Below, piece by piece: positions 1 through 64,000 of a stretch of DNA of 64,000 nucleotides. The stretch comes from Streptomyces asiaticus (GTDB lineage: Bacteria > Actinomycetota > Actinomycetes > Streptomycetales > Streptomycetaceae), in assembly GCF_018138715.1 (NCBI RefSeq), contig NZ_JAGSHX010000006.1, positions 6,820,001 through 6,884,000 of the forward strand, written 5' to 3'. The notes beneath the pieces were generated by a model that did not search any database, was not told the DNA's origin, and was given only the letters and a program-made list of their open reading frames with translations. The position numbers and the translations under genes are program-made. Within the stretch, counting starts at the first letter, position 1. Every line of letters starts with the position of its first letter.

Positions 1-1
1 A

Positions 2-2584
2 CTGACGCGCGAGGAAGCGCAGCACCGAGCCCGCCTGATCGAGGTCCACCGCTACACCATCGACCTCGACCTCACCCGCGGGGAGGAGCTCTTCGGCTCC
101 ACCACGACCATCCGCTTCAGCGCGCGCCAGGCGGGCGCGGACACCTTCGCCGAGCTCCAGCCGGCCGCCCTGCACCGCGCCGTGCTCGACGGCCGGGAGC
201 TGGACCTCACCGGCGAGACCGCCGAGGCGCTCGCGGGCGGCCGGCTCCCGCTCACCGGGCTCGGCGAGGGCGAGCACGAGCTGCGCGTCGAGACCGACAT
301 GCGCTACTCCCACACCGGCGAGGGCATGCACCGCTTCACCGACCCGGCCGACGGTGAGACGTACCTCTACACCATGTGCTGCATGTCGGACGCGAACGAC
401 GTCTTCACCGCGTTCGACCAGCCCGACCTCAAGGCCGTCTTCGACGTCCGCGTCACCGCCCCGCCCGAGTGGACCGTCCTCGGCAACGGCATCGCCACCC
501 GCGTCGGCGCCCCCGAGGAGGGCCGCTGGCAGCTCGCGCCCACCCCGCCCATCAGCACCTATCTGATGGCCCTGGCCGCCGGCCCGTACCACTCGGTGCG
601 CACCGAGCACGCCGGACTCCCCTTCGGGCTGCATGTCCGCCGCTCCCTCGCGCCCTACCTCGAGGCCGACGCCGACGAGCTCTTCGACATCACCCGGCGC
701 TGCTTCGACCGCTACCACGAGATCTTCGAGGAGCCGTACCCCTTCGACTCCTACGACCAGGCGTTCGTGCCCGAGTTCAACTCCGGCGCCATGGAGAACC
801 CGGGCCTGGTCACCTTCCGCGACGAATTCGTCTTCCGCTCCGCCGTCACCGACGCCGAGCGCCAGACCCGCGCCATGGTCATCGCCCATGAGATGGCCCA
901 TATGTGGTTCGGCGACCTCGTCACCATGAAGTGGTGGGACGACATCTGGCTGAACGAGTCCTTCGCCGAGTACATGGGCTACCAGATCCTCACCGAGACC
1001 ACCCGCTACACCGACACCTGGGCCGACTTCGGCGTCCGCCGCAAGAACTGGGGGTACGACGCCGACCAGCGCCCCTCCACCCACCCGGTCGCGCCCGCGC
1101 CCGAGCTGGTCCCCGACACCTCCGCCGCGCGCCTCAACTTCGACGGCATCTCCTACGCCAAGGGCGCCTCCGCGCTGCGCCAGCTCGTCACCTGGCTCGG
1201 CGAGAAGACCTTCCTCGACGGCATCAACGACCACTTCACCCGGCACCGCTTCGGCAACGCCACCCTCGCCGACTTCATCGACTCCCTCGCCCGCTCCTCC
1301 GGCCGCGACGTCCACGCCTGGGCCGACCGCTGGCTGCGCACCACCGGCGTCGACACCCTCGCCCCCGTCGTCACCGCCAACGGGGACCGCTGGAGCGCCG
1401 AGATCCGCCACCAGGGCGGCGGCCCGGACGGGGACACTCCCACCCGGCGCCCGCACCGCATCGCCATCGGCCTGTACGACCACGCGCCCGCCGCCCCGCA
1501 CCAGCTGGTCCTGCGCGAGCGCGTCGAGACCGAGCTCGACGGCGCCGAGTCCGGCCTCAGCCTCTCCTTCACCGGGCCCCGCCCCGATCTGCTGCTGCTG
1601 AACGACGGCGACCTCACCTACACCAAGATCCGGCTCGACCCCGCCTCCTGGAAGGCCGTCCACCGCTCGCTGTCCGGCCTCCCCGACGCCGTCAGCCGCG
1701 CCGTGATCTGGAACGCCGCCCGCGACATGGTGCGCGACGGCGACCTCCCGGCCACCGACTACCTCGAGGCGGCCCGCGCCCATCTGCCGCACGAGACCGA
1801 CATAGCGATCGTCCAGGGCGTCCTCGCCTTCGCCCGCACCCAGATCGCCGACCACTACCTCCCCGCGGACCGGCGCGCCGCCGCGCTGGCCACCATCAGC
1901 GCCACCTGCCGCGATCTGCTCCGCCGCACCGAGGACGGCTCCGGGGACGGGCTGCGGCTCGCCGCCGTCCGTACGTTCATCGGCAGCGCCACCGCCCCCG
2001 CCGAGCTCAGCGACTGGCTCGACGGCGACACCGTCCCCGGCGGCCCCGCCCTCGACCCCGAGCTGCGCTGGCAGATCCTCGGCCGCCTCGCCGTCCTCGG
2101 CGCCGTCGGCCCCGCCGACATCGACGCCGAACGCGCCCGCGACTCCAGCGCCACCGGCCAGGAGGGCGCCGCCCGCTGCCGGGCCGCCCTGCCGGACGCC
2201 GCCGCGAAGGAGGCCGCCTGGCAGGCGATCTTCGGCGGCGGGGAGGACGGCCGGAGCGCCGACGGCCAGGGGGACGAGCTCTCCAACTACCTGGTCACCG
2301 CGACCGTCGCGGGCTTCTGGCAGCCCGAGCACCACGACGTCCTCGCCGCCTACGTGCCGCGCTACTTCCCGGCGGCCGTCGCGCTCGGCGCCCGCCGCGG
2401 CGCCGCCATCGCCGACACCGTCGCCCGCTTCGGCTTCCCGAGCACCGTGGACGCCGAAACCCTGCGCCTGGGCGAGGAGTGCCTCGCCGCCCCCGACGCC
2501 GTACCCGCCCTCCGCCGCCGCCTCGCCGACCAGATCGACGACCTGCGGCGCGCCCTGCGCGTACGGGAGAAGCAGGGCGAGTGA
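2..2584 (+). CDS. pepN: Aminopeptidase N (M1 zinc metallopeptidase), 5' end cut by window
   Basis: Cytoplasmic M1-family metallopeptidase that removes N-terminal residues from peptides. The reading frame is open from base 2 (LTREEAQHRARLIEVHRYTI...), which is almost the family's N-terminus, so only the first few codons lie outside. Visible hallmarks are the substrate-anchoring GAMEN motif near 785-799, the zinc motif HEMAH near 887-901 and the downstream NESFAEY glutamate ligand near 954-972. The C-terminal helical (ERAP1-like) half follows to the TGA at 2582-2584. Total size of about 860 residues is normal for actinobacterial PepN. An internal GTG at 182 is not the real start, because conserved sequence continues upstream of it. 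Confidence 0.95.
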   Translation: MTREEAQHRARLIEVHRYTIDLDLTRGEELFGSTTTIRFSARQAGADTFAELQPAALHRAVLDGRELDLTGETAEALAGGRLPLTGLGEGEHELRVETDMRYSHTGEGMHRFTDPADGETYLYTMCCMSDANDVFTAFDQPDLKAVFDVRVTAPPEWTVLGNGIATRVGAPEEGRWQLAPTPPISTYLMALAAGPYHSVRTEHAGLPFGLHVRRSLAPYLEADADELFDITRRCFDRYHEIFEEPYPFDSYDQAFVPEFNSGAMENPGLVTFRDEFVFRSAVTDAERQTRAMVIAHEMAHMWFGDLVTMKWWDDIWLNESFAEYMGYQILTETTRYTDTWADFGVRRKNWGYDADQRPSTHPVAPAPELVPDTSAARLNFDGISYAKGASALRQLVTWLGEKTFLDGINDHFTRHRFGNATLADFIDSLARSSGRDVHAWADRWLRTTGVDTLAPVVTANGDRWSAEIRHQGGGPDGDTPTRRPHRIAIGLYDHAPAAPHQLVLRERVETELDGAESGLSLSFTGPRPDLLLLNDGDLTYTKIRLDPASWKAVHRSLSGLPDAVSRAVIWNAARDMVRDGDLPATDYLEAARAHLPHETDIAIVQGVLAFARTQIADHYLPADRRAAALATISATCRDLLRRTEDGSGDGLRLAAVRTFIGSATAPAELSDWLDGDTVPGGPALDPELRWQILGRLAVLGAVGPADIDAERARDSSATGQEGAARCRAALPDAAAKEAAWQAIFGGGEDGRSADGQGDELSNYLVTATVAGFWQPEHHDVLAAYVPRYFPAAVALGARRGAAIADTVARFGFPSTVDAETLRLGEECLAAPDAVPALRRRLADQIDDLRRALRVREKQGE

Positions 2585-2729
2585 CTCCGCGCCGACGGGG
2601 GACGGCGGGGCGCCCGACCGCCCCGCCGCCCCTGCCGCGCGATGACCTCGGCCCGGTTCTCGTGAAACCGGCACAGCATGAGCCGATGCCGATCTCATCC
2701 CGGCCCCGGAACGGGGCAGACTGGCGGGC

Positions 2730-2963
2730 ATGGATCGAGGAACGCGCCGGTGGACACTGACGGTCGACGGGGAGGGGTTCGACGTCGCCGAGCGGCCCGG
2801 CGAGCCCGGGACGTACGACATCACCTGGCTGACCGGGCCGAACCCGGGATACGGCTTCACCACGCAGGTGCACGGAGCCGACTCGTTGAGCGAGCGGGAA
2901 CTGGAGGAATCCGCACGGGACTTCCTCGGCCAGGTGGACCCCGAGACGGGGCACATCGAGTAG
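2730..2963 (+). CDS. Small conserved hypothetical protein (77 aa)
   Basis: Short acidic protein of 77 residues (MDRGTRRWTLTVDGEGFDV...). It has no signal peptide, no membrane segment and no recognised catalytic motif. The sequence reads like a compact beta-rich domain followed by a helix (SERELEESARDFLGQVD). Composition and codon use match the neighbours. It sits alone between pepN and the decarboxylase, 145 bp after pepN. I do not recognise a function; similar short proteins are common in Streptomyces. The spacing of the start from a clear ribosome binding site is poor, so the exact start is less certain than the frame. Confidence 0.65.
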   Translation: MDRGTRRWTLTVDGEGFDVAERPGEPGTYDITWLTGPNPGYGFTTQVHGADSLSERELEESARDFLGQVDPETGHIE

Positions 2964-3093
2964 CCGACCGGGCCGGACGAGGCGGCGAGCCCGGGCGGCC
3001 CGGCTCCGCCGATCAATCCGCGGGGCCGGGCCGTACCACGTACGGGTGCACTTGAGCCCGACCCCGGATCGGACCTCTGGTGCGCGAAGTAAT

Positions 3094-3109
3094 TTAGGCA
3101 GCCCTGACC
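3094..3109 (+). promoter_or_regulatory. Degenerate iron box (DmdR/IdeR-like site)
   Basis: TTAGGCAGCCCTGACC, 31 bp before the decarboxylase start, shares the TTAGG...CT.ACC skeleton of the Streptomyces iron box (TTAGGTTAGGCTAACCTAA) but not its full symmetry. The next genes look like siderophore genes, which is why I list it. It could be chance; a DmdR1 binding test would decide. Confidence 0.4.
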
Positions 3110-3139
3110 GCCGCCCAGACACCCCCTAGGGGCACACCC

Positions 3140-4540
3140 ATGCCCGTGCCCGCATCCGGAACCGCCCGCCTCCTCGCCGGGGGCCAGAGCGGACCGGGCG
3201 TGCTCCGCCCGATGGTGGACACCGTCCTCGACGCCCTCGCCCACGGCGCCGCCGACCGCGGTGGGCCCCTCCCGGCCGGGGGACCGGCCGCGGTGGCCCG
3301 GCGGATACGTGATGCGGCCCGGCCGCTCATCCCCGACGAGGGGGAGGGGCCCCACCACGCGCTGCGTGGCCTCGTCCACGCCCTCGCCCATGGCGCCGCC
3401 GAACCCGCGGACCCCCGCTGCACCGCCCATCTGCACTGTCCGCCGCTGGCCGTCGCCACCGCCGCCGACCTCGCCGTCTCCGCGCTCAACCCCTCCCTCG
3501 ACTCCTGGGACCAGGCCCCCGCCGCCTGTGCGCTGGAGGCGCTGACCTGCCGCGCCCTGGCCGAACTCGTCCACCCCCACGGCCCCGACCCCGACGCCCT
3601 CGTCACCACCGGCGGCACCGAATCCAACCAGCTCGGCCTGCTCCTGGCCCGCGAGGCCGCCCAGGGCGCCCTGCTCCGTATCGTCCGCGGCGCCAACGGC
3701 CACCACAGCGTCCGGCGCGCCGCCTGGCTCCTCGGGCTGCCCGAGCCCCTCACCCTCCCCACCCCCGGCGGCGTCCTCGACCCGGTCGCGCTCCACACCG
3801 CCCTCGACCTGCCGTCCGCCGCCCCCACCCTCGTCGTCGCCACCGCCGGCACCACCGACACCGGGGCCATCGACCCGCTCCCCGAGATCGCCGACGTCTG
3901 CGACCACCACGCCGCCACCCTCCACATCGACGCCGCCTATGGCGCGCCCCTCCTCTTCAGCGACACCCTCCACAAGCGGCTCCACGGCCTTGACCGCGCC
4001 CGTACCGTCGCCCTCGACCTGCACAAACTCGGCTGGCAGCCGGTGGCCGCCGGCCTCCTCGCCGTGCCCGACGGCAGCGCGCTCGGCGCGCTGGCCCACC
4101 ACGCCGACTACCTCAACGCCGACGACGACACCGAGGCGGGCCTGCCCGATCTGCTCGGCCGCTCGCTCCGCACCACCCGCCGCCCCGACATCTTCAAGAT
4201 CGCCGTCACGCTGCGGGCGCTGGGCCGGCGCGGCCTCGGCGAGCTCGTGGACCACGTCTGCGCGGCCGCCCAGCACCTCGCGGACCTCATCGAGGCCCGC
4301 CCCGGGCTCGAGCTCTACGCCCGCCCCACCATCAGCACCGTCCTCTTCCGCCCCACCGGGGCACCGCCCGCCACCGTCGCCGCGCTGCGCCGCCGCCTGC
4401 TCCACCACGGGGCGGCCGTCCTCGGCCGTGCCGCCACGCCCGAGGGGCTGTGGCTCAAGGCCACCGTTCTCAACCCGCACATCCAGCCCGGCGATCTGCG
4501 CGGGCTGCTCGAACTCGTGGAAGGCAACACCACCCCATGA
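3140..4540 (+). CDS. PLP-dependent decarboxylase (group II, DesA/DDC-like)
   Basis: Fold-type I pyridoxal-phosphate decarboxylase of 466 residues, of the group that decarboxylates lysine, diaminobutyrate or aromatic amino acids. Visible motifs are HLHCPPLAVA (about 97-106), the TGGTESNQ phosphate-binding loop (157-164), HIDAAYG with Asp264 for the pyridine nitrogen, and DLHKLGW with the Schiff-base Lys296. It overlaps the downstream N-hydroxylase by ATGA, so the two are translationally coupled. That pairing matches the first two steps of hydroxamate siderophore synthesis (amino acid to diamine to N-hydroxydiamine), but the sequence is clearly not the usual desferrioxamine DesA and no acyltransferase or NIS synthetase follows. 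Substrate is unknown; lysine or a related diamino acid is an inference. Confidence 0.85.
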   Translation: MPVPASGTARLLAGGQSGPGVLRPMVDTVLDALAHGAADRGGPLPAGGPAAVARRIRDAARPLIPDEGEGPHHALRGLVHALAHGAAEPADPRCTAHLHCPPLAVATAADLAVSALNPSLDSWDQAPAACALEALTCRALAELVHPHGPDPDALVTTGGTESNQLGLLLAREAAQGALLRIVRGANGHHSVRRAAWLLGLPEPLTLPTPGGVLDPVALHTALDLPSAAPTLVVATAGTTDTGAIDPLPEIADVCDHHAATLHIDAAYGAPLLFSDTLHKRLHGLDRARTVALDLHKLGWQPVAAGLLAVPDGSALGALAHHADYLNADDDTEAGLPDLLGRSLRTTRRPDIFKIAVTLRALGRRGLGELVDHVCAAAQHLADLIEARPGLELYARPTISTVLFRPTGAPPATVAALRRRLLHHGAAVLGRAATPEGLWLKATVLNPHIQPGDLRGLLELVEGNTTP

Positions 4541-6024
4541 GCACCGCACAACCCCCCAACCCCGCCGCCGAGCCCGCTTCCGCCGCCGACCGGCCCGTGG
4601 ACCTGGCCGGTATCGGCATCGGCCCGTTCAACCTCTCCCTCGCCGCCCTCGCCCACGGCGTCCCCGCCCTGCGCACCGCCTTCTACGAGCAGCGGCCCGC
4701 CTTCCACTGGCATCCCGGCCTCCTCATCGACGGCGCGACCATCCAAGTCCCCTTCCTCGCCGACCTGGTGACCCTCGCCGACCCCGGCAGCCCCTGGACC
4801 TTCCTCCAGTACCTCAAGGCCCATGAGCGGCTGTTCCCCTTCTACGTCGCCGAGCGTTTCCACATCGAGCGCGCCGAGTACGACGCCTACTGCCGCTGGG
4901 TCAGCGAACGGCTCCCCGGACTCCACTTCGACCACCGCGTCGACGCCGTCCGCTGGGACCACGAGTACGAGCTGTTCGAAATCGACCTCACCCGGCTCGG
5001 CCCGGCCGCCGACGCCCCCGCGTCCGATGCGGCCGGAACCGATGCGGAGGGCAGGGCACTCGGCCGCGTATACGCCCGCAACCTCGTCCTCGGCGTCGGC
5101 ACCGAGCCGTACGTCCCCGAACCCCTGCGCCCGCTCGCCGACGCCCCCAACGTCCCCGTCCTCCACTCCTCGGACTACCTCGAGCACCGCGAGCGGCTCC
5201 TGGCCACCGGCCACGTCACCGTCATCGGCTCCGGTCAGTCCGGCGCCGAGGTCTTCCTCGACCTGCTGCGCAACCGCCCGCTCGGCGCCGAAGGGCTCCA
5301 CTGGATGGCCCGTACCCCCGCCTTCGCGCCCATGGAGTACGGCAAGCTCGGCCTGGAGCAGTTCAGCCCCGACTACACCCGCTACTTCCACACCCTGCCC
5401 GAGCCGGTCCGCGACCAGCTGCTGCCCCGTCAGTGGCAGCTCTACAAGGGCATCGCGCACGAGACGCTCGACGCGATCCACCGCGAGCTCTACCGCCGGG
5501 CCCTGCACGCCGACGGCTGGCCCGGCGCCGTCCTCACCCCCGGTGTCACCGTCCGCACCGCCGGCCGTATCGCCGCCGCCCAGCTCGAACTCCACCTGGA
5601 ACACACCGAGCAGGGCACCCGGGCCCGCCACACCACCGAGGCCGTCGTGCTCGCCACCGGCTACCGCGAGCGCCGCGTCGACACCCTGCTCGCCGCCCTC
5701 GACCCCTACGTCCGCCGGGACGCCTCCGAGCGCCCCCGGGTCGACGCCGACCACCGTCTGGTCCTCGACCCCATGATCAAGGGCTCGGTGTACGTCCAGA
5801 ACGCCGAGCGCCACACCCATGGCGTCGGCACCCCCGACCTCGGCCTCGCCGCCTGGCGCTCCGCCGTCATCCTCAACTCGCTGCTCGCGGAACCCGCTTA
5901 CCGGCTGCCGTCCCGCACCGCGTTCACCGCGTTCGGGCTCCAGCCGTCGGGGCGGTGCGGCGCGGTGGTCGGCAACCCGCACCTCCCCGACCAGCGCACC
6001 GCCCTCACCCCGACGCGCACCTGA
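4537..6024 (+). CDS. Lysine/ornithine N-monooxygenase family (siderophore hydroxylase)
   Basis: FAD/NADPH-dependent N-hydroxylase of the SidA/IucD/PvdA/DesB family, 495 residues from the ATG at 4537 that overlaps the decarboxylase stop. The N-terminus has the family's FAD-binding GIGIGPFNLSLAAL motif, then HPGLLIDGATIQVPFLADLV, a second nucleotide site VIGSGQSGAEVFLDLL (NADPH), and the C-terminal ATGY motif (VVLATGYRERR). It would hydroxylate the primary amine made by the upstream decarboxylase, giving a hydroxamate precursor. The operon appears to stop here; the next gene is on the other strand. A longer in-frame upstream extension exists but overlaps the decarboxylase and lacks family sequence. 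Confidence 0.88.
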   Translation: MSTAQPPNPAAEPASAADRPVDLAGIGIGPFNLSLAALAHGVPALRTAFYEQRPAFHWHPGLLIDGATIQVPFLADLVTLADPGSPWTFLQYLKAHERLFPFYVAERFHIERAEYDAYCRWVSERLPGLHFDHRVDAVRWDHEYELFEIDLTRLGPAADAPASDAAGTDAEGRALGRVYARNLVLGVGTEPYVPEPLRPLADAPNVPVLHSSDYLEHRERLLATGHVTVIGSGQSGAEVFLDLLRNRPLGAEGLHWMARTPAFAPMEYGKLGLEQFSPDYTRYFHTLPEPVRDQLLPRQWQLYKGIAHETLDAIHRELYRRALHADGWPGAVLTPGVTVRTAGRIAAAQLELHLEHTEQGTRARHTTEAVVLATGYRERRVDTLLAALDPYVRRDASERPRVDADHRLVLDPMIKGSVYVQNAERHTHGVGTPDLGLAAWRSAVILNSLLAEPAYRLPSRTAFTAFGLQPSGRCGAVVGNPHLPDQRTALTPTRT

Positions 6025-6066
6025 CCGCGCCGGGGCCGGGCGTGCCCGGACTACGGGAACCCCACC

Positions 6067-6633
6067 TCAGCCGACGGCGGTCAGCGCCCGCAGTTGGGCC
6101 AGCGTCTCGCGGATGACGTCGCGCAAGTCGCGGTCCTCGGTGGCGTTGAGCCATCGTTCATAGGCGACGCGGAACACGGCGATGCCGGTCTCGGTGGCCA
6201 GACTGGCCTCGGTGTCGCCAATACCCCGCCGTCGCAGCCTGTCGGCCAGGACGGCCGACAGGGACGCGAGCTTGATCAATTCACGTTCGCGGAGCTCGGC
6301 ATTGGCCATGATCACCGTCTGCCGCGTGCGCGCGAACTCACGGTCGCCGCCGATCACCCCGGCCACCGCGTCGAGCGCGGCCGCGACGGCATCCAGCGCC
6401 GACGCCGTGGCCGGCGCCGCCTCCAGCGCGGCAACCGACCTCTCCTCCAGTTCGGACGACCCGTCGAAGAGAACCTCGCGCTTGTCGGCGAAGTGCCGGA
6501 AGAAGGTGCGGGCGGTGACACCGGCGCGTTCGGCGATATCGGCCACCATGGTCTGCTCGAAGCCACGTTCCAGATACAGCGCCAGCGCGGCATCGCGCAG
6601 TCGGTTACTGGCTCCAGGTTCCCACCGTCCCAT
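6067..6633 (-). CDS. TetR-family transcriptional regulator
   Basis: 188-residue regulator with an N-terminal TetR helix-turn-helix (about residues 10-55: RDAALALYLERGFEQTMVADIAERAGVTARTFFRHF, seen in its characteristic order) and a variable helical ligand-binding domain. It is divergent from the oxidoreductase at 6754, and the 120-bp gap between them holds three copies of a TGTCA-N5-TGACA operator. Auto-repression and repression of the neighbour are therefore likely, with relief by an unknown small molecule. The ATG at 6631-6633 starts MGRWEPGASNRLRDAAL, which is the expected length before the HTH. Confidence 0.92.
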   Translation of the reverse strand: MGRWEPGASNRLRDAALALYLERGFEQTMVADIAERAGVTARTFFRHFADKREVLFDGSSELEERSVAALEAAPATASALDAVAAALDAVAGVIGGDREFARTRQTVIMANAELRERELIKLASLSAVLADRLRRRGIGDTEASLATETGIAVFRVAYERWLNATEDRDLRDVIRETLAQLRALTAVG

Positions 6634-6650
6634 GCGGCGAGTTTACGTGA

Positions 6651-6665
6651 TGTCACCTGATGACA
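6651..6665. promoter_or_regulatory. TetR operator copy 1 (TGTCA-N5-TGACA)
   Basis: Perfect TGTCA/TGACA half sites separated by five bases, 18 bp before the TetR start codon. First of three equally spaced copies. Confidence 0.75.
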
Positions 6666-6681
6666 CCGTGTTGCCACCGCT

Positions 6682-6700
6682 GATGTCATCAGATGACATC
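6682..6700. promoter_or_regulatory. TetR operator copy 2 (19-bp perfect palindrome)
   Basis: GATGTCATC-A-GATGACATC is a perfect palindrome around one central base. It contains the TGTCA-N5-TGACA core and is centred 33 bp from copy 1. Confidence 0.8.
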
Positions 6701-6712
6701 GACGTGCTAGGG

Positions 6713-6733
6713 TGATGTCACCTAATGACATCA
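6713..6733. promoter_or_regulatory. TetR operator copy 3 (8-bp arms)
   Basis: TGATGTCA-CCTAA-TGACATCA, centred 32 bp from copy 2 and about 30 bp before the oxidoreductase start codon, where bound protein would block transcription or initiation of that gene. Confidence 0.78.
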
Positions 6734-6753
6734 CTGGACGGTGGAGGCCCCGA

Positions 6754-7692
6754 ATGACCACGGCGAAGCGCATCCAGTACCACCAGTACGGCGGGCCCGA
6801 GGTCTTGCGGCTCGAGGACTTCGAGCCGGCACCGCCCGGCCCCGGTGAGGTTCTGGTCCGGGTGCGGGCGGCGGCGGCCAACCCGATGGACTGGAAGATC
6901 CGCAGCGGCGCCATGAAGATGCTGACCGGCCGGCGCTTCCCGCGTGGGCTGGGCCACGACTTCGCGGGCGTCGTCGAGGCGGTCGGCGACGGCGTCACCC
7001 GGCTCGGCGTCGGCGACGAAGTGCTCGGCGGGGCGCCGCTCAAGACGGCGGGAGCCTTCGCCGAGCTGGTCGTCGTCGAGGCGAAGGGGGTCGTGAAGAA
7101 GCCGGCGGATCTCTCCTTCGAGGATGCCGCCGCGATCCCGACGGTCGGGATCACCGCCTTTCAGGCCCTGGCCAACCTGGGGAAGCCGCAACCCGGACAA
7201 GCCGTCTTCGTCCACGGCTGCCTCGGCGGAGTGGGACGGGCCGCCGTCCAGATGGCCTCCACGCACGGCGCCTCGGTGGGAGGCAGCTGCCGCGCCACCG
7301 CCACGCACGACGCGCGCGACCTCGGCGTCGCCCCGATCGTCGAGTTCGACTTCGACCCGACGGCCCTCAGAGGACGATTCGACATCGTCCTCGACACGGC
7401 GGGCACGCTCCCGATCAAGGCGGCGCAGATGTTGCTGAAGTCCGGCGGCCGCATCGTCGACATCACCCCCACTCCCGCGAAGTTCGCGAGAAGCGCCCTG
7501 CCGGGGCCCTTCAAGGTGTTGATCGCCCAGGCCGTCACGGAGGACCTCGAGGAGGTCGCGCGAGCCGCCGGGCAGGGAACACTGCGGCTGCCGATCGCCC
7601 GCACGGTGCCGCTCACCCAAGCGATCGCGGCGCTCACGGAGTTCGAACGCGGCATGACCAAGGGCGGCAAGCTCGTCATCACGGCCGGGTGA
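6754..7692 (+). CDS. NADP-dependent quinone-oxidoreductase-like protein (zinc-independent MDR)
   Basis: 312-residue medium-chain dehydrogenase/reductase. The N-terminal GroES-like fold (HQYGGPEVLRLEDFE..., AAAANPMDWKIRSG, GHDFAGVVEAVG) is followed by a Rossmann domain with VFVHGCLGGVGRAAVQMA. The cysteine/histidine zinc ligands of alcohol dehydrogenases are absent, which fits the quinone oxidoreductase subgroup. I chose the ATG at 6754 because GGTGGAGG lies just before it; the longer frame from 6712 would translate the operator. Context suggests an inducible detoxification reductase under the divergent TetR regulator. Its stop codon lies in a 23-bp tandem duplication. Confidence 0.9.
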   Translation: MTTAKRIQYHQYGGPEVLRLEDFEPAPPGPGEVLVRVRAAAANPMDWKIRSGAMKMLTGRRFPRGLGHDFAGVVEAVGDGVTRLGVGDEVLGGAPLKTAGAFAELVVVEAKGVVKKPADLSFEDAAAIPTVGITAFQALANLGKPQPGQAVFVHGCLGGVGRAAVQMASTHGASVGGSCRATATHDARDLGVAPIVEFDFDPTALRGRFDIVLDTAGTLPIKAAQMLLKSGGRIVDITPTPAKFARSALPGPFKVLIAQAVTEDLEEVARAAGQGTLRLPIARTVPLTQAIAALTEFERGMTKGGKLVITAG

Positions 7693-7731
7693 CCGCCGTG
7701 TCGCCGCCCGGGTGACCGCCGTGTCGCCGCC
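7686..7731 (+). repeat. Tandem duplication, 2 x 23 bp at a stop codon
   Basis: The 23-bp unit beginning CGGGTGACCGCCGTG occurs twice head to tail (7686-7708 and 7709-7731). The first copy carries the TGA stop of the oxidoreductase gene. Confidence 0.85.
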
Positions 7732-7778
7732 GACTCACGCCGTTCCGGCGGCCCGCCGGAACGGCGTGAGTCGGCGGC
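7726..7778. terminator. Strong hairpin terminator, 25-bp stem
   Basis: Perfect 25-base arms at 7726-7750 and 7754-7778 with a 3-base loop, right after the oxidoreductase. There is no T-run, as is usual in streptomycetes. It lies between convergent genes and can act in both directions. Confidence 0.8.
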
Positions 7779-7794
7779 ACCCCCCGAACCCGCC

Positions 7795-7966
7795 CTAGGG
7801 CCTGTCTGGGGTTGTGATCTGGATCAGGGAGCGGGGCGTGGCACGCACGCTCGCCGCGTTGCCGAAACGCCCTAGTAGCTCCGCTACGAGGGCCTTCCGG
7901 CGCCTTGCGATCGCACGCACCACGCCCCGCTCCCTGATCCAGATCACAACCCCAGACAGGCCCTAG
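7795..7966. mobile_element. 172-bp MITE-like palindromic element
   Basis: The outer 47 bases (7795-7841) are an exact inverted repeat of 7920-7966. Further inward the symmetry is imperfect, and the centre is a small hairpin GTAGC-TCC-GCTAC (7875-7887). The ends start GGCCTGTCTGGGG and are flanked by CTAG on both sides, which fits the 4-bp YTAR target duplications of IS5-group transposons, although CTAG is itself palindromic and so may be part of the repeat. It contains no gene. It sits between convergent genes, and its right CTAG supplies the stop codon of the 5'-nucleotidase. A non-autonomous MITE is the best reading; an intergenic repeat family is the alternative. Confidence 0.65.
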
Positions 7967-9759
7967 AACACCGGAACGCCGTCGCGGGTCAGCTTCCAGT
8001 CCACCGACCCGAACCGCGACACATCGATCGTCCCCTTCGCCTGCACCCAGGCGATGATCGTGTTCCGGATCTCCTCCGAATTGGCCCACACCTGCTTCGC
8101 GGCGGCCACATGCGGGAAGTTGCCGCCCCCGCTCGCCCGGTAGTTGTTGACCGCCAGCACGAACCGCGCCTCCTCGTCGACCGGCTTGCCGTCGAAGCCG
8201 AGCTCCGCGATCCGCGAGCCCGGCGCCTTCGCGATGTCGATCTCGTAGGTGAGGCCGCCGACCGCGTCGTAGTTGTAGTCCGGGATGTCCGAGGCGTTCG
8301 TCAGCTTCGCGGGGTCCACATCGCCGCCCGCCGGAGTCTGCACGTAGTAGCGCGCCGAGAACTCCAGATAGTCCTTGAGCTGGGCGCCCGTCAGCACCCG
8401 CGCCTCCAGGGTGTTCTCGAACGGGTACAGCCCCGCCACCTGCCGGATCGTGACCTCCCCGGCCGGGATCGCCGCCGTACGGGAGAAGCAGGACGCCTGC
8501 GAGAGCACCGGCAGGTCCGCGTACTCCGTCCCTGCCAGCGCCGCCTTCACCGTCTCCGCCTGCACATGGTTGATGAAGTCGACGATCGGCGCGTCCTTGT
8601 ACGGCGCCTCGGTGGCCGTCATCGCCGCCGAGCAGGTGCCGATGACCTGGTTCACATAGCCGACGACCTTCTTGTGCTCGGCGTCGAGCAGCCGCACGAT
8701 CCGCGGGTCCTCCTCGGCCGTGTTGGAGTTCAGCACCTTCGCCGACACCGACGCCACCTGCCAGCGGCCCCGCTCCCACTCCAGCTCGAAGTCGAAGAGG
8801 GTGAGCCGCTGACCCCACTTGAGCGGTTCCGACAGCACGACCTCGCGTCCGGTCTCCTTGTTGACCACCCGCGACTCGGGGATCTCCACATGCGCGTGGC
8901 CCACCAGGATCGCGTCGATCCCCGCCACCTTCTCGGCCACCAGCGCCGCCGCGTTCTCCACATACGGCACCTGGTCGCCATAGCTGGAGGTGCCACTGGT
9001 CCCCGAATGCGCCGAGACGATCACCACGTCCGCGCCCATCGACCGCAGCCGCGGCACCCACTTCGCGGCCTGCTCCTCCAGGCCCGGGAAGGTCATCTTC
9101 CCCTGCACATTGACCTTGTCCCAGATCGCGATGCCCGGGTTGGTCAGCCCCAGCACCGCCACCTTCACATCCCGTCCGCACGGGGTGCGCAGCCGCGTCA
9201 TCCAGTACGGCGGGAAGGCGGGCCGCAGCGTCTTCGCGTCCAGCGCGTTCGCCCCGAGCAGCGGGAAGTCGCACTGCTCCTCGAACTTCCGCAGCACCGG
9301 GATGCCGTAGTTGAACTCATGGTTGCCCAGCGCCGCCGCGTCATAGCCGATCGCGTTCATCGCCTGCGCCATGGGATGCACCGGGCCGCCCTCCCCGGTG
9401 ATCGGGTCCACCCGGGCGTAGTAGTACGACAGCTGGGTGCCCTGGATGGTGTCGCCCGCGTCGATCAGCAGCGTATTGCGGCGACCCTTCTCCTTACGGA
9501 CCTGGTCGACCAGCGTGGAGATCTTCGCCAGGCCCACATCGTTGTGCGCCGCGTCGTCGAACTCGGCATCGGTGAAGTAGTCCCAGTTGAAGACGTTGCC
9601 GTGCAGATCCGTCGTGCCCATCACGGTGAAGGCGTACCGCCGCCGGGGCCGGCCGTGGCCCCGTGCCTCCGCCGGGACGGCGGCCGCGGCGGAGGCGAGG
9701 GCGGCCCCCGCACTGGTCGCCGCGGTGCGGCCGAGGAACTTCCGACGGTTGAGCGGCAT
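7963..9759 (-). CDS. Exported 5'-nucleotidase / 2',3'-cyclic phosphodiesterase (UshA/CpdB family)
   Basis: 598-residue secreted metallophosphoesterase. The N-terminus MPLNRRKFLGRTAATSAGAA is a Tat signal. The calcineurin-like metal motifs follow in order: TTDLHGN, IDAGDTIQG, LGNHEFNYG, and GHAHVEIP. The C-terminal 5'-nucleotidase domain contains SQASCFSRTAAIPAGEVTIRQVAGLYPFEN split over its usual substrate region and the NNYRASGGGNF motif. It would hydrolyse extracellular nucleotides for phosphate or nucleoside uptake. A GGGGAG ribosome binding site precedes the ATG. Its TAG stop (7963-7965) lies inside the right end of the palindromic element, so the last residue or two may have been set by that insertion. 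Confidence 0.92.
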   Translation of the reverse strand: MPLNRRKFLGRTAATSAGAALASAAAAVPAEARGHGRPRRRYAFTVMGTTDLHGNVFNWDYFTDAEFDDAAHNDVGLAKISTLVDQVRKEKGRRNTLLIDAGDTIQGTQLSYYYARVDPITGEGGPVHPMAQAMNAIGYDAAALGNHEFNYGIPVLRKFEEQCDFPLLGANALDAKTLRPAFPPYWMTRLRTPCGRDVKVAVLGLTNPGIAIWDKVNVQGKMTFPGLEEQAAKWVPRLRSMGADVVIVSAHSGTSGTSSYGDQVPYVENAAALVAEKVAGIDAILVGHAHVEIPESRVVNKETGREVVLSEPLKWGQRLTLFDFELEWERGRWQVASVSAKVLNSNTAEEDPRIVRLLDAEHKKVVGYVNQVIGTCSAAMTATEAPYKDAPIVDFINHVQAETVKAALAGTEYADLPVLSQASCFSRTAAIPAGEVTIRQVAGLYPFENTLEARVLTGAQLKDYLEFSARYYVQTPAGGDVDPAKLTNASDIPDYNYDAVGGLTYEIDIAKAPGSRIAELGFDGKPVDEEARFVLAVNNYRASGGGNFPHVAAAKQVWANSEEIRNTIIAWVQAKGTIDVSRFGSVDWKLTRDGVPVF

Positions 9760-9864
9760 GGCTGATCTCCCCTGAGATACCTGCGAATTGGGCACAACGC
9801 GCGTAGATTCTGGCCCAACCGCACCGCTTCGCACCAGCCCTCGCGCACCTGACCGGGAGCCGCC

Positions 9865-10683
9865 ATGAATGATCAGCCGCCCCAGCCCGACCAGCCCGGC
9901 CCGCCGCCGCAGCCTGCCCAGCCCGGCCCGCCGCCCCAGCCCGACCAGCCCGGCCCGCCGCCGCAGCCTGCCCAGCCCGGCCCGCCGCCCGTCGCCCATG
10001 TGCCGTACGGCACCCCCGAGACCCCGCGCGTCGCCGTCCGCGGCGAGGCGACCCTGGAGGTCGACCCCGAGATCGCCCGGCTCACCATCACCGTCAGCGC
10101 CCGCGGCGCCGACCGGCGCGCCGCGCTGGAGGACCTCACCCGCCGCAACAACCAGGTCCTGGAGCTGGTGAAGTCCTACGGCGAGGCGGTCGAGAAGCTG
10201 GAGACCGGCGCCTTCTCGGTCACCCCCGAGATCAACCCCAAGAGCCGCCATGAGCGCGTACGGGCCTATCACGGCCGGGTGCACCTGACCGCGGCCCTGA
10301 CCGACTTCACCGCCCTGGGCGAGCTCACCACCCGCCTCGCCGACCTCGAGCTCACCCGTGTCGACGGCCCCTGGTGGGGGCTGCGCCCCGACTCGCCCGC
10401 GTACGGCCGGGCCCGGCAGCAGGCGGTGCGCGAGGCGGTGCAGCGGGCCCGCGAGTACGCCGGGGCGCTCGGCGCCCGGCTGGTGGCGCTCACCGAGCTC
10501 GCCGACCTGGAGGCGGAGGAGGGCCCGTTCCAGCCCGTGGCCGTCGCCGCCCCGCGCGCCCGATCCGGCTACGGCGGCCCCGCCGACCGGGACGCCGTGG
10601 CCGCGCTCGACCTGGAACCGCAGCGCCAGACGGTGTACGCGCACGTCAACGCGCGCTTCACCATGACCCCGCCCGAGCTGTAA
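9865..10683 (+). CDS. SIMPL-domain (DUF541) protein with proline-rich N-terminus
   Basis: 272-residue protein. The C-terminal part (from about residue 52, RVAVRGEATLEVDPEIARLTITV) is a SIMPL/DUF541 domain, known from BP26/YggE-type proteins with a channel-like ring assembly. There is no clear signal peptide, so it looks cytoplasmic or peripheral. Residues 7-42 are four copies of a 9-residue unit alternating QPDQPGPPP and QPAQPGPPP, encoded by 27-bp repeats at about 9883-9990. It is divergent from the nucleotidase gene. Function in Streptomyces is not established. Confidence 0.85.
   Translation: MNDQPPQPDQPGPPPQPAQPGPPPQPDQPGPPPQPAQPGPPPVAHVPYGTPETPRVAVRGEATLEVDPEIARLTITVSARGADRRAALEDLTRRNNQVLELVKSYGEAVEKLETGAFSVTPEINPKSRHERVRAYHGRVHLTAALTDFTALGELTTRLADLELTRVDGPWWGLRPDSPAYGRARQQAVREAVQRAREYAGALGARLVALTELADLEAEEGPFQPVAVAAPRARSGYGGPADRDAVAALDLEPQRQTVYAHVNARFTMTPPEL
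9883..9990 (+). repeat. Coding repeat, 4 x 27 bp (proline-rich)
   Basis: Four 27-bp units in two alternating versions encode (QPDQPGPPP-QPAQPGPPP) twice at the N-terminus of the SIMPL protein. Copy number could vary between strains by slippage. Confidence 0.85.
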
Positions 10684-10840
10684 AACGCGTCCTCCGGAGC
10701 CCCGGAACCACCCTCCGAAACGCTCATCGGAGCGGCCCACTGCACGTTTCATTAGTTGTCAATAACCTGCCATCCAAAGGCCATGGAGGAGTGTGACGTT
10801 CCCGGTTCTTTACTCGCCGGTAAGTCATAGGCTCGGCACC

Positions 10841-12271
10841 ATGCGCCGAGCAAAAATCGTCTGTACTTTGGGACCCGCCACCGACTCGTACGAGCAGATC
10901 AAGGCACTCATCGAGGCCGGAATGGACGTGGCCCGCTTCAACCTCAGCCACGGCACCTATGCCGAGCACGAGGAGCGTTATCGGCGAGTGCGCAAAGCCT
11001 CGCTGGAAACCGGCCGCAGCGTCGGCATCCTCGCCGACCTTCAAGGTCCGAAGATTCGGCTCGGCCGTTTCCGCGAAGGGCCCGTACTCCTTGAACGCGG
11101 GGATGAGTTCATCATCACCGTCGAACCCATCGAGGGTGACCGGTTCCGCTGCGGTACCACCTACGAGGGGCTGGCCGGCGACGTCAGCAAGGGTGAGCGG
11201 ATCCTCGTCGACGACGGCCGGGTCACCCTCGAGGTCGTCGACATCGACGGCCCCCGGGTGCACACCATCGCCATCGAGGGCGGCATGATCTCCGACCACA
11301 AGGGGCTCAACCTCCCCGGTGTGGCCGTCTCCGTCCCCGCGCTGTCCAAGAAGGACATCGAGGACCTGCGCTGGGCCCTGCGCATCGGCGCCGATGTCAT
11401 CGCCCTCTCCTTCGTCCGCAACGGCAACGACGTCGTGGACGTCCACCGGGTGATGGACGAGGAGGACCGCCGGCTCCCGGTCATCGCCAAGATCGAGAAG
11501 CCGCAGGCGGTGGAGAACCTCGAGGGGATCGTCGACGCCTTCGACGGCATCATGGTCGCCCGTGGCGACCTCGGCGTGGAGATGCCGCTGGAGCAGGTGC
11601 CGATCGTCCAGAAGCGCGCGATCAAGCTGGCCAAGCGGAACGCCAAGCCGGTGATCGTCGCCACCCAGATGCTCGACTCGATGATCGAGAACTCCCGCCC
11701 CACCCGGGCCGAGGCCTCCGACGTCGCCAACGCGGTCATCGACGGCACGGACGCGGTGATGCTCTCGGGCGAGACCAGCGTCGGCAAGTACCCGATCGTC
11801 ACGGTCAAGACGATGGGCCGCATCGTCGCCGCCGCCGAGGAGGACATCCTCGCCAAGGGCCTGCCCCCGCTCACCGAGCGCAGCAAGCCCCGCACCCAGG
11901 GCGGCGCGGTGGCCCGCGCGGCGGCCGAGATGGGCGACTTCCTCGGCGCGAAGTTCCTCGTCGCCTTCACCCAGTCCGGCGACACCGTGCGCCGCCTCTC
12001 CCGCTACCGCTCCCCGATTCCGCTGCTGGCCTTCACCCCGGAGCCGGGCACCCGCTCCCAGCTCAATCTGACCTGGGGCGTGGAGACCTTCCTGGGCCCG
12101 ATGGTCGATTCCACGGACGAGATGGTGGCCCAGGTGGACGAGGAATTGCTGCGCCTCGGCCGCTGCAAGAAGGGCGACCTGGTCATCATCACCGCCGGTT
12201 CCCCGCCCGGTGTCTCCGGCTCCACCAATCTGGTCCGCGTCCACCACATCGGCGCGGACGACCTGAGGTAA
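10841..12271 (+). CDS. pyk: Pyruvate kinase
   Basis: Glycolytic enzyme that converts phosphoenolpyruvate and ADP to pyruvate and ATP; 476 residues. Visible are RRAKIVCTLGPA, ARFNLSHG, the catalytic/Mg2+ region VIAKIEKPQAVENLEGIVDAFDGIMVARGDLGVE, and the ATQMLDSMI segment (shown in sections). The start is set at the ATG giving MRRAKIVCTLGPATDS, the conserved family N-terminus. No ribosome binding site precedes it, but a TAGGCT box ends 7 bases before it, so the mRNA may be leaderless. An in-frame GTG at 10793 just behind GGAGGA would add 16 non-conserved residues. A strong hairpin ends the unit. Confidence 0.96.
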   Translation: MRRAKIVCTLGPATDSYEQIKALIEAGMDVARFNLSHGTYAEHEERYRRVRKASLETGRSVGILADLQGPKIRLGRFREGPVLLERGDEFIITVEPIEGDRFRCGTTYEGLAGDVSKGERILVDDGRVTLEVVDIDGPRVHTIAIEGGMISDHKGLNLPGVAVSVPALSKKDIEDLRWALRIGADVIALSFVRNGNDVVDVHRVMDEEDRRLPVIAKIEKPQAVENLEGIVDAFDGIMVARGDLGVEMPLEQVPIVQKRAIKLAKRNAKPVIVATQMLDSMIENSRPTRAEASDVANAVIDGTDAVMLSGETSVGKYPIVTVKTMGRIVAAAEEDILAKGLPPLTERSKPRTQGGAVARAAAEMGDFLGAKFLVAFTQSGDTVRRLSRYRSPIPLLAFTPEPGTRSQLNLTWGVETFLGPMVDSTDEMVAQVDEELLRLGRCKKGDLVIITAGSPPGVSGSTNLVRVHHIGADDLR

Positions 12272-12289
12272 CCGAGCCTCGCTACCTTG

Positions 12290-12320
12290 GGGCCGAAGTA
12301 CTGGTTCAGTACTTCGGCCC
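12290..12320. terminator. Hairpin terminator after pyk, 14-bp stem
   Basis: GGGCCGAAGTACTG and its exact complement (12307-12320) flank a GTT loop. It separates pyk from the convergent tRNA gene and can serve both. Confidence 0.85.
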
Positions 12321-12400
12321 GACATGGTATTTCGCCGAAGCATTCACTTCATCGAGTGAAGAAGACCCATTCCAATGTGACCTTGGAATCGAAGGAAAAG

Positions 12401-12475
12401 TGCCCCGGGTCGGACTCGAACCGACACTGTATGGGTTTTGAATCCATTGCCTGCTGCCAATTGGGCTACCGGGGC
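12401..12475 (-). tRNA. tRNA with CAA anticodon (nominally tRNA-Leu), class I fold
   Basis: Reading the minus strand, 75 bases fold into a full cloverleaf. The acceptor is 7/7 pairs (GCCCCGG/CCGGGGC) with discriminator A, the D-loop is AATTGGCAGC, the anticodon loop is TTCAAAA (anticodon CAA, reads UUG), and the T arm is GTCGG-TTCGAGT-CCGAC. The CCA end is not encoded. Leucine tRNAs normally have a long variable arm, yet here it is only five bases (ACAGT), and the anticodon stem has an A.C mismatch at its base. The D arm and T loop resemble Streptomyces tRNA-Gln more than tRNA-Leu. Charging identity is therefore uncertain. Confidence 0.85.
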
Positions 12476-12572
12476 TTGCAGTTTCGAAGGTCACTAAGGA
12501 CCCGCTGCGCGTCCACCTTACCGCAGCTAGGTAGGCTCGTGGTGCCCACCTGCCAGGAAAACGAGGAGCACA

Positions 12573-13214
12573 GTGAGCACCGCTGACGCCCCCGACGCGC
12601 AGTCGCACGTCCCACCGCAGACAACCCGCGTCGTCATCGCCGAGGACGAGGCCCTCATCCGCCTCGACCTGAAGGAGATGCTCGAGGAGGAGGGGTACTC
12701 CGTCGTCGGCGAGGCGGGCGACGGAGAGACGGCTGTCGCGCTCGCCCAGGAGCACCACCCCGACCTCGTCATCCTCGATGTGAAGATGCCGGTGCTCGAC
12801 GGCATCTCCGCCGCCGAGCGGATCGCGGCCGACCGCATCGCCCCCGTGCTGATGCTGACCGCCTTCTCCCAGCGCGAACTGGTCGAACGGGCCCGGGACG
12901 CCGGGGCGATGGCGTATCTCGTGAAGCCGTTCAGCAAGAGCGATGTGGTCCCGGCCATCGAGATGGCCGTCTCCCGCTTCACCGAGCTGAAGACCCTGGA
13001 GCAGGAGGTCGCCGACCTCTCCCAGCGGCTGGAGACCCGCAAGCTGGTCGACCGGGCCAAGAGCGTCCTCCAGACCCAGTACGGGCTGACCGAGCCCGCC
13101 GCCTTCCGCTGGATCCAGAAGACCTCGATGGACCGCCGGCTGTCGATGCAGCAGGTGGCGGAGGCCGTCATCGAGGACGCGGCGGAGAAGAAGGCCGCCA
13201 ACAAGGAGCGGTAG
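12573..13214 (+). CDS. pdtaR: ANTAR-domain response regulator (PdtaR/Rv1626-like)
   Basis: 213-residue two-component response regulator. The receiver domain shows acidic pocket Glu24/Asp25, phospho-acceptor Asp69 (LVILDVKMP), Thr96 and Lys118 (YLVKPFSK). The C-terminal ANTAR domain (about 140-200, LETRKLVDRAKSVLQTQYGL) binds RNA hairpins and causes antitermination when phosphorylated. The protein aligns along its length with mycobacterial PdtaR, the partner of the PdtaS histidine kinase; no kinase gene is adjacent. The start is the GTG at 12573, with a GAGGA ribosome binding site. It is transcribed away from the tRNA and ends in a strong hairpin. Confidence 0.93.
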   Translation: MSTADAPDAQSHVPPQTTRVVIAEDEALIRLDLKEMLEEEGYSVVGEAGDGETAVALAQEHHPDLVILDVKMPVLDGISAAERIAADRIAPVLMLTAFSQRELVERARDAGAMAYLVKPFSKSDVVPAIEMAVSRFTELKTLEQEVADLSQRLETRKLVDRAKSVLQTQYGLTEPAAFRWIQKTSMDRRLSMQQVAEAVIEDAAEKKAANKER

Positions 13215-13217
13215 CAG

Positions 13218-13260
13218 GGAAAGGGTCCGCACCGCCTGAGCGGCGGTGCGGACCCTTTCC
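13218..13260. terminator. Bidirectional hairpin terminator, 19-bp stem
   Basis: Perfect 19-base arms (13218-13236 and 13242-13260) with a TGAGC loop. The arms begin GGAAAGGG and end CCCTTTCC. It lies between convergent pdtaR and livF and begins 4 bp after the pdtaR stop. Confidence 0.9.
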
Positions 13261-13268
13261 GTCGGCCC

Positions 13269-13985
13269 TCAGTCCTCGCCGAGGTACGCCTTCCGCACCG
13301 ACTCGTCATGCAGCAGCGCCTCGCCCGTCCCCGACAGCACGATCTTGCCGATCTCCATCACATGGCCCTGGTCGGCCAGCGACAGCGCGGCCTGGGCGTT
13401 CTGCTCGACCAGCAGAATCGTCGTGCCCTGGGACTTGAGCTCGGCGATGGTCTGCATGATCTTCTGCATCATGATCGGCGAGAGGCCCATCGAGGGCTCG
13501 TCGAGCATCAGCAGCTTGGGGCGGGACATCAGGGCCCGGCCCATCGCGAGCATCTGCTGCTCACCGCCGGAGAGGGTGCCCGCCGCCTGGTTGCGGCGCT
13601 CGCCGAGGATGGGGAAGAGGTCGTACGCGTGTCGGATGTCGGCGGCTATGCCGTCCGCGTCCTTCCGGAGAAACGCTCCGAGCTGGAGGTTCTCGGCGAT
13701 CGACAGCCGCGGGAAGATATGCCGCCCCTCGGGCGAGTGGGCCAGCCCCAGGGCGACGATCTTGTGCGCGGGGACGCCCCGCAGCGGCTTGCCGTTGAAG
13801 CGGATCTCCCCGCCGAGCGGCTCGAGCAGGCCGGACAGGGTGCGCAGCGTGGTCGTCTTGCCCGCGCCATTGGTACCGATGAGGGTGACGACCTGTCCGG
13901 CCTCGACGCTGAACGAGATGCCCTTGACGGCCTCGATCTTGCCGTAGGCGACCCGCAGGTCCTCGACCTCGAGCAGTGCGGTCAC
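13269..13985 (-). CDS. livF: Branched-chain amino acid ABC transporter, ATP-binding protein LivF
   Basis: 238-residue ATPase, last gene of livKHMGF. Walker A GTNGAGKTT (about 37-45), the family marker SPEGRHIFPRLSI, signature LSGGEQQMLAMGRAL and Walker B LLMLDEPSMGLSP are all present. With LivG it forms the ATPase pair driving leucine/isoleucine/valine import. The GTG start at 13983-13985 overlaps the livG stop by GTGA, so translation is coupled. A strong hairpin follows its stop. Confidence 0.95.
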   Translation of the reverse strand: MTALLEVEDLRVAYGKIEAVKGISFSVEAGQVVTLIGTNGAGKTTTLRTLSGLLEPLGGEIRFNGKPLRGVPAHKIVALGLAHSPEGRHIFPRLSIAENLQLGAFLRKDADGIAADIRHAYDLFPILGERRNQAAGTLSGGEQQMLAMGRALMSRPKLLMLDEPSMGLSPIMMQKIMQTIAELKSQGTTILLVEQNAQAALSLADQGHVMEIGKIVLSGTGEALLHDESVRKAYLGED

Positions 13986-14899
13986 TGTCCGTCCTCCGTA
14001 CGTGCTGTGGTGCCCCGCTGGGCCTCGTCCTGCGTGGCCCCGCCCGTGGCTCCGGTCGTGGCCCCGGCCTCCGCGGCCTCGACCTCGGCGGCCTCCTCCG
14101 CGCCGGGCGCGCCCTCGAAGGGGGTGCCGAGGTAGGCGGCGATGACGCGCTCATCGCTCTGGACGACCTCCGAGGTGCCCTCGACGAGCTTCTGGCCCTG
14201 GACGAGCACGGCGACCCGGTCGCAGAGGTTGAAGATGAAGCGCATGTCGTGCTCGATGACGAGCACGGCGGTGCCCAGGTCCCGGATGGCGAAGACCAGT
14301 TCCTCGGTGGCGCGGGTCTCCTGGGGGTTCATTCCGGCGGTGGGCTCGTCGAGCAGCAGCAGCCCGGGGTCGCTGGCGAGGGCGCGGGCGATCTCGAGCT
14401 TGCGCTGCTCGCCGTAGGGGAGGTTGCGGGAGAGGTGGTCGGCCTTGTCGGCGAGGCCGGTGAACTCCAGGAGTTCCATGGCACGGGCCTTGGAGGCGGC
14501 CTCGGCGCGCTTGAAGCCGGGGCCGCGCAGCAGGGCCGACCACAGGCCCTCCTTGGTGCGGGTGTGGCGGCCCACGAGCACGTTCTCCAGGACGGTCATA
14601 TTGGCGAAGAGCCGGATGTTCTGGAAGGTGCGCGCGATGCCCGCCTGGGTGACGAGGTGGGGCTTGGGCGGCAGTACGGTGCCCCGGTAGGCGACGCTGC
14701 CCTCGGTGGGGACGTAGAGACCGGTGAGGCAGTTGAAGAAGGTGGTCTTGCCCGCGCCGTTGGGCCCGATGAGGCCGACGATCTCGCCGGGGTGGACGTC
14801 GAGGTCGACCGCTTGGACGGCCGTGAGCCCGCCGAAGCGCATGGTGACGCCGGTGGCGGTGAGCACGGGGGAGGTCGTGGTGGTGGTCATCGCTGTCAT
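13982..14899 (-). CDS. livG: Branched-chain amino acid ABC transporter, ATP-binding protein LivG
   Basis: 305-residue ATPase. It shows Walker A GPNGAGKTTFF (about 45-55), the LivG marker GIARTFQNIRLF, a signature region NLPYGEQRKLEIARAL and Walker B LLLLDEPTAGMNP. The ATG overlaps the livM stop by ATGA (second in-frame ATG nine bases later is an alternative). The C-terminal ~40 residues form an Ala/Glu/Gly/Thr-rich tail (AEEAAEVEAAEAGATTGATG) longer than in typical LivG and probably disordered. Confidence 0.95.
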   Translation of the reverse strand: MTAMTTTTTSPVLTATGVTMRFGGLTAVQAVDLDVHPGEIVGLIGPNGAGKTTFFNCLTGLYVPTEGSVAYRGTVLPPKPHLVTQAGIARTFQNIRLFANMTVLENVLVGRHTRTKEGLWSALLRGPGFKRAEAASKARAMELLEFTGLADKADHLSRNLPYGEQRKLEIARALASDPGLLLLDEPTAGMNPQETRATEELVFAIRDLGTAVLVIEHDMRFIFNLCDRVAVLVQGQKLVEGTSEVVQSDERVIAAYLGTPFEGAPGAEEAAEVEAAEAGATTGATGGATQDEAQRGTTARTEDGQ

Positions 14900-16650
14900 G
14901 CCTCCGCCTTGGTGACGCCGACGGCACTGTCCTTGAGTCCGGTGGCGCCGGGGACGTCGAGCTGGCCGGTCTCGTGGTACTCGAGCTGCTGCCGCCGGTT
15001 GGGGACGATCCCCTCGGGGCGGAAGCGCATCAGCAGGATGAGCGCGATACCGAAGGCGAGGAGCTGGTAGTCCTGGAGGAACTCCAGCTTCTTGGGGATC
15101 AGATAGAGCAGGGTGGCGCCGAGCAGCGGGCCGCCGATGGTGCCCATGCCGCCGAGGATGACGGCGGCCACCAGGAAGGTGGAGTTGGGCGGGACGGGTC
15201 CGGCGAAGACGTACTGCTCGGGGACGACCGTGGACTGGAAGTGGGCCCATACGGCACCGGCGACCCCGGCCAGGGTGGCGCCGAGCGCGAAGGCGATGAG
15301 CTTGACCCGGAATCCGTTGATGCCCATGGCGGTGGCGGCGGTCTCGTCCTCGCGGATGGCGACCCAGGCGCGGCCGATACGGGAGTTGCCCGCCCGGCTG
15401 AAGATCAGCACGACGACCACGGTGACCAGCAGCATCAGCAGGTAGTAGTTGCCGTTGGAGTCGAGGGTGACTCCGCCGACGCTGTGGTCGTCGTTGAAGT
15501 TGAACCCGAAGATCTCCAGCGGGGGGATGTTGGGGATGCCGTCGGGGCCGTTGGTGACGGAGGGGCCGGAGGTGCCGTCGAGGTTCAGCATGGCGAGACG
15601 GAAGATCTCTCCGAAGCCGAGGGTCACGATGGCGAGGTAGTCGCCGCGCAGCCGCAGGGTCGGGGCGCCGATGACCACGCCGAAGATCAGGGAGACCACA
15701 CCGCCGGTGATCACGGCGGCCCAGAACGGGAACTTGACGTCGATGGTCGAGGCGGTGGAGCCGGAGACCAGGGCGGCGGTGTAGGCGCCGACGCCGAGGA
15801 AGGCGACGTATCCGAGGTCCAGGAGGCCCGCGAGGCCGACGACGATGTTCAGGCCGAGGGCGACGGTCGCGAAGATGGCGATGTTGACGCCCAGTTCGGT
15901 GAAGCTGGACTTGTCCTGGAAGAACGGGAAGACGATCGCGGTGATCAGCGCCGCCACCAGGGTGACGGATCGGTAGGAGCTGGTGAGCTCGCTGATCCGG
16001 CTGATGAGCCCGGCCTTGACCAGGGCGACGGCGGCGAATCCGACGGCGATGAGGTAGCCGAGGAACGGCTCGGGGTGGTCGTTGTCGGTCTGGATGCCGT
16101 AGTTGACCACGTAGAGGCCGACGGCGAAGACCGCCGCGATGATCAGGATCTCGGCCCAGGAGGGCAGCTTCTCGGGGCGGCACAGCGGGCGGCTGTCGTC
16201 CGGGAGCAGGAACGTGGTGGCCACGGGCACGGCCGTCACCACGGCGGCCATCCAGCCGCCGGGCTCCAGGTTGACCAGGCCGTCCAGATCCACCGCGATG
16301 GCGATGACGGTGAACCAGGTGACGGCGAAGGTGCCGAGGGCCAGCATCCGCAGGGCCTGGGTGGAGCCGCTGGGGGTGAGCCAGCGCAGGCCCTTGAGGT
16401 CGAGGGCGGCCAGTGCGAAGACGCCCGTGGCGATGCCGAGGACGAGGGTGAGGAGCTGGAGTCCGCCGGGGTAACCGTAGACGGTCAGATCGCCGGGGAA
16501 TTCGGCGGTCCAGGTCCAGGCCAGGAAGGTGGAGACGACGGCGGCGCCGCCGCCGGCCGCGGTGAGGGCCCGGAGCAGGGTGGTGCGCGGGGCGGGTGCG
16601 CCGGTCTCGGCCTTGCGCACGGCGGTGGGCTGGGTCTTGTCGGTGGTCAT
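14896..16650 (-). CDS. livM: Branched-chain amino acid ABC permease LivM with long N-terminal membrane extension
   Basis: 584-residue integral membrane permease. The C-terminal ~330 residues are a standard LivM (GLNIVVGLAGLLDLGYVAFLG, TLGFGEIFRLAMLN, VAAVILGGMGTIGGPLLGA). Before that are about 240 residues with several extra hydrophobic segments (near 32-48, 65-82, 98-120, 132-150, 165-185, 197-215), so the protein is much longer than the roughly 420 residues of E. coli LivM. It lies 12 bp downstream of livH and overlaps livG. Together with LivH it forms the membrane channel. Confidence 0.94.
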   Translation of the reverse strand: MTTDKTQPTAVRKAETGAPAPRTTLLRALTAAGGGAAVVSTFLAWTWTAEFPGDLTVYGYPGGLQLLTLVLGIATGVFALAALDLKGLRWLTPSGSTQALRMLALGTFAVTWFTVIAIAVDLDGLVNLEPGGWMAAVVTAVPVATTFLLPDDSRPLCRPEKLPSWAEILIIAAVFAVGLYVVNYGIQTDNDHPEPFLGYLIAVGFAAVALVKAGLISRISELTSSYRSVTLVAALITAIVFPFFQDKSSFTELGVNIAIFATVALGLNIVVGLAGLLDLGYVAFLGVGAYTAALVSGSTASTIDVKFPFWAAVITGGVVSLIFGVVIGAPTLRLRGDYLAIVTLGFGEIFRLAMLNLDGTSGPSVTNGPDGIPNIPPLEIFGFNFNDDHSVGGVTLDSNGNYYLLMLLVTVVVVLIFSRAGNSRIGRAWVAIREDETAATAMGINGFRVKLIAFALGATLAGVAGAVWAHFQSTVVPEQYVFAGPVPPNSTFLVAAVILGGMGTIGGPLLGATLLYLIPKKLEFLQDYQLLAFGIALILLMRFRPEGIVPNRRQQLEYHETGQLDVPGATGLKDSAVGVTKAEA

Positions 16651-16662
16651 CGGTTCACTCCC

Positions 16663-17595
16663 TCACGCCCGGTCCGCTACGCGTTCGCCGAGCAGACCCT
16701 GTGGCCTGACCAGCAGGACGACGATGAGCAGGGTGAAGGCCCATACGTCCTTCCAGGCACCGCCGCCGAGCTGGTCCATCCCGGGGATGTCCTGGATGTA
16801 CTTGATGGCCAGGGCCTCGACGATGCCCAGGACGACGCCGCCGAGCATGGCGCCGTAGATGTTGCCGATGCCGCCGAGCACGGCGGCGGTGAACGCCTTG
16901 AGACCGGCGATGAAGCCCATCTCGAAGTTGATCTGGCCGTACTTGAGGCCGTGGGAGAGGGCGGCGACGGCGGCGAACGCACCGCCGATGGCGAAGGCCA
17001 TCACGATGATGCGGTCGGTGTTGATGCCCATGAGTTTGGCGGTGTCGGGGTCCTGCGCGGTGGCCTGCATGGCGCGGCCGGCCCGGCTCTTGGAGACGAA
17101 CAGCCCCAGGGCGAGCATGCACAGCGGGGCGGCGATGAGGAGGAAGGCGTCGCCGCGCTGGATGTGCAGATTGTCGAGGATCTCGAACGACGATCCCTCG
17201 AACTGCGGGAAGCTGCGGGGCTTCTTGGCGTCCGGGTAGAAGGCCCAGACGGCCTGTTGCAGTGCGATGGACAGACCGATCGCGGTGATCAGGGGGGCGA
17301 GCCGGGGCCCGCCGCGCAGGGGCCGGTAGGCGAAGCGTTCCGCCGCGGTGGCGATGGCGACCGAGGCGACGATGCCGCCGATCAGCATCAGGGGCAGAGC
17401 GAGGGAGAGCGCGGTGCCGCTGGGCAGCCAGATGTAGATGGTGAGGGCCCCGAAGCCCCCGATCATGAAGATCTCGCCATGGGCGAAGTTGATGAGCTGG
17501 ACGATGCCGTAGACCATGGTGTACCCGATGGCGATCAAGCCGTAGAGGGCGCCAAGGGTCAGGCCGTTGACCAGCGTTTGCGGCAGTTCGTGCAC
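16663..17595 (-). CDS. livH: Branched-chain amino acid ABC permease LivH
   Basis: 310-residue permease with about eight membrane segments. Family motifs are visible: NGLTLGALYGLIAIGYTMVYG at the N-terminus, LINFAHGEIFMIGGF, the interface loop MQATAQDPDTAKLMGINTDRI, and the C-terminal LLIVVLLVRPQGLLG. Second gene of the liv operon; about 100 bp separate it from livK, which is typical because the binding protein is made in excess. Confidence 0.95.
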   Translation of the reverse strand: MHELPQTLVNGLTLGALYGLIAIGYTMVYGIVQLINFAHGEIFMIGGFGALTIYIWLPSGTALSLALPLMLIGGIVASVAIATAAERFAYRPLRGGPRLAPLITAIGLSIALQQAVWAFYPDAKKPRSFPQFEGSSFEILDNLHIQRGDAFLLIAAPLCMLALGLFVSKSRAGRAMQATAQDPDTAKLMGINTDRIIVMAFAIGGAFAAVAALSHGLKYGQINFEMGFIAGLKAFTAAVLGGIGNIYGAMLGGVVLGIVEALAIKYIQDIPGMDQLGGGAWKDVWAFTLLIVVLLVRPQGLLGERVADRA

Positions 17596-17696
17596 CGCAG
17601 GGCCTCCGATGAGCGTGTCGGATATGACGCCGCGCGAGGGCGATGGGTACGCCCTCGCGCGGATTCGTTTCGTGGGTGTGCGATCGCTGCCGGGGA

Positions 17697-18929
17697 TCAG
17701 TCCTTGAAGGTCTCGCTCTTCACGGACTTCCAGGCGCCCTTGGTGACCTTGTAGACGGTCAGCTGCTTGTTGGTGGTGTCGCCGTACTGGTCGAAGGAGA
17801 CCTTGCCGGTGACGCCGTCGAAGGAGACCTTGCCGAGCGCCTCGGTGATCTTGGCGCGGGCGTTGTCCGGGAGCTTGCCGTTGTTGTCCTCGACCACGGC
17901 CTTGACGGCCTGGATGATGGCCCAGCCGGCGTCGTAGGAGTAGCCGCCGTAGGCCGCGTACGGGTCCTTGTAGTGCTGGTCCGCGTAGTTCTTCACGAAC
18001 GTCTTGGCGGAGTCGAGCTGCTCGACCGGGTAGCCGACGGAGGTGGCGAGGTCACCGTCGTTGTTGGTGCCCGAGGCCTTGATGAAGGCGGGGTCGTAGA
18101 TGCCGTCGCCGCCCATGATCGGGACCTGCGCGCCGGCCTGCTTGACCTGGTCGGACAGCAGACCGCCCTCGGGGTACTGACCGCCGAAGTAGACCGAGTC
18201 GGCGCCGGAGGACTTCACCTTGTTGGCGATGCCGGAGAAGTCGGTCTCCTTGACGGTCAGGTGGTCCCGGCCGACGACCTTGCCGCCGAGGCGCTTGAAC
18301 TCCTCGGCGAAGATGGTGGCGAGGCCGTTGCCGTACGCCTGCTTGTCGTCGATGACGAAGACCTTCCGCTTCTTCGCGTCCTTGTAGTAGTACTGCGCGG
18401 CGAAGCGGCCCTGGATGATGTCGGTGGTCGCGGTGCGGAAGTAGGTCTTGAAGGGGCGAGACTTCTTGCCCGAGGCCCAGTCGTCGCCCTGGCTCAGGGC
18501 CGGGTTGGTGTTGGCGGGGGAGACCTGGGCGAGGTCGCCTCTGTCGAAGACGCCCTGCATGGACTGGGCGACGCCCGAGTTGAGCGGCCCCACCGCGCCG
18601 AGGATGTCCTCGTCGTCGACCATCGAGGTCGCGTTCGCCTTGCCGGAGGAGGGTACGGCCTGGTCGTCGAAGGACTTGACCTTGAAGGTGACCCCGTCCA
18701 CCTCGTTGTTCTTGTTGGCTACCTTCGCCGCGAGGTCGACGGAGTTCTTGATGCCCTGGCCGAGAGCGGACAGCGAGCCGGTGAGCGGGGCGTCGACACC
18801 GATGACCACGGTCGTCTTGCTGTCCTTGCCGCCACTGTCGTTTTTGTCGTCCCGCGACCCGCAGGCGCTGAGAGTGAGGGCGCCCGCGGTGATGGCGGTC
18901 GTCATGATGAGCAAGGAACGGTGTCGCAC
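17697..18929 (-). CDS. livK: Branched-chain amino acid-binding lipoprotein LivK
   Basis: 410-residue substrate-binding protein anchored outside the membrane. From the GTG at 18927-18929 (AAGGA site before it) it reads MRHRSLLIMTTAITAGALTL and then SAC, a lipobox with Cys23 as the lipidation site. The mature part begins with a Gly/Asp/Lys linker and then IGVDAPLTGSLSALGQG, the periplasmic-binding type 1 fold used for leucine/isoleucine/valine. First gene of livKHMGF. An in-frame ATG nine codons upstream gives a poorer signal sequence. Confidence 0.94.
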   Translation of the reverse strand: MRHRSLLIMTTAITAGALTLSACGSRDDKNDSGGKDSKTTVVIGVDAPLTGSLSALGQGIKNSVDLAAKVANKNNEVDGVTFKVKSFDDQAVPSSGKANATSMVDDEDILGAVGPLNSGVAQSMQGVFDRGDLAQVSPANTNPALSQGDDWASGKKSRPFKTYFRTATTDIIQGRFAAQYYYKDAKKRKVFVIDDKQAYGNGLATIFAEEFKRLGGKVVGRDHLTVKETDFSGIANKVKSSGADSVYFGGQYPEGGLLSDQVKQAGAQVPIMGGDGIYDPAFIKASGTNNDGDLATSVGYPVEQLDSAKTFVKNYADQHYKDPYAAYGGYSYDAGWAIIQAVKAVVEDNNGKLPDNARAKITEALGKVSFDGVTGKVSFDQYGDTTNKQLTVYKVTKGAWKSVKSETFKD

Positions 18930-19417
18930 GAGGAATCCTTTCCCTGGCCCCGGCACCCCGGGTTCAGGGGGTGCCGTGTCCTCGCCGGATGAACCTGGAA
19001 TGGCCGTGTGGGTGCGGCGTACATCCCACGGGGCCGTGACTGGCTGTGACTCTAAGGGCGGGGCGCGACGGGTGGCAGAGGTCCAGGCGATGATGTGACT
19101 GTCTTGTTATGACGCGCGTCACCCCGGGATGTCCGTGTAGCGGAACGGAAGGGACGAATAGGGCGCATTTGGACCAACCATTAGGTCCGGATCCTGAGAA
19201 GGTGCAGTTCCGCTAAGGAGTGCGGTGCGCTTGTGAACGAAGCGCGGAGGCGCGTGCGCGAAGGGGCGCGGGAAGATCGATTTCGGAGTCGCCGGAGGTG
19301 CTGAAAATGCGATCTTATATTGCGTCAGCGTTACGCAGTGTTACGGCCGAGTGTGCGGGTCCGGGGGCGTGGACGGGGTTCCGGAACGGTGTCGGGCCGG
19401 TGTCGGGCCGGTGCGGC
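18930..19417. other. 488-bp intergenic region upstream of livK
   Basis: No gene supported here. It must hold the livK promoter. A small inverted repeat GGACC-N8-GGTCC lies at 19171-19188. A stretch around 19300-19345 is unusually AT-rich for this genome. The short frame starting at the ATG 19308 runs antisense through the next lipoprotein gene and is not convincing. Confidence 0.6.
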
Positions 19418-19888
19418 TCAGGTCGGCGGGCGCCAGTTCTCGGAGCTGTGGGTAGCGCCGTTCGCTGCCGCGCAGCGGCGCTCGGCCAGCCGCTTGATCA
19501 GCGCTTTGGCCGCCGGGGTGCCATGCCGCTTCCGCTCGGCGCGTGCGGCCTGGACGATGTCGTCGTAGATCTCGTACTGCTGGTTGGAGAGCCCCTTCTG
19601 CTCCCAGTCGAGCCCGGCCCACTGGCTGTCCGCGAGGTCCTGTTCGGCCCAGTAGGAGATGAGGCCGGCGCACAGCCGTACGGGGGAGGTGGCCCGGGGT
19701 GTGGCCCGGGGTGTGGGGCCGTGAGGGGCGGGCGTGGACGCCGGGGAGTTACGGGAGTTACCAGAGTCGCGGGAGTCGCCCGAGGGGCCGGAACCGGAGC
19801 TGCCGCATCCGGTCATCGTCACGGCGAGTACGAGAGCGCAGCCACAGACGGCGGCGGGCCGGAAACCCGCCCGGGTCGTTGCCCCCAT
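19418..19888 (-). CDS. Hypothetical lipoprotein
   Basis: 156-residue exported lipoprotein. The N-terminus MGATTRAGFRPAAVCGCALV is followed by LAVTMTGC, a lipobox with Cys28. A Ser/Gly/Asp/Pro-rich linker of about 40 residues follows (SRDSGNSRNSPASTPAPHGP), then a charged helical domain with two cysteines (LCAGLISYWAEQDLADSQWAGLDWEQ... and AERRCAAANG) that could form a disulfide. No catalytic motif is recognised. It is probably monocistronic, transcribed away from the thioesterase gene's stop. Confidence 0.8.
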   Translation of the reverse strand: MGATTRAGFRPAAVCGCALVLAVTMTGCGSSGSGPSGDSRDSGNSRNSPASTPAPHGPTPRATPRATSPVRLCAGLISYWAEQDLADSQWAGLDWEQKGLSNQQYEIYDDIVQAARAERKRHGTPAAKALIKRLAERRCAAANGATHSSENWRPPT

Positions 19889-19943
19889 GGAGGGTCACGG
19901 TAGACCCGGTCATCCAGGGGGGCAACGGCGATGGCGCCGGGCG

Positions 19944-20459
19944 TCACGCCCCGGCGCGGTCCTTCGCCTCGGCGATGTCGGCGACGGTCCTGGCCCGCCC
20001 GGCGTCGTCGACCTCGCGCAGCAGGCAGGTGAGGCGGGCGGTGCACACCCGCCGGTCCTGCTCATCGCTGATGACGATCTCGTAGGTGGCGGTGGAGCGG
20101 CCCCGGTGGACGGGGGTGGCCACACCGGTGACCAGGCCCGAGCGGGCGCCCCGGTGGTGGGTGCAGTTGAGGTCCACGCCGACCGCGATCCGCCCGCTGC
20201 CGCCGTGCAGCATCGAGCCGACCGAGCCGAGGGTCTCGGCCAGCACGGCGGAGGCGCCGCCGTGCAGCAGCCCGTACGGCTGGGTGTTGCCCTCCACCGG
20301 CATGGTGCCCACGACCCGCTCGGCCGAGGCCTCGAGGATCTGCACACCCATGCGGGTGCCGAGGTGTCCGGCGGAGAACAGCGCGGGAAGATCCACGCCG
20401 AGCGCCGCGTACTCGTCGAGTACCTCTTGCGGGAACTTCACGCTGGTCTGCTCGCCCAT
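19944..20459 (-). CDS. Hotdog-fold thioesterase (PaaI/YbdB family)
   Basis: 171-residue acyl-CoA thioesterase-like protein. The hotdog-fold motif MPVEGNTQPYGLLHGGASAV contains the catalytic-region GLLHGG, followed by AETLGSVGS, and the GVDLNCTHHRGARSG strand closes the substrate pocket. It likely hydrolyses small or aromatic acyl-CoA esters. The start is the ATG giving MGEQTSVKFPQEVLDEY with a GGAG site; an in-frame start 23 codons upstream adds a poorly conserved basic stretch. A direct repeat of GTGGTGGCCACCTT lies in the upstream gap (20484-20519). Confidence 0.9.
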   Translation of the reverse strand: MGEQTSVKFPQEVLDEYAALGVDLPALFSAGHLGTRMGVQILEASAERVVGTMPVEGNTQPYGLLHGGASAVLAETLGSVGSMLHGGSGRIAVGVDLNCTHHRGARSGLVTGVATPVHRGRSTATYEIVISDEQDRRVCTARLTCLLREVDDAGRARTVADIAEAKDRAGA

Positions 20460-20540
20460 CGGGACAGGCTCCGTTCGGTTGCTGTGGTGGCCACCTTTGC
20501 TTGTGGTGGCCACCTTCTTACCAGGCAACTGAGCAAACGC

Positions 20541-22823
<2,283 letters not shown>

Positions 22824-23049
22824 GTCGCTCCCCTTGGCTCGAGCGTTGCGGGACCTGTGTGTGGACCTATGGGTCCGATCCTGTCACGGGCCACCGAAAG
22901 CCGGGGCGGCGGCCCGGTCCGGCTGTCGGTGGCCCGGCCCGGTCCGGCGGTACGGCCGCTCCGGCCGTGCGGACCGGCTCGGCCTTGCCCTCGGTCCGGT
23001 GCGGTCTTGTGTCCTGTCCTGTCCCGTCCGGTCGCCGGGGCGGGAGGCA
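22824..23049. other. GC-rich repetitive spacer before polA
   Basis: No gene is supported between the oxidoreductase and the polA promoter. The sequence is a mosaic of GGCCCGGTCCGG-like and TCCTGTCC/TCCCGTCC words with short direct repeats. Long open frames through it are GC artefacts. Confidence 0.6.
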
Positions 23050-23072
23050 TTGTCGGTGGGGCGTGGCAGGAT
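23050..23072 (+). promoter_or_regulatory. RecA-NDp/PafBC-type damage promoter of polA
   Basis: TTGTCGGTG (23050-23058), eight bases, then CAGGAT (23067-23072) matches the TTGTCRGTG-N8-TAnnnT damage promoter with one change in the -10. The polA GTG follows 7 bases later, so the transcript would be leaderless or nearly so. Confidence 0.8.
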
Positions 23073-23079
23073 CGGGGGC

Positions 23080-25818
23080 GTGGCAGAGAAAGCATCGAAG
23101 AAGACCGCAGCGCCCGCGACCGACCGCACCGGGGCAGACCGCCCCCGCCTGCTCCTGCTGGACGGGCATTCCCTGGCATACCGGGCGTTCTTCGCGCTGC
23201 CGGCGGAGAACTTCAACACGACCACCGGCCAGACCACCAACGCGATCTACGGCTTCACCTCGATGCTGGCGAACACGCTCCGTGATGAGCAGCCCACGCA
23301 CCTCGCCGTGGCGTTCGACGTCTCGCGCAAGACCTGGCGCTCCGAGCAGTTCACCGAGTACAAGGCGAACCGCTCCAAGTCCCCCGACGAGTTCAAGGGT
23401 CAGGTCGAGCTGATCGGCGAGCTGCTCGACGCCATGAAGATCACGCGCTTCGCGGTGGATGGCTTCGAGGCCGACGATGTGATCGCCACGCTCGCCACCC
23501 AGGCCGAGGAGCAGGGCTTCGACGTCCTGATCGTCACCGGCGACCGGGACTCCTTCCAGCTGGTCACCGACCATGTCACGGTGCTCTACCCCACCAAGGG
23601 CGTCTCCGAGCTGACCCGGTTCACCCCCGAGAAGGTGCAGGAGAAGTACGGCCTCACCCCGAGCCAGTACCCCGACTTCGCGGCGCTGCGCGGCGACCCG
23701 TCGGACAACCTCCCCGGCATCCCGGGCGTCGGCGAGAAGACCGCGGCGAAGTGGATCAATCAGTTCGGCTCCTTCAAGGAGCTGGTGGAGCGGGTCGAGG
23801 AGGTCAAGGGGAAGGTCGGCGAGAAGCTCCGCGACCACCTGGAGTCCGTGAAGCTCAACCGCCAGCTGACCGAGCTGGTGCGGGACGTGGAGCTGGCCGT
23901 CGGCCCCGAGGGGCTCGAGCGCGCCCCGTACGACCGGGAGGCGCTCGGGGTGATCCTGGACGCGCTGGAGTTCCGCCACCAGAACTTCCGCGACCGGATC
24001 ATGGCCGTCGACCCGGGCGCGGCGGCGGACGAGCCCGCGGCCACCGAGCCGGGTGTCGCGGTCGACGGGGTGGCGCTGGGCGCGGGCGAGCTCGCCCCCT
24101 GGCTGGAGAGCCACCGCGACGCCCCGCTGGGCCTGGCCACCGTCGACACCTGGGCGCTGGGCAGCGGCAGTGTCAGCGAGGTCGCGCTGGCCACCGGCTC
24201 CGGCCCCGCCGCCGTCTTCGACCCCTCGCAGCTGGACGAGGCCGACGAGCGGGCGTTCGCCGAGTGGATCGCGGACCCGGACCGCCCCAAGGTGCTGCAC
24301 AACGCCAAGGGGATCATGCGGGTCTTCGCCGAGCACGGCTGGTCCGTCGCGGGCGTCTCCATGGACACCGCCCTCGCCGCCTATCTGGTCAAGCCCGGCC
24401 GCCGCTCCTTCGAGCTGGACGCCCTGTCGGTGGAGTACCTGGGCCGTGAGCTGTCCCCGGCGGCGGCCGCGGACGGCGGACAGCTGGCCTTCGGCGCCGA
24501 TGAGGAGGCCGAGCGGGACGCCCTGATGATCAAGGCGCGGACCATCCTGGACCTGGGCGAGGCCTTCGACGGCCGGCTCAAGGACGTGGGCGCGGCCGGG
24601 CTGCTGCACGACATGGAGCTGCCCGTCTCCGAGCTGCTGGCCCGGATGGAGCGGTCGGGCATCGCCGCCGACCGCGGCTGGCTGGAGCGCATGGAGCAGC
24701 AGTTCGCGGCCGCCGTGCAGCACGCCGTGAAGGAGGCCCACGACGCGGTGGGCCATGAGTTCAACCTCGGCTCGCCCAAGCAGCTCCAGGAGGTGCTCTT
24801 CGGCGAGCTGGGCCTGCCCAAGACCAAGAAGACCAAGACCGGGTACACCACGGACGCCGACGCGCTGGCCTGGCTGGCCGCGCAGACCGACCACGAGCTC
24901 CCGGTGATCATGCTGCGCCACCGTGAGCAGGCGCGGCTGCGCTCCACCGTCGAGGGCCTGATCAAGACCATCGCCCCCGGCGGCCGCATCCACACCTCCT
25001 TCAACCAGACCGTGGCGGCCACCGGCCGGCTCTCCTCCACCGACCCCAATCTCCAGAACATCCCGGTGCGCACCGACGAGGGCCGGGCGATCCGGCGCGG
25101 CTTCGTCGTCGGCGACGGCTTCGAGTCGCTGATGACCGCCGACTACAGCCAGATCGAGCTGCGCGTCATGGCCCATCTCTCCGAGGACGAGGGCCTGATC
25201 GAGGCGTTCACCTCCGGTGAGGACCTGCACACCACGGTCGCCTCCCAGGTCTTCTCCGTCGACAAGTCGGCGGTCGACCCGGAGATGCGCCGCAAGATCA
25301 AGGCCATGTCCTACGGGCTGGCGTACGGCCTGTCCGCGTTCGGCCTCTCCCAGCAGCTGGGCATCACCCCCGACGAGGCCCGCAAGCTGATGGAGAACTT
25401 CTTCGAGCGGTTCGGCGGGGTGCGCGACTATCTCCAGCGGGTCGTCGAGGAGGCGCGCGCCACCGGCTATACGGAGACCATGCTCGGCCGCCGCCGCTAT
25501 CTGCCGGACCTCACCAGCGACAACCGCCAGCGCCGCGAGATGGCCGAGCGGATGGCGCTCAACGCCCCGATCCAGGGCACCGCCGCCGACATCGTGAAGA
25601 TCGCGATGCTCAAGGTGGACGCGGCGTTGACGAAGGAGAAACTCTCGTCGCGGATGCTGTTGCAGGTCCACGACGAAATCGTGCTGGAGATCGCCCCCGG
25701 TGAGCGGGAGCGGGTGGAGGAGCTGGTGCGCCGGGAGATGATGGGCGCCTTCCAGCTCAGCGCTCCGCTGGACGTATCGGTAGGATCCGGTGCGGACTGG
25801 GAGTCCGCGGCTCACTGA
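23080..25818 (+). CDS. polA: DNA polymerase I
   Basis: 912-residue repair and Okazaki-fragment polymerase. The N-terminal 5'-3' exonuclease domain (LLLDGHSLAYRAFFALP, GFEADDVIATLA, VTGDRDSFQL, GDPSDNLPGIPGVGEKTA) spans about 1-310. The middle proofreading domain is degenerate: the DxE pair of active 3'-5' exonucleases is not visible, as in other actinobacteria. The polymerase domain has motif A DYSQIELRVMAHLSEDEG, motif B RKIKAMSYGLAYGLSAFGL and motif C LQVHDEIVLE. The GTG at 23080 gives VAEKASKKTAAPATDR as N-terminus. It is placed directly behind a damage-type promoter. Confidence 0.96.
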   Translation: MAEKASKKTAAPATDRTGADRPRLLLLDGHSLAYRAFFALPAENFNTTTGQTTNAIYGFTSMLANTLRDEQPTHLAVAFDVSRKTWRSEQFTEYKANRSKSPDEFKGQVELIGELLDAMKITRFAVDGFEADDVIATLATQAEEQGFDVLIVTGDRDSFQLVTDHVTVLYPTKGVSELTRFTPEKVQEKYGLTPSQYPDFAALRGDPSDNLPGIPGVGEKTAAKWINQFGSFKELVERVEEVKGKVGEKLRDHLESVKLNRQLTELVRDVELAVGPEGLERAPYDREALGVILDALEFRHQNFRDRIMAVDPGAAADEPAATEPGVAVDGVALGAGELAPWLESHRDAPLGLATVDTWALGSGSVSEVALATGSGPAAVFDPSQLDEADERAFAEWIADPDRPKVLHNAKGIMRVFAEHGWSVAGVSMDTALAAYLVKPGRRSFELDALSVEYLGRELSPAAAADGGQLAFGADEEAERDALMIKARTILDLGEAFDGRLKDVGAAGLLHDMELPVSELLARMERSGIAADRGWLERMEQQFAAAVQHAVKEAHDAVGHEFNLGSPKQLQEVLFGELGLPKTKKTKTGYTTDADALAWLAAQTDHELPVIMLRHREQARLRSTVEGLIKTIAPGGRIHTSFNQTVAATGRLSSTDPNLQNIPVRTDEGRAIRRGFVVGDGFESLMTADYSQIELRVMAHLSEDEGLIEAFTSGEDLHTTVASQVFSVDKSAVDPEMRRKIKAMSYGLAYGLSAFGLSQQLGITPDEARKLMENFFERFGGVRDYLQRVVEEARATGYTETMLGRRRYLPDLTSDNRQRREMAERMALNAPIQGTAADIVKIAMLKVDAALTKEKLSSRMLLQVHDEIVLEIAPGERERVEELVRREMMGAFQLSAPLDVSVGSGADWESAAH

Positions 25819-25931
25819 GAGTTCGCCCGATGCGGTGTTTGCGCCGGTAGCTGCGGGCCATAAGTTGTCGTAGTGTCACCAGAGTTGACGCGCCGGGGGA
25901 GCGCATGGTGTTCGACGGGAGGGACACACGG

Positions 25932-27683
25932 ATGGCACCGCTAATCGGCCGACGACTGCGCAAGGGGGCGGCCACGACAGCGGTGGCGGCGGCCGCGATG
26001 GCCGCCCTCACCGCGTCCCAGGCGCCGGGATTCGCCAATTCCGACCATGGCGACCGGAACCGGGAGCAGCGGGCGGGTGAGTCGCCGGCGCCGGACGACA
26101 ACACCCCCATAGACGGTGGTTCCTCGTACCACACCGATCTGCCACCCCTGGTCACCCCCGACAAGCCGGGCTCCTCGATCGATCTGCCCGGGCTCCCCGG
26201 GGGCAGCAGCACCAAGCCCGAGGCGGGCATCCCCGCGAGCGTCCTCGCCGCCTACAAGAAGGCGGAAGCGGCCCTGAGGGAGTCCAACCCCGGCTGCAAT
26301 CTGCCCTGGGAGCTGCTCGCCGCGATCGGCAAGGTCGAGTCCGGCCAGGCCGGCGGCGGCAATGTGGGCGCCGACGGCACCACCGTCTCGCCCATCCTCG
26401 GCCCGGTTCTGAACGGCGACGGCTTCGCCCTGATCAAGGACACCGACGGCGGTGCCTACGACGGCGACAGTCAGCATGACCGGGCGGTCGGCCCCATGCA
26501 GTTCATCCCGTCCACCTGGGCCGACTGGGGCCGGGACGGCAATGGCGACGGCGAGAAGGACCCCAACAACGTCTATGACGCCGCCCTCGCCGCGGGCAGC
26601 TACCTCTGCGCGGACGGCCGCGACCTGTCCGTCAAGGCCGATCTGGACCGCGCGATCCTCGGCTACAACCACTCGCGGGAGTACCTGAACACCGTCCTGT
26701 CGTGGTTCGAGTACTACAAGCGCGGCACCCATGAGGTCCCCGACGGCACCGGTGTGATCCCCTCGGGGAACGACTCCGGCTCGGGCTCGGGCGACAAGGG
26801 CAAGGACTCGGGCAAGAACCCGGGGAAGGGCGGCGACAAGGGCAAGGAGAACAACGCCCACACCCTGCCCAAGCCCAACGACACGCCCGACACCACCACC
26901 CCGACCCCGCCGACCGGTGACAACTCCGGCACGCCCGGCAACCCCGGCACCGGGTCCCCGACCACTCCGCCGTCCACCCCGAGCGGCACCAGCAAGCTCA
27001 CCACCGTTGGCGCGAAGGAGCTGTCCGCCACCGCGGGCACCGGGTTCGACCGGTCGCCGCGCGTCAAGGCCGTGGACACCGCGGGCAAACCGGTGGCCGA
27101 CGCCAAGGTGCGGTACGAGATCCTCGGTGACACCGACACGCGCTTCCTCGGCCTGGTCAAGTCCGCCACCGTGCTGACCGCCGCCGATGGCACCGCCACC
27201 GCGCCGAAGCTGCGCGCGGGCGAGAAGACCGGCACCTTCACCGTGCGCGCCACCGCCGTGGGGCGGGAGGCCGCCCCGGTCGAGTTCACCGCCACCGTCA
27301 AGGCCCGGCCCGTGCCGCAGGCCGACGCGCTGGCCCGGATCGGCGACAAGAAGTTCACGGCCCGGACCGGCGACTCCTTCGCCGACCTGCTCACCGTCAA
27401 GGCCACCAACAAGGGCAAGGTCATGGCGGATGTCCCGGTGACCGCCACCATGATCACGTCGGCGAAGGACCCGAAACCCAGCGACAAGGGGCCCTACTTC
27501 CTGGACGACAAGGGCAAGCCGGTGCGCACCCTGGCCGCCCTGAAGACCAATGACCTCGGCCGGCTCACGCTGCCGAAGATCCTCACCGATGACCAGGCGG
27601 GCACCTTCCTGCTCCGCCTCACCGCCGAGGGCGGCGCCGTCCTGGACATCGAGCTGACGGTCACCAAGGCCCCCGCCTCGTAG
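25932..27683 (+). CDS. Exported lytic-transglycosylase-like protein with Ig-like C-terminus
   Basis: 583-residue secreted protein. The signal sequence is MAPLIGRRLRKGAATTAVAA..., ending near SQAPGFA. A transglycosylase domain follows (about 105-255) with WELLAAIGKVESGQAGGG, carrying the likely catalytic glutamate, and AVGPMQFIPSTWADWGRDGN, as in soluble MltB-type enzymes. A Ser/Gly/Lys then Pro/Thr linker (about 285-355) leads to repeated beta domains that look like bacterial Ig-like folds. It should cut peptidoglycan at the surface. The ATG at 25932 has GGGAGGG eight bases before it; an in-frame ATG at 25905 is the alternative. Confidence 0.85.
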   Translation: MAPLIGRRLRKGAATTAVAAAAMAALTASQAPGFANSDHGDRNREQRAGESPAPDDNTPIDGGSSYHTDLPPLVTPDKPGSSIDLPGLPGGSSTKPEAGIPASVLAAYKKAEAALRESNPGCNLPWELLAAIGKVESGQAGGGNVGADGTTVSPILGPVLNGDGFALIKDTDGGAYDGDSQHDRAVGPMQFIPSTWADWGRDGNGDGEKDPNNVYDAALAAGSYLCADGRDLSVKADLDRAILGYNHSREYLNTVLSWFEYYKRGTHEVPDGTGVIPSGNDSGSGSGDKGKDSGKNPGKGGDKGKENNAHTLPKPNDTPDTTTPTPPTGDNSGTPGNPGTGSPTTPPSTPSGTSKLTTVGAKELSATAGTGFDRSPRVKAVDTAGKPVADAKVRYEILGDTDTRFLGLVKSATVLTAADGTATAPKLRAGEKTGTFTVRATAVGREAAPVEFTATVKARPVPQADALARIGDKKFTARTGDSFADLLTVKATNKGKVMADVPVTATMITSAKDPKPSDKGPYFLDDKGKPVRTLAALKTNDLGRLTLPKILTDDQAGTFLLRLTAEGGAVLDIELTVTKAPAS

Positions 27684-27709
27684 CCAGGAGCCCCTCACAC
27701 AGCCCGCCG

Positions 27710-27746
27710 CACCGCCCCTGAGCCCCCACCGGGCCCAGGGGCGGTG
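27710..27746. terminator. Hairpin after the transglycosylase gene
   Basis: CACCGCCCCTG (27710-27720) and its complement (27736-27746) form an 11-bp stem with a 15-base GC-rich loop, 27 bp after the stop codon. Confidence 0.6.
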
Positions 27747-27854
27747 TGATGCTTTCACGCCTTCGTGTTCTCATCTGCGGCCCCCGTTGCTACGGTGCCC
27801 CATCCCTGACGAAGCGTCAGGCAGCGCCTCGTACCGACCACGAGGAGGCCCCGT

Positions 27855-27989
27855 ATGCGTGCCCTCACCGCCGCCGCGATCGGACTCGCCGCCGCCCTCG
27901 CCATCGTTCTCACGATGACGGCCATCGGCGCCCCCAGCGGTGAGACCTCCCCGGAACCCCTGCTCACCACCGTCCCCAAGCACCCCTGA
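27855..27989 (+). CDS. Small single-TM exported peptide (SPW_0924-like)
   Basis: 44-residue protein. A GAGGAGG site sits 6 bases before the ATG. It begins MRALTAAAIGLAAALAIVLT, a hydrophobic N-terminal helix, and ends GETSPEPLLTTVPKHP. This pattern, including the final LLTTVP..HP, is what I recall of the conserved Streptomyces SPW_0924 family; that naming is from memory. It is too short for many gene finders. The DUF3068 gene starts 16 bp downstream with its own site, so the two are probably one operon. Confidence 0.75.
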   Translation: MRALTAAAIGLAAALAIVLTMTAIGAPSGETSPEPLLTTVPKHP

Positions 27990-28005
27990 GGGAGGGACAT
28001 CCGCC

Positions 28006-29007
28006 ATGCGCCGCAGAGCAAGTCTGGTGCTGCTGGCCTTCGCCGTCTTCTTCGCCGCACTCGCGCCGCTGCTGCGCTGGTACGCCTATCCCCGGCTGGC
28101 CAAGATCCCGCCCAGTGAGTACCAGACGGCCGTGATGGAGGCCGGCCCGGCCACACTGCTCGACTACGGCACCATGAAGCCCCGCACCGTCCCCAAGGTC
28201 AGCATCGTGCAGACCCTGCGCGGCAATGTGCCCGCCGCGAAGAAGGTCGGGAAGGCGACCGGGCGCGATGTCGTCGTCTGGGACACCCTGTCGTATGTGG
28301 CCGGGCCCGACGGCAAGATGGTCTCCAAGATCCCCGAGCGCTATGTCTTCGACGCCCACTCCCAGGACCCGGTGCACGCGGGCGGCGAACACGTCGACGG
28401 GGACGCGGTGCGCCGCGACGGCATCGAGTACAAGTGGCCGTTCCTCACCGAGAAGCGCGACTACCGCTACTTCGACGCCCAGACCCGCACCTCCGCCCCC
28501 ATCCACTACAAGGGCACCCGCGACTTCCGCGGTCTGGAGGTCTACTACTTCGAGCAGACCATCCCCTGGACCAAGGTGCCGCTGCCCAAGACCATGCCGG
28601 TCAACGGCGTCACCCCCGAGACCGTCCGCAAGGCCGGCACCTCCCGCTGGTACAGCACCAAGCGGATGTTCTGGGTCGAGCCCACCACGGGCGCCCCGGT
28701 CAACGGGCAGGAGATCCACAAGGAGGAGCTGCGCGGCGGCACACTGCTGGGCGACCGCGACCGGGTGACCGTCTTCTCCGGCCATGTGAAGATGCGCGAG
28801 GACTACATCCGGCACACGGTGGACATGGTCAAGTCCCAGCGCCAGCTGGTCCTGCTGCTCACGGCCTATCTGCCGTGGGGCTTCCTGATCCTGGGGCTCG
28901 CCCTGCTCGCGCTCGCGCTGCTGCTGGAGGCGCGCGCCCGCGGGGCGCGCCCGCCGGCGGCCCCGGCGGCGCCGACCGCGTTGTCAGTGGCGGGCCGTAG
29001 CGTATGA
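28006..29007 (+). CDS. DUF3068 membrane protein (PorA-family-like)
   Basis: 333-residue protein anchored at both ends. An N-terminal hydrophobic helix (LVLLAFAVFFAALAPLLRW) is followed by a large external beta-rich domain with WDTLSYVAGPDGK and Tyr/Phe-rich strands, then a C-terminal membrane helix (LLLTAYLPWGFLILGLALLA) and a basic/proline tail. This is the DUF3068 architecture known from actinomycete envelope proteins; function is unknown. The ATG at 28006 has GGAGGG nine bases upstream. The last eight codons double as a damage-type promoter for the next gene. Confidence 0.85.
   Translation: MRRRASLVLLAFAVFFAALAPLLRWYAYPRLAKIPPSEYQTAVMEAGPATLLDYGTMKPRTVPKVSIVQTLRGNVPAAKKVGKATGRDVVVWDTLSYVAGPDGKMVSKIPERYVFDAHSQDPVHAGGEHVDGDAVRRDGIEYKWPFLTEKRDYRYFDAQTRTSAPIHYKGTRDFRGLEVYYFEQTIPWTKVPLPKTMPVNGVTPETVRKAGTSRWYSTKRMFWVEPTTGAPVNGQEIHKEELRGGTLLGDRDRVTVFSGHVKMREDYIRHTVDMVKSQRQLVLLLTAYLPWGFLILGLALLALALLLEARARGARPPAAPAAPTALSVAGRSV
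28981..29003 (+). promoter_or_regulatory. RecA-NDp/PafBC-type promoter inside the DUF3068 gene
   Basis: TTGTCAGTG (28981-28989), N8, TAGCGT (28998-29003) is a full match to the TTGTCRGTG-N8-TAnnnT consensus and to the uvrB promoter of this window. It is embedded in the end of the upstream coding region, and the next start codon lies 6 bases after the -10. Confidence 0.78.
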
Positions 29008-29009
29008 CC

Positions 29010-29630
29010 ATGCCAGTGAACAGCTGCGTCCCCGGTCCCGAGCTCATCGGCCACATCGCCGACTTGGCGCGCCTGGAGTGGACCCCGGGCGCCACGGCGG
29101 CCGCCGCGAAGCGCTTCGGCTGGGTGCCCGACGGCTCCCGCACGTCCTCGTACGCCACCAACACCGGGCACTATGTCCTCCCGGAGTGGTTCGGCGGGCC
29201 CGACGACGCGGACACCGAATGCATGATCCCGTTCTGTTACTACTACGAACCGGACGACTTCGACGCGGAGTTGCAGGCCGACGGGCTCAGCGGCAATGTC
29301 GACTGGCTCGCCGGATACCACTCCGGCGACCCCGGCTGGGTCTTCGACCGCGAGGCCGACCGCTCCGGCTTCGACGGCCGGTGGCGCGCCGCGGTGGACG
29401 GCTTCAGCGAGCGCCTGGGCGAGCCGGAGACCGTGGTGCGGGACGAGAAGGGCGACCACCCGTGGAACTACGCGGCGTGGCGCTGCGGCGGCAATGCGGT
29501 GGTGGTCGGCCAGTGCGTCGACAACGGCTCGTACATGACCTTCGAGCAGGCGCTCATATGGGTGGGGCCGCACCCCGTGGACGAGCCGTTTCCGACGGGG
29601 GAGCAGTTCGCCCTGAGGCTGGAGTGCTGA
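29010..29630 (+). CDS. Unknown protein behind a DNA-damage-type promoter
   Basis: 206-residue acidic, soluble, tryptophan-rich protein (MPVNSCVPGPELIGHIADLARLEW...). It has no signal peptide, membrane segment or recognised catalytic motif. Features seen are WTPGATAAAAKRFGW near the N-terminus, YYYEPDDFDAEL, and a beta-rich C-terminal half with WRCGGNAVVVGQCVDNGSYM. Two starts compete. The ATG at 29004 overlaps the DUF3068 stop (ATGA), whereas the ATG at 29010 lies at the expected transcription start of the embedded promoter. I chose the latter. Coupling to the upstream gene and independent damage induction could both occur. Confidence 0.7.
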   Translation: MPVNSCVPGPELIGHIADLARLEWTPGATAAAAKRFGWVPDGSRTSSYATNTGHYVLPEWFGGPDDADTECMIPFCYYYEPDDFDAELQADGLSGNVDWLAGYHSGDPGWVFDREADRSGFDGRWRAAVDGFSERLGEPETVVRDEKGDHPWNYAAWRCGGNAVVVGQCVDNGSYMTFEQALIWVGPHPVDEPFPTGEQFALRLEC

Positions 29631-29791
29631 CTGGGGTTCGAGCGCTGAGGGAGCCGGGGTGCTGAGCGGGGTGCTGGGCGGGCCGGGGTGCTGGGCCCCC
29701 GCGGCCGTCGCGTCAACATCCGTCCTCGCGATTCGCTCGTGGTGGCCAAGCCGGTAGTGATCAGGGTGAGGGCGTGGCTAGCATGCCGCCC

Positions 29792-30010
29792 ATGCCTGGC
29801 ATCACGATTGAGTTCACCGAGCAGGAGCTGGCCGAGCTGCGTGCCGAGGCGAGGGAGAAGGGCGTCGAGATCAAGCGGCTGGCGCACGACATACTGACCG
29901 AGGACGTGGTGCGGCGGCGTCAGAAGCAGCGCTTCGTCGAGGGCGCCGTGAAGTTCGCCCTGGCCTACAAGGCCGAGTTCGAGCGGGAGTTCCCGCACGG
30001 CATGCGGTGA
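29792..30010 (+). CDS. Antitoxin-like protein of a Fic-type toxin-antitoxin pair
   Basis: 72-residue charged helical protein (MPGITIEFTEQELAELRAEA...) with an N-terminal beta strand plus helix, as in ribbon-helix-helix or small DNA-binding antitoxins, and a basic middle (VVRRRQKQRF). Its stop overlaps the downstream toxin GTG (GTGA), the classic arrangement of type II modules. The ATG at 29792 follows a TAGCAT box by 7 bases and may be leaderless; ATG 29783 with GAGGG upstream, or GTG 29774, are alternatives. Confidence 0.65.
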   Translation: MPGITIEFTEQELAELRAEAREKGVEIKRLAHDILTEDVVRRRQKQRFVEGAVKFALAYKAEFEREFPHGMR

Positions 30011-30384
30011 TCCTGTACGTTGACGCCGGTTGGGTGCTGAACGTCCAGGTCGAGGTCTCCCCGGTGAACACCCCGGTCCGGGACTGGGGTGCGCTGCACT
30101 GCATGACCGAGCGCCACCGCTACGAGCGGTTCGCGGGCGAGCCCTACTACGAGGAGGCCGCCGCCCGCGCCGCGACCTTTCTGCACACCTCACTGATTCT
30201 CGAGCCGTTCTCCGACTACAACGCCACGATCGGCGCGGCCTGCGCGCAGATGTACATGGAGGAGTCCGGAGAGCCGATCGCGCCGCCGCCGGGCGCCATG
30301 GTCAAACTGGTCCGCGACATACGGGAGATCAGCGCCTTCCGCCTCGGCGAAACCGCCCGCCGCTTGCGCGCTTGGGCCGACTGA
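30007..30384 (+). CDS. Fic/Doc-like toxin component with degenerate Fic motif
   Basis: 125-residue protein resembling the short Doc-type Fic proteins: a helical body and, in the place of the HxFx(D/N)xN(K/G)R active-site motif, the sequence EPFSDYNATIG. The catalytic histidine is replaced by Glu, and the final Arg is missing. So AMP-transfer or phosphorylation of EF-Tu by the known mechanism is not expected, unless the family uses other residues. The GTG start overlaps the antitoxin stop. It is followed by a long repeat tract without genes. The Fic assignment is by motif position and context, not by strong similarity. Confidence 0.6.
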   Translation: MILYVDAGWVLNVQVEVSPVNTPVRDWGALHCMTERHRYERFAGEPYYEEAAARAATFLHTSLILEPFSDYNATIGAACAQMYMEESGEPIAPPPGAMVKLVRDIREISAFRLGETARRLRAWAD

Positions 30385-30922
30385 TCCCGACGGATACGCT
30401 GCGCTGCTCACTGCGTACCGGGTTTCCTACCGGGTCCCGGCTTACCGCGTCGCGCGGCCCGCTCCCGCACGTGTCCTACGGCGTCCCCGTCTTACTGCGC
30501 CACGCGGCCCACTGCGTCCCGTCGTCCCGCTGCGCCGCGCATCCCCTGGGCGGTGCGCCTCCTGAGTGGCGCGGCCCCTTGGCTGCGTGCCCCAGCGTCC
30601 CAGCGCCCCAGCGCCCCACGCGTCCTACGCGTCCTACGGCGTCGCCCCGCCATCCCACTGCGCCACGCAGACCACCGTGCAACGCGGCCCCTGCCTCCCG
30701 CGACTCACAGGGCCGCCGCGGCCCACTGCGTCCCGTTGTCCTCATACGCCGCGCACCTCCGGAGCGGCACGCTTCCCGAGCGGCGCGGCCTCCAGTAGCG
30801 GCGCGGCCCGCTTGGCCGTGTGCCCCGGCGCACCAGGGGTCCTACGGCCCCCTGTCGTCCCACTGCGCCGCGTGGCCCACCGCGCCCCGTGGTTCAACTG
30901 CGCGACCTCTCGGCCGCATTGC
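30385..30922. repeat. 538-bp degenerate repeat tract without genes
   Basis: The tract is built of diverged copies of a C-rich sequence. TCCTACGGCGTC-type words followed by CACTGCGCC(A/G)CG recur near 30474, 30632 and 30839, and GCGGCCCACTGCGTCCCG occurs near 30504 and again near 30718. No frame in it looks coding; codon bias is lost and stops interrupt. It probably grew by local duplication and decay. It separates the toxin gene from the end of hrpB. Confidence 0.6.
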
Positions 30923-33736
30923 TCAGCGGCGGGTGTTGGTGCGGCGGGTTGGTTGGGCCGTGGTCGGGTCCTCGGGCCAGGGGTGCTTGGGGTATCGGCC
31001 GCGCAGTTCGGCGCGGACCGAGCGATAGCCGTCCTTCCAGAAGGACGCCAGATCGGCGGTGACCGCGGCCGGACGTCCCGCCGGGGACAGCAGGTGGATC
31101 AGCAGCGGCACCCGGCCGCCCGCGATCCGGGGGGCCTCCTGCCAGCCGAACAGCTCCTGGAGCTTCACCGCCAGCACGGGCCGCTCCGCGCCGTAGTCCA
31201 CCCGCACCCGCGAGCCGCTCGGCACCTCGATCCGCTCCGGCGCCAGCTCCTCGAACCGCACCGCCTCGCCCGTGGCCCACGGCATCAGCCGGGCCAGCGC
31301 CTGTCCGGCGTCCACCCGCCCCAGATCGGCGCGCCCGCGGGCCCGGGCCAGCTCCGTCCCGAGCCAGTCGTCCGCGCGGTCCAGCAGCGCCTCGTCGGAG
31401 ACATCCGGCCAGGCCCCGCCCACCTCCCGGTGGAGGAACGCCATCCGCTGCCGGACCGCCGTGGCCTGCGCCGACCAGCGCAGCAGCCCCGTGCCCTCGC
31501 GGCGCAGTCCCTCCAGCAGAGCCCGTCGCACCAGCTCCGGATCGGGGTCGGCCAGCGGCCGGGACACCAGCTCGATGGCGCCGAGCCGGGCCACCCGCCG
31601 GGCCAGGACGTTTCCGTCGGCCCAGCGCACCTCCTCGCCCTCCGAGGCCAGCGCCGCGGCCGCCGCCCGGGCGGTGTCCTCGTCGGTCACCGCCGCGAGC
31701 CGTACCCGCGCCGACGCGGAGGTCACCGGCCGGTCCGCGACGGCCACCGCGAGCCACGGCGCCCCGCCCAGCCGTGAGCCGTCGCCCAGCTCCGCGCCCG
31801 TACCGGCGGCCATGAGGTACGCCCGCTCGCCGCGCCGCCGGGCCACCCGCTCCGGGAACGCCAGCGCGGCCACCATCCCCGCCACGGCGTCATCGCCGCG
31901 CGGACCGTCTCCGCCACGGGCCGGGCCGCCATCGCCGCCGCGCGGGCCACCGCCACGTGCCGGACCGCCACTGCGGTGCGCCGGGCCGCCATCGCCGCCG
32001 CGCGTCCTGTCGCCATCGCGCACGCGACCGCCATCGCCGTGCGCCGGACCGTCCCGGCCCGGCGCCGGACCTGCACCGCCCCGCCCGCCGTCCGGACTCG
32101 AGGTCCCCGCGGTGGTCAGGGCCCGTTCGAGCCGCCGGGCCTCCTGGCGCCAGCGGGCGGCGTAGGGGTCGCCGCCGTGGCGGGCGGTGCGCCAGGCGGC
32201 CGCGAGGTCGTCGCCGTACTCCCTCGGGGGCTCCTCGCTCAGCAGGGCCACCACCTCGGCCGCCCGGCGCGTGCCGACCTCCTTCGCGCCGTCGATGAGC
32301 GCCCGCGCGAGGCGGGGGTGGAGGCCGAGACGGGCCATCCGGGTGCCGCGTTCGGTGGCCCGTCCGGCGGCGTCCACGGCCCCGATCGCGGTCAGCGTCT
32401 CGCGCGCGGCTGCCATCGCCCCCGCGGGCGGCGGATCGAGCAGGGCCAGCCCGGAGGCGTCCGGATCGCCCCAGCGCGCCGTCTGGAGCGCGAAGGCCGT
32501 AAGGTCCGCACCGGCGATCTCGGGGGACGGGAAACGCGGCAGCCGGGCGTCCTCCGCCTCCGGCCAGCAGCGGTAGACCACCCCGGGCGCCTCGCGCCCC
32601 GCACGGCCGGCGCGCTGCCGGGCGGCGGCCCGTGACGCCCTTACGGTCGTCAGCGCGCTCAGCCCGCGTGCGTGGTCCATCCGGGGTTCACGCGCCAGCC
32701 CGCAGTCCACGACGATCCGCACGCCCGGCACGGTCAGACTCGACTCGGCGACCGAGGTGGCCAGCACCACCCGCCGCCGTCCGCCGTCCGCCCCCGCGAG
32801 CACCGCCTCCTGTACGGCGGCCGGCGCCCGCCCGTGCACCTGGAGGACCTCCGCGTCGGCGAGCCCGCCCAGCTTCCCGGCCACCCGGGCGATCTCCCCG
32901 ACGCCCGGCAGGAAGCAGAGCACATCGCCCTCCCGCTCGCGCAGCGCCCGCCGCACCACGGCCGCGACATGGTCCAGCAGGGCGGGGTCCACCCGCATCC
33001 CGTGCGGCGGCCTTACGGGGCGCTCGGGCGGCGCCCACACCACCTCCACCGGATGGGAGACCCCCGGTGCCGAGACGACCGGCGCGGGCTCCCCAGGGCC
33101 CTCACCGCCGTCCACCCCGCCGTCACCGTCGCCATTCCCGCCGTCGTCGTCACCGCGGCCATTCCCGCCGTCGCCGCCATCCCCGCCGTCGCCGAGCAGC
33201 CGTGCCCAGCCCTCCGCGTCCGTGGTCGCCGAGGCGGCGATCAGCCGGAGGTCGGGGCGCAGGGCGGCCCGGACGTCCAGCAGGAAGGCGGCGGCCGTGT
33301 CCGCGTCCAGATGGCGCTCATGGCATTCGTCGAGCACGACCGCGTCGACGCCGGCCAGCTCCTGATCGCGTTGCAGCCTTTGCAACAGCACCCCGGTCGT
33401 GACCACCTCGACCACGGTCCCGGGCCCGGCCTGCCGCTCCCCGCGCACGGTGAAGCCGACCCGGCCGCCCGGCCGCTCGCCCAGCAGCCACGCCATCCGC
33501 CGCGCGGCGGCCCGCGCCGCGATCCGCCGCGGCTCGGCCACCAGTACCCGCCGCACCGGTCCGCCGCCCACCAGCCCGGCGAGCACCAGCGGCACCAGCG
33601 TCGTCTTACCGGTCCCCGGGGGCGCGCACAGCACGGCGACCCCTCGGTCGTCGAGCGCGCGCAGCAGCTCGGGCACGGCTTCGCGTACGGGAAGGCGGTC
33701 CAGGGCTTCGGCACGCACGGCCGCGGGGTCGGTCAA
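30923..33736 (-). CDS. hrpB: ATP-dependent RNA helicase HrpB
   Basis: About 937-residue DEAH-type helicase. Walker A APPGTGKTT, the DECH box (VVLDECHERH), SAT (ASATTDAEGW), TSVAESSLT and the QRAGRAGR motif are visible, followed by the HrpB C-terminal domain (LSPAGRPAAVTADLASFWKDGY split across the end). Two low-complexity insertions interrupt it: a Gly/Asp-rich stretch near residues 180-215 after SAT and an Arg/Gly/Asp-rich stretch near 547-614. The start is uncertain. I chose the TTG at 33734-33736 (MTDPAAVRAEALDRLPVREA, GAGG upstream), 8 bp from the methyltransferase stop; the GTG at 33718 is an alternative. Cellular role of HrpB is unclear in bacteria. Confidence 0.9.
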   Translation of the reverse strand: MTDPAAVRAEALDRLPVREAVPELLRALDDRGVAVLCAPPGTGKTTLVPLVLAGLVGGGPVRRVLVAEPRRIAARAAARRMAWLLGERPGGRVGFTVRGERQAGPGTVVEVVTTGVLLQRLQRDQELAGVDAVVLDECHERHLDADTAAAFLLDVRAALRPDLRLIAASATTDAEGWARLLGDGGDGGDGGNGRGDDDGGNGDGDGGVDGGEGPGEPAPVVSAPGVSHPVEVVWAPPERPVRPPHGMRVDPALLDHVAAVVRRALREREGDVLCFLPGVGEIARVAGKLGGLADAEVLQVHGRAPAAVQEAVLAGADGGRRRVVLATSVAESSLTVPGVRIVVDCGLAREPRMDHARGLSALTTVRASRAAARQRAGRAGREAPGVVYRCWPEAEDARLPRFPSPEIAGADLTAFALQTARWGDPDASGLALLDPPPAGAMAAARETLTAIGAVDAAGRATERGTRMARLGLHPRLARALIDGAKEVGTRRAAEVVALLSEEPPREYGDDLAAAWRTARHGGDPYAARWRQEARRLERALTTAGTSSPDGGRGGAGPAPGRDGPAHGDGGRVRDGDRTRGGDGGPAHRSGGPARGGGPRGGDGGPARGGDGPRGDDAVAGMVAALAFPERVARRRGERAYLMAAGTGAELGDGSRLGGAPWLAVAVADRPVTSASARVRLAAVTDEDTARAAAAALASEGEEVRWADGNVLARRVARLGAIELVSRPLADPDPELVRRALLEGLRREGTGLLRWSAQATAVRQRMAFLHREVGGAWPDVSDEALLDRADDWLGTELARARGRADLGRVDAGQALARLMPWATGEAVRFEELAPERIEVPSGSRVRVDYGAERPVLAVKLQELFGWQEAPRIAGGRVPLLIHLLSPAGRPAAVTADLASFWKDGYRSVRAELRGRYPKHPWPEDPTTAQPTRRTNTRR

Positions 33737-33744
33737 CGCGGGCC

Positions 33745-34641
33745 TCAGTCCCGCTCGCACACGAAGATCGCCGTGCCCGGGACGAGGTTCCCCCGCAGGG
33801 GGGACCAGCCGCCCCACTCCTGGTGGTTCCACGCGGGCCACTCCGGCTCGATCAGGTCGACCAGCCGGAAGCCCCCGGCCACCACGTCCCGCACCCGGTC
33901 GCCCAGCGTCCGGTGGTGCTCCACATAGACGGCCCGGCCCGACGCGTCCTGCTCCACATAGGGCGTGCGGTCGAAGTAGGAGGAGGCGATGGACAGCCCC
34001 TCGGGCCCCGGCTCGTCCGGGAAGGCCCAGCGCACCGGATGGGTCACCGAGAAGACCCACCGCCCGCCCGGCCGCAGCACCCGGCGCACCTCGCGCATCA
34101 CCCGGACCGGCTCGGCCACGAACGGCACCGCCCCGTACGCCGAGCACGCCAGGTCGAACGAGCCGTCCCGGAAGGGCAGGGCCGTGGCGTCGGCCTGCAC
34201 CAGCGCGACCCCGCCCGCGTCGCCGCCCCGGGCCCCGGAGTTCCCAGCGGCCCCTGACTCCCCGGAGACCGCCGCCTCCGCGTCGATCCGCCGCGCGTGC
34301 CGCAGCTGCCGGTGGGAGAGGTCCAGCGCCACCGGCCGCGCCCCCTGGGCGGCCAGCCAGCGGGCGCACTGCGCGGCGCCCGCGCCCACCTCCAGCACAT
34401 CGCGCCCCTTGAGCGCCTCAACGGGACCCAGCAGCCCGGCCTCCGCCTCGTCCAGCCCCTCGGGACCCCATATGAACCGGTCGTCGCCCAGGAAGGCGCC
34501 GTGCTCCTCCTGGTACTCGTCCGCGTTGCGGTCCCACCACCCCCGGTTGGCCCGGCTGCTCTCCGCCGTGTCGGCGATCCGGCGGGTGGCCGTCGGCTCG
34601 GCGGCCACCCCAGGGGTGCTGGGCTCGTGTTCTTGGACCAT
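33745..34641 (-). CDS. SAM-dependent methyltransferase (class I)
   Basis: 298-residue protein with the class I motif I VLEVGAGAAQCARWLAAQGA, the acidic second strand ALDLSHRQL, motif LVQADATALPF and SFDLACSAYGAVPFV, then RVLRPGGRWVFSVTHPVRW. It belongs to the Methyltransf_11/25 type. The N-terminal NRGWWDRNADEYQEEHGAFLG is typical of small-molecule methyltransferases conserved in actinobacteria; substrate unknown. A Gly/Ala-rich insertion (AVSGESGAAGNSGARGGDA) sits between motifs. The ATG at 34641 was chosen because sequence upstream loses conservation. It is probably co-transcribed with hrpB 8 bp downstream. Confidence 0.88.
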   Translation of the reverse strand: MVQEHEPSTPGVAAEPTATRRIADTAESSRANRGWWDRNADEYQEEHGAFLGDDRFIWGPEGLDEAEAGLLGPVEALKGRDVLEVGAGAAQCARWLAAQGARPVALDLSHRQLRHARRIDAEAAVSGESGAAGNSGARGGDAGGVALVQADATALPFRDGSFDLACSAYGAVPFVAEPVRVMREVRRVLRPGGRWVFSVTHPVRWAFPDEPGPEGLSIASSYFDRTPYVEQDASGRAVYVEHHRTLGDRVRDVVAGGFRLVDLIEPEWPAWNHQEWGGWSPLRGNLVPGTAIFVCERD

Positions 34642-35007
34642 CGCGCGCGTCGTCGTACTCTCTGTATCGACCTGTGGCTGCGGGGCACGGTGAGAACCGC
34701 GTCGCAGTAGGGACCATGCAATTTGCCGGGTTTGGGGCGTTATTGCCCGCGTGTGCTCTTCGTGCATTGACCATGCCCGGCTGCCCCCGTATGCTACAAG
34801 TTGCGCTGCGGGCCTGTGCGCCTCGGACGGAGCAGGCCGCGCTCGCATCTGTTGTATGTCCCCTCGGTTGTCGAGGCGCTCGGGCTTTTCGGTCCCTGAA
34901 ATCGGAAAGATTCGGCGTCTCCAAGGCTGTCCGGCTTCGGCAGTGCGATAAGGGTCCCGGCGTAGCAGTACCTACGACTTCATGTCCGTACCGGAGCCCT
35001 TTTCCAC
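34642..35007. other. 366-bp divergent intergenic region: rpsA promoter and leader
   Basis: No gene is supported. It holds the rpsA promoter (34766-34794) and a leader of about 200 bases, and must also hold the methyltransferase promoter on the other strand. I see no recognisable riboswitch or protein-binding fold in the leader. Confidence 0.6.
34766..34794 (+). promoter_or_regulatory. rpsA promoter, vegetative sigma type
   Basis: TTGACC (34766-34771), 17 bases, TATGCT (34789-34794): a near-consensus HrdB-type promoter. Transcription would start near 34801 and give a leader of about 207 bases before rpsA. Confidence 0.75.
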
Positions 35008-36513
35008 ATGACGAGCAGCACCGAGGCAACCCGCACCACCCCGCAGGTGGCGGTAAACGACATCGGTTCCGAGGAAGCCTTCCTCGCCGCGATCGACGAG
35101 ACGATCAAGTACTTCAACGACGGCGACATCGTCGACGGCGTCATCGTGAAGGTCGACCGGGACGAGGTCCTGCTCGACATTGGTTACAAGACCGAAGGCG
35201 TCATCCCTTCTCGCGAACTGTCGATCAAGCACGACGTCGACCCCAATGAGGTCGTCGCCGTCGGCGACGAGATCGAGGCCCTCGTCCTTCAGAAGGAGGA
35301 CAAAGAAGGCCGACTGATCCTCTCGAAGAAGCGCGCCCAGTACGAGCGCGCCTGGGGCACCATCGAGAAGATCAAGGAAGAGGACGGGATCGTCACCGGT
35401 ACCGTCATCGAGGTCGTCAAGGGTGGTCTCATCCTCGACATCGGCCTCCGTGGCTTCCTCCCCGCCTCCCTGGTGGAGATGCGCCGCGTCCGCGACCTGC
35501 AGCCCTACGTGGGCAAGGAGCTCGAGGCGAAGATCATCGAGCTCGACAAGAACCGCAACAACGTGGTCCTGTCCCGCCGCGCCTGGCTGGAGCAGACCCA
35601 GAGCGAGGTCCGCCAGACCTTCCTCACCACCCTCCAGAAGGGTCAGGTGCGCTCCGGCGTCGTCTCCTCCATCGTCAACTTCGGTGCGTTCGTGGACCTG
35701 GGCGGCGTCGACGGTCTCGTCCACGTCTCGGAGCTGTCCTGGAAGCACATCGACCACCCCTCCGAGGTCGTCGAGGTCGGCCAGGAGGTCACGGTCGAGG
35801 TCCTGGACGTCGACATGGACCGCGAGCGCGTCTCCCTGTCGCTCAAGGCGACGCAGGAGGACCCGTGGCAGCAGTTCGCCCGGACCCACCAGATCGGTCA
35901 GGTCGTCCCGGGTAAGGTCACCAAGCTCGTGCCGTTCGGTGCGTTCGTCCGCGTGGACGAGGGCATCGAGGGTCTGGTCCACATCTCCGAGCTGGCCGAG
36001 CGCCACGTGGAGATCCCGGAGCAGGTCGTCCAGGTCAACGACGAGATCTTCGTCAAGGTCATCGACATCGACCTCGAGCGCCGCCGCATCAGCCTCTCGC
36101 TGAAGCAGGCCAACGAGTCCTTCGGTGCCGACCCGTCCGCGGTCGAGTTCGACCCGACCCTGTACGGCATGGCCGCGTCCTACGACGACCAGGGCAACTA
36201 CATCTATCCCGAGGGCTTCGACCCCGAGGCCAACGACTGGCTCGAGGGCTACGAGAAGCAGCGCGAGGAGTGGGAGCGCCAGTACGCCGAGGCGCAGCAG
36301 CGCTTCGAGCAGCACCAGGCGCAGGTCATCAAGTCCCGCGAGGCCGACGAGCAGGCCGCTGCCGAGGCGGGCAGCGCCGCCCCGGCGCCGGGCGGGCAGG
36401 CGGCCGGCGGCGGCGGTTCGTACTCCTCGGAGTCGGCCGACAACTCCGGTGCCCTGGCCTCGGACGAGGCGCTGGCCGCGCTTCGCGAGAAGCTGGCCGG
36501 CGGCCAGAGCTGA
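35008..36513 (+). CDS. rpsA: 30S ribosomal protein S1
   Basis: 501-residue ribosomal protein that binds mRNA for translation initiation. Four S1 domains are visible at about 38-108, 126-190, 211-280 and 296-366, the last two with the typical NFGAFVDLGGVDGLVHVSEL and PFGAFVRVDEGIEGLVHISEL sequences. The C-terminal ~130 residues are acidic, glutamine-rich and then Gly/Ser/Ala-rich, as in other actinobacteria, replacing the fifth and sixth S1 domains of E. coli. ATG start with GGAG upstream. It is followed by a strong terminator. Confidence 0.97.
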   Translation: MTSSTEATRTTPQVAVNDIGSEEAFLAAIDETIKYFNDGDIVDGVIVKVDRDEVLLDIGYKTEGVIPSRELSIKHDVDPNEVVAVGDEIEALVLQKEDKEGRLILSKKRAQYERAWGTIEKIKEEDGIVTGTVIEVVKGGLILDIGLRGFLPASLVEMRRVRDLQPYVGKELEAKIIELDKNRNNVVLSRRAWLEQTQSEVRQTFLTTLQKGQVRSGVVSSIVNFGAFVDLGGVDGLVHVSELSWKHIDHPSEVVEVGQEVTVEVLDVDMDRERVSLSLKATQEDPWQQFARTHQIGQVVPGKVTKLVPFGAFVRVDEGIEGLVHISELAERHVEIPEQVVQVNDEIFVKVIDIDLERRRISLSLKQANESFGADPSAVEFDPTLYGMAASYDDQGNYIYPEGFDPEANDWLEGYEKQREEWERQYAEAQQRFEQHQAQVIKSREADEQAAAEAGSAAPAPGGQAAGGGGSYSSESADNSGALASDEALAALREKLAGGQS

Positions 36514-36546
36514 CCAGCCGCCGCTAGTCGGCACCAGCTGAGCAGG

Positions 36547-36578
36547 TAAGGCCCGCTCCCCTTGGGGAGCGGGCCTTA
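36547..36578. terminator. rpsA terminator, 15-bp stem
   Basis: TAAGGCCCGCTCCCC and its exact complement (36564-36578) with a tight loop. The right arm also supplies the stop codon of the truncated gene on the minus strand. Confidence 0.9.
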
Positions 36579-37037
36579 CGCATGCCCATGGCGCCGCACA
36601 CTGACCGAAACGGAGTCCACGGTCACGCCCCGGGCGCCGTCGATCCTGATGCCCTCCTCGCTGCCGCGGACCGTGATCCCCCTGACGGTCCAGTACGAGG
36701 CGCCGTTCAGCCGCAGCCCATAGCCGCCGCTCGCGGTGAGGACCGCCTTCGAGGAGCCGGTGAGGGTGATCCGCGAGCCGGAGGTGCCGGAGGCGGTGAT
36801 CTCGAAGCCGCCGTGATACCTGCCGTCGGCGAGCCGGATCGTATCGCCGGGCCGGGCCCCGGCGAGGGCCTCTCTGAGGCCGTCCGTGTCCTCGACGGAG
36901 ATCGGGACGGCGGTGGCGGCGGGAGCGTCCCGCCCGGTCATGCCCGCCGCCATCAGCCCGCCGGTGGCGATCAGTCCGGTGGCGATGGCGGTGAGAAGGG
37001 TGCGTAATCGGGTGGGAGTGCGGCCGGGAGAGTGCAT
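36576..37037 (-). pseudogene. Truncated exported right-handed beta-helix protein
   Basis: 153 codons that encode a signal sequence (MHSPGRTPTRLRTLLTAIAT..., Ala-rich cleavage region APAATA) and then the first coils of a parallel beta-helix (VEDTDGLREALAGARPGDTI, LADGRYHGGFEI, SYWTVRGITVRGSEEGIRI). Proteins of this type (pectate lyase or chondroitinase-B-like) need many more coils, usually 350 residues or more. The frame ends abruptly after SVSVSVRRHGHA, with its TAA inside the rpsA terminator stem. So I read it as the 5' remnant of a gene whose 3' part was lost by a deletion that joined it to the rpsA terminator. A short functional protein is less likely. Confidence 0.65.
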
Positions 37038-37394
37038 AGGAGGCTGCCTTCCTGTGCCGTGGCCAGAGGTGAACACGCTGGGTTCTGGTCAGTGAACGCC
37101 CGATGACATGATGAACCGCTGACGGCTGGCGAAGATAGGCGTGCCGCATATGCGCGTCAACCCCGCGACGTGCGCCGACATCGAGATCGGGCCGCTTCCG
37201 TACGCTCCGGTGGGCCGTGCGGAACGTCGCCCAAGTGGGCCGCTCGGAGACGGGGTTCGGGGCCGCTCGGCCATCGAGGACCCCGCCCGTCGGCCAGGAG
37301 GATCGCGCCCGTCGGCCATCGAGGATCCCGCCCGGGGAATGCCCCCGCCCCCGTTCGGTGTTCTTCGGTGCGAACACGAGGAGGAGCGGTCACA
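37038..37394. other. 357-bp intergenic region before the PAC2 gene
   Basis: No gene is supported. It includes the upstream region of the truncated beta-helix gene, a three-copy 23-bp tandem repeat (37267-37334) and the GAGGAG ribosome binding site of the PAC2 gene at 37380-37385. Confidence 0.6.
37267..37334 (+). repeat. Tandem repeat, 3 x 22-23 bp
   Basis: Units start TCGGCCATCGAGGACCCCGC at 37267, a diverged copy at 37290 (TCGGCCAGGAGGATCGCGC) and a near-identical copy at 37312. It lies upstream of the PAC2 gene. Confidence 0.8.
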
Positions 37395-38339
37395 GTGCAT
37401 GATCCGCAGGAGTTGTACACATGGGAACCGAGCGGGCTGGCGGAGGTCGACGCGATAGCCTCGCGGGACTCGGCCGGGCTGGTGCTGCTGTACCACTTCG
37501 ACGGCTATATCGACGCCGGCGAGACCGGGGACCAGATCGTGGAGCGGCTGCTCGACGGTCTGCCGCGCAAGGTGGTCGCGCGTTTCGACCATGACCGGCT
37601 GGTCGACTACCGGGCCCGTCGGCCGCTGCTGACCTTCCAGCGCGACCGGTGGACGGCGTACGAGACCCCGAAGATCGAGCTGCATCTGGTGCGCGACGCG
37701 ACCGCGGCCCCGTTCCTGCTGCTCACCGGGCCGGAGCCGGATGTGGAGTGGGAGCGGTTCGCGGCGGCGGTGGGCCAGTTGGTCGAGCGGCTGGGCGTGC
37801 GGCTCGCGGTGAACTTCCACGGCATCCCGATGGGCGTGCCGCACACCCGGCCGGTCGGCATCACCCCGCACGGCAATCGCACCGATCTGATGCCCGGTCA
37901 CCGGGGCTACTTCGACGAGGCCCAAGTGCCCGGCAGCGCCGAATCCCTGATCGAGTACCGGCTCGCCGAGGCGGGCCGCGATGTGCTCGGCGTCGCCGCG
38001 CATGTGCCGCACTATCTGGCCCGGTCGGCCTACCCGGACGCGGCGCTCACCGCGCTGGAGGCCATCACCGCGGCCACCGGTCTGGTGCTGCCGGGGCCGA
38101 CGCACGCCCTGCGCAACGAGGCCCTCAGGACGCAGGAGGAGATCGAGCGGCAGATCTCGGAGGGCGACGAGGAACTGGTCGCGCTGGTACGGGGCCTCGA
38201 GCACCAGTACGACGCGGTGGCCGGGGCCGAGAGCCGCGGCAATCTGGTCGCGGAGCCCGCCGAGCTGCCCTCGGCGGATGAACTGGGCGCGGAGTTCGAA
38301 CGGTTCCTCGCCGAGCGCGAGGGCGACGGCGGAGCCTGA
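37395..38339 (+). CDS. PAC2-family protein (proteasome-assembly-chaperone-like)
   Basis: 314-residue cytoplasmic protein. It begins [20 protein letters not shown] and shows the PAC2 features [38 protein letters not shown], and [20 protein letters not shown]. Bacterial PAC2 members occur together with the 20S proteasome in actinobacteria, but their role is not settled. The GTG at 37395 has GAGGAG upstream. The next gene, coaE, begins 38 bp after its stop and probably has its own leaderless promoter. Confidence 0.9.
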
Positions 38340-38377
38340 CCGATGACCCCACCGGCGCGCCGTATAGCGTGGGCCCC

Positions 38378-38986
38378 ATGCTGAACCTGGGGCTCACGGG
38401 CGGAATCGGCGCGGGCAAGAGCGAGGTCTCACGGCTCCTGACCTCATGGGGAGCGGTGCTGATCGACTCGGATCGGATCGCTCGCGAGGTGGTCGAACCG
38501 GGCACGCCGGGACTGACCGCCGTGGTGGCCGAGTTCGGCCCCGAGGTGCTGACCGCCGACGGCAGTCTGGACCGGCCCAGGCTCGGCGGGATCGTCTTCA
38601 CCGACCCGGAGCGGCTGAGCGCGCTGAACGCGATCATTCACCCGCTGGTCCGGGACCGCTCCGCCGAACTCCAGGCGGCGGCCGCGCCCGACGCCGTGGT
38701 CGTCCATGACGTCCCCCTCCTGGCCGAGAACAAGCTGGCGCCGCTCTACGACCTGGTCATGGTCGTGGATGCCACGCCCGAGACCCAGCTGGACCGGCTG
38801 GTGCGACTGCGCGGCATGGCCGAGGACGAGGCGCGGGCCCGGATGGCGGCACAGGCCACCCGCGCGGAGCGGCTGGCCATCGCCGATGTCGTGATCGACA
38901 ACAATGGCCCGATCGAGGCGCTTGAGTCGCAGGTCAGAAAGGTCTGGGCGGATCTGGTGCAGCGGGCGGCCGGCACGGAGGGCTGA
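38378..38986 (+). CDS. coaE: Dephospho-CoA kinase
   Basis: 202-residue enzyme of the last step of coenzyme A synthesis (dephospho-CoA + ATP). Walker [18 protein letters not shown] is at residues 5-21; ALIDSD-type motif [21 protein letters not shown] (lid region) and [18 protein letters not shown] follow. The ATG gives [11 protein letters not shown], the standard start. TAGCGT ends 7 bases before it, so a leaderless mRNA is likely. Many actinobacterial CoaE proteins carry a C-terminal UPF0157 domain; this one does not. Confidence 0.95.
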
Positions 38987-39208
38987 CCGGAGGCGCGGTG
39001 CGCGCGGAGCCTTACGGGGCTGGGCCGGGGCGCGGCGGGCCGAGCCGGGGCGCGGTGCGGAGCGTGCGGCGGCCCGTGGCGGGGAATGCGGCGTGCGGGG
39101 TGATTGTTGTGCACCCCGTAGCGAACGATCACCCGTGACGGTTCATCCCATCCCCTCACCCAATCCACCGCCCCACCACCGAGTACGTACCCGGGGAAGG
39201 AAACGGCT

Positions 39209-39589
39209 GTGCCCGAGCCCACGCCCGAGACCCACGTCATCGACTTTCGCGCCGCGGAGCACCTGCTCGCCGCCCGAGATCCACGGGGCGCCGTGAAGCT
39301 GCTCGACTCGGTCATCAGCGCCCACCCCGAGAACACGGCGGCCCGGCTGCTCCGGGCGCGCGCGTTCTTCGGCGCGGCCCAGCTGCGCTCGGCGGAGCTG
39401 GAGTTCCAGCTCGTCCTGGAGCGCGAGCCGGACAACGCCTTCGCCCACTTCGCCCTGGCCCGCACCCTGGAGCGGGCCAACCGCCCGTCCGAGGCCACCC
39501 GCCACTTCCGGCTGGCCGCGGCGCTCGACCCGCGTCCGGACTTCGTGGAGGCGGCCCGGTTCGGCGAGAAGGGCGGCCGGGACGGCTAG
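39209..39589 (+). CDS. Small tetratricopeptide-repeat protein
   Basis: 126-residue helical protein with about two and a half TPR units: ARDPRGAVKLLDSVISAHPE, TAARLLRARAFFGAAQLRSA ELEFQLVLEREPD, and FAHFALARTLERANRPSEATRHFRLAAALDP. It has no catalytic domain and no signal, so it likely acts as a small protein-protein adaptor in the cytoplasm. The GTG start follows GGGGAAGGAAA. A 222-bp gene-free gap separates it from coaE. Confidence 0.85.
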   Translation: MPEPTPETHVIDFRAAEHLLAARDPRGAVKLLDSVISAHPENTAARLLRARAFFGAAQLRSAELEFQLVLEREPDNAFAHFALARTLERANRPSEATRHFRLAAALDPRPDFVEAARFGEKGGRDG

Positions 39590-39702
39590 GCGGGGCGCGG
39601 GCTGAGCCGCGGTGCTCGCCGGGGCCCGCAGGCCGCCGTACGTGACGGCGCGCGGCGGGCGCCGGTGCCCCCGTGCCCCGTGCCCCGCGCCCGCGCCCCC
39701 GG

Positions 39703-39909
39703 TCAGCGCCAGAGGGCGAAGCCGCCGAGGACCACCGCGCCCAGCAGCACCACCCCGCCGAGCCCGAGCGCCACTCCGCGCTGACGGGCCGTGTCGTACG
39801 GGTCGGCCTCCGGTCCCCGCCGCGCCTCCCGCCGCCCGTACGGCTCTCCGGGCCCGGAGAGCATCAGCCCGAGCGCACAGAGCGCGATGCCGATCGCCAG
39901 CGCCCCCAT
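39703..39909 (-). CDS. Small two-TM membrane protein
   Basis: 68-residue protein. An N-terminal membrane helix (MGALAIGIALCALGLMLSG), a charged loop (YGRREARRGPEADPYDTARQRG) and a second helix (VALGLGGVVLLGAVVLGGFALW) are visible. An AGGGGG site lies before the ATG at 39907-39909. The frame extends further upstream, but that part is not conserved-looking. Function unknown; similar small membrane proteins are frequent in streptomycetes. Confidence 0.7.
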   Translation of the reverse strand: MGALAIGIALCALGLMLSGPGEPYGRREARRGPEADPYDTARQRGVALGLGGVVLLGAVVLGGFALWR

Positions 39910-40047
39910 GACGGCCCCCTGTCGCGGCAGGTACCCAGCACGTACTGGGCAGTATCCCCCGGAACGCGGTGCTCCCCGCCGTCGATATCCCGTCACCGCC
40001 GGAGCGGCGTGTCCGCCTTACAGTGTCCACGCTTCAGGAGCGCCGCC

Positions 40048-40110
40048 CTTACGGAGCCCACCGCCGCGCTTACAGAGCTCGTCGCCGCGCTTAGGGAGCC
40101 CGCCGCCGTC
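40048..40110. repeat. Tandem repeat, 3 x 21 bp at a stop codon
   Basis: Units at 40048, 40069 and 40090, each beginning CTTA and containing GAGC and CGCCG. Because 21 is a multiple of three, each unit repeats an in-frame TAA on the minus strand; the third unit holds the actual stop of the DUF6343-like gene. Confidence 0.75.
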
Positions 40111-40396
40111 CACGGCTCCGCCTGCCCTCGGCGACCGGTGCGTACGGCGGCACATCCCGGCCCGGCTGATAGTGCGGCCCCTGCCGGATGTGCCGGATCA
40201 CCAGGACCAGATCGATCAGCGTGACGACGGCGAGCGCCCCGCACGCCGCCGCCCACCCCGGCCGGCCCGCGACCGCGAAGGCCACCGCGCCGCCGAGCGT
40301 CCAGAGCAGCCCCCACGTGGCCAGCCCCAGCCGCATCCGCAGCGGACTGCGCGCGTGGATCGGCTCATCGCCCGTTCGGATCAGCCGCATCGGCAT
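40091..40396 (-). CDS. DUF6343-like small membrane protein
   Basis: 101-residue protein. After a short polar N-terminus with GDEPIHARSPLRMRLGLATWG there are two membrane helices (LLWTLGGAVAFAVAG and AACGALAVVTLIDLVLVI), then HIRQGPHYQPGRDVPPYAP and a basic tail. I associate this pattern with the Streptomyces family DUF6343; the name is from memory. Function unknown. Its stop codon is part of a 21-bp tandem repeat. Confidence 0.72.
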   Translation of the reverse strand: MPMRLIRTGDEPIHARSPLRMRLGLATWGLLWTLGGAVAFAVAGRPGWAAACGALAVVTLIDLVLVIRHIRQGPHYQPGRDVPPYAPVAEGRRSRGRRRAP

Positions 40397-40540
40397 GGCA
40401 CTGCATCTCCCGTTATTGGGTATTTCCTCCCGCTTTCCACCCCCTCGAATCTACCGCCGAGGGACGCCCACCGACACCTGAGATCATGTTGTGCGCATCC
40501 ACACGGGACGGCATGGGACCAGGACGATGAGGAGCTGCCA

Positions 40541-41749
40541 GTGATCCGCCAGTCATGGGACGAGACGGCCGCCAAGCGGGCCCGCATCCGCGGCTGCCTG
40601 CTGGGCGGTGCGATCGGCGACGCCCTCGGCAATCCCATCGAGTTCCTGTCCCTGCGGTCGATCCGCGAGACCCATGGTGCCGCGGGCGTCACCACCCTCG
40701 TCCCGGACGGCAGCGGAGTCGTGGGCCGGGTCACCGATGACACCCAGATGACACTCTTCACGGCCGAGGGCCTGATACGGGCCCACGCCAGAGCCTCGTC
40801 CAAGGGCCTCGAAGGGTCCGAGACCGCCGTCGTCCGCCATGCCTATCTGCGCTGGCTGGACACCCAGAACCACCCCGGGCCGCCGCCCGCCGAGGGCGCC
40901 GGGGACCTGGTCCGCTCCGGCTGGCTGCGCACCCAGCCCTGGCTGTACGCGCGCCGCGCCCCCGGCAACGCCTGCCTCTCCGGCCTCACCGCGAAGCACG
41001 TCCCCGCCCCGCGCGCCCCTCTCGACGGCACCCCCGGCCCGGTGAACACCGGCTCCAAGGGCTGCGGCACCGTGATGCGCTCGGCGCCGTTCGGCCTCAC
41101 CGGGCTCGACCCCCGCGACTGCTTCGAACTCGCCGCGCGCTGCGCCCAGATCACCCATGGCCATCCGACGGGCTACTACGCGGCCGGGGCCCTGGCCGCC
41201 ATGATCGCCTGCCTGCTCGACGGCGAGTCCCTGGAAGGCGCGACCCTGCGCACCCTGGAACTCCTCGCCCGCTACCCCGGCCACGAGGAGACCACCGTCG
41301 TCCTCCGTAAGGCGGTCGACCTGGCGGCCGAGGGCGATCCGACGCCCGAGAAGGCCGAGTCGCTCGGCGGCGGCTGGGTCGCCGAGGAGGCGCTGGCCAT
41401 CGCGGTCTACAGCGCCCTGGCCCGCACCCCCGCCCAGCAGATCCTGTACGGCCCCGGCGGCAAGATCAGCTACGACCCGGCGCCCCCGCGCACCCCCGTC
41501 CAGGCGGCCCTGCTGCTCTCCGTCAACCACTCGGGCGACAGCGACTCGACGGGCTCGATCTGCGGCAACATCCTCGGCGCCCACCACGGCGACCTCCGCC
41601 TCCCGCCGTCCTGGCTGTCCCTGACCGAGGGCCGCGGCACGATCGCCGAACTCGCCGACGACTTCGCCTCCGAGTTCCACCGTTCGGTGGAGCTGTACGA
41701 GCCCTACGACGACGTGGTCTTCCCCCGCGACCGCTACCCGCTCAGCTGA
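40541..41749 (+). CDS. ADP-ribosylglycohydrolase family protein
   Basis: 402-residue enzyme of the DraG/ARH family, which removes ADP-ribose from proteins or small molecules with two Mg2+ ions. The motifs are in order: RGCLLGGAIGDALGNPIEF, VTDDTQMTLFTAEGLI (metal ligands T-D-D), SKGCGTVMRSAPFGL, and NHSGDSDSTGSICGNILGA (the second D-S-D-S/T metal site). The GTG at 40541 has GAGGAG six bases upstream. Length is typical. No ADP-ribosyltransferase gene is adjacent. Confidence 0.92.
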   Translation: MIRQSWDETAAKRARIRGCLLGGAIGDALGNPIEFLSLRSIRETHGAAGVTTLVPDGSGVVGRVTDDTQMTLFTAEGLIRAHARASSKGLEGSETAVVRHAYLRWLDTQNHPGPPPAEGAGDLVRSGWLRTQPWLYARRAPGNACLSGLTAKHVPAPRAPLDGTPGPVNTGSKGCGTVMRSAPFGLTGLDPRDCFELAARCAQITHGHPTGYYAAGALAAMIACLLDGESLEGATLRTLELLARYPGHEETTVVLRKAVDLAAEGDPTPEKAESLGGGWVAEEALAIAVYSALARTPAQQILYGPGGKISYDPAPPRTPVQAALLLSVNHSGDSDSTGSICGNILGAHHGDLRLPPSWLSLTEGRGTIAELADDFASEFHRSVELYEPYDDVVFPRDRYPLS

Positions 41750-41796
41750 CCGCCCCAGGATTCGAACCGCCTCAAGGACACAGCCCGCCCGGGGAC

Positions 41797-43026
41797 TCAG
41801 ACCGCCCCGGAGCCGTCCTTACGGCCGCGCCGGAGCCGGCGCCGCAGCTTGTGGAGGAAGAGGAAGCGCTCGCCTTTCTCGCGGGTGCTGCGGTCGAGCT
41901 CTTCCATGAGCCGCTTGGAGCGCTGCTCCATGTCGAGTTCGTCGAGGACGCGGTCGATCTCCGCGAGCAGGGCACCGTGCAGCTGCCACTGGCGGGGGTG
42001 CTCCTGGACGCGGCGCAGCAGGAGGTCGGCGCCGCGGTCGCGGCTGGCGTGGGCCTTGACGAGTTCGCTCGAGAGGCGGGATTCGGCCTCCTCGGCGTTG
42101 GCGCTGACCTGGGTGGTGACCAGGACGGCGAAGCTCTCGACGGCGGCGGCGAGATGGATGAAGAGGTCCTTCAGGGCATCGGCCACGTCCGGGGGGAAGA
42201 GAGGTTCGTCCGTCCGCGCCTTGGCGAGGTCGGTCAGGGTGCGGGACATGACGCGCAGGATGACGGTGCAGATCTCCAGCGTGTCCAGGCCGGTGCGGAG
42301 CACCACGCGGTAGAGGAGGCCCTCCTTGACGCGGGGGTTGAGCCGCACACTGTCCTCCGCCTGCCGGAGGGCGGCGTCGACCTGGGAGATGTCGTGGTCG
42401 AGGCGGCGGGCCTCGTAGAGCCGGGCGGCGGCGCGGTCGACGGCCATCTGGCTGCCCAGCTCCTCGGCGATGTGCAGCAGCAGCTGACGCATCCGGCGGG
42501 CCAGGTCCTCGATGGACTTGCCGGCCGTCTCGACCCACACCGGAGGCGCGAGGAAGAAGTTGAAGCCCATCCCGACACCGGCCCCGATGAGGGTCTCCAG
42601 CACCCGGTCCCAGGCGTAGGTGGTCACCTGCGCCACGCCCAGGACCAGCATGGCGCTGATCGCCACCTCCTGGACCCAGTCGCCCACGCGGGTGAGATAG
42701 CCGGCGGTCTGGGCGGCGAGGATGATCAGGCACAGACTCCACCAGGTCAGCCCCACCAGCACGCTGAAGGCGACGGCGATCAGGACGCCCACGACCACGG
42801 CCTCGACCCTGCGGAGGCTTCTGGTGAGGGTCGCGTAGAGGGTGACCTGGACGACGAGGAGGGCGGTGAGCGGGGCGGTGAGCGGGGCGGGTTCCTTGCT
42901 GAGTTCGAGGGCGACGACGTAGGCGATGGTCGCGGCCGCCGTGGAGCGCACGGTCTGAACGACGACCGGGTCATGGCGTCGTTTGACGAGCTCCGCCAGT
43001 GGGTCGAGAACATCGGGCACGTACAT
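41797..43026 (-). CDS. FUSC / aromatic-acid-exporter-like membrane protein
   Basis: 409-residue protein. The N-terminal half has about six membrane helices (for example STAAATIAYVVALELSK, LTALLVVQVTLYATL, VVVGVLIAVAFSVLVGL, LCLIILAAQTAGYL), as in FUSC/YccS-type proteins. The C-terminal half is cytoplasmic and helical (LARRMRQLLLHIAEELGSQM..., ending in Lys/Arg-rich KLRRRLRRGRKDGSGAV). A role in export of aromatic acids is known only for distant relatives. A GGAAGGGG site precedes the ATG at 43024-43026, which gives MYVPDVLDPLAELVKRR. Confidence 0.85.
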   Translation of the reverse strand: MYVPDVLDPLAELVKRRHDPVVVQTVRSTAAATIAYVVALELSKEPAPLTAPLTALLVVQVTLYATLTRSLRRVEAVVVGVLIAVAFSVLVGLTWWSLCLIILAAQTAGYLTRVGDWVQEVAISAMLVLGVAQVTTYAWDRVLETLIGAGVGMGFNFFLAPPVWVETAGKSIEDLARRMRQLLLHIAEELGSQMAVDRAAARLYEARRLDHDISQVDAALRQAEDSVRLNPRVKEGLLYRVVLRTGLDTLEICTVILRVMSRTLTDLAKARTDEPLFPPDVADALKDLFIHLAAAVESFAVLVTTQVSANAEEAESRLSSELVKAHASRDRGADLLLRRVQEHPRQWQLHGALLAEIDRVLDELDMEQRSKRLMEELDRSTREKGERFLFLHKLRRRLRRGRKDGSGAV

Positions 43027-43090
43027 GCCCCTTCCACGCCGAGGGGGCCGACATGTCATCGGGTTTCGCGGACGGGTTAACGTGTCGGGC

Positions 43091-43561
43091 GTGATCAGCC
43101 CATTCAACGGAACGCAGGGGACGGGGGACGGCGCGGCGCTTCCCGGAAGCACCGGCCCGGCCGCCACCGCCGAGGCTCATCCGCGCCAGGTCGGGCGGGT
43201 ACGGACGGAGTACGCACCCGATCCGGACGGGGACCCGGACCCCGGCGAGATCGTCTGGACATGGGTGCCGTACGAGGAGAACGACGGCCGCGGCAAGGAC
43301 CGGCCGGTGCTGGTGGTCGCGCGGGAGCGGGCCGGGACGCTGCTCGCCGTGCAGCTGTCGAGCAAGCGGCACGACGCCGACCGCGAGTGGGTGCCGATCG
43401 GCTCCGGGCCGTGGGACCGGGCCGGACGGGAGTCATGGGTCGATGTGGACCGGGTGCTGCGGGTGCACCCGGACGGGATGCGTCGCGAGGCGTGCGCACT
43501 CGACCGGCCGCGCTTCGACCTGGTCGTGATGCGGCTGCGGCAGCGGTACGGCTGGAGCTGA
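43091..43561 (+). CDS. PemK/MazF-family protein
   Basis: 156-residue protein. After a disordered N-terminus (about 60 residues, rich in Gly/Pro/Asp) comes a PemK/MazF-like fold: GEIVWTWVPYEENDGRGKDRPVLVVAR, then LLAVQLSSK and SWVDVDRVLRVHPDGMRREA. MazF relatives are ribosome-independent mRNA endonucleases. No antitoxin gene lies next to it, and the long N-terminal extension is unlike classical MazF, so a toxin role is not certain. The GTG follows a TAACGT box by 7 bases (leaderless pattern). Confidence 0.8.
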   Translation: MISPFNGTQGTGDGAALPGSTGPAATAEAHPRQVGRVRTEYAPDPDGDPDPGEIVWTWVPYEENDGRGKDRPVLVVARERAGTLLAVQLSSKRHDADREWVPIGSGPWDRAGRESWVDVDRVLRVHPDGMRREACALDRPRFDLVVMRLRQRYGWS

Positions 43562-43602
43562 GCGCGGCTCGGCGGGTCGCCGGCCGACGCTGAGGAAACG
43601 TC

Positions 43603-44145
43603 TCAGCCGTCGGCCAGCGCCAGCAGCTTGGTGACCGTGCTCCAGTTGCGGGCGGTGGCCGGCACGCCGAGCCGGGCGTTGGTGACCTTCGCCGCCAGCT
43701 TGGAGCGGCCGACCCCGTCCGGGCAGTGCAGGAAGATCTCGCGGCCGATGCGGTGGAAGGCGTCCGGGGCGTAGGCGGCCGGATCCAGCGCGTCCAGCGC
43801 CGCCGTGTGAGCGGGCACGTCCGCCAGGAACACCACATGCAGGGTCTTGGGCTCGGCGACGGCCTCCGGATAGGGGTTGGCCTCGATCGCCGCGGCCAGC
43901 TCGTCGCGCGTACGGACCATGACGTCCACGGGAAAGCCGAGAGCGGCGGCGAAGTGGTCCTCGAGCGTGCGGGCCGTCCGCTCGGGCGGGGTGCCGGGGT
44001 CGGCGAAGACGATATTGCCGGTCTGGAGGTGGACGGTGACGTCCTCGAAGCCCAGCTCGGCCATCAGCTCACGCTGCCGGGCCATGGGGAACTTCCTGTT
44101 CCCGCCCACATTGATGCCGCGGAGCAGCGCTATCTGAGATGCCAT
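43603..44145 (-). CDS. DUF1697 family protein
   Basis: 180-residue cytoplasmic protein with the DUF1697 signature: MASQIALLRGINVGGNRKFP at the N-terminus, LGFEDVTVHLQTGNIVF, and the C-terminal SKLAAKVTNARLGVPATARNWSTVTKLLAL split across the end. Function is unknown. The ATG at 44143-44145 was chosen because the conserved family sequence begins there. It is divergent from the uridine-kinase-like gene 74 bp away. Confidence 0.9.
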   Translation of the reverse strand: MASQIALLRGINVGGNRKFPMARQRELMAELGFEDVTVHLQTGNIVFADPGTPPERTARTLEDHFAAALGFPVDVMVRTRDELAAAIEANPYPEAVAEPKTLHVVFLADVPAHTAALDALDPAAYAPDAFHRIGREIFLHCPDGVGRSKLAAKVTNARLGVPATARNWSTVTKLLALADG

Positions 44146-44219
44146 GGCCGGAGGGTACCTCTCCGGGAGTCCCCGGGCCCTGGAGCCCAGCGCCCCCGGG
44201 GCCACGGCATGATGGGGGC

Positions 44220-44867
44220 GTGCGGCTCGAAGCGATCACCTGGGAACGGCTGACCGACGCGACCGCCGACCGCATCGCCGGACTGACGGCGGCGGACGGC
44301 AGCCCCTGGCTGAGAGTGGCGGTCGACGGGGCTCCGGCGGCGCCCACCGGCGAGTTGGCGCGGGATCTGGCGGAGGCGCTGCGCATCCTCGGCCGACCGG
44401 CGCTGGTGGTCGCGGCGGCCGGGTTCTGGCGGCCCGCCTCGCTGCGCTACGAGTACGGGAAGCGGGACCCCGACGCGTACTACGACCGCTGGCTGGACAC
44501 CGGCGCCCTGTGGCGCGAGGTCTTCGATCCGCTGGAACCGGGGCCGGGCGGCACCGGGCGGGTGCTGCCCGACCTGTGGGATCCGGAGACCGACCGGGCC
44601 ACGCGCAGCCCGTACGCCGAACTTCCGCCGGGCGGGGTGCTGTTGCTGCACGGCGCGCTGCTGCTGGGGCACTGGTTCCCGTTCGACCTCTCGGTGCATC
44701 TGCGGCTGTCCCCGGCCGCCCTCGCCCGCCGCACCGACGAGGGCGACCGCTGGACCCTGCCCGCCTTCGAGCGCTACGAGGACGAGGTGGGGCCCGGCGG
44801 GGCGGCGGATGTGGTGGTGCGGATGGACGACCCCCGGCATCCGGCCTGGCACCGCCCGGTGCCGTAG
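44220..44867 (+). CDS. Uridine-kinase-like protein without Walker A lysine
   Basis: 215-residue protein that follows the nucleoside-kinase fold: RVAVDGAPAAPTGELARDLA at the P-loop position, FWRPASLRYEYGKRDPDAYY, LWDPETDRATRSPYAELPPG, and GVLLLHGALLLGHWFPFDLSVHL. The loop that should read GxxxxGKS/T contains neither the glycine spacing nor the lysine, so ATP use in the classical way is doubtful. Streptomyces genomes often label this family uridine kinase. The GTG at 44220 follows a CATGAT box by six bases, suggesting leaderless transcription. Confidence 0.75.
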   Translation: MRLEAITWERLTDATADRIAGLTAADGSPWLRVAVDGAPAAPTGELARDLAEALRILGRPALVVAAAGFWRPASLRYEYGKRDPDAYYDRWLDTGALWREVFDPLEPGPGGTGRVLPDLWDPETDRATRSPYAELPPGGVLLLHGALLLGHWFPFDLSVHLRLSPAALARRTDEGDRWTLPAFERYEDEVGPGGAADVVVRMDDPRHPAWHRPVP

Positions 44868-44923
44868 CCGGGTACGTTTCGAGGCGGTGCGCAGGGGGTC
44901 ATGTACGGGTTGGTGCGCAGGGG

Positions 44924-45586
44924 TCACTTCTTGGTCGGCGGGCATTCCTTCCAGGCGAAGTGATAGGTGGTGCTCACATCGCCGTCCGTCGAGTCCATGG
45001 CGATGAAGCTGGTCGTTTCCTGGGTGTTGGACGTTCCGGCGTTGACCCGCAACTCGGTGTTGATGTTGAAGTTGCGGAGTTCACCACAGGGCGACCACAC
45101 CACGGTGGCGATATCGGATACGTCGGTGGCCTGCCAGTTGTCGTCGTAGGCGCCGGTGTAGTTATGCGTGTTCGACGAGGTCTGCGACTGCCCCTGGAAG
45201 TAGTACGAGGCTTTCTGGCTGGCCGACGCGCCCTTTTCCAGATGGGCGAAACCACGGTAGTCGACACTGGCGATGGCGTAGGAGAAGCCCTGTGGCACAT
45301 GCGTGACCAGACTCAGCTGACAGTTCTTTCTGAAGTCCGTCGGCTTGGATCCCTTGCCCACCTGCGCGAGATAGTCGCTGTAGGTCACGGTGAAGGCTGT
45401 GTTGTCCGGGGAGACGGCGATCGCCGCGGTGCCCGCCGGGCAGCCCGACCCATTGACGGTCGCGACCGTGATCACGATCTTGTCGGGCGGCACGGTGTCG
45501 AACGGGGGTTGTGCATATGCCTGGGACGTGAGCGTCGAGGCGAATAACGCCGCGACCACGCCGCCTGCGTACAGAACACCGGGCAT
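44924..45586 (-). CDS. Exported DUF4360-family protein, copy 1
   Basis: 220-residue secreted protein. Signal sequence MPGVLYAGGVVAALFASTLTSQAYA precedes a beta-rich mature domain with VNGSGCPAGTAAIAVSPDN, FTVTYSDYLAQVG, RKNCQLSL and VPQGFSYAIASVDYRG, the DUF4360 pattern, plus four cysteines likely paired. It lies 30 bp downstream of a close paralog on the same strand. Function unknown; fungal and bacterial members are secreted. Confidence 0.85.
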   Translation of the reverse strand: MPGVLYAGGVVAALFASTLTSQAYAQPPFDTVPPDKIVITVATVNGSGCPAGTAAIAVSPDNTAFTVTYSDYLAQVGKGSKPTDFRKNCQLSLVTHVPQGFSYAIASVDYRGFAHLEKGASASQKASYYFQGQSQTSSNTHNYTGAYDDNWQATDVSDIATVVWSPCGELRNFNINTELRVNAGTSNTQETTSFIAMDSTDGDVSTTYHFAWKECPPTKK

Positions 45587-45616
45587 GATTCTCCATTCGG
45601 TGGTGGATTTACCGGG

Positions 45617-46270
45617 CTACCGGACGGCGGAAGGGCATTCCTTCCAGGCGAGGTGGTAAACCGTGTTGACCCCGCCGTCCGTCGAGTCCATGGCCATGAA
45701 GCTGGTGGTGCCCGCAGGAGAGGTGCCGGCGTTGACCCGCAGCTCGGTGTTGACGTTGAAGTTGCGGTCCTGGCCGCAGGGGGCCCACACCAGGGCGCTG
45801 TAGTCGGTGCTGTCGGTGGTCTGCCAGTTGTCGTTGTACGGACCGCTGAAGTCATGGGTCCGCGACGCGGTGTCCGACGAGCCCTGGAAGTAGTAGCTCG
45901 CCTTCTCGGTACCCTTGGCGCCCTTTTCGAGGTAGCCATAGCCCCGGTAGTCGACCTGGGCGATGGCGTAGGTGAACCCCTGCGGCACATGCACGCCCAG
46001 GCTGAGCTGGCAGTTCTTGCGGATGTCGGTCGGATCCGCACCGGGGCCGACCTGAGCGAGATAGTCGCTGTAGGTCACGGTGAACGCCGAGTTGTCGGCG
46101 GCGACGGCCACGGCGGTGGTGCCCTTGGGGCAGCCCGAGCCGTTCACCGTCTTGACGCTTATCTGGATCTTTTCCGGCGGCCCGTCAGAGGCCGGGGAAA
46201 CACCCTGGATGGAAAGGGCCGAGGCGAATAGCGCCGCGGCCGCGCCGCCCGCGAGCAGAACACCGGACAT
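45617..46270 (-). CDS. Exported DUF4360-family protein, copy 2
   Basis: 217-residue paralog of the next gene; by eye about two thirds of aligned positions are identical, including all cysteines and the VNGSGCP and FTVTYSDYLAQVG motifs. The signal sequence is MSGVLLAGGAAAALFASALS. As the promoter-proximal gene of the pair it probably leads a two-gene operon. The upstream region contains a run of 10-bp repeats (46331-46370). Confidence 0.85.
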   Translation of the reverse strand: MSGVLLAGGAAAALFASALSIQGVSPASDGPPEKIQISVKTVNGSGCPKGTTAVAVAADNSAFTVTYSDYLAQVGPGADPTDIRKNCQLSLGVHVPQGFTYAIAQVDYRGYGYLEKGAKGTEKASYYFQGSSDTASRTHDFSGPYNDNWQTTDSTDYSALVWAPCGQDRNFNVNTELRVNAGTSPAGTTSFMAMDSTDGGVNTVYHLAWKECPSAVR

Positions 46271-46622
46271 GGCTCTCCAATTCGATCACTTGTGGGGACG
46301 TAGTTGAGCGATGAATTTCCGATGAGCGGGAAGAGCGAGGAAGGGCGAGGAAGGGCAAGGAAGAGCGGGGGGTGCGGGACGTGCGGGAGGTACCGGAAGA
46401 GCGGGTGGCACGCACGATCGGTGGTGCGGGAAGAGCTGAAGAGCGGAGGAGCGTTATCGCGCGGTACGGTTCGTACGGCCGAACGCAATGAGAGCCCCAT
46501 GCCCGGCTGGTGACGGAAAGCCAGGGCGATGGGCGCTCTTAAGATAAGGGTGATAGGCAGGCACCACAAGACGGCCGCGGAATTCCGTAACAAGATGTTT
46601 CCGTCCGGCCGGGAAGAACGAT
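46271..46622. other. 352-bp intergenic region between DUF4360 pair and ogt
   Basis: No gene is supported. It holds the DUF4360 promoter region and a purine-rich tract with four 10-bp repeats. GC content is lower than in neighbouring genes. Confidence 0.55.
46331..46370. repeat. 10-bp direct repeat, 4 copies
   Basis: Units AAGAGCGAGG, AAGGGCGAGG, AAGGGCAAGG and AAGAGCGGGG follow each other without gaps, 60-100 bp upstream of the DUF4360 copy 2 start on its strand. The period is about one helical turn. Confidence 0.75.
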
Positions 46623-47285
46623 TCAGAAGAGCGGTTGCGGAAGAACGCCTTCCAGTGCCAGCAGGATGCGCTTGGTCTCCAGCCCGCCGCCGAAACCGCC
46701 GATGCCCCCACCGCTCTCCACCACTCGGTGGCACGGCACCACGACCGGCAGCGGATTGCTCCCCATGGCCACGCCGACGGCGCGGGCCGCGCCAGGCTCA
46801 CCCACCCGGTCGGCGAGGTTCTGATAGCCGACGACCGTGCCATAGGGCACGTGCGCCGCCAGCTCGCGCAGCACCCGGCGGTTGAAGCCGGTGATCAGGG
46901 ACCAGTCCAGGGAGAGGGTGAACGCCTTGGTCTCCCCGGCGAAATAGCTCTCCAGCTGCCGTATCGCCTCGGCGAGATGTCCGGCGCGGCGAGGTGTGGA
47001 CGGGGCGGCCGCGGTGCCGGGGGCCTCGGGCGGCACGGCGGTGGGCTCGGTGCCGAGGCGGCGCGTCAGCCTGGCGACGGCCTCGGCCGCGGTCTTCTCC
47101 TCCGCATGGAAGACCACCTGGGCCAGCCCCTCGTCGGTGGCCGCGAGCAGCAGCGGGCCGATGGGCGTGGCCAGGACCGCCCAGGCCCAGGCGCGCGCGT
47201 CCGGCCCCTCCGGGCGCTCCCGCCGCTCTCGCGGGTCCGGCTGGTCCTGCGGATCCGGCTGTGTCTGCCGCTCTGCGATCGTCAC
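46623..47285 (-). CDS. ogt: Methylated-DNA-protein-cysteine S-methyltransferase
   Basis: 220-residue suicide DNA repair protein that takes the methyl group from O6-methylguanine. The active-site motif PVVVPCHRVVESGG with the acceptor cysteine, the helix-turn-helix region RRVLRELAAHVPYGTVVGYQ, and the C-terminal GFGGGLETKRILLALE are all present. The N-terminal domain is preceded by a Pro/Arg/Gln-rich stretch of about 35 residues. The GTG at 47283-47285 lies six bases behind a TACGCT -10 box that forms part of a damage-type promoter. Confidence 0.94.
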   Translation of the reverse strand: MTIAERQTQPDPQDQPDPRERRERPEGPDARAWAWAVLATPIGPLLLAATDEGLAQVVFHAEEKTAAEAVARLTRRLGTEPTAVPPEAPGTAAAPSTPRRAGHLAEAIRQLESYFAGETKAFTLSLDWSLITGFNRRVLRELAAHVPYGTVVGYQNLADRVGEPGAARAVGVAMGSNPLPVVVPCHRVVESGGGIGGFGGGLETKRILLALEGVLPQPLF

Positions 47286-47291
47286 GCCCTC

Positions 47292-47314
47292 AGCGTAGAA
47301 CCCGCCACCGACAG
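47292..47314 (-). promoter_or_regulatory. RecA-NDp/PafBC-type promoter of ogt
   Basis: On the minus strand CTGTCGGTG (47314-47306), N8, TACGCT (47297-47292): one change from TTGTCRGTG and an exact TAnnnT, with the start codon six bases on. Confidence 0.72.
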
Positions 47315-47374
47315 CGCCGCCGACAGCGCCCCGCCGGTCGGCCGGCGGGGCGCCTCGTCGGAGCCGGCCGCGGA

Positions 47375-48256
47375 TCACGAGGCGTCGTCGAGGGCGTCCC
47401 GGATCACATCGGGCTTGTTGGTGATGATGCCGTTCACGCCCATGCCCGCGACCGAGACCGCCGTCGGGCCGTCGTTGACGGTCCAGGTGTAGACCTCCAG
47501 CGGTTTGCCGTGCGCGCCGTCCACCGACCGCACCGCGGACACATAGCCGGCGTCGATGGTCGTGTAGCTGGGGTTGATCTGGTCGGAGAACTCGGCGTAC
47601 TCCGGCAGATCGGCGACGGCCGGGGTGCCCAGGAAGCCGGTCTTGACGTCGGGGCGCAGCTGGTGGACCGTCCGCACGGCGTCGGCGCTGAAGCTCTGGA
47701 CGATCAGCCGGCGCTTGTGCCGGTGGTCGAGCCAGCCTTCTCTTCGCAGCTCCCGCAGCGTCTGGCGCTCGATCCCCGGATAGAGCTCGGGAGCCTTGAG
47801 CTCCAGCAGGAGCTTTTGGTGGTTGTCCGAAACCCGGTCCATGTACTCCTCCAGGGTGGGCACCGCCTCGCCCTGGAAGTCGGGGCCGAACCAGCTTCCG
47901 GCGTCCAGCTTCTCGATCTCGTCGAGGGTGAAGTCGGAGATCTTCCAGGGCGCGCGGTCCGGGAAGACCTGTTCGACATCGGTGGTCCGGCTCAGCGTGG
48001 TGTCGTGCATGACGATCAGCTCGCCGTCCCTGGTGCGCTGGACGTCGTTCTCCACCCAGTCGATGCCCAGGTCGTCGGCGGCGTCGACGGCGGCCAGGGT
48101 GTTCTCGGGGGCGTACGCGGAGGCACCGCGATGGGCCACGGTGACCGTGTGGTGGTGCGTCGTCCGGCCGGTGGCCTGGGCCGTGGCCGTGGGGAGGAAG
48201 AGCGCGGACATCCCGATGAGCGCGCCGGTTAACGCGGCGGCCGGGCGGATCTGCAT
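47375..48256 (-). CDS. Exported glycerophosphodiester phosphodiesterase
   Basis: 293-residue secreted enzyme that releases glycerol-3-phosphate from deacylated phospholipids. The signal sequence is MQIRPAAALTGALIGMSALF ending near TAQA. Catalytic motifs are VAHRGASAYAPENTLAAVDA (His-Arg and Glu), WVENDVQRTRDGELIVMHDTTLSRTTD in two pieces (E-x-D metal site and catalytic His), and LLLELKAPE. GAGGAG precedes the ATG at 48254-48256. Divergent from uvrB. Confidence 0.93.
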   Translation of the reverse strand: MQIRPAAALTGALIGMSALFLPTATAQATGRTTHHHTVTVAHRGASAYAPENTLAAVDAADDLGIDWVENDVQRTRDGELIVMHDTTLSRTTDVEQVFPDRAPWKISDFTLDEIEKLDAGSWFGPDFQGEAVPTLEEYMDRVSDNHQKLLLELKAPELYPGIERQTLRELRREGWLDHRHKRRLIVQSFSADAVRTVHQLRPDVKTGFLGTPAVADLPEYAEFSDQINPSYTTIDAGYVSAVRSVDGAHGKPLEVYTWTVNDGPTAVSVAGMGVNGIITNKPDVIRDALDDAS

Positions 48257-48441
48257 ACGGACTCCTCGCGTCGTCTGACTCTCGTCCGACTCATGGACGG
48301 GCAGAGGGTCCCAGATGCGCGGCAGTGGAGGATAGGTGCCGGATGGAAGGAAAATTCGTGCCACGGGCGACATCATGCGCGTGATCATCCGAATCCGGCC
48401 GCAGGGCCGGGGTGGGGGTGGCGCGGACGAGCGCTCCGCCG

Positions 48442-48464
48442 TTGTCAGTGGCGAGTCGTACGGT
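48442..48464 (+). promoter_or_regulatory. RecA-NDp/PafBC-type promoter of uvrB
   Basis: TTGTCAGTG (48442-48450), N8, TACGGT (48459-48464) fits the damage-promoter consensus exactly. The uvrB ATG follows 7 bases later. Confidence 0.85.
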
Positions 48465-48471
48465 TGGTCTC

Positions 48472-50601
48472 ATGCGGCCCGTAACTCAGCTCGAACGCAA
48501 GGTGGCGCCCTTCGAGGTCGTCAGCCCCTATCAGCCCAGCGGTGACCAGCCCACCGCCATCGCCGACCTCGACCGGCGCGTCCGCGCGGGGGAGAGGGAC
48601 GTCGTCCTGCTCGGCGCGACCGGCACCGGCAAGTCCGCGACCACCGCGTGGATGATCGAGAAGCTTCAGCGGCCCACGCTGGTCATGGCTCCGAACAAGA
48701 CGCTGGCCGCCCAGCTGGCCAATGAGTTCCGCGAGCTGTTGCCGAACAACGCGGTCGAGTACTTCGTCTCGTACTACGACTACTACCAGCCCGAGGCGTA
48801 CGTCCCGCAGTCGGACACCTACATCGAGAAGGACTCCTCGATCAACGAGGAGGTGGAGCGGCTGCGCCACTCGGCGACGAACTCGCTGCTCACCCGGCGT
48901 GACGTGGTCGTGGTGGCCTCCGTCTCCTGCATCTACGGCCTCGGCACGCCGCAGGAGTACGTGGACCGCATGGTGCCGCTCAAGGTCGGCGAGGAGATCG
49001 ACCGCGATCAGCTGCTGCGTCGCTTTGTCGATATTCAGTACAACCGCAATGACATGGCGTTCACCCGGGGCACCTTCCGGGTCCGCGGCGACACCATCGA
49101 GATCTTCCCGGTCTACGAGGAGCTCGCGGTCCGCATCGAGATGTTCGGCGACGAGATCGAGGCCCTGTCCACGCTCCACCCGCTCACCGGCGAAGTGATC
49201 AGCGACGACCAGGAGCTGTATGTGTTCCCGGCCACCCACTACGTGGCGGGGCCCGAGCGCATGGAGAAGGCCATCGCCGGGATCGAGGCCGAGCTGGAGC
49301 AGACCCTGGCCCGGATGGAGAAGCAGGGCAAGCTGCTGGAGGCCCAGCGGCTGCGGATGCGCACCACCTACGACATCGAGATGATGCGGCAGATCGGCAC
49401 CTGCTCCGGCATCGAGAACTACTCGCTGCACATCGACGGCCGTGAGACCGGATCCCCGCCGCACACCCTGCTGGACTACTTCCCGGAGGACTTCCTCCTG
49501 GTCATCGACGAGTCGCATGTCACGGTGCCGCAGATCGGCGCGATGTACGAGGGCGACGCCTCCCGCAAGCGGACCCTGATCGAGCACGGCTTCCGGCTGC
49601 CCTCCGCGCTGGACAACCGCCCGCTGAAGTGGGAGGAGTTCCTGGAGCGGGTCGGCCAGACGGTCTATCTCTCCGCCACCCCGGGGACGTACGAGATGTC
49701 CCGCGGTGACGGCTTCGTGGAGCAGATCATCCGCCCGACCGGCCTGGTCGACCCGGAGGTCGTCGTCAAGCCGACCGAGGGCCAGATCGACGATCTCATC
49801 CATGAGATCCGCACCCGCACCGAGAAGGACGAGCGGGTCCTGGTCACCACCCTCACCAAGAAGATGGCCGAGGACCTCACCGACTACATGCTCGAATTGG
49901 GCATCCAGGTGCGCTATCTGCACAGCGATGTGGACACCCTGCGCCGGGTCGAGCTGCTGCGCGAGCTGCGCGCCGGTGAGTTCGACGTGCTGGTGGGCAT
50001 CAACCTGCTGCGGGAGGGCCTCGACCTGCCGGAGGTCTCGCTGGTCGCCATCCTCGACGCCGACAAGGAGGGCTTCCTGCGCTCGGGCACCTCGCTGATC
50101 CAGACCATCGGCCGCGCCGCCCGTAACGTCTCGGGCCAGGTGCATATGTATGCCGACAAGGTCACCCCGGCGATGGCGAAGGCCATCGACGAGACCAACC
50201 GCCGCCGCGAGAAGCAGATCGCGTACAACAAGGCCAACAAGATCGATCCGCAGCCGCTGCGGAAGAAGATCAACGACATCGTGGCCCAGATCGCCCGCGA
50301 GGACGTCGACACGGAGGAGCTGCTCGGCACCGGCTACCGCAAGGTGAAGGACGGCAAGGGCGCGAAGGCGGCCGAGCCGGCGGCCAAGGGCGGCAAGGCC
50401 AAGGCCGCCAAGGGCAAGGCCAAGGAGGCGGTGCTGACCGACCGGCCCGCGGCCGAGCTCGCCGAGCAGATCGAGGAGATGACCGACCGCATGCGGGCCG
50501 CGGCGGCGGAGCTCCAGTTCGAGGTGGCGGCCCGACTGCGCGACGAGGTGTCGGAGTTGAAGAAGGAGCTGCGGCAGATGCGGGAGGCCGGAGTTTCCTG
50601 A
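48472..50601 (+). CDS. uvrB: Excinuclease ABC subunit B
   Basis: 709-residue helicase-like core of nucleotide excision repair; it receives the lesion from UvrA and positions UvrC. It shows [12 protein letters not shown], Walker A GATGTGKS (48-55), the [12 protein letters not shown] beta-hairpin, DESHVTVPQ (DEAD-box like), [19 protein letters not shown], and the C-terminal UVR domain ([24 protein letters not shown]; here [13 protein letters not shown]) that contacts UvrC. A Lys/Ala/Gly-rich linker precedes the UVR domain. The ATG giving [20 protein letters not shown] matches the family start and is probably leaderless. Confidence 0.97.
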
Positions 50602-50795
50602 TCACCGGGCGCCCCGGGTCCTCACCGGGGCGCCCGTGGGTTCCCTGTGTTGCAAGACCGACACAAAAGTCCGCTCGTCCGGCTGGAGCCCTGGCGGCAG
50701 TGCATAGGGTTTTCGGAAGGGCCGTGCGTACGGCGCGGCCACGGCCGCACCCGTGGCGGCCACGGGGAATCGAGAGACGAGAGTAGGGACAGCGC

Positions 50796-51374
50796 GTGAC
50801 GGTCAACATGTCCAAGGGACAGGCCATCAGCCTGCAGAAGGCCGACGGGGGCACCCTGACCGCGGTGCGGATGGGGCTGGGCTGGCAGGCGGCGCCCCGC
50901 CGCGGGCTGTTCGGCTCCCGTACGCGGGAGATCGACCTCGACGCGTCGGCCGTCCTCTTCGCCGACAAGCAGCCCACCGATGTCGTCTTCTTCCGCCACC
51001 TGGTCAGCGACGACGGCTCGGTCCGCCACACCGGTGACAACCTCGTGGGCGGCGCCGGTCAGGGCGGCGACGACGAGGCGATCCTGGTCGACCTCCAGCG
51101 GGTGCCCGTCCACATCGACCAGATCGTCTTCACGGTGAACTCCTTCACCGGCCAGACCTTCGCCGAGGTGCAGAACGCGTTCTGCCGGCTGGTGGACGAG
51201 ACCAACGGCCAGGAGCTCGCCCGCTACACCCTCACCGGCGGCGGGCAGTACACCGCCCAGATCATGGCCACGGTCCAGCGCGCGGGCAGCGCCTGGCAGA
51301 TGAAGGCGGTCGGCGAGCCGGCCAACGGCCGCACCTTCCAGGACCTGATGCCGCACATCCTGCCGCATCTGTAA
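50796..51374 (+). CDS. TerD-family protein
   Basis: 192-residue TerD-domain protein. It starts MTVNMSKGQAISLQKADGGT and contains the calcium-site-like EIDLDASAVLFA and the HTGDNLVGGAGQGGDDEAI loop, then VFTVNSFTGQTFAEVQNAFCRLVD. TerD proteins bind Ca2+ and occur in tellurite-resistance and stress/phage-resistance loci; in Streptomyces they influence development. The GTG at 50796 was used. A terminator hairpin follows 33 bp after its stop. Confidence 0.93.
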   Translation: MTVNMSKGQAISLQKADGGTLTAVRMGLGWQAAPRRGLFGSRTREIDLDASAVLFADKQPTDVVFFRHLVSDDGSVRHTGDNLVGGAGQGGDDEAILVDLQRVPVHIDQIVFTVNSFTGQTFAEVQNAFCRLVDETNGQELARYTLTGGGQYTAQIMATVQRAGSAWQMKAVGEPANGRTFQDLMPHILPHL

Positions 51375-51406
51375 AGGCGTACCGCACGGTAAAGGCGTAT
51401 CGCCCA

Positions 51407-51458
51407 GGTGAGCGCGTCGGCCCGGTTGAGCAGAGCTCGCCGGGCCGACGCGCTCACC
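51407..51458. terminator. Hairpin terminator, 19-bp stem
   Basis: Arms 51407-51425 and 51440-51458 are perfectly complementary (outer GGTGAGCGCGTCGG), with a 14-base loop that can extend the stem by GAGC/GCTC. It separates the two TerD genes. Confidence 0.82.
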
Positions 51459-51520
51459 GCACCACCGCATCACCACTCACACGTACGGCACACAGCGGAA
51501 CACAACGAGGGGACGCAGCC

Positions 51521-53503
51521 ATGACGGCCGAGCTGGTCCGAGGGCAGAACCACCCGCTGCCCCAGACCCGTTTGGAGATCCGGATCTCTGCGGGCAATCC
51601 GATCGTGGCCGGGGCGACACTCGGCGATGAGCGGGGCACGGTGCACGGCGCCGAATGGGTCGCGCATCCCGCCTCGCCCCAGCTGGCCGGGATAGAGGTG
51701 CCCAAACAGGCGGCGGCCGCCCACCGGCTCGCCGTGGACCTCGACGCGATGCCCGAGCACATCCACCGGGTCACCGTGCTGCTCGCGCTGCCGACCGGCG
51801 TCGGCGGCCCGGCCCGGTTCGGCGCCATGGCCGCGCCGTTCGTCGCCGTCACCGGCCTGGACGGCACCGAGATCGCCAGCTACACCATCACCGACCTGGA
51901 CTCGGAGTCCGCGGTGGCCGCCCTGGAGCTCTACCGCAGGCAGGGCGCCTGGAAGGTGCGCGCCATCGGTCAGGGGTACGCGGGCGGGCTGGCCGCCATG
52001 CTGCACGACCAGGGGCTGGAGCAGGGCGCCGACCTCGCGGCGCGGATCAACGAGGCGGTGGCCCGCGGGATGGCCCGTTCGGTCGCCCAGCCCCCGCCCC
52101 GTCCCGAGGGCGACGGCCGGGTGCGCACGGCCGCCGCGGGCGGCGGCACCGACCCGGCCCCGGCCCAGCCCCAGACCCCGCCGCAGCAGCCCCAGACCCC
52201 GCCGCGGCAGCCCCAGACCCCGCCGCAGCAGCCGCAGGGTGCGCCCGCCGCCGGAGGGTCCATCGACTACCAGCACCCGGGCCGCCGTACGGCCGCGCCG
52301 CCCACGCCCCCGCCCACGGCGCCGCCCGCCGCCCCGGGGCAGCCCGCCCAGCCGGTCGCGGGCGACGCCTCCGGCTGGTCCATGGACGAGCGGCTCTACA
52401 ACCAGGTCTGGGGGATGTTCGAGGACCTGGCCCGGACGACCGCGGCCTACCGCAGCGCCGTGGACTTCGCCGAGTCCCGCATGGAGCAGGAGCTGGACCG
52501 GGTGCTCTCCGACCCGCGCACCCGGGTGGGCCCGGCCGCCGACTCCGCCCGCGCCGAGGCGCGCGCCAAGCAGGCCGACCTCGTCGAGCAGGCCCGGATC
52601 GCCCTCGACCGCGATCTGGCGCAGCTCATCGCCGAGGCCGAGGTGGTGGAGGCGGCGCTGCCGTACGCCTACGCCCGCTGGGACAGCCCGGTGTGGCAGG
52701 CGTACCAGGTGCCGATGGAGGTCCCGATGGCCCTGCGCCTGGGCGATCTGCACCTTCCGGAGCGCACCGATCTGCACATCCCCATGCTGGTGCGGCTGCC
52801 GCTGGAGCGCGGGCTGTGGATCGACGCCGGGCGCTCGGGCTCGTTCGACGGACCGGCCGACTCCGGTGAGCTGCGCAGGCTGGCGGCGGACGCGGCGGTG
52901 GCGATCGCGGCGCGGATGCTGGCCGTCTATCCGGCCGGGGAGTTCGCGGTGCGTGTGATCGACCCGGCGGGTTCGGCCGCGGGCTCGTTCGCGCCGCTGG
53001 TGGGGTCCGGTGTGCTGGCCGAGCCGCCGGCGGCCGGGGCCCAGGGGGTCTCGGCGGTGCTCGCCGCGCTGACCCAGCGTGTCGACCTGGTCCAGATGGC
53101 GATCCGCAGCGGGGCCACGGACGCGCTGCCGCCGGATCTGGACACCGCCGAGCAGCTGCTGATCGTCCATGACTTCCCGCACGGCTTCGACGACCGGGCC
53201 GTCACCCAGCTGCGCTATCTGGCGGACGAGGGGCCCTCGGTGGGCGTGCATCTGATGATGGTCGCCGACCGTGAGGACGCGCGGGCCTACGGTCCGGTGC
53301 TGGACCCGCTGTGGCGGTCGCTGCTGCGGCTCACGCCGGTGGCCGACGACCACCTCGCCGACCCCTGGGTGGGTCATGCGTGGACCTACGAGCCGCCGAT
53401 GGTGCCGCCGGGCAGCCGGGTGCTGGGCCAGGTGCTGGGGGAGGTGGGGAGGGCCACGCAGGCTCTGAGGGAGGCTCGGGCCCGCCAGTCCTACGGCGGC
53501 TGA
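51521..53503 (+). CDS. TerD-domain protein with proline-rich linker and FtsK/SpoIIIE-like C-terminus
   Basis: 660-residue multidomain protein. Residues 1-180 form a TerD domain (MTAELVRGQNHPLPQTRLEI, LAVDLDAMPEHIHRVTVLLAL, ITDLDSESAVAALELYRRQG). A linker at about 195-290 contains QTPPQQP/QTPPRQP repeats. From 295 onward come a helical segment and a domain with LPLERGLWIDAGRSGSF, LLIVHDFPHGFDDRAVTQLR and VGVHLMMVADREDAR. That domain resembles the nucleotide-binding fold of FtsK/SpoIIIE-type ATPases but lacks a Walker A motif. It is likely a stress-related scaffold. ATG start; unknown partner. Confidence 0.82.
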   Translation: MTAELVRGQNHPLPQTRLEIRISAGNPIVAGATLGDERGTVHGAEWVAHPASPQLAGIEVPKQAAAAHRLAVDLDAMPEHIHRVTVLLALPTGVGGPARFGAMAAPFVAVTGLDGTEIASYTITDLDSESAVAALELYRRQGAWKVRAIGQGYAGGLAAMLHDQGLEQGADLAARINEAVARGMARSVAQPPPRPEGDGRVRTAAAGGGTDPAPAQPQTPPQQPQTPPRQPQTPPQQPQGAPAAGGSIDYQHPGRRTAAPPTPPPTAPPAAPGQPAQPVAGDASGWSMDERLYNQVWGMFEDLARTTAAYRSAVDFAESRMEQELDRVLSDPRTRVGPAADSARAEARAKQADLVEQARIALDRDLAQLIAEAEVVEAALPYAYARWDSPVWQAYQVPMEVPMALRLGDLHLPERTDLHIPMLVRLPLERGLWIDAGRSGSFDGPADSGELRRLAADAAVAIAARMLAVYPAGEFAVRVIDPAGSAAGSFAPLVGSGVLAEPPAAGAQGVSAVLAALTQRVDLVQMAIRSGATDALPPDLDTAEQLLIVHDFPHGFDDRAVTQLRYLADEGPSVGVHLMMVADREDARAYGPVLDPLWRSLLRLTPVADDHLADPWVGHAWTYEPPMVPPGSRVLGQVLGEVGRATQALREARARQSYGG

Positions 53504-53590
53504 CCAGGGCCGACCACGGCAGGACCGGCCCTGAACAGGTCTTTTGCCTTTCTCTTTACTCTCTCATGGGGATTCCTGTACTCTCTTTTA

Positions 53591-53740
53591 TGCGGAGGGG
53601 AGTACTCCTTAGCGGTGTTCCCGTCACCACGGATTCCGTCCGGCACCAGGAGGCCGGACGGAATCCCGGGACACCGGTCCATGGCGCGGTCCACGGGCGG
53701 AAGAGACCTCCGGCAGCGACGACGCTGAGACTGCCGTACG
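53591..53740 (+). ncRNA. Probable yybP-ykoY (Mn2+) riboswitch upstream of terC
   Basis: Between a T/C-rich stretch and terC lie the conserved words in order: GGGGAGTA (53597-53604), CCGTCACCACGG (53621-53632), then a 14-bp hairpin (53631-53644 with 53653-53666), and TGAGACTGCC (53726-53735). They match the 5' loop, the GUCA loop and the closing GAGAC of the yybP-ykoY family, and GCGGAGG/CTGCCGT can close the basal stem with wobbles. TerC-type manganese exporters are known targets. CCTCCGGCA at 53707-53715 is perfectly complementary to the ribosome binding site TGCCGGAGG at 53743-53751, so control of translation is likely. Confidence 0.72.
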
Positions 53741-53755
53741 AATGCCGGAGGAACC

Positions 53756-54760
53756 GTGGACGTATCCGTGACCATGTGGGGGCTGACGATTCTCGGCCTC
53801 TGCGCCCTGATCGCCGTCGACTTCTTCATAGGCGGCCGCAAACCGCATGAGGTCTCCCTCAAGGAGGCCGGGATCTGGACCGCGGTCTGGGTCGCCCTCG
53901 CCGGGCTCTTCGGGCTCGGGCTGCTGGTCTTCGCGGGCGGCCAGCCCTCCGGCGAGTTCTTCGCGGGCTTCATCACCGAGAAGTCGCTGAGCGTCGACAA
54001 CCTCTTCGTCTTCGTCCTGATCATGGCGAAGTTCGCCGTGCCGACGATCTACCAGCAGCGCGTGCTCATGGTGGGTGTGCTGATCGCCCTGGTGCTGCGC
54101 GCGGTCTTCATCGCCGCCGGCGCCGCGATCGTCTCGACCTTCGCCTGGGTCTTCTACATCTTCGGCGCCTTCCTCATCTGGACGGCCTGGAAGCTCATCC
54201 AGGAGGCGCGGGCCGATGAGGAGGAAGAGGAGTTCGAGGAGAACCGGCTGCTCAAGGCGGTCGAGAAGCGATTCCCGTCCACCGACCGTTACCACGACAC
54301 CAAGCTGTTCATCGTGGAGAACGGCAAGCGGCTGATGACCCCGATGCTGATCGTCATGCTGGCGATCGGCACCACCGACGTCCTCTTCGCGCTGGACTCG
54401 ATACCCGCGATCTTCGGCCTCACCCAGGACCCGTACATCGTCTTCACCGCCAACGCCTTCGCGCTGATGGGCCTGCGCCAGCTGTACTTCCTCATCGGTG
54501 GCCTGCTCAAGAAGCTGGTCCACCTCTCGTACGGGCTGTCGATCATCCTCGGCTTCATCGGCGTCAAGCTGGTGCTGCACGCGCTGCACGAGTCCGGGGT
54601 GCATGTCCCGGAGATCAGCATCCCGGTCTCCCTCGGCGTCATCTGCGCGGTGCTCGCCGTGACCACGGCCACCAGCCTGTACGCCTCGAAGAAACAGGCC
54701 CTGGCGGAGGCGGGGAGCGGGGAGGACCGGGCCCGGGACAAGGACAGCGTCGACGTCTGA
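53756..54760 (+). CDS. TerC-family integral membrane protein (probable Mn2+ efflux)
   Basis: 334-residue membrane protein with about nine helices. The TerC signature is seen in FFIGGRKPHEVSLKEAG, FITEKSLSVDNLFVFVLIMA (with the conserved Asp/Asn), IGTTDVLFALDSIPAIFGLT and VFTANAFALMGLRQLYFL. Members export manganese or load it onto secreted enzymes. A charged loop (EEEEFEENRLLKAVEKRF) lies in the middle. The GTG at 53756 has GGAGG four bases upstream. Name and riboswitch together support a manganese role rather than tellurite resistance. Confidence 0.93.
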   Translation: MDVSVTMWGLTILGLCALIAVDFFIGGRKPHEVSLKEAGIWTAVWVALAGLFGLGLLVFAGGQPSGEFFAGFITEKSLSVDNLFVFVLIMAKFAVPTIYQQRVLMVGVLIALVLRAVFIAAGAAIVSTFAWVFYIFGAFLIWTAWKLIQEARADEEEEEFEENRLLKAVEKRFPSTDRYHDTKLFIVENGKRLMTPMLIVMLAIGTTDVLFALDSIPAIFGLTQDPYIVFTANAFALMGLRQLYFLIGGLLKKLVHLSYGLSIILGFIGVKLVLHALHESGVHVPEISIPVSLGVICAVLAVTTATSLYASKKQALAEAGSGEDRARDKDSVDV

Positions 54761-54847
54761 CGGCGCCTGCAGCGTCACCGCCCTGACGGCGTCTCAGAGC
54801 GCCCCACGGCGTCCGACCGCTGTCCCTCCCGGATCCGGGAGACGGGC

Positions 54848-56200
54848 TCACACAGCCGCCTCCCCGGCCTCCAGAGGCCGTACGGCCGGCCGTCCACCAT
54901 CCGGACGGTCGGCCGTCGGCCGTGTCTCCGGCAGCAGGGCGAAGCAGCCCAGGCTCAGCAGCGCCACGGCGATCAGATACGCGGCGACGCCCCAGGGCGG
55001 ACCGTCGCCGTGGGACACCGCCGTCGCCACGATCGGGGTGAGCGCCCCGCCCAGGACGCCCGCGAGGTTGTAGCCGAGCGCCGCCCCCGTACAGCGCACC
55101 CGCGCCTCGAACAGCTCGGGCAGATAGGCCGAGGTCACGGCGAACATGCTGATGAAGGCGAGCAGCGCGCCCAGGAAGCCGAGGAACATCAGCGGCGGCT
55201 CCCCGGTGCGCAACAGCGCCACCAGCGGAAACATCCAGACCACGATGGCCACGCAGCCCACCAGGCACATCGGCCGCCGCCCGAAGCGGTCGCCGAGATG
55301 GGCCGCCAGGGGCGTGAGGGCACCCAGGACCGCCACGGCCGCCATGATGCAGCCCAGCAGGGTGGTGCGGGCCACCCCGAGCCGCTCCGTGCCGTACGCC
55401 AGCGACCAGGTCGTGACCGCGTAGAAGACGGCGTAGCCCACCGCAAGACCGCCCGCGGTCAGCAGGACCAGCCGCCAGTGGCCGCGCACCACCTCGGCCA
55501 GCGGCGCGGCGGCCTGCTCACCGCGCTCGGCCAGCTCCCGGAACCGCGGGGACTCGGTCACCTGGGCCCGCAGCAGCAGCCCGGCGCCCGCCAGCAGCCC
55601 CGCGCCCCAGAACGGCACCCGCCACCCCCAGGACCGGAACTCGCCGTCGCTCAGCGTGGCCGACAGGGTCAGCATCGTGCCGTTGGCCAGCAGAAAGCCG
55701 ACGGACGGGCCGACTTGCGGAAAGCCCGACCACAGCCCGCGCCGCGCGGCGGGCGCGTGCTCGGCGGTCAGCAGCACCGCGCCGCCCCACTCGCCGCCCA
55801 GCCCGAGCCCCTGGAGGAAGCGCAGCACGAGCAGCAGAACGGGGGCGGCGATGCCGATCGAGTCGTAGGTCGGGACGAAACCCACGGCGACGGTCGCGAG
55901 CCCGGTGAGCATCAGCGAGGCGATGAGCACCGGACGGCGCCCATGGCGGTCGCCGAGGGGCCCGAAGAGCATCGAGCCCAGCGGCCGGGAGACGAAGCCG
56001 ACGCCGAAGGTGCCGAAGGCGGCGAGGGTGCCGGCCAGCGGCGAGAAGGTGGGGAAGAACAGCGGGCCGAGGACGAGCGCCGCGGCCGTGCCGTAGACGA
56101 AGAAGTCGTAGAACTCGATCGCGGTGCCGGCCAGGGACGCGGCGGCGAGGCGGGCCATGGACGGAGGGCGGTCATGCTGCGGAGAGCGGTCGTACTGCAT
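54848..56200 (-). CDS. MFS permease, metabolite:H+ symporter (ShiA-like) type
   Basis: 450-residue transporter with twelve predicted helices. The MHS-type markers are visible: AAASLAGTAIEFYDFFVYGTAA at the start, RPLGSMLFGPLGDRHGRRPVL, LRFLQGLGLGGEWGGAVLL and the second-half GDRFGRRPMCLVG. Substrates of this subfamily are organic acids, betaines or shikimate; the actual one cannot be told. No metabolic gene next to it gives a hint. Confidence 0.9.
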   Translation of the reverse strand: MQYDRSPQHDRPPSMARLAAASLAGTAIEFYDFFVYGTAAALVLGPLFFPTFSPLAGTLAAFGTFGVGFVSRPLGSMLFGPLGDRHGRRPVLIASLMLTGLATVAVGFVPTYDSIGIAAPVLLLVLRFLQGLGLGGEWGGAVLLTAEHAPAARRGLWSGFPQVGPSVGFLLANGTMLTLSATLSDGEFRSWGWRVPFWGAGLLAGAGLLLRAQVTESPRFRELAERGEQAAAPLAEVVRGHWRLVLLTAGGLAVGYAVFYAVTTWSLAYGTERLGVARTTLLGCIMAAVAVLGALTPLAAHLGDRFGRRPMCLVGCVAIVVWMFPLVALLRTGEPPLMFLGFLGALLAFISMFAVTSAYLPELFEARVRCTGAALGYNLAGVLGGALTPIVATAVSHGDGPPWGVAAYLIAVALLSLGCFALLPETRPTADRPDGGRPAVRPLEAGEAAV

Positions 56201-56279
56201 GACGCGACAACCGCCCCGGCCCGCCTGGGGTCACGGGGCGTACGGAGGCGTGCGGCGCTCCGGGGCCGCGCGAGCGCCG

Positions 56280-56936
56280 CTACCAGCCGCGCTCGCGCCA
56301 CTCCCCGAGGTGCGGGCGCTCGGCGCCGAGAGTGGTGTCGTCACCGTGGCCGGGGTAGACCCAGGTCTCGTCGGAGAGCTGGTCGAAGAGCTTGGTCTCG
56401 ACGTCGTGGATCAGGCTCTCGAACGCCTTGGGATCCTTCCATGTATTGCCGACGCCGCCCGGGAACAGGCAGTCGCCGGTGAACACATGCGGATGGCCGT
56501 GCGGGTCGTCGTAGATCAGGGCGATGCTGCCCGGGGTGTGGCCGACCAGATGGCGGGCGGTCAGCTCGACCCGGCCGACCCGCAGCGTGTCGCCGTCCGC
56601 GACCGGTACATCGGTCGGCACCGGGATGCCCTCGGCGTCGTACTGGCCCGCGTAGGTGCGGGCGCCGGTGGCGTCCACCACCTCACGCAGCGCGTTCCAG
56701 TGGTCCTGGTGCCGGTGGGTGGTGACGACGGAGGCGATGCCGCTCTCGCCGATCAGGGACAGCAGGGTGTGCGGCTCGGCGGCGGCGTCGATCAGGAGCT
56801 GCTCGTCTGTGGCTCGGCAGCGCAGCAGGTACGCATTGTTGTTCATGGGACCGACCGCGACCTTCGAGATCATCAGATCGGGCAGTTCATGCACATCGGC
56901 CGGTCCGCCGACCGTCACCACTCCGCTGTAGGTCAT
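56280..56936 (-). CDS. MBL-fold metallo-hydrolase (glyoxalase II-like)
   Basis: 218-residue hydrolase. The metal motif THRHQDHW, the later HLVGHTPGSIALI, FTGDCLFPGGVGNTW and YPGHGDDTTLG give the five-ligand set of metallo-beta-lactamase folds, closest to hydroxyacylglutathione hydrolase-type enzymes. In actinobacteria the thiol would be mycothiol rather than glutathione. A TAGGCT box lies six bases before the ATG, indicating a leaderless mRNA. It is followed downstream by no gene on its strand before the permease. Confidence 0.92.
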   Translation of the reverse strand: MTYSGVVTVGGPADVHELPDLMISKVAVGPMNNNAYLLRCRATDEQLLIDAAAEPHTLLSLIGESGIASVVTTHRHQDHWNALREVVDATGARTYAGQYDAEGIPVPTDVPVADGDTLRVGRVELTARHLVGHTPGSIALIYDDPHGHPHVFTGDCLFPGGVGNTWKDPKAFESLIHDVETKLFDQLSDETWVYPGHGDDTTLGAERPHLGEWRERGW

Positions 56937-56940
56937 GGCC

Positions 56941-57687
56941 TCAGCCTAGTGCGGGCAGGACGGGCAAGGGACCGTCGGGGCAGGAGAGACCGGCGCCGTC
57001 CATACGGCCGGTGAGCCAGCCCAGCAGGGCGGCGGGGGAGCCGGTGACGGTGACCGGGGACTCCCCGGGGGCGGCGGGGCGGCCGGTGTGCCGGGCGTCC
57101 GCTGTGCCGGGCCCGGTGACCAGCCGCAGCGGGGGAATATCCGGGTGCCCGGCGAACCTTGTACCAGTGAGCACGGTGAGCTGGCTCTCGACGAACGTGG
57201 CGGGCAGATCCGCCACGGTGCGGCCGATGCCGAGATCGACATGGTGCAGCTCGACCTCGGTGAGGCGGCGCAGCGGCAGCCCGGCGGCCGGCTCCCGGAC
57301 ACCGCCGCGCAGGGTCACCTCGTACGGCAGGCGCTCCGGGGGCAGCGCGGCGACCGCCGCGTCGAAGCGGGCGGCGCTGGTGCGCAGGTCGTCCAGGTGG
57401 ACGGCGAGCGGCCGGGCGGCATCCCGCCGGATGTCGGCGTCGCGCGCCTCCGCGTCGGGGTACATCGGCGTCTCTTCGCCGGTCCGGGCCCAGGTGAGGA
57501 GGTTCACCAGAGCGTCCGCGTTGCGGGCCAGGTGGGCCAGGACATGGCCGCGGGTCCAGCCGGGGAGCTCCGACGGACGGGCGAGGGAGACCTCGTCGAG
57601 GGCGGCGACGGCGGTCAGCAGCCGGTCCGTCGCCGCCTGTACGGCGGCGGCGTCCCGGACGTAGTCGGCCCCGGTGCAGTCGGTCAT
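56941..57687 (-). CDS. Maleylpyruvate isomerase family mycothiol-dependent enzyme
   Basis: 248-residue protein of the DinB-like mycothiol-dependent family. Motifs are [25 protein letters not shown] (first metal histidine), [17 protein letters not shown] (HxxxE.. HHVDL metal site) and the C-terminal sterol-carrier-like domain PPLRLVTG...[15 protein letters not shown]. It lies 4 bp upstream of the MBL hydrolase start, so both form an operon that probably handles mycothiol conjugates. The ATG at 57685-57687 was chosen; an upstream frame is not conserved. Confidence 0.9.
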
Positions 57688-57747
57688 GACCCGACCGTAG
57701 TGCGCACCACACGATCGGGTGAAGTCGGCTCCCGTGGCCCGCAAATC

Positions 57748-57759
57748 GAATGTGCGTGC
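57748..57759 (+). promoter_or_regulatory. Possible degenerate LexA (SOS) box upstream of uvrA
   Basis: GAATGTGCGTGC matches six of eight fixed positions of the GAAC-N4-GTTC actinobacterial SOS box and is followed directly by TATAGG. Weak by itself; listed because the target gene is uvrA. Confidence 0.3.
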
Positions 57760-57916
57760 TATAGGCTCGGTGTGCTGCATCCTTAAGACATCGTCGTCGT
57801 GCCCCCATACCCTGGGTTGGGGGCTTCGCTCCGCTCCGCACCTGCTCCGACCGGCAGGGCCGCCCCGCGAGCGGGCTCGGCGCACCCCGACTCTCTCAAG
57901 AAAGGTGCCGACCGGC

Positions 57917-60900
57917 GTGGCCGACCGTCTCATCGTTCGTGGCGCTCGCGAGCACAATCTCAAGAACGTCTCACTCGACCTTCCTCGCGACTCGCTCATC
58001 GTCTTCACCGGGCTGTCCGGGTCGGGCAAGTCGTCCCTCGCGTTCGACACGATCTTCGCCGAGGGGCAGCGCCGGTACGTCGAGTCGCTCTCCTCCTACG
58101 CCCGCCAGTTCCTGGGGCAGATGGACAAGCCCGATGTGGACTTCATCGAGGGGCTGTCCCCCGCGGTGTCGATCGACCAGAAGTCGACCTCGCGGAATCC
58201 GCGCTCGACGGTCGGCACCATCACCGAGGTCTATGACTACCTCCGGTTGCTGTTCGCCCGTATCGGCAAGCCGCACTGCCCCGAGTGCGGCCGTCCGATC
58301 GCCCGCCAGTCGCCGCAGGCGATCGTGGACCGGGTGCTCGAGCTTCCCGAGGGCAGCCGCTTCCAGGTGCTCTCCCCGCTGGTGCGCGAGCGCAAGGGGG
58401 AGTTCGCCGACCTCTTCTCCGATCTCCAGACCAAGGGCTACAGCCGCGCCCGGGTGGACGGCGCGACCATCCAGCTGTCCGACCCGCCGAAGCTGAAGAA
58501 GCAGGAGAAGCACACCATCGAGGTGGTCGTGGACCGCCTCACCGTCAAGGACAGCGCCAAGCGCCGGCTGACGGACTCGGTGGAGACCGCGCTCGGCCTC
58601 TCCGGCGGCATGGTGATCCTCGACTTCGTGGACCTGGCGGAGGACGACCCGCAGCGGGAGCGGATGTTCTCCGAGCATCTCTACTGCCCGTACGACGACC
58701 TGTCCTTCGAGGAGCTGGAGCCGCGCACCTTCTCCTTCAACTCGCCTTTCGGCGCCTGCCCGGAGTGCACCGGCATCGGCACCCGGATGGAGGTCGACCC
58801 GGAGCTGATCGTCCCGGACGAGGAGAAGTCGCTGGACGAGGGCGCCATCCACCCCTGGTCCCACGGCCACACCAAGGACTACTTCGGCCGTCTGGTCGGC
58901 GCGCTCGCCGACGCGCTCGGCTTCCGTACCGACGTCCCCTGGGCCGGGCTTCCGCAGCGCGCCAAGAAGGCGCTGCTCAACGGGCACCGGACCCAGATCG
59001 AGGTCCGCTACCGCAATCGCTACGGCCGCCAGCGGGCGTACACCACGGCCTTCGAGGGCGCGCTGCCCTATGTGAAGCGGCGCCACTCGGAGGCGGAGAG
59101 CGACGCCAGCCGGGAGCGGTTCGAGGGCTATATGCGCGAGGTGCCCTGCCCCACCTGTGAGGGCACCCGCCTGAAGCCGATCGTTCTGGCCGTCACCGTG
59201 CAGGACAAGTCCATCGCGGATGTCTCGGCGATGTCGATCAGCGAATGCGCCGAGTTCCTGCGCGGCATGGAGCTGAGCGCGCGCGAGAAGACCATCGCCG
59301 AGCGGGTCCTCAAGGAGGTCAACGAGCGGCTGCGGTTCCTGGTCGACGTCGGCCTGGACTATCTCTCGCTCAACCGCGCCGCGGGCACCCTCTCCGGCGG
59401 CGAGGCCCAGCGCATCCGGCTGGCCACCCAGATCGGCTCCGGTCTGGTCGGTGTGCTCTATGTGCTGGACGAGCCGTCCATCGGCCTGCACCAGCGCGAC
59501 AACCACCGGCTGATCGAGACGCTGGTGCGGCTGCGCGACCTCGGCAACACCCTGATCGTCGTGGAGCACGACGAGGACACCATCAAGACCTCGGACTGGG
59601 TGGTGGACATCGGCCCGGGCGCGGGCGAGCACGGCGGCAAGGTGGTGCACAGCGGGCCGCTGAGCGAGCTGCTGGTCAACCAGGAGTCGGTGACCGGGCA
59701 CTATCTGTCCGGCAAGAAGGCCATCCCGCTGCCGGCGGCGCGCCGGCCCATGGACCCCAAGCGGCGCCTCACGGTCCACGGCGCCCGGGAGAACAACCTC
59801 CAGGACATCGATGTGTCCTTCCCGCTGGGGGTGCTCACCGCCGTCACCGGTGTCTCGGGATCGGGTAAGTCCACGCTGGTCAACGACATCCTCTACACCC
59901 ATCTGGCCCGCGAGCTGAACGGCGCGCGGGCGGTTCCCGGGCGCCACACCCGGGTCGCGGGCGACGATCTCGTCGACAAGGTGGTGCATGTCGACCAGTC
60001 GCCCATCGGCCGCACCCCGCGCTCGAACCCGGCCACGTACACCGGCGTCTTCGACCATGTGCGCAAGCTGTTCGCGGAGACGATGGAGGCCAAGGTCCGC
60101 GGGTACCAGCCCGGGCGGTTCTCCTTCAACGTCAAGGGCGGCCGCTGCGAGAACTGCTCCGGTGACGGCACCATCAAGATCGAGATGAACTTCCTGCCGG
60201 ATGTGTATGTGCCGTGCGAGGTCTGCCACGGCGCGCGCTACAACCGGGAGACCCTGGAGGTGCACTACAAGGGCAAGTCCATCGCCGAGGTGCTGGACAT
60301 GCCCATCGAGGAGGCCCTGGACTTCTTCGAGGCGGTGCCCACCATCGCCCGCCATCTGCGCACCCTCAACGAGGTCGGGCTGGGCTATGTCCGGCTCGGA
60401 CAGCCCGCGCCGACCCTCTCCGGCGGTGAGGCCCAGCGCGTCAAGCTGGCGAGCGAGCTCCAGAAGCGGTCGACCGGCCGCACGGTGTATGTGCTGGACG
60501 AGCCGACCACCGGTCTGCACTTCGAGGACATCAGCAAGCTGATCAGCGTGCTCTCCGGCCTGGTCGACAAGGGCAACACGGTGATCGTCATCGAGCACAA
60601 CCTCGATGTGATCAAGACGGCCGACTGGGTCGTGGACATGGGCCCCGAGGGCGGCAGCGGCGGCGGTCTGGTGATCGCCGAGGGCACCCCGGAGGACGTG
60701 GCCTCGATCCCGGTCAGCCACACCGGGAAGTTCCTGCGGGACATGCTGGGCGACCGGGTGAGCGACGCCACGGTGCCCGCCGCGCGCAAGGGCGGTGTGA
60801 CCACCAAGAAGGCGCCCGCCAAGAAGGCCGCCGCGAAGTCCACGGCGGCCAAGAAGACTGCGGCGAAGAAGACCGTGGCCAAGAAGGCGGCGGCCAAGAC

Positions 60901-60934
60901 CACGGCCGCCTCCAAGCGGGCGGCCGCCAAGTAG
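57917..60934 (+). CDS. uvrA: Excinuclease ABC subunit A with lysine/alanine-rich tail
   Basis: 1005-residue damage-recognition ATPase of nucleotide excision repair. Two ABC ATPase units are present: [17 protein letters not shown] with zinc module [19 protein letters not shown] and [11 protein letters not shown] in the first; [25 protein letters not shown]...[10 protein letters not shown] zinc site, [15 protein letters not shown] and [13 protein letters not shown] in the second. The last ~50 residues are KK-A-P/T-rich repeats like histone H1 or HupS tails. The GTG giving [20 protein letters not shown] is the family start; a GTG four codons earlier is possible. Confidence 0.97.
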
Positions 60935-60952
60935 CCCAAGCCGCTGTGCCCG

Positions 60953-60982
60953 CGCCGCGCCCGGACCGACCCGGGCGCGGCG
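60953..60982. terminator. Bidirectional hairpin after uvrA
   Basis: CGCCGCGCCCGG and its exact complement (60971-60982) with an ACCGAC loop, 18 bp after the uvrA stop and just before the convergent kinase stop. Confidence 0.8.
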
Positions 60983-61004
60983 AGCACGGGCGAAGCGGTC
61001 GGGC

Positions 61005-61955
61005 TCAGGCCAGCTCGGACGCGTAGGGCGGCTCCGCGCCCGCCCGGGAGCAGGTGATCGCGGCGGCGCGGGCGGCGAAGCCCAGCACATCCCGCCAGGC
61101 CGCCTCGTCCAGCTTGGCCAGCGCGGGCGCCGACAGCGCCTGGTGCCCCGCCAGCCGGTGCAGCAGCGCGGCGTTCACGGTGTCGCCCGCCCCGATGGTG
61201 TCCACGATGTCCACCCGCTCGCCCGGCACCGAGATCACCGAGCCGTCCTGCCGCCGTACGCTCAGCCCCTCCCCGCCGTGGGTGAGCACCACGGCCGCCG
61301 GACCCGCCGCCAGCCACGCGCCCACGGCCCGCTCGACATCCCCCGCGTCCTCCGAGTCGGCCAGCCACCTCGCGTCCTCTATGGACAGCTTCAGCAGGCC
61401 GATATGGGGCAGCCAGCCGTGGAAGCGGGCCCGGTAGGCGTCGGCGTCGGGGATCAGCCCGGTGCGGATATTGGGGTCCAGCGTGGTGAAGACCCCGCGC
61501 GCGGCCTCGCGCCGCAGCAGCTCCTCGTACGCGCTCGCGCCCGGCTCCAGCACCAGTGAGCAGGTGCCCAGCGACAGCGCGCTCACCCCCTCGGGAAGGG
61601 ACGGCGGCAGGGTGAAGAGCCGGTCCGCGGTGCCCTGCACATAGAAGCCGTACCCGGCCGAGCCATCGGCCCCGATGGAGGCGACGGCCAGCGTCGTGGG
61701 CTCCTCGCCGCGCTGCACCAGCGCGGTGTCCACGCCGTCCATCCGCAGCCCCTCCAGCAGCGCCTCCCCGAAGCCGTCCGTGGAGACCCGCGAGCAGAAG
61801 GCGGTGGGCGAGCCGAGCCGCCCCAGGGCCAGCGCGGTGTTGTACGGGCCGCCGCCGCGCGCGGGCCGCAGCGCGGGCAGCCGGTCACCCGCCGCGGGGC
61901 TCGGCGTGCGCTCGGGCACGAGGTCGATCAGGGCTTCTCCGGCGACGACGATCAC
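61005..61955 (-). CDS. PfkB-family carbohydrate kinase (fructokinase-like)
   Basis: 316-residue sugar kinase. The N-terminal [20 protein letters not shown] is PfkB signature 1 and [20 protein letters not shown] is signature 2 with catalytic Asp. It phosphorylates a sugar, probably fructose or a related hexose, judged only from the fold. The GTG start overlaps the stop of the upstream LacI regulator by GTGA, so it is co-translated with its likely regulator. No sugar transporter is adjacent. Confidence 0.92.
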
Positions 61956-63013
61956 GAGACGGGGTCCTTTCCGGCGAGTCCGGGGGTTCCGGGGAGCGGT
62001 GGTCGGTCGAGGGCTTCGGCCACACAGCCGCACGAGGTGCGGTGGACGAAGGCGCAGGGCAGCCGTACGGTGCGCGGCGGCCGCCCCGGATTCTCCAGCC
62101 GCTCGAGCAGCAGCCGGACGGCGGTGGCGCCGACCTCCCGGCTGGGCTGGGAGATCGCGGTGAGTCCGGGGGAGAAGACATCCGCCCAGGAGAAGTCGTC
62201 GAAGCAGACCAGCGCGAGATCGTCCGGCACCCTCAGCCCCGCCGTCCGCAGGGCGCGCAGCGCGCCGATGGTCATCGCGTTGTTCGCGGTGATGATCGCG
62301 GTGGGCGGCTCGGGGGAGGCCAGCAGCCGGTGGACGGCGTCCTCCGCGCCCCGCGCCTCGGAGTGGCCCTCGGCCAGCAGCCCGGGGCGGAACGGCAGCC
62401 CATGGCGCTCCAGACCGGCCCGGTAGCCCGCGATCCGCTCGCTGGTGGTGCTCAGCCCCGGCAGTCCCGCGACCAGTCCGATGCGGAGGTGGCCGAGATC
62501 GGCGAGATGGTCGACCAGCTGTTCGACGGGGCGGGCGTTCTCGGCGCACACCTGGTCATGGGCGTCGCCGACCAGCCGGTCGAGGAAGACGGCGGGGATC
62601 TTACGGCGGGCCAGATACTCCAGCAGCCCGGCGGGCTCGGCCGACGGGGCGACGATCACCCCGTCCACCCGCCGCTCATGCAGCAGCCGGACGACGGTGA
62701 GCTCATGCGCGGGGTCGTCATGCGGATCGGCGATCAGCAGCCCATAGCCCCGCTCCAGGGCGCTGGACTCGACGCCCTGGAGGATCTCGGTGAAGTACGG
62801 ATTGCTGATGGCCGAGACGGCCAGGCCGATCGAGCGGGTACGCGCGGTCACCAGGGAGCGCGCCAGCGTATTGGGGATGTACCCGAGGTCGTCGATGGCG
62901 TCCAGTACGGCCTTACGGGTGCCGGGGCGGACCGGCCGGGTCTCGTTGAGCACATGCGAGACGGTGGCCACGGACACCCCGGCGCGCCGGGCGACATCGA
63001 CCATGGTTGCCAT
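61952..63013 (-). CDS. LacI-family transcriptional regulator
   Basis: 353-residue regulator. N-terminal [24 protein letters not shown] is followed by the hinge helix region and a periplasmic-binding-like sensor domain ([76 protein letters not shown]). It leads the operon with the PfkB kinase, and a 30-bp palindrome 112 bp upstream is its likely operator. The C-terminus carries a cysteine-containing HRTSCGC motif typical of this subfamily. Confidence 0.93.
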
Positions 63014-63124
63014 CCGCTGCGGTCCTTAACGTCGAGATCGTCGGGGGAGTCGGTCCAGGGGGCGTCGGGGCCGTGGGGCCGCCGAGCCCTGCTGGGGGCA
63101 CGTAACGTATCGCATCGACCGCCG

Positions 63125-63154
63125 GACGTAAACGTTTGCGCAAACGCTTACGTC
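63125..63154. promoter_or_regulatory. LacI-type operator, 30-bp near-perfect palindrome
   Basis: Symmetric around TGCGCA, with core AACGTTTGCGCAAACG; only one pair (positions 8 and 23) breaks the symmetry. It lies between the LacI gene and the Rieske gene, where it could repress the LacI-kinase operon and perhaps the divergent gene. Confidence 0.75.
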
Positions 63155-63229
63155 CTCCCCGGGGGCGGCGGCGAACGGAGGGATCTGTGCCGGTATGGTC
63201 GGAGGGCCCTCACACCCCAGGAGCCGCAG

Positions 63230-63655
63230 ATGTCCAGCCAGCCCGCCTCCCGTCGAACCGTGCTGTGCCGCGCCGCGCTGGCCGGAGCCGCCGGGCTCGG
63301 CGTGGCGGCCTGCTCCCCGGGCGGATCGGGCAAGAAGGCGTCCCCGACGCCCACCGCCCCGGTCGAGCTCGGCTCGGCCGGTGTCGTGCCGGTTGGCGGC
63401 GCCAAGATCTACCGCGAGCAGCGGGTGGTGGTCGCCCAGCCCGCCAAGGGCGAGTTCACGGCGTTCAGCGCGGTGTGCACCCACGCCGGATGCGTCGTCG
63501 ACACGGTCGAGGACGGCAAGATCAACTGCCCCTGCCACGGCAGCCAGTTCGACGCCCGCACCGGCAAGGTCGTCCAGGGGCCCGCGGAGAAGCCGCTGCC
63601 GTCGGTCCCGGTCACCACGAAGGGCGGACGGCTCGTCGCGGGCCCCGACGCCTGA
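63230..63655 (+). CDS. Exported Rieske (2Fe-2S) protein
   Basis: 141-residue protein. N-terminus [20 protein letters not shown] is a twin-arginine signal that ends in VAAC, a lipobox, so it is probably a Tat-exported lipoprotein. The mature part has a Ser/Pro/Thr linker and a Rieske domain with CTHAGC and CPCHGSQFD, the two Cys-His pairs that hold the cluster. It likely passes electrons at the outer membrane face; the partner is unknown. Confidence 0.93.
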
Positions 63656-63689
63656 GCGGACGACATCCGGGTGGTCGAGGCCGGCGACT

Positions 63690-63744
63690 CCCGCCCGGCC
63701 GCCCGGAGTGCCCGCCTGGCCGCCCGGAGTGCCCGCCCGGCCGC
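63690..63744 (+). repeat. Tandem repeat, about 2.6 x 21 bp
   Basis: Units at 63690 and 63711 (beginning CCCGCCCGGCCGCCCGGAG and CCCGCCTGGCCGCCCGGAG) and a partial third copy at 63732, in the gap after the Rieske gene. Confidence 0.78.
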
Positions 63745-63797
63745 GGAATCCCCAAATCCCCTGGACCTCACCGCACCGCGTCCCGAGGGCACCGGAT

Positions 63798-63820
63798 GTG
63801 TCACTCCCCGCAAGTAGGGT
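63798..63820 (+). promoter_or_regulatory. Weak RecA-NDp/PafBC-like promoter of uvrC
   Basis: GTGTCACTC (63798-63806), N8, TAGGGT (63815-63820). The -10 and spacing fit the damage promoter, but only TGTCA of the upstream half is kept. The uvrC ATG follows 7 bases later. Confidence 0.4.
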
Positions 63821-63827
63821 GGTGACC

Positions 63828-64000
63828 ATGGCCGACCCGAGCAGCTACCGCCCCAAGCCGGGACAGATCCCCGACTCGCCGGGGGTCTACAAGTTCCGTG
63901 ACGAGCACCGCCGGGTGATCTACGTCGGAAAGGCGAAGAGCCTGCGCCAGCGGCTCTCGTCGTACTTCCAGGACCTGGCGAACCTCCACCCGCGGACCCG
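63828..64000 (+). CDS. uvrC: Excinuclease ABC subunit C, 3' end cut by window
   Basis: First 57 codons of the nuclease subunit of excision repair. The N-terminal GIY-YIG domain begins as expected: [50 protein letters not shown], with the catalytic Tyr/Arg environment of GVYKF and VIYVGKAK. It follows uvrA and uvrB in the same 16 kb, as in other streptomycetes. TAGGGT 7 bases before the ATG suggests a leaderless transcript. Confidence 0.95.

Follow-up and report, generated by a model that had tools for sequence, protein, structure and literature searches.

A probable PafBC-type promoter element overlapping the end of a DUF3068 gene in Streptomyces asiaticus

RecA-NDp promoters and the element of the window

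In mycobacteria, PafBC is described as acting through RecA-NDp promoters (PMC6789036, PMC8223512), for which a reported consensus is tTGTCRgtg - 8 nt - TannnT (PMC5656591). Single-stranded DNA is reported to trigger PafBC in these bacteria (PMC11804915), and the regulator is described as inserting between the -26 element and sigma region 4 (PMC10936776). For Streptomyces, one report gives the UV-inducible recA promoter of S. rimosus as TTGTCAGTGGC-N6-TAGggT and describes 67 S. coelicolor genes with related motifs, collected with SIGffRid, uvrB, ung and dnaE being among those named (PMC2375139). The macrodomain gene SCO6735 of S. coelicolor is reported to be UV-induced and to carry a RecA-NDp promoter (PMC5087735; also PMC9411070). 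According to a 2022 study, an initial search had suggested a lack of conservation of the M. smegmatis PafBC motif in S. venezuelae, and a PafBC-type response had yet to be shown in Streptomyces (PMC9380542). Among the literature matches listed, none was a paper on the gene described here, as judged by title or abstract.

The window analysed here, a 64,000-nt stretch of the S. asiaticus genome (contig positions 6820001-6884000), carries TTGTCAGTG-N8-TAGCGT at 28981-29003, within the final codons of a DUF3068/PorA gene and ahead of a gene for a 206-aa protein (Table 1). Direct reading of the sequence confirmed the letters and coordinates of what a first-pass annotation had called a full consensus promoter inside the end of DUF3068. 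The boxes, the spacer length and the position before the gene start are those of the mycobacterial RecA-NDp/PafBC regulon, and recA and uvrB of the same genome carry the same element. In contrast to the mycobacterial promoters, the element overlaps the coding 3′ end of an upstream gene, and its target is lineage-restricted and uncharacterised. The S. rimosus recA promoter and the SIGffRid set share both motif and genus with this locus, and uvrB, ung and dnaE are also among the 21 sites of the present genome, although the reported set comes from S. coelicolor and S. avermitilis (PMC2375139). SCO6735 resembles the 206-aa gene in having this type of promoter without being one of the classical repair genes, but its promoter is intergenic and its product is an ADP-ribosyl hydrolase.

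Table 1. Coordinates of the features discussed, numbered from the first nucleotide of the window.
Feature	Coordinates	Strand	Remarks
DUF3068/PorA gene (PF11271, 284.6 bits)	28006..29007	+	last codons overlap the probable promoter; TGA stop at 29005-29007
-26 box TTGTCAGTG of the probable RecA-NDp/PafBC-type promoter	28981..28989	+	exact consensus
8-nt spacer GCGGGCCG	28990..28997	+	length 8 in 16/16 loci
-10 element TAGCGT	28998..29003	+	its TAG doubles as the DUF3068 stop codon in five other loci
206-aa protein gene	29010..29630	+	start codon 7 nt past the -10; ATG at +7/+8 in 16/16 loci
Small antitoxin-like gene of the Fic-like pair	29792..30010	+	sub-threshold CopG_antitoxin match only
Fic/Doc-like gene	30007..30384	+	degenerate motif EPFSDYNATIG; overlaps the antitoxin-like gene
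Second exact match to the family consensus within the window, ahead of uvrB	48442..48464	+	start codon at +8

When the window was searched with the full letters of the element at up to 3 mismatches, 2 matches were obtained against 0.40 expected from shuffled sequence: the site at 28981, which is exact, and the uvrB site at 48442, with 2 mismatches. The LexA SOS box is a palindrome with the pattern CGAACN4GTTCG; at up to 1 mismatch it occurs 4 times in the window, which is the number expected by chance, and the nearest occurrences lie at 24246 and 62512. It had also been remarked that the spacer start GCG.G.CG is common to the uvrB site. The letters are indeed present, but they weigh little, both because the published Streptomyces form already extends to TTGTCAGTGGC as given in that report (PMC2375139) and because, among nine representative loci, no other part of the element is as poorly conserved as the spacer.

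Based on the comparisons presented below, we consider it highly likely that the element at 28981-29003 works as a RecA-NDp promoter within the PafBC regulon, and membership of the 206-aa gene in the known DNA-damage response is very probable.

The 206-aa gene, its relatives and the downstream pair

The closest relatives of the 206-aa protein are found in S. violaceusniger NBRC 13459 (99% identity) and S. rapamycinicus (96%), which places the chromosome in the S. violaceusniger/rapamycinicus group as far as this protein can tell. Any match at all was obtained in 15 of 295 Streptomyces genomes, and a strong one in 6, the S. asiaticus genome included; a large database yielded 6 proteins by single sequence and at least 35 by profile, with the 7992 best candidates scored. 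The earlier description of a protein without a known family holds, as no family cut-off was reached in Pfam, NCBIfam or PADLOC scans. DUF6301 (PF19818) matched 8 of 13 family members weakly (best E 0.0093); membership was rejected, the window protein scoring 11.6 bits against a Pfam gathering cut-off of 27.2 bits. One source names the S. coffeae ortholog SUKH/SMI1-KNR4. This assignment was likewise rejected, with no match at E≤1 in Pfam (13 relatives) or NCBIfam (3), and a macrodomain match to the 206-aa protein was not found in Pfam.

Two structure models of the protein are confident and alpha/beta; comparison with solved structures gave no confident match, a Mog1/PsbP/DcrB-type fold being among the candidates considered. 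No signal peptide or membrane segment was seen by eye. Fifteen positions are invariant in 29 relatives, nine of them aromatic or glycine, and the polar ones are H54, R118, D122, R158 and S174. Because of this predominance of aromatic and glycine residues, and because no family or catalytic motif was found, we would guess, tentatively, that the protein is not a repair enzyme but a small, soluble accessory protein of the alpha/beta type that binds a partner.

Conservation above orthologs, which the first-pass annotation had proposed as a check, was examined in a scan of named genomes that returned 14 loci with a relative of the gene. The motif lies above the gene in 13 of them, exactly in 10 and with CTGTC for TTGTC (one mismatch) in 3; the sole miss is a Yinghuangia relative (37% identity, other context), upstream of which the motif is absent. 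Where the gene follows DUF3068, in 16 loci comprising the window, L037-L049, L005 and L006, the motif is kept in every case, the spacer is always 8 nt and the ATG stands at +7 (13 loci) or +8 (3 loci). CTGTC occurs in four of the 16 (L046, L048, L049 and L006), and the L006 relative, at 51% identity, combines this form with an ATG at +8. ATG codons are present in the window at both 29004 and 29010; the former is absent at the corresponding position in 8 of the 16 loci, and 29010 is the conserved start, in agreement with the gene start assigned at first. Distant homologs in other contexts (L007-L015) gave no match at up to 2 mismatches in 7 of 9 cases, and the other two (L010 and L013) gave only unrelated-looking 2-mismatch matches. 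Three of these distant relatives (L008, L009 and L011), without the damage motif, lie directly behind the apparent end of a gene that we take to be of the FtsW/RodA type.

A Fic-like pair of genes begins 161 nt downstream of the 206-aa gene. The second member contains EPFSDYNATIG, which we read as a degenerate Doc motif, and has a weak PADLOC PDC-S23 match (E 0.0011); Pfam and PDB sequence searches gave no match. The pair follows the gene in L037-L045, L002, L003 and L005; in L046-L050 and in L006 it was not found within about 3 kb downstream (1.5 kb in the case of L006). Strong conservation over the 75 nt preceding the ATG of the pair is seen in 11 loci, in the form GGTAGTGATCAG...TAGCAT-N7-ATG, with TAGCAT-N7-ATG in 10 of the 11 and TACCAT in one. 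Short GC-rich tandem repeats with units of 8, 9, 12 and 17 nt surround the pair at 29655-30892, the majority falling in the long gap that separates it from an opposing helicase-like gene.

These observations bear on the suggestion that the pair could be co-induced, that is, that the element drives a three-gene operon of the 206-aa gene and the pair. The genes share a strand, the gap is short enough to be counted in favour of an operon, and a T-run scan detected no terminator-like site within it. The start of the gap is, however, predicted to fold strongly, the pair is preceded by a conserved region of its own in which a TANNNT box stands 7 nt ahead of the ATG, and in L046-L049 and L006 the gene and motif are kept while the pair was not found within the roughly 3 kb (L006, 1.5 kb) of downstream sequence covered. 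An operon is therefore improbable and co-induction is not favoured; a promoter belonging to the pair itself would be the simpler reading.

Other sites in the genome and genus, and the regulator

The pattern TTGTCRGTG-N8-TANNNT has 21 exact matches in the 11.9-Mb genome, compared to 0 for the reversed control and 0 for a variant with an 11-nt spacer. Counted by eye, it occurs in 246 of 246 sampled Streptomyces genomes at 5-50 sites each, and the reversed control gave 19 matches in 18 of these genomes. The 8-nt-spaced motif is thus strongly enriched throughout Streptomyces. The 11-nt variant was found in 33 of 121 Streptomyces genomes, and among the 37 matches listed 23 are, by eye, one repeated 26-mer. 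Spacer length matters for this motif. The 26-mer itself, TTGTCAGTGCAATTTCACATTACTAT, is present in 23 exact copies in 20 of the 121 genomes (G039, G018, G042, G083 and others), plus two near variants. As YTGTCRGTG-N8-TAGCNT matched in 20 of 21 genomes searched, CTGTC forms included, with a reversed control of zero, the CTGTC variant is probably tolerated.

The likely downstream proteins of 17 of the other 20 genomic sites were scanned with Pfam; L018, L023 and L027 were left out because they lack a convincing gene start close behind the motif. Seven of the 17 belong plainly to repair or replication (RecA, UvrB, uracil-DNA glycosylase, DnaE, MgsA/RarA, an AlkZ-like glycosylase and a BRCT-domain exonuclease), and six are others (PhoH, a sigma factor, a SWIM protein, a GNAT enzyme, an MFS transporter and DUF6221). 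The remaining four (L021, L033, L034 and L035) are without a Pfam match and, standing behind exact PafBC-type motifs, are candidate damage genes too. The L018 and L023 motifs sit inside opposite-strand frames without a convincing gene of their own; these matches may be false, and for this reason an exact match is not in itself proof of a promoter. The L035 motif falls within the 3′ end of a 492-codon frame on the same strand, which ends 13 nt past it, making this a second site in the genome that overlaps the end of an upstream same-strand frame, like that of the window.

A start codon lies 7, 8 or 9 nt past the motif at 11 of the 21 sites (3, 7 and 1, respectively), whereas any other distance up to 60 nt accounts for at most 2 start codons across all sites, counting frames of at least 100 codons with GC3 >0.8. 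The recA site is ambiguous in this respect, since the usual recA start presumably lies farther downstream of the motif. With its ATG at +7, the 206-aa gene fits the leaderless pattern of the genomic sites.

The genome also encodes what would be the regulator. At one locus (L083), pafA (TIGR03686, 758.6 bits) is followed by a WYL/WCX protein and then by an HTH_PafC/WYL/WCX protein, which by their sequences are assigned as PafB and PafC. We propose that upon DNA damage PafBC would occupy TTGTCAGTG at about -26 and bridge RNA polymerase carrying the main sigma factor to the -10 element TAGCGT. Transcription would then begin at or next to 29010 and produce a predicted leaderless mRNA for the 206-aa protein. 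PafBC binding, the start site and induction are all predictions of this model. An alternative is that the promoter is real but constitutive, or that a different regulator acts on it through the same element; one example would be ClgR, for which recognition of the M. smegmatis recA P1 promoter has been reported (PMC5656591). As PafBC is described as the regulator of RecA-NDp promoters in mycobacteria (PMC6789036, PMC8223512) and the present genome has a pafBC pair behind pafA, we regard this alternative as very unlikely, and PafBC is the regulator we favour.

The element across DUF3068 endings

The 16 DUF3068-adjoining loci differ in how the upstream reading frame ends. In eight, the window included, the DUF3068 stop begins 24 nt after the motif start and the gene reads through the motif in the same frame; these eight are close relatives, and the 16 loci are not independent. 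In five others the stop begins 17 nt after the motif start, such that the -10 element supplies the stop codon through its TAG and the motif occupies a second frame. In the last three the stop lies 18, 46 or 74 nt before the motif, which is then outside DUF3068. Column conservation, calculated from nine representatives chosen among the 16 loci, reaches 0.94 in the -26 box and 1.00 at TA...T, compared to 0.74 in the spacer and 0.57 in the 60 nt upstream. Within the -26 box of these nine, TGTC and GTG do not vary; position 1 holds T or C, and position 6 holds A or G.

DUF3068 is present in 91 of 121 genomes, and the best 30 loci were compared over a region reaching from 60 nt upstream to 400 nt downstream of the stop (the contig of L056 ends 29 nt after it). 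Four of these 30 have the 206-aa gene and show 0, 0, 0 and 1 motif mismatches. At the 26 DUF3068 loci in genomes without a match to the gene, the best motif match had at least 4 mismatches. Retention of the motif across three DUF3068 endings, and its absence without the gene, argue that the conservation is of DNA rather than protein and is tied to the downstream gene. We consider this evolutionary pattern the strongest argument for the promoter. Although the shared frame in half of the loci, and a packing of the genes so close that read-through would be easy, would suit a motif that merely reflects codon usage at the DUF3068 C terminus, through chance or protein constraint, with the downstream gene expressed by read-through, this explanation is hardly credible given the second-frame and outside positions in the other half, the 26 loci without gene or motif, and motif columns far above the flank in conservation.

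The ortholog data thus support the proposal of a PafBC-type promoter embedded in the upstream gene and serving an uncharacterised gene from about 29010. Its position over the end of DUF3068 would follow from the close packing of the two genes. DUF3068 would accommodate the promoter in one of three ways, its frame continuing through the element, stopping at the -10 TAG or terminating before the element is reached.

The motif class is already in print for Streptomyces; what appears to be new is a well-supported additional regulon member with an unusual overlapping anatomy, which adds a conserved, uncharacterised gene to the likely PafBC regulon. The occurrence of the motif in all sampled Streptomyces genomes bears on the statement quoted above from the 2022 study (PMC9380542), and agrees with the older work on S. 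rimosus and S. coelicolor. The footprint, in which the same DNA stands in three relations to the upstream reading frame, separates selection on the promoter from selection on the protein. It is possible, if doubtful at present, that the gene is a lineage-specific, unrecognised effector of the damage response, perhaps with a new fold, and one case of damage promoters written over the end of the preceding gene. If this is true, in some species a single TAG would be both the -10 element and the translation stop.
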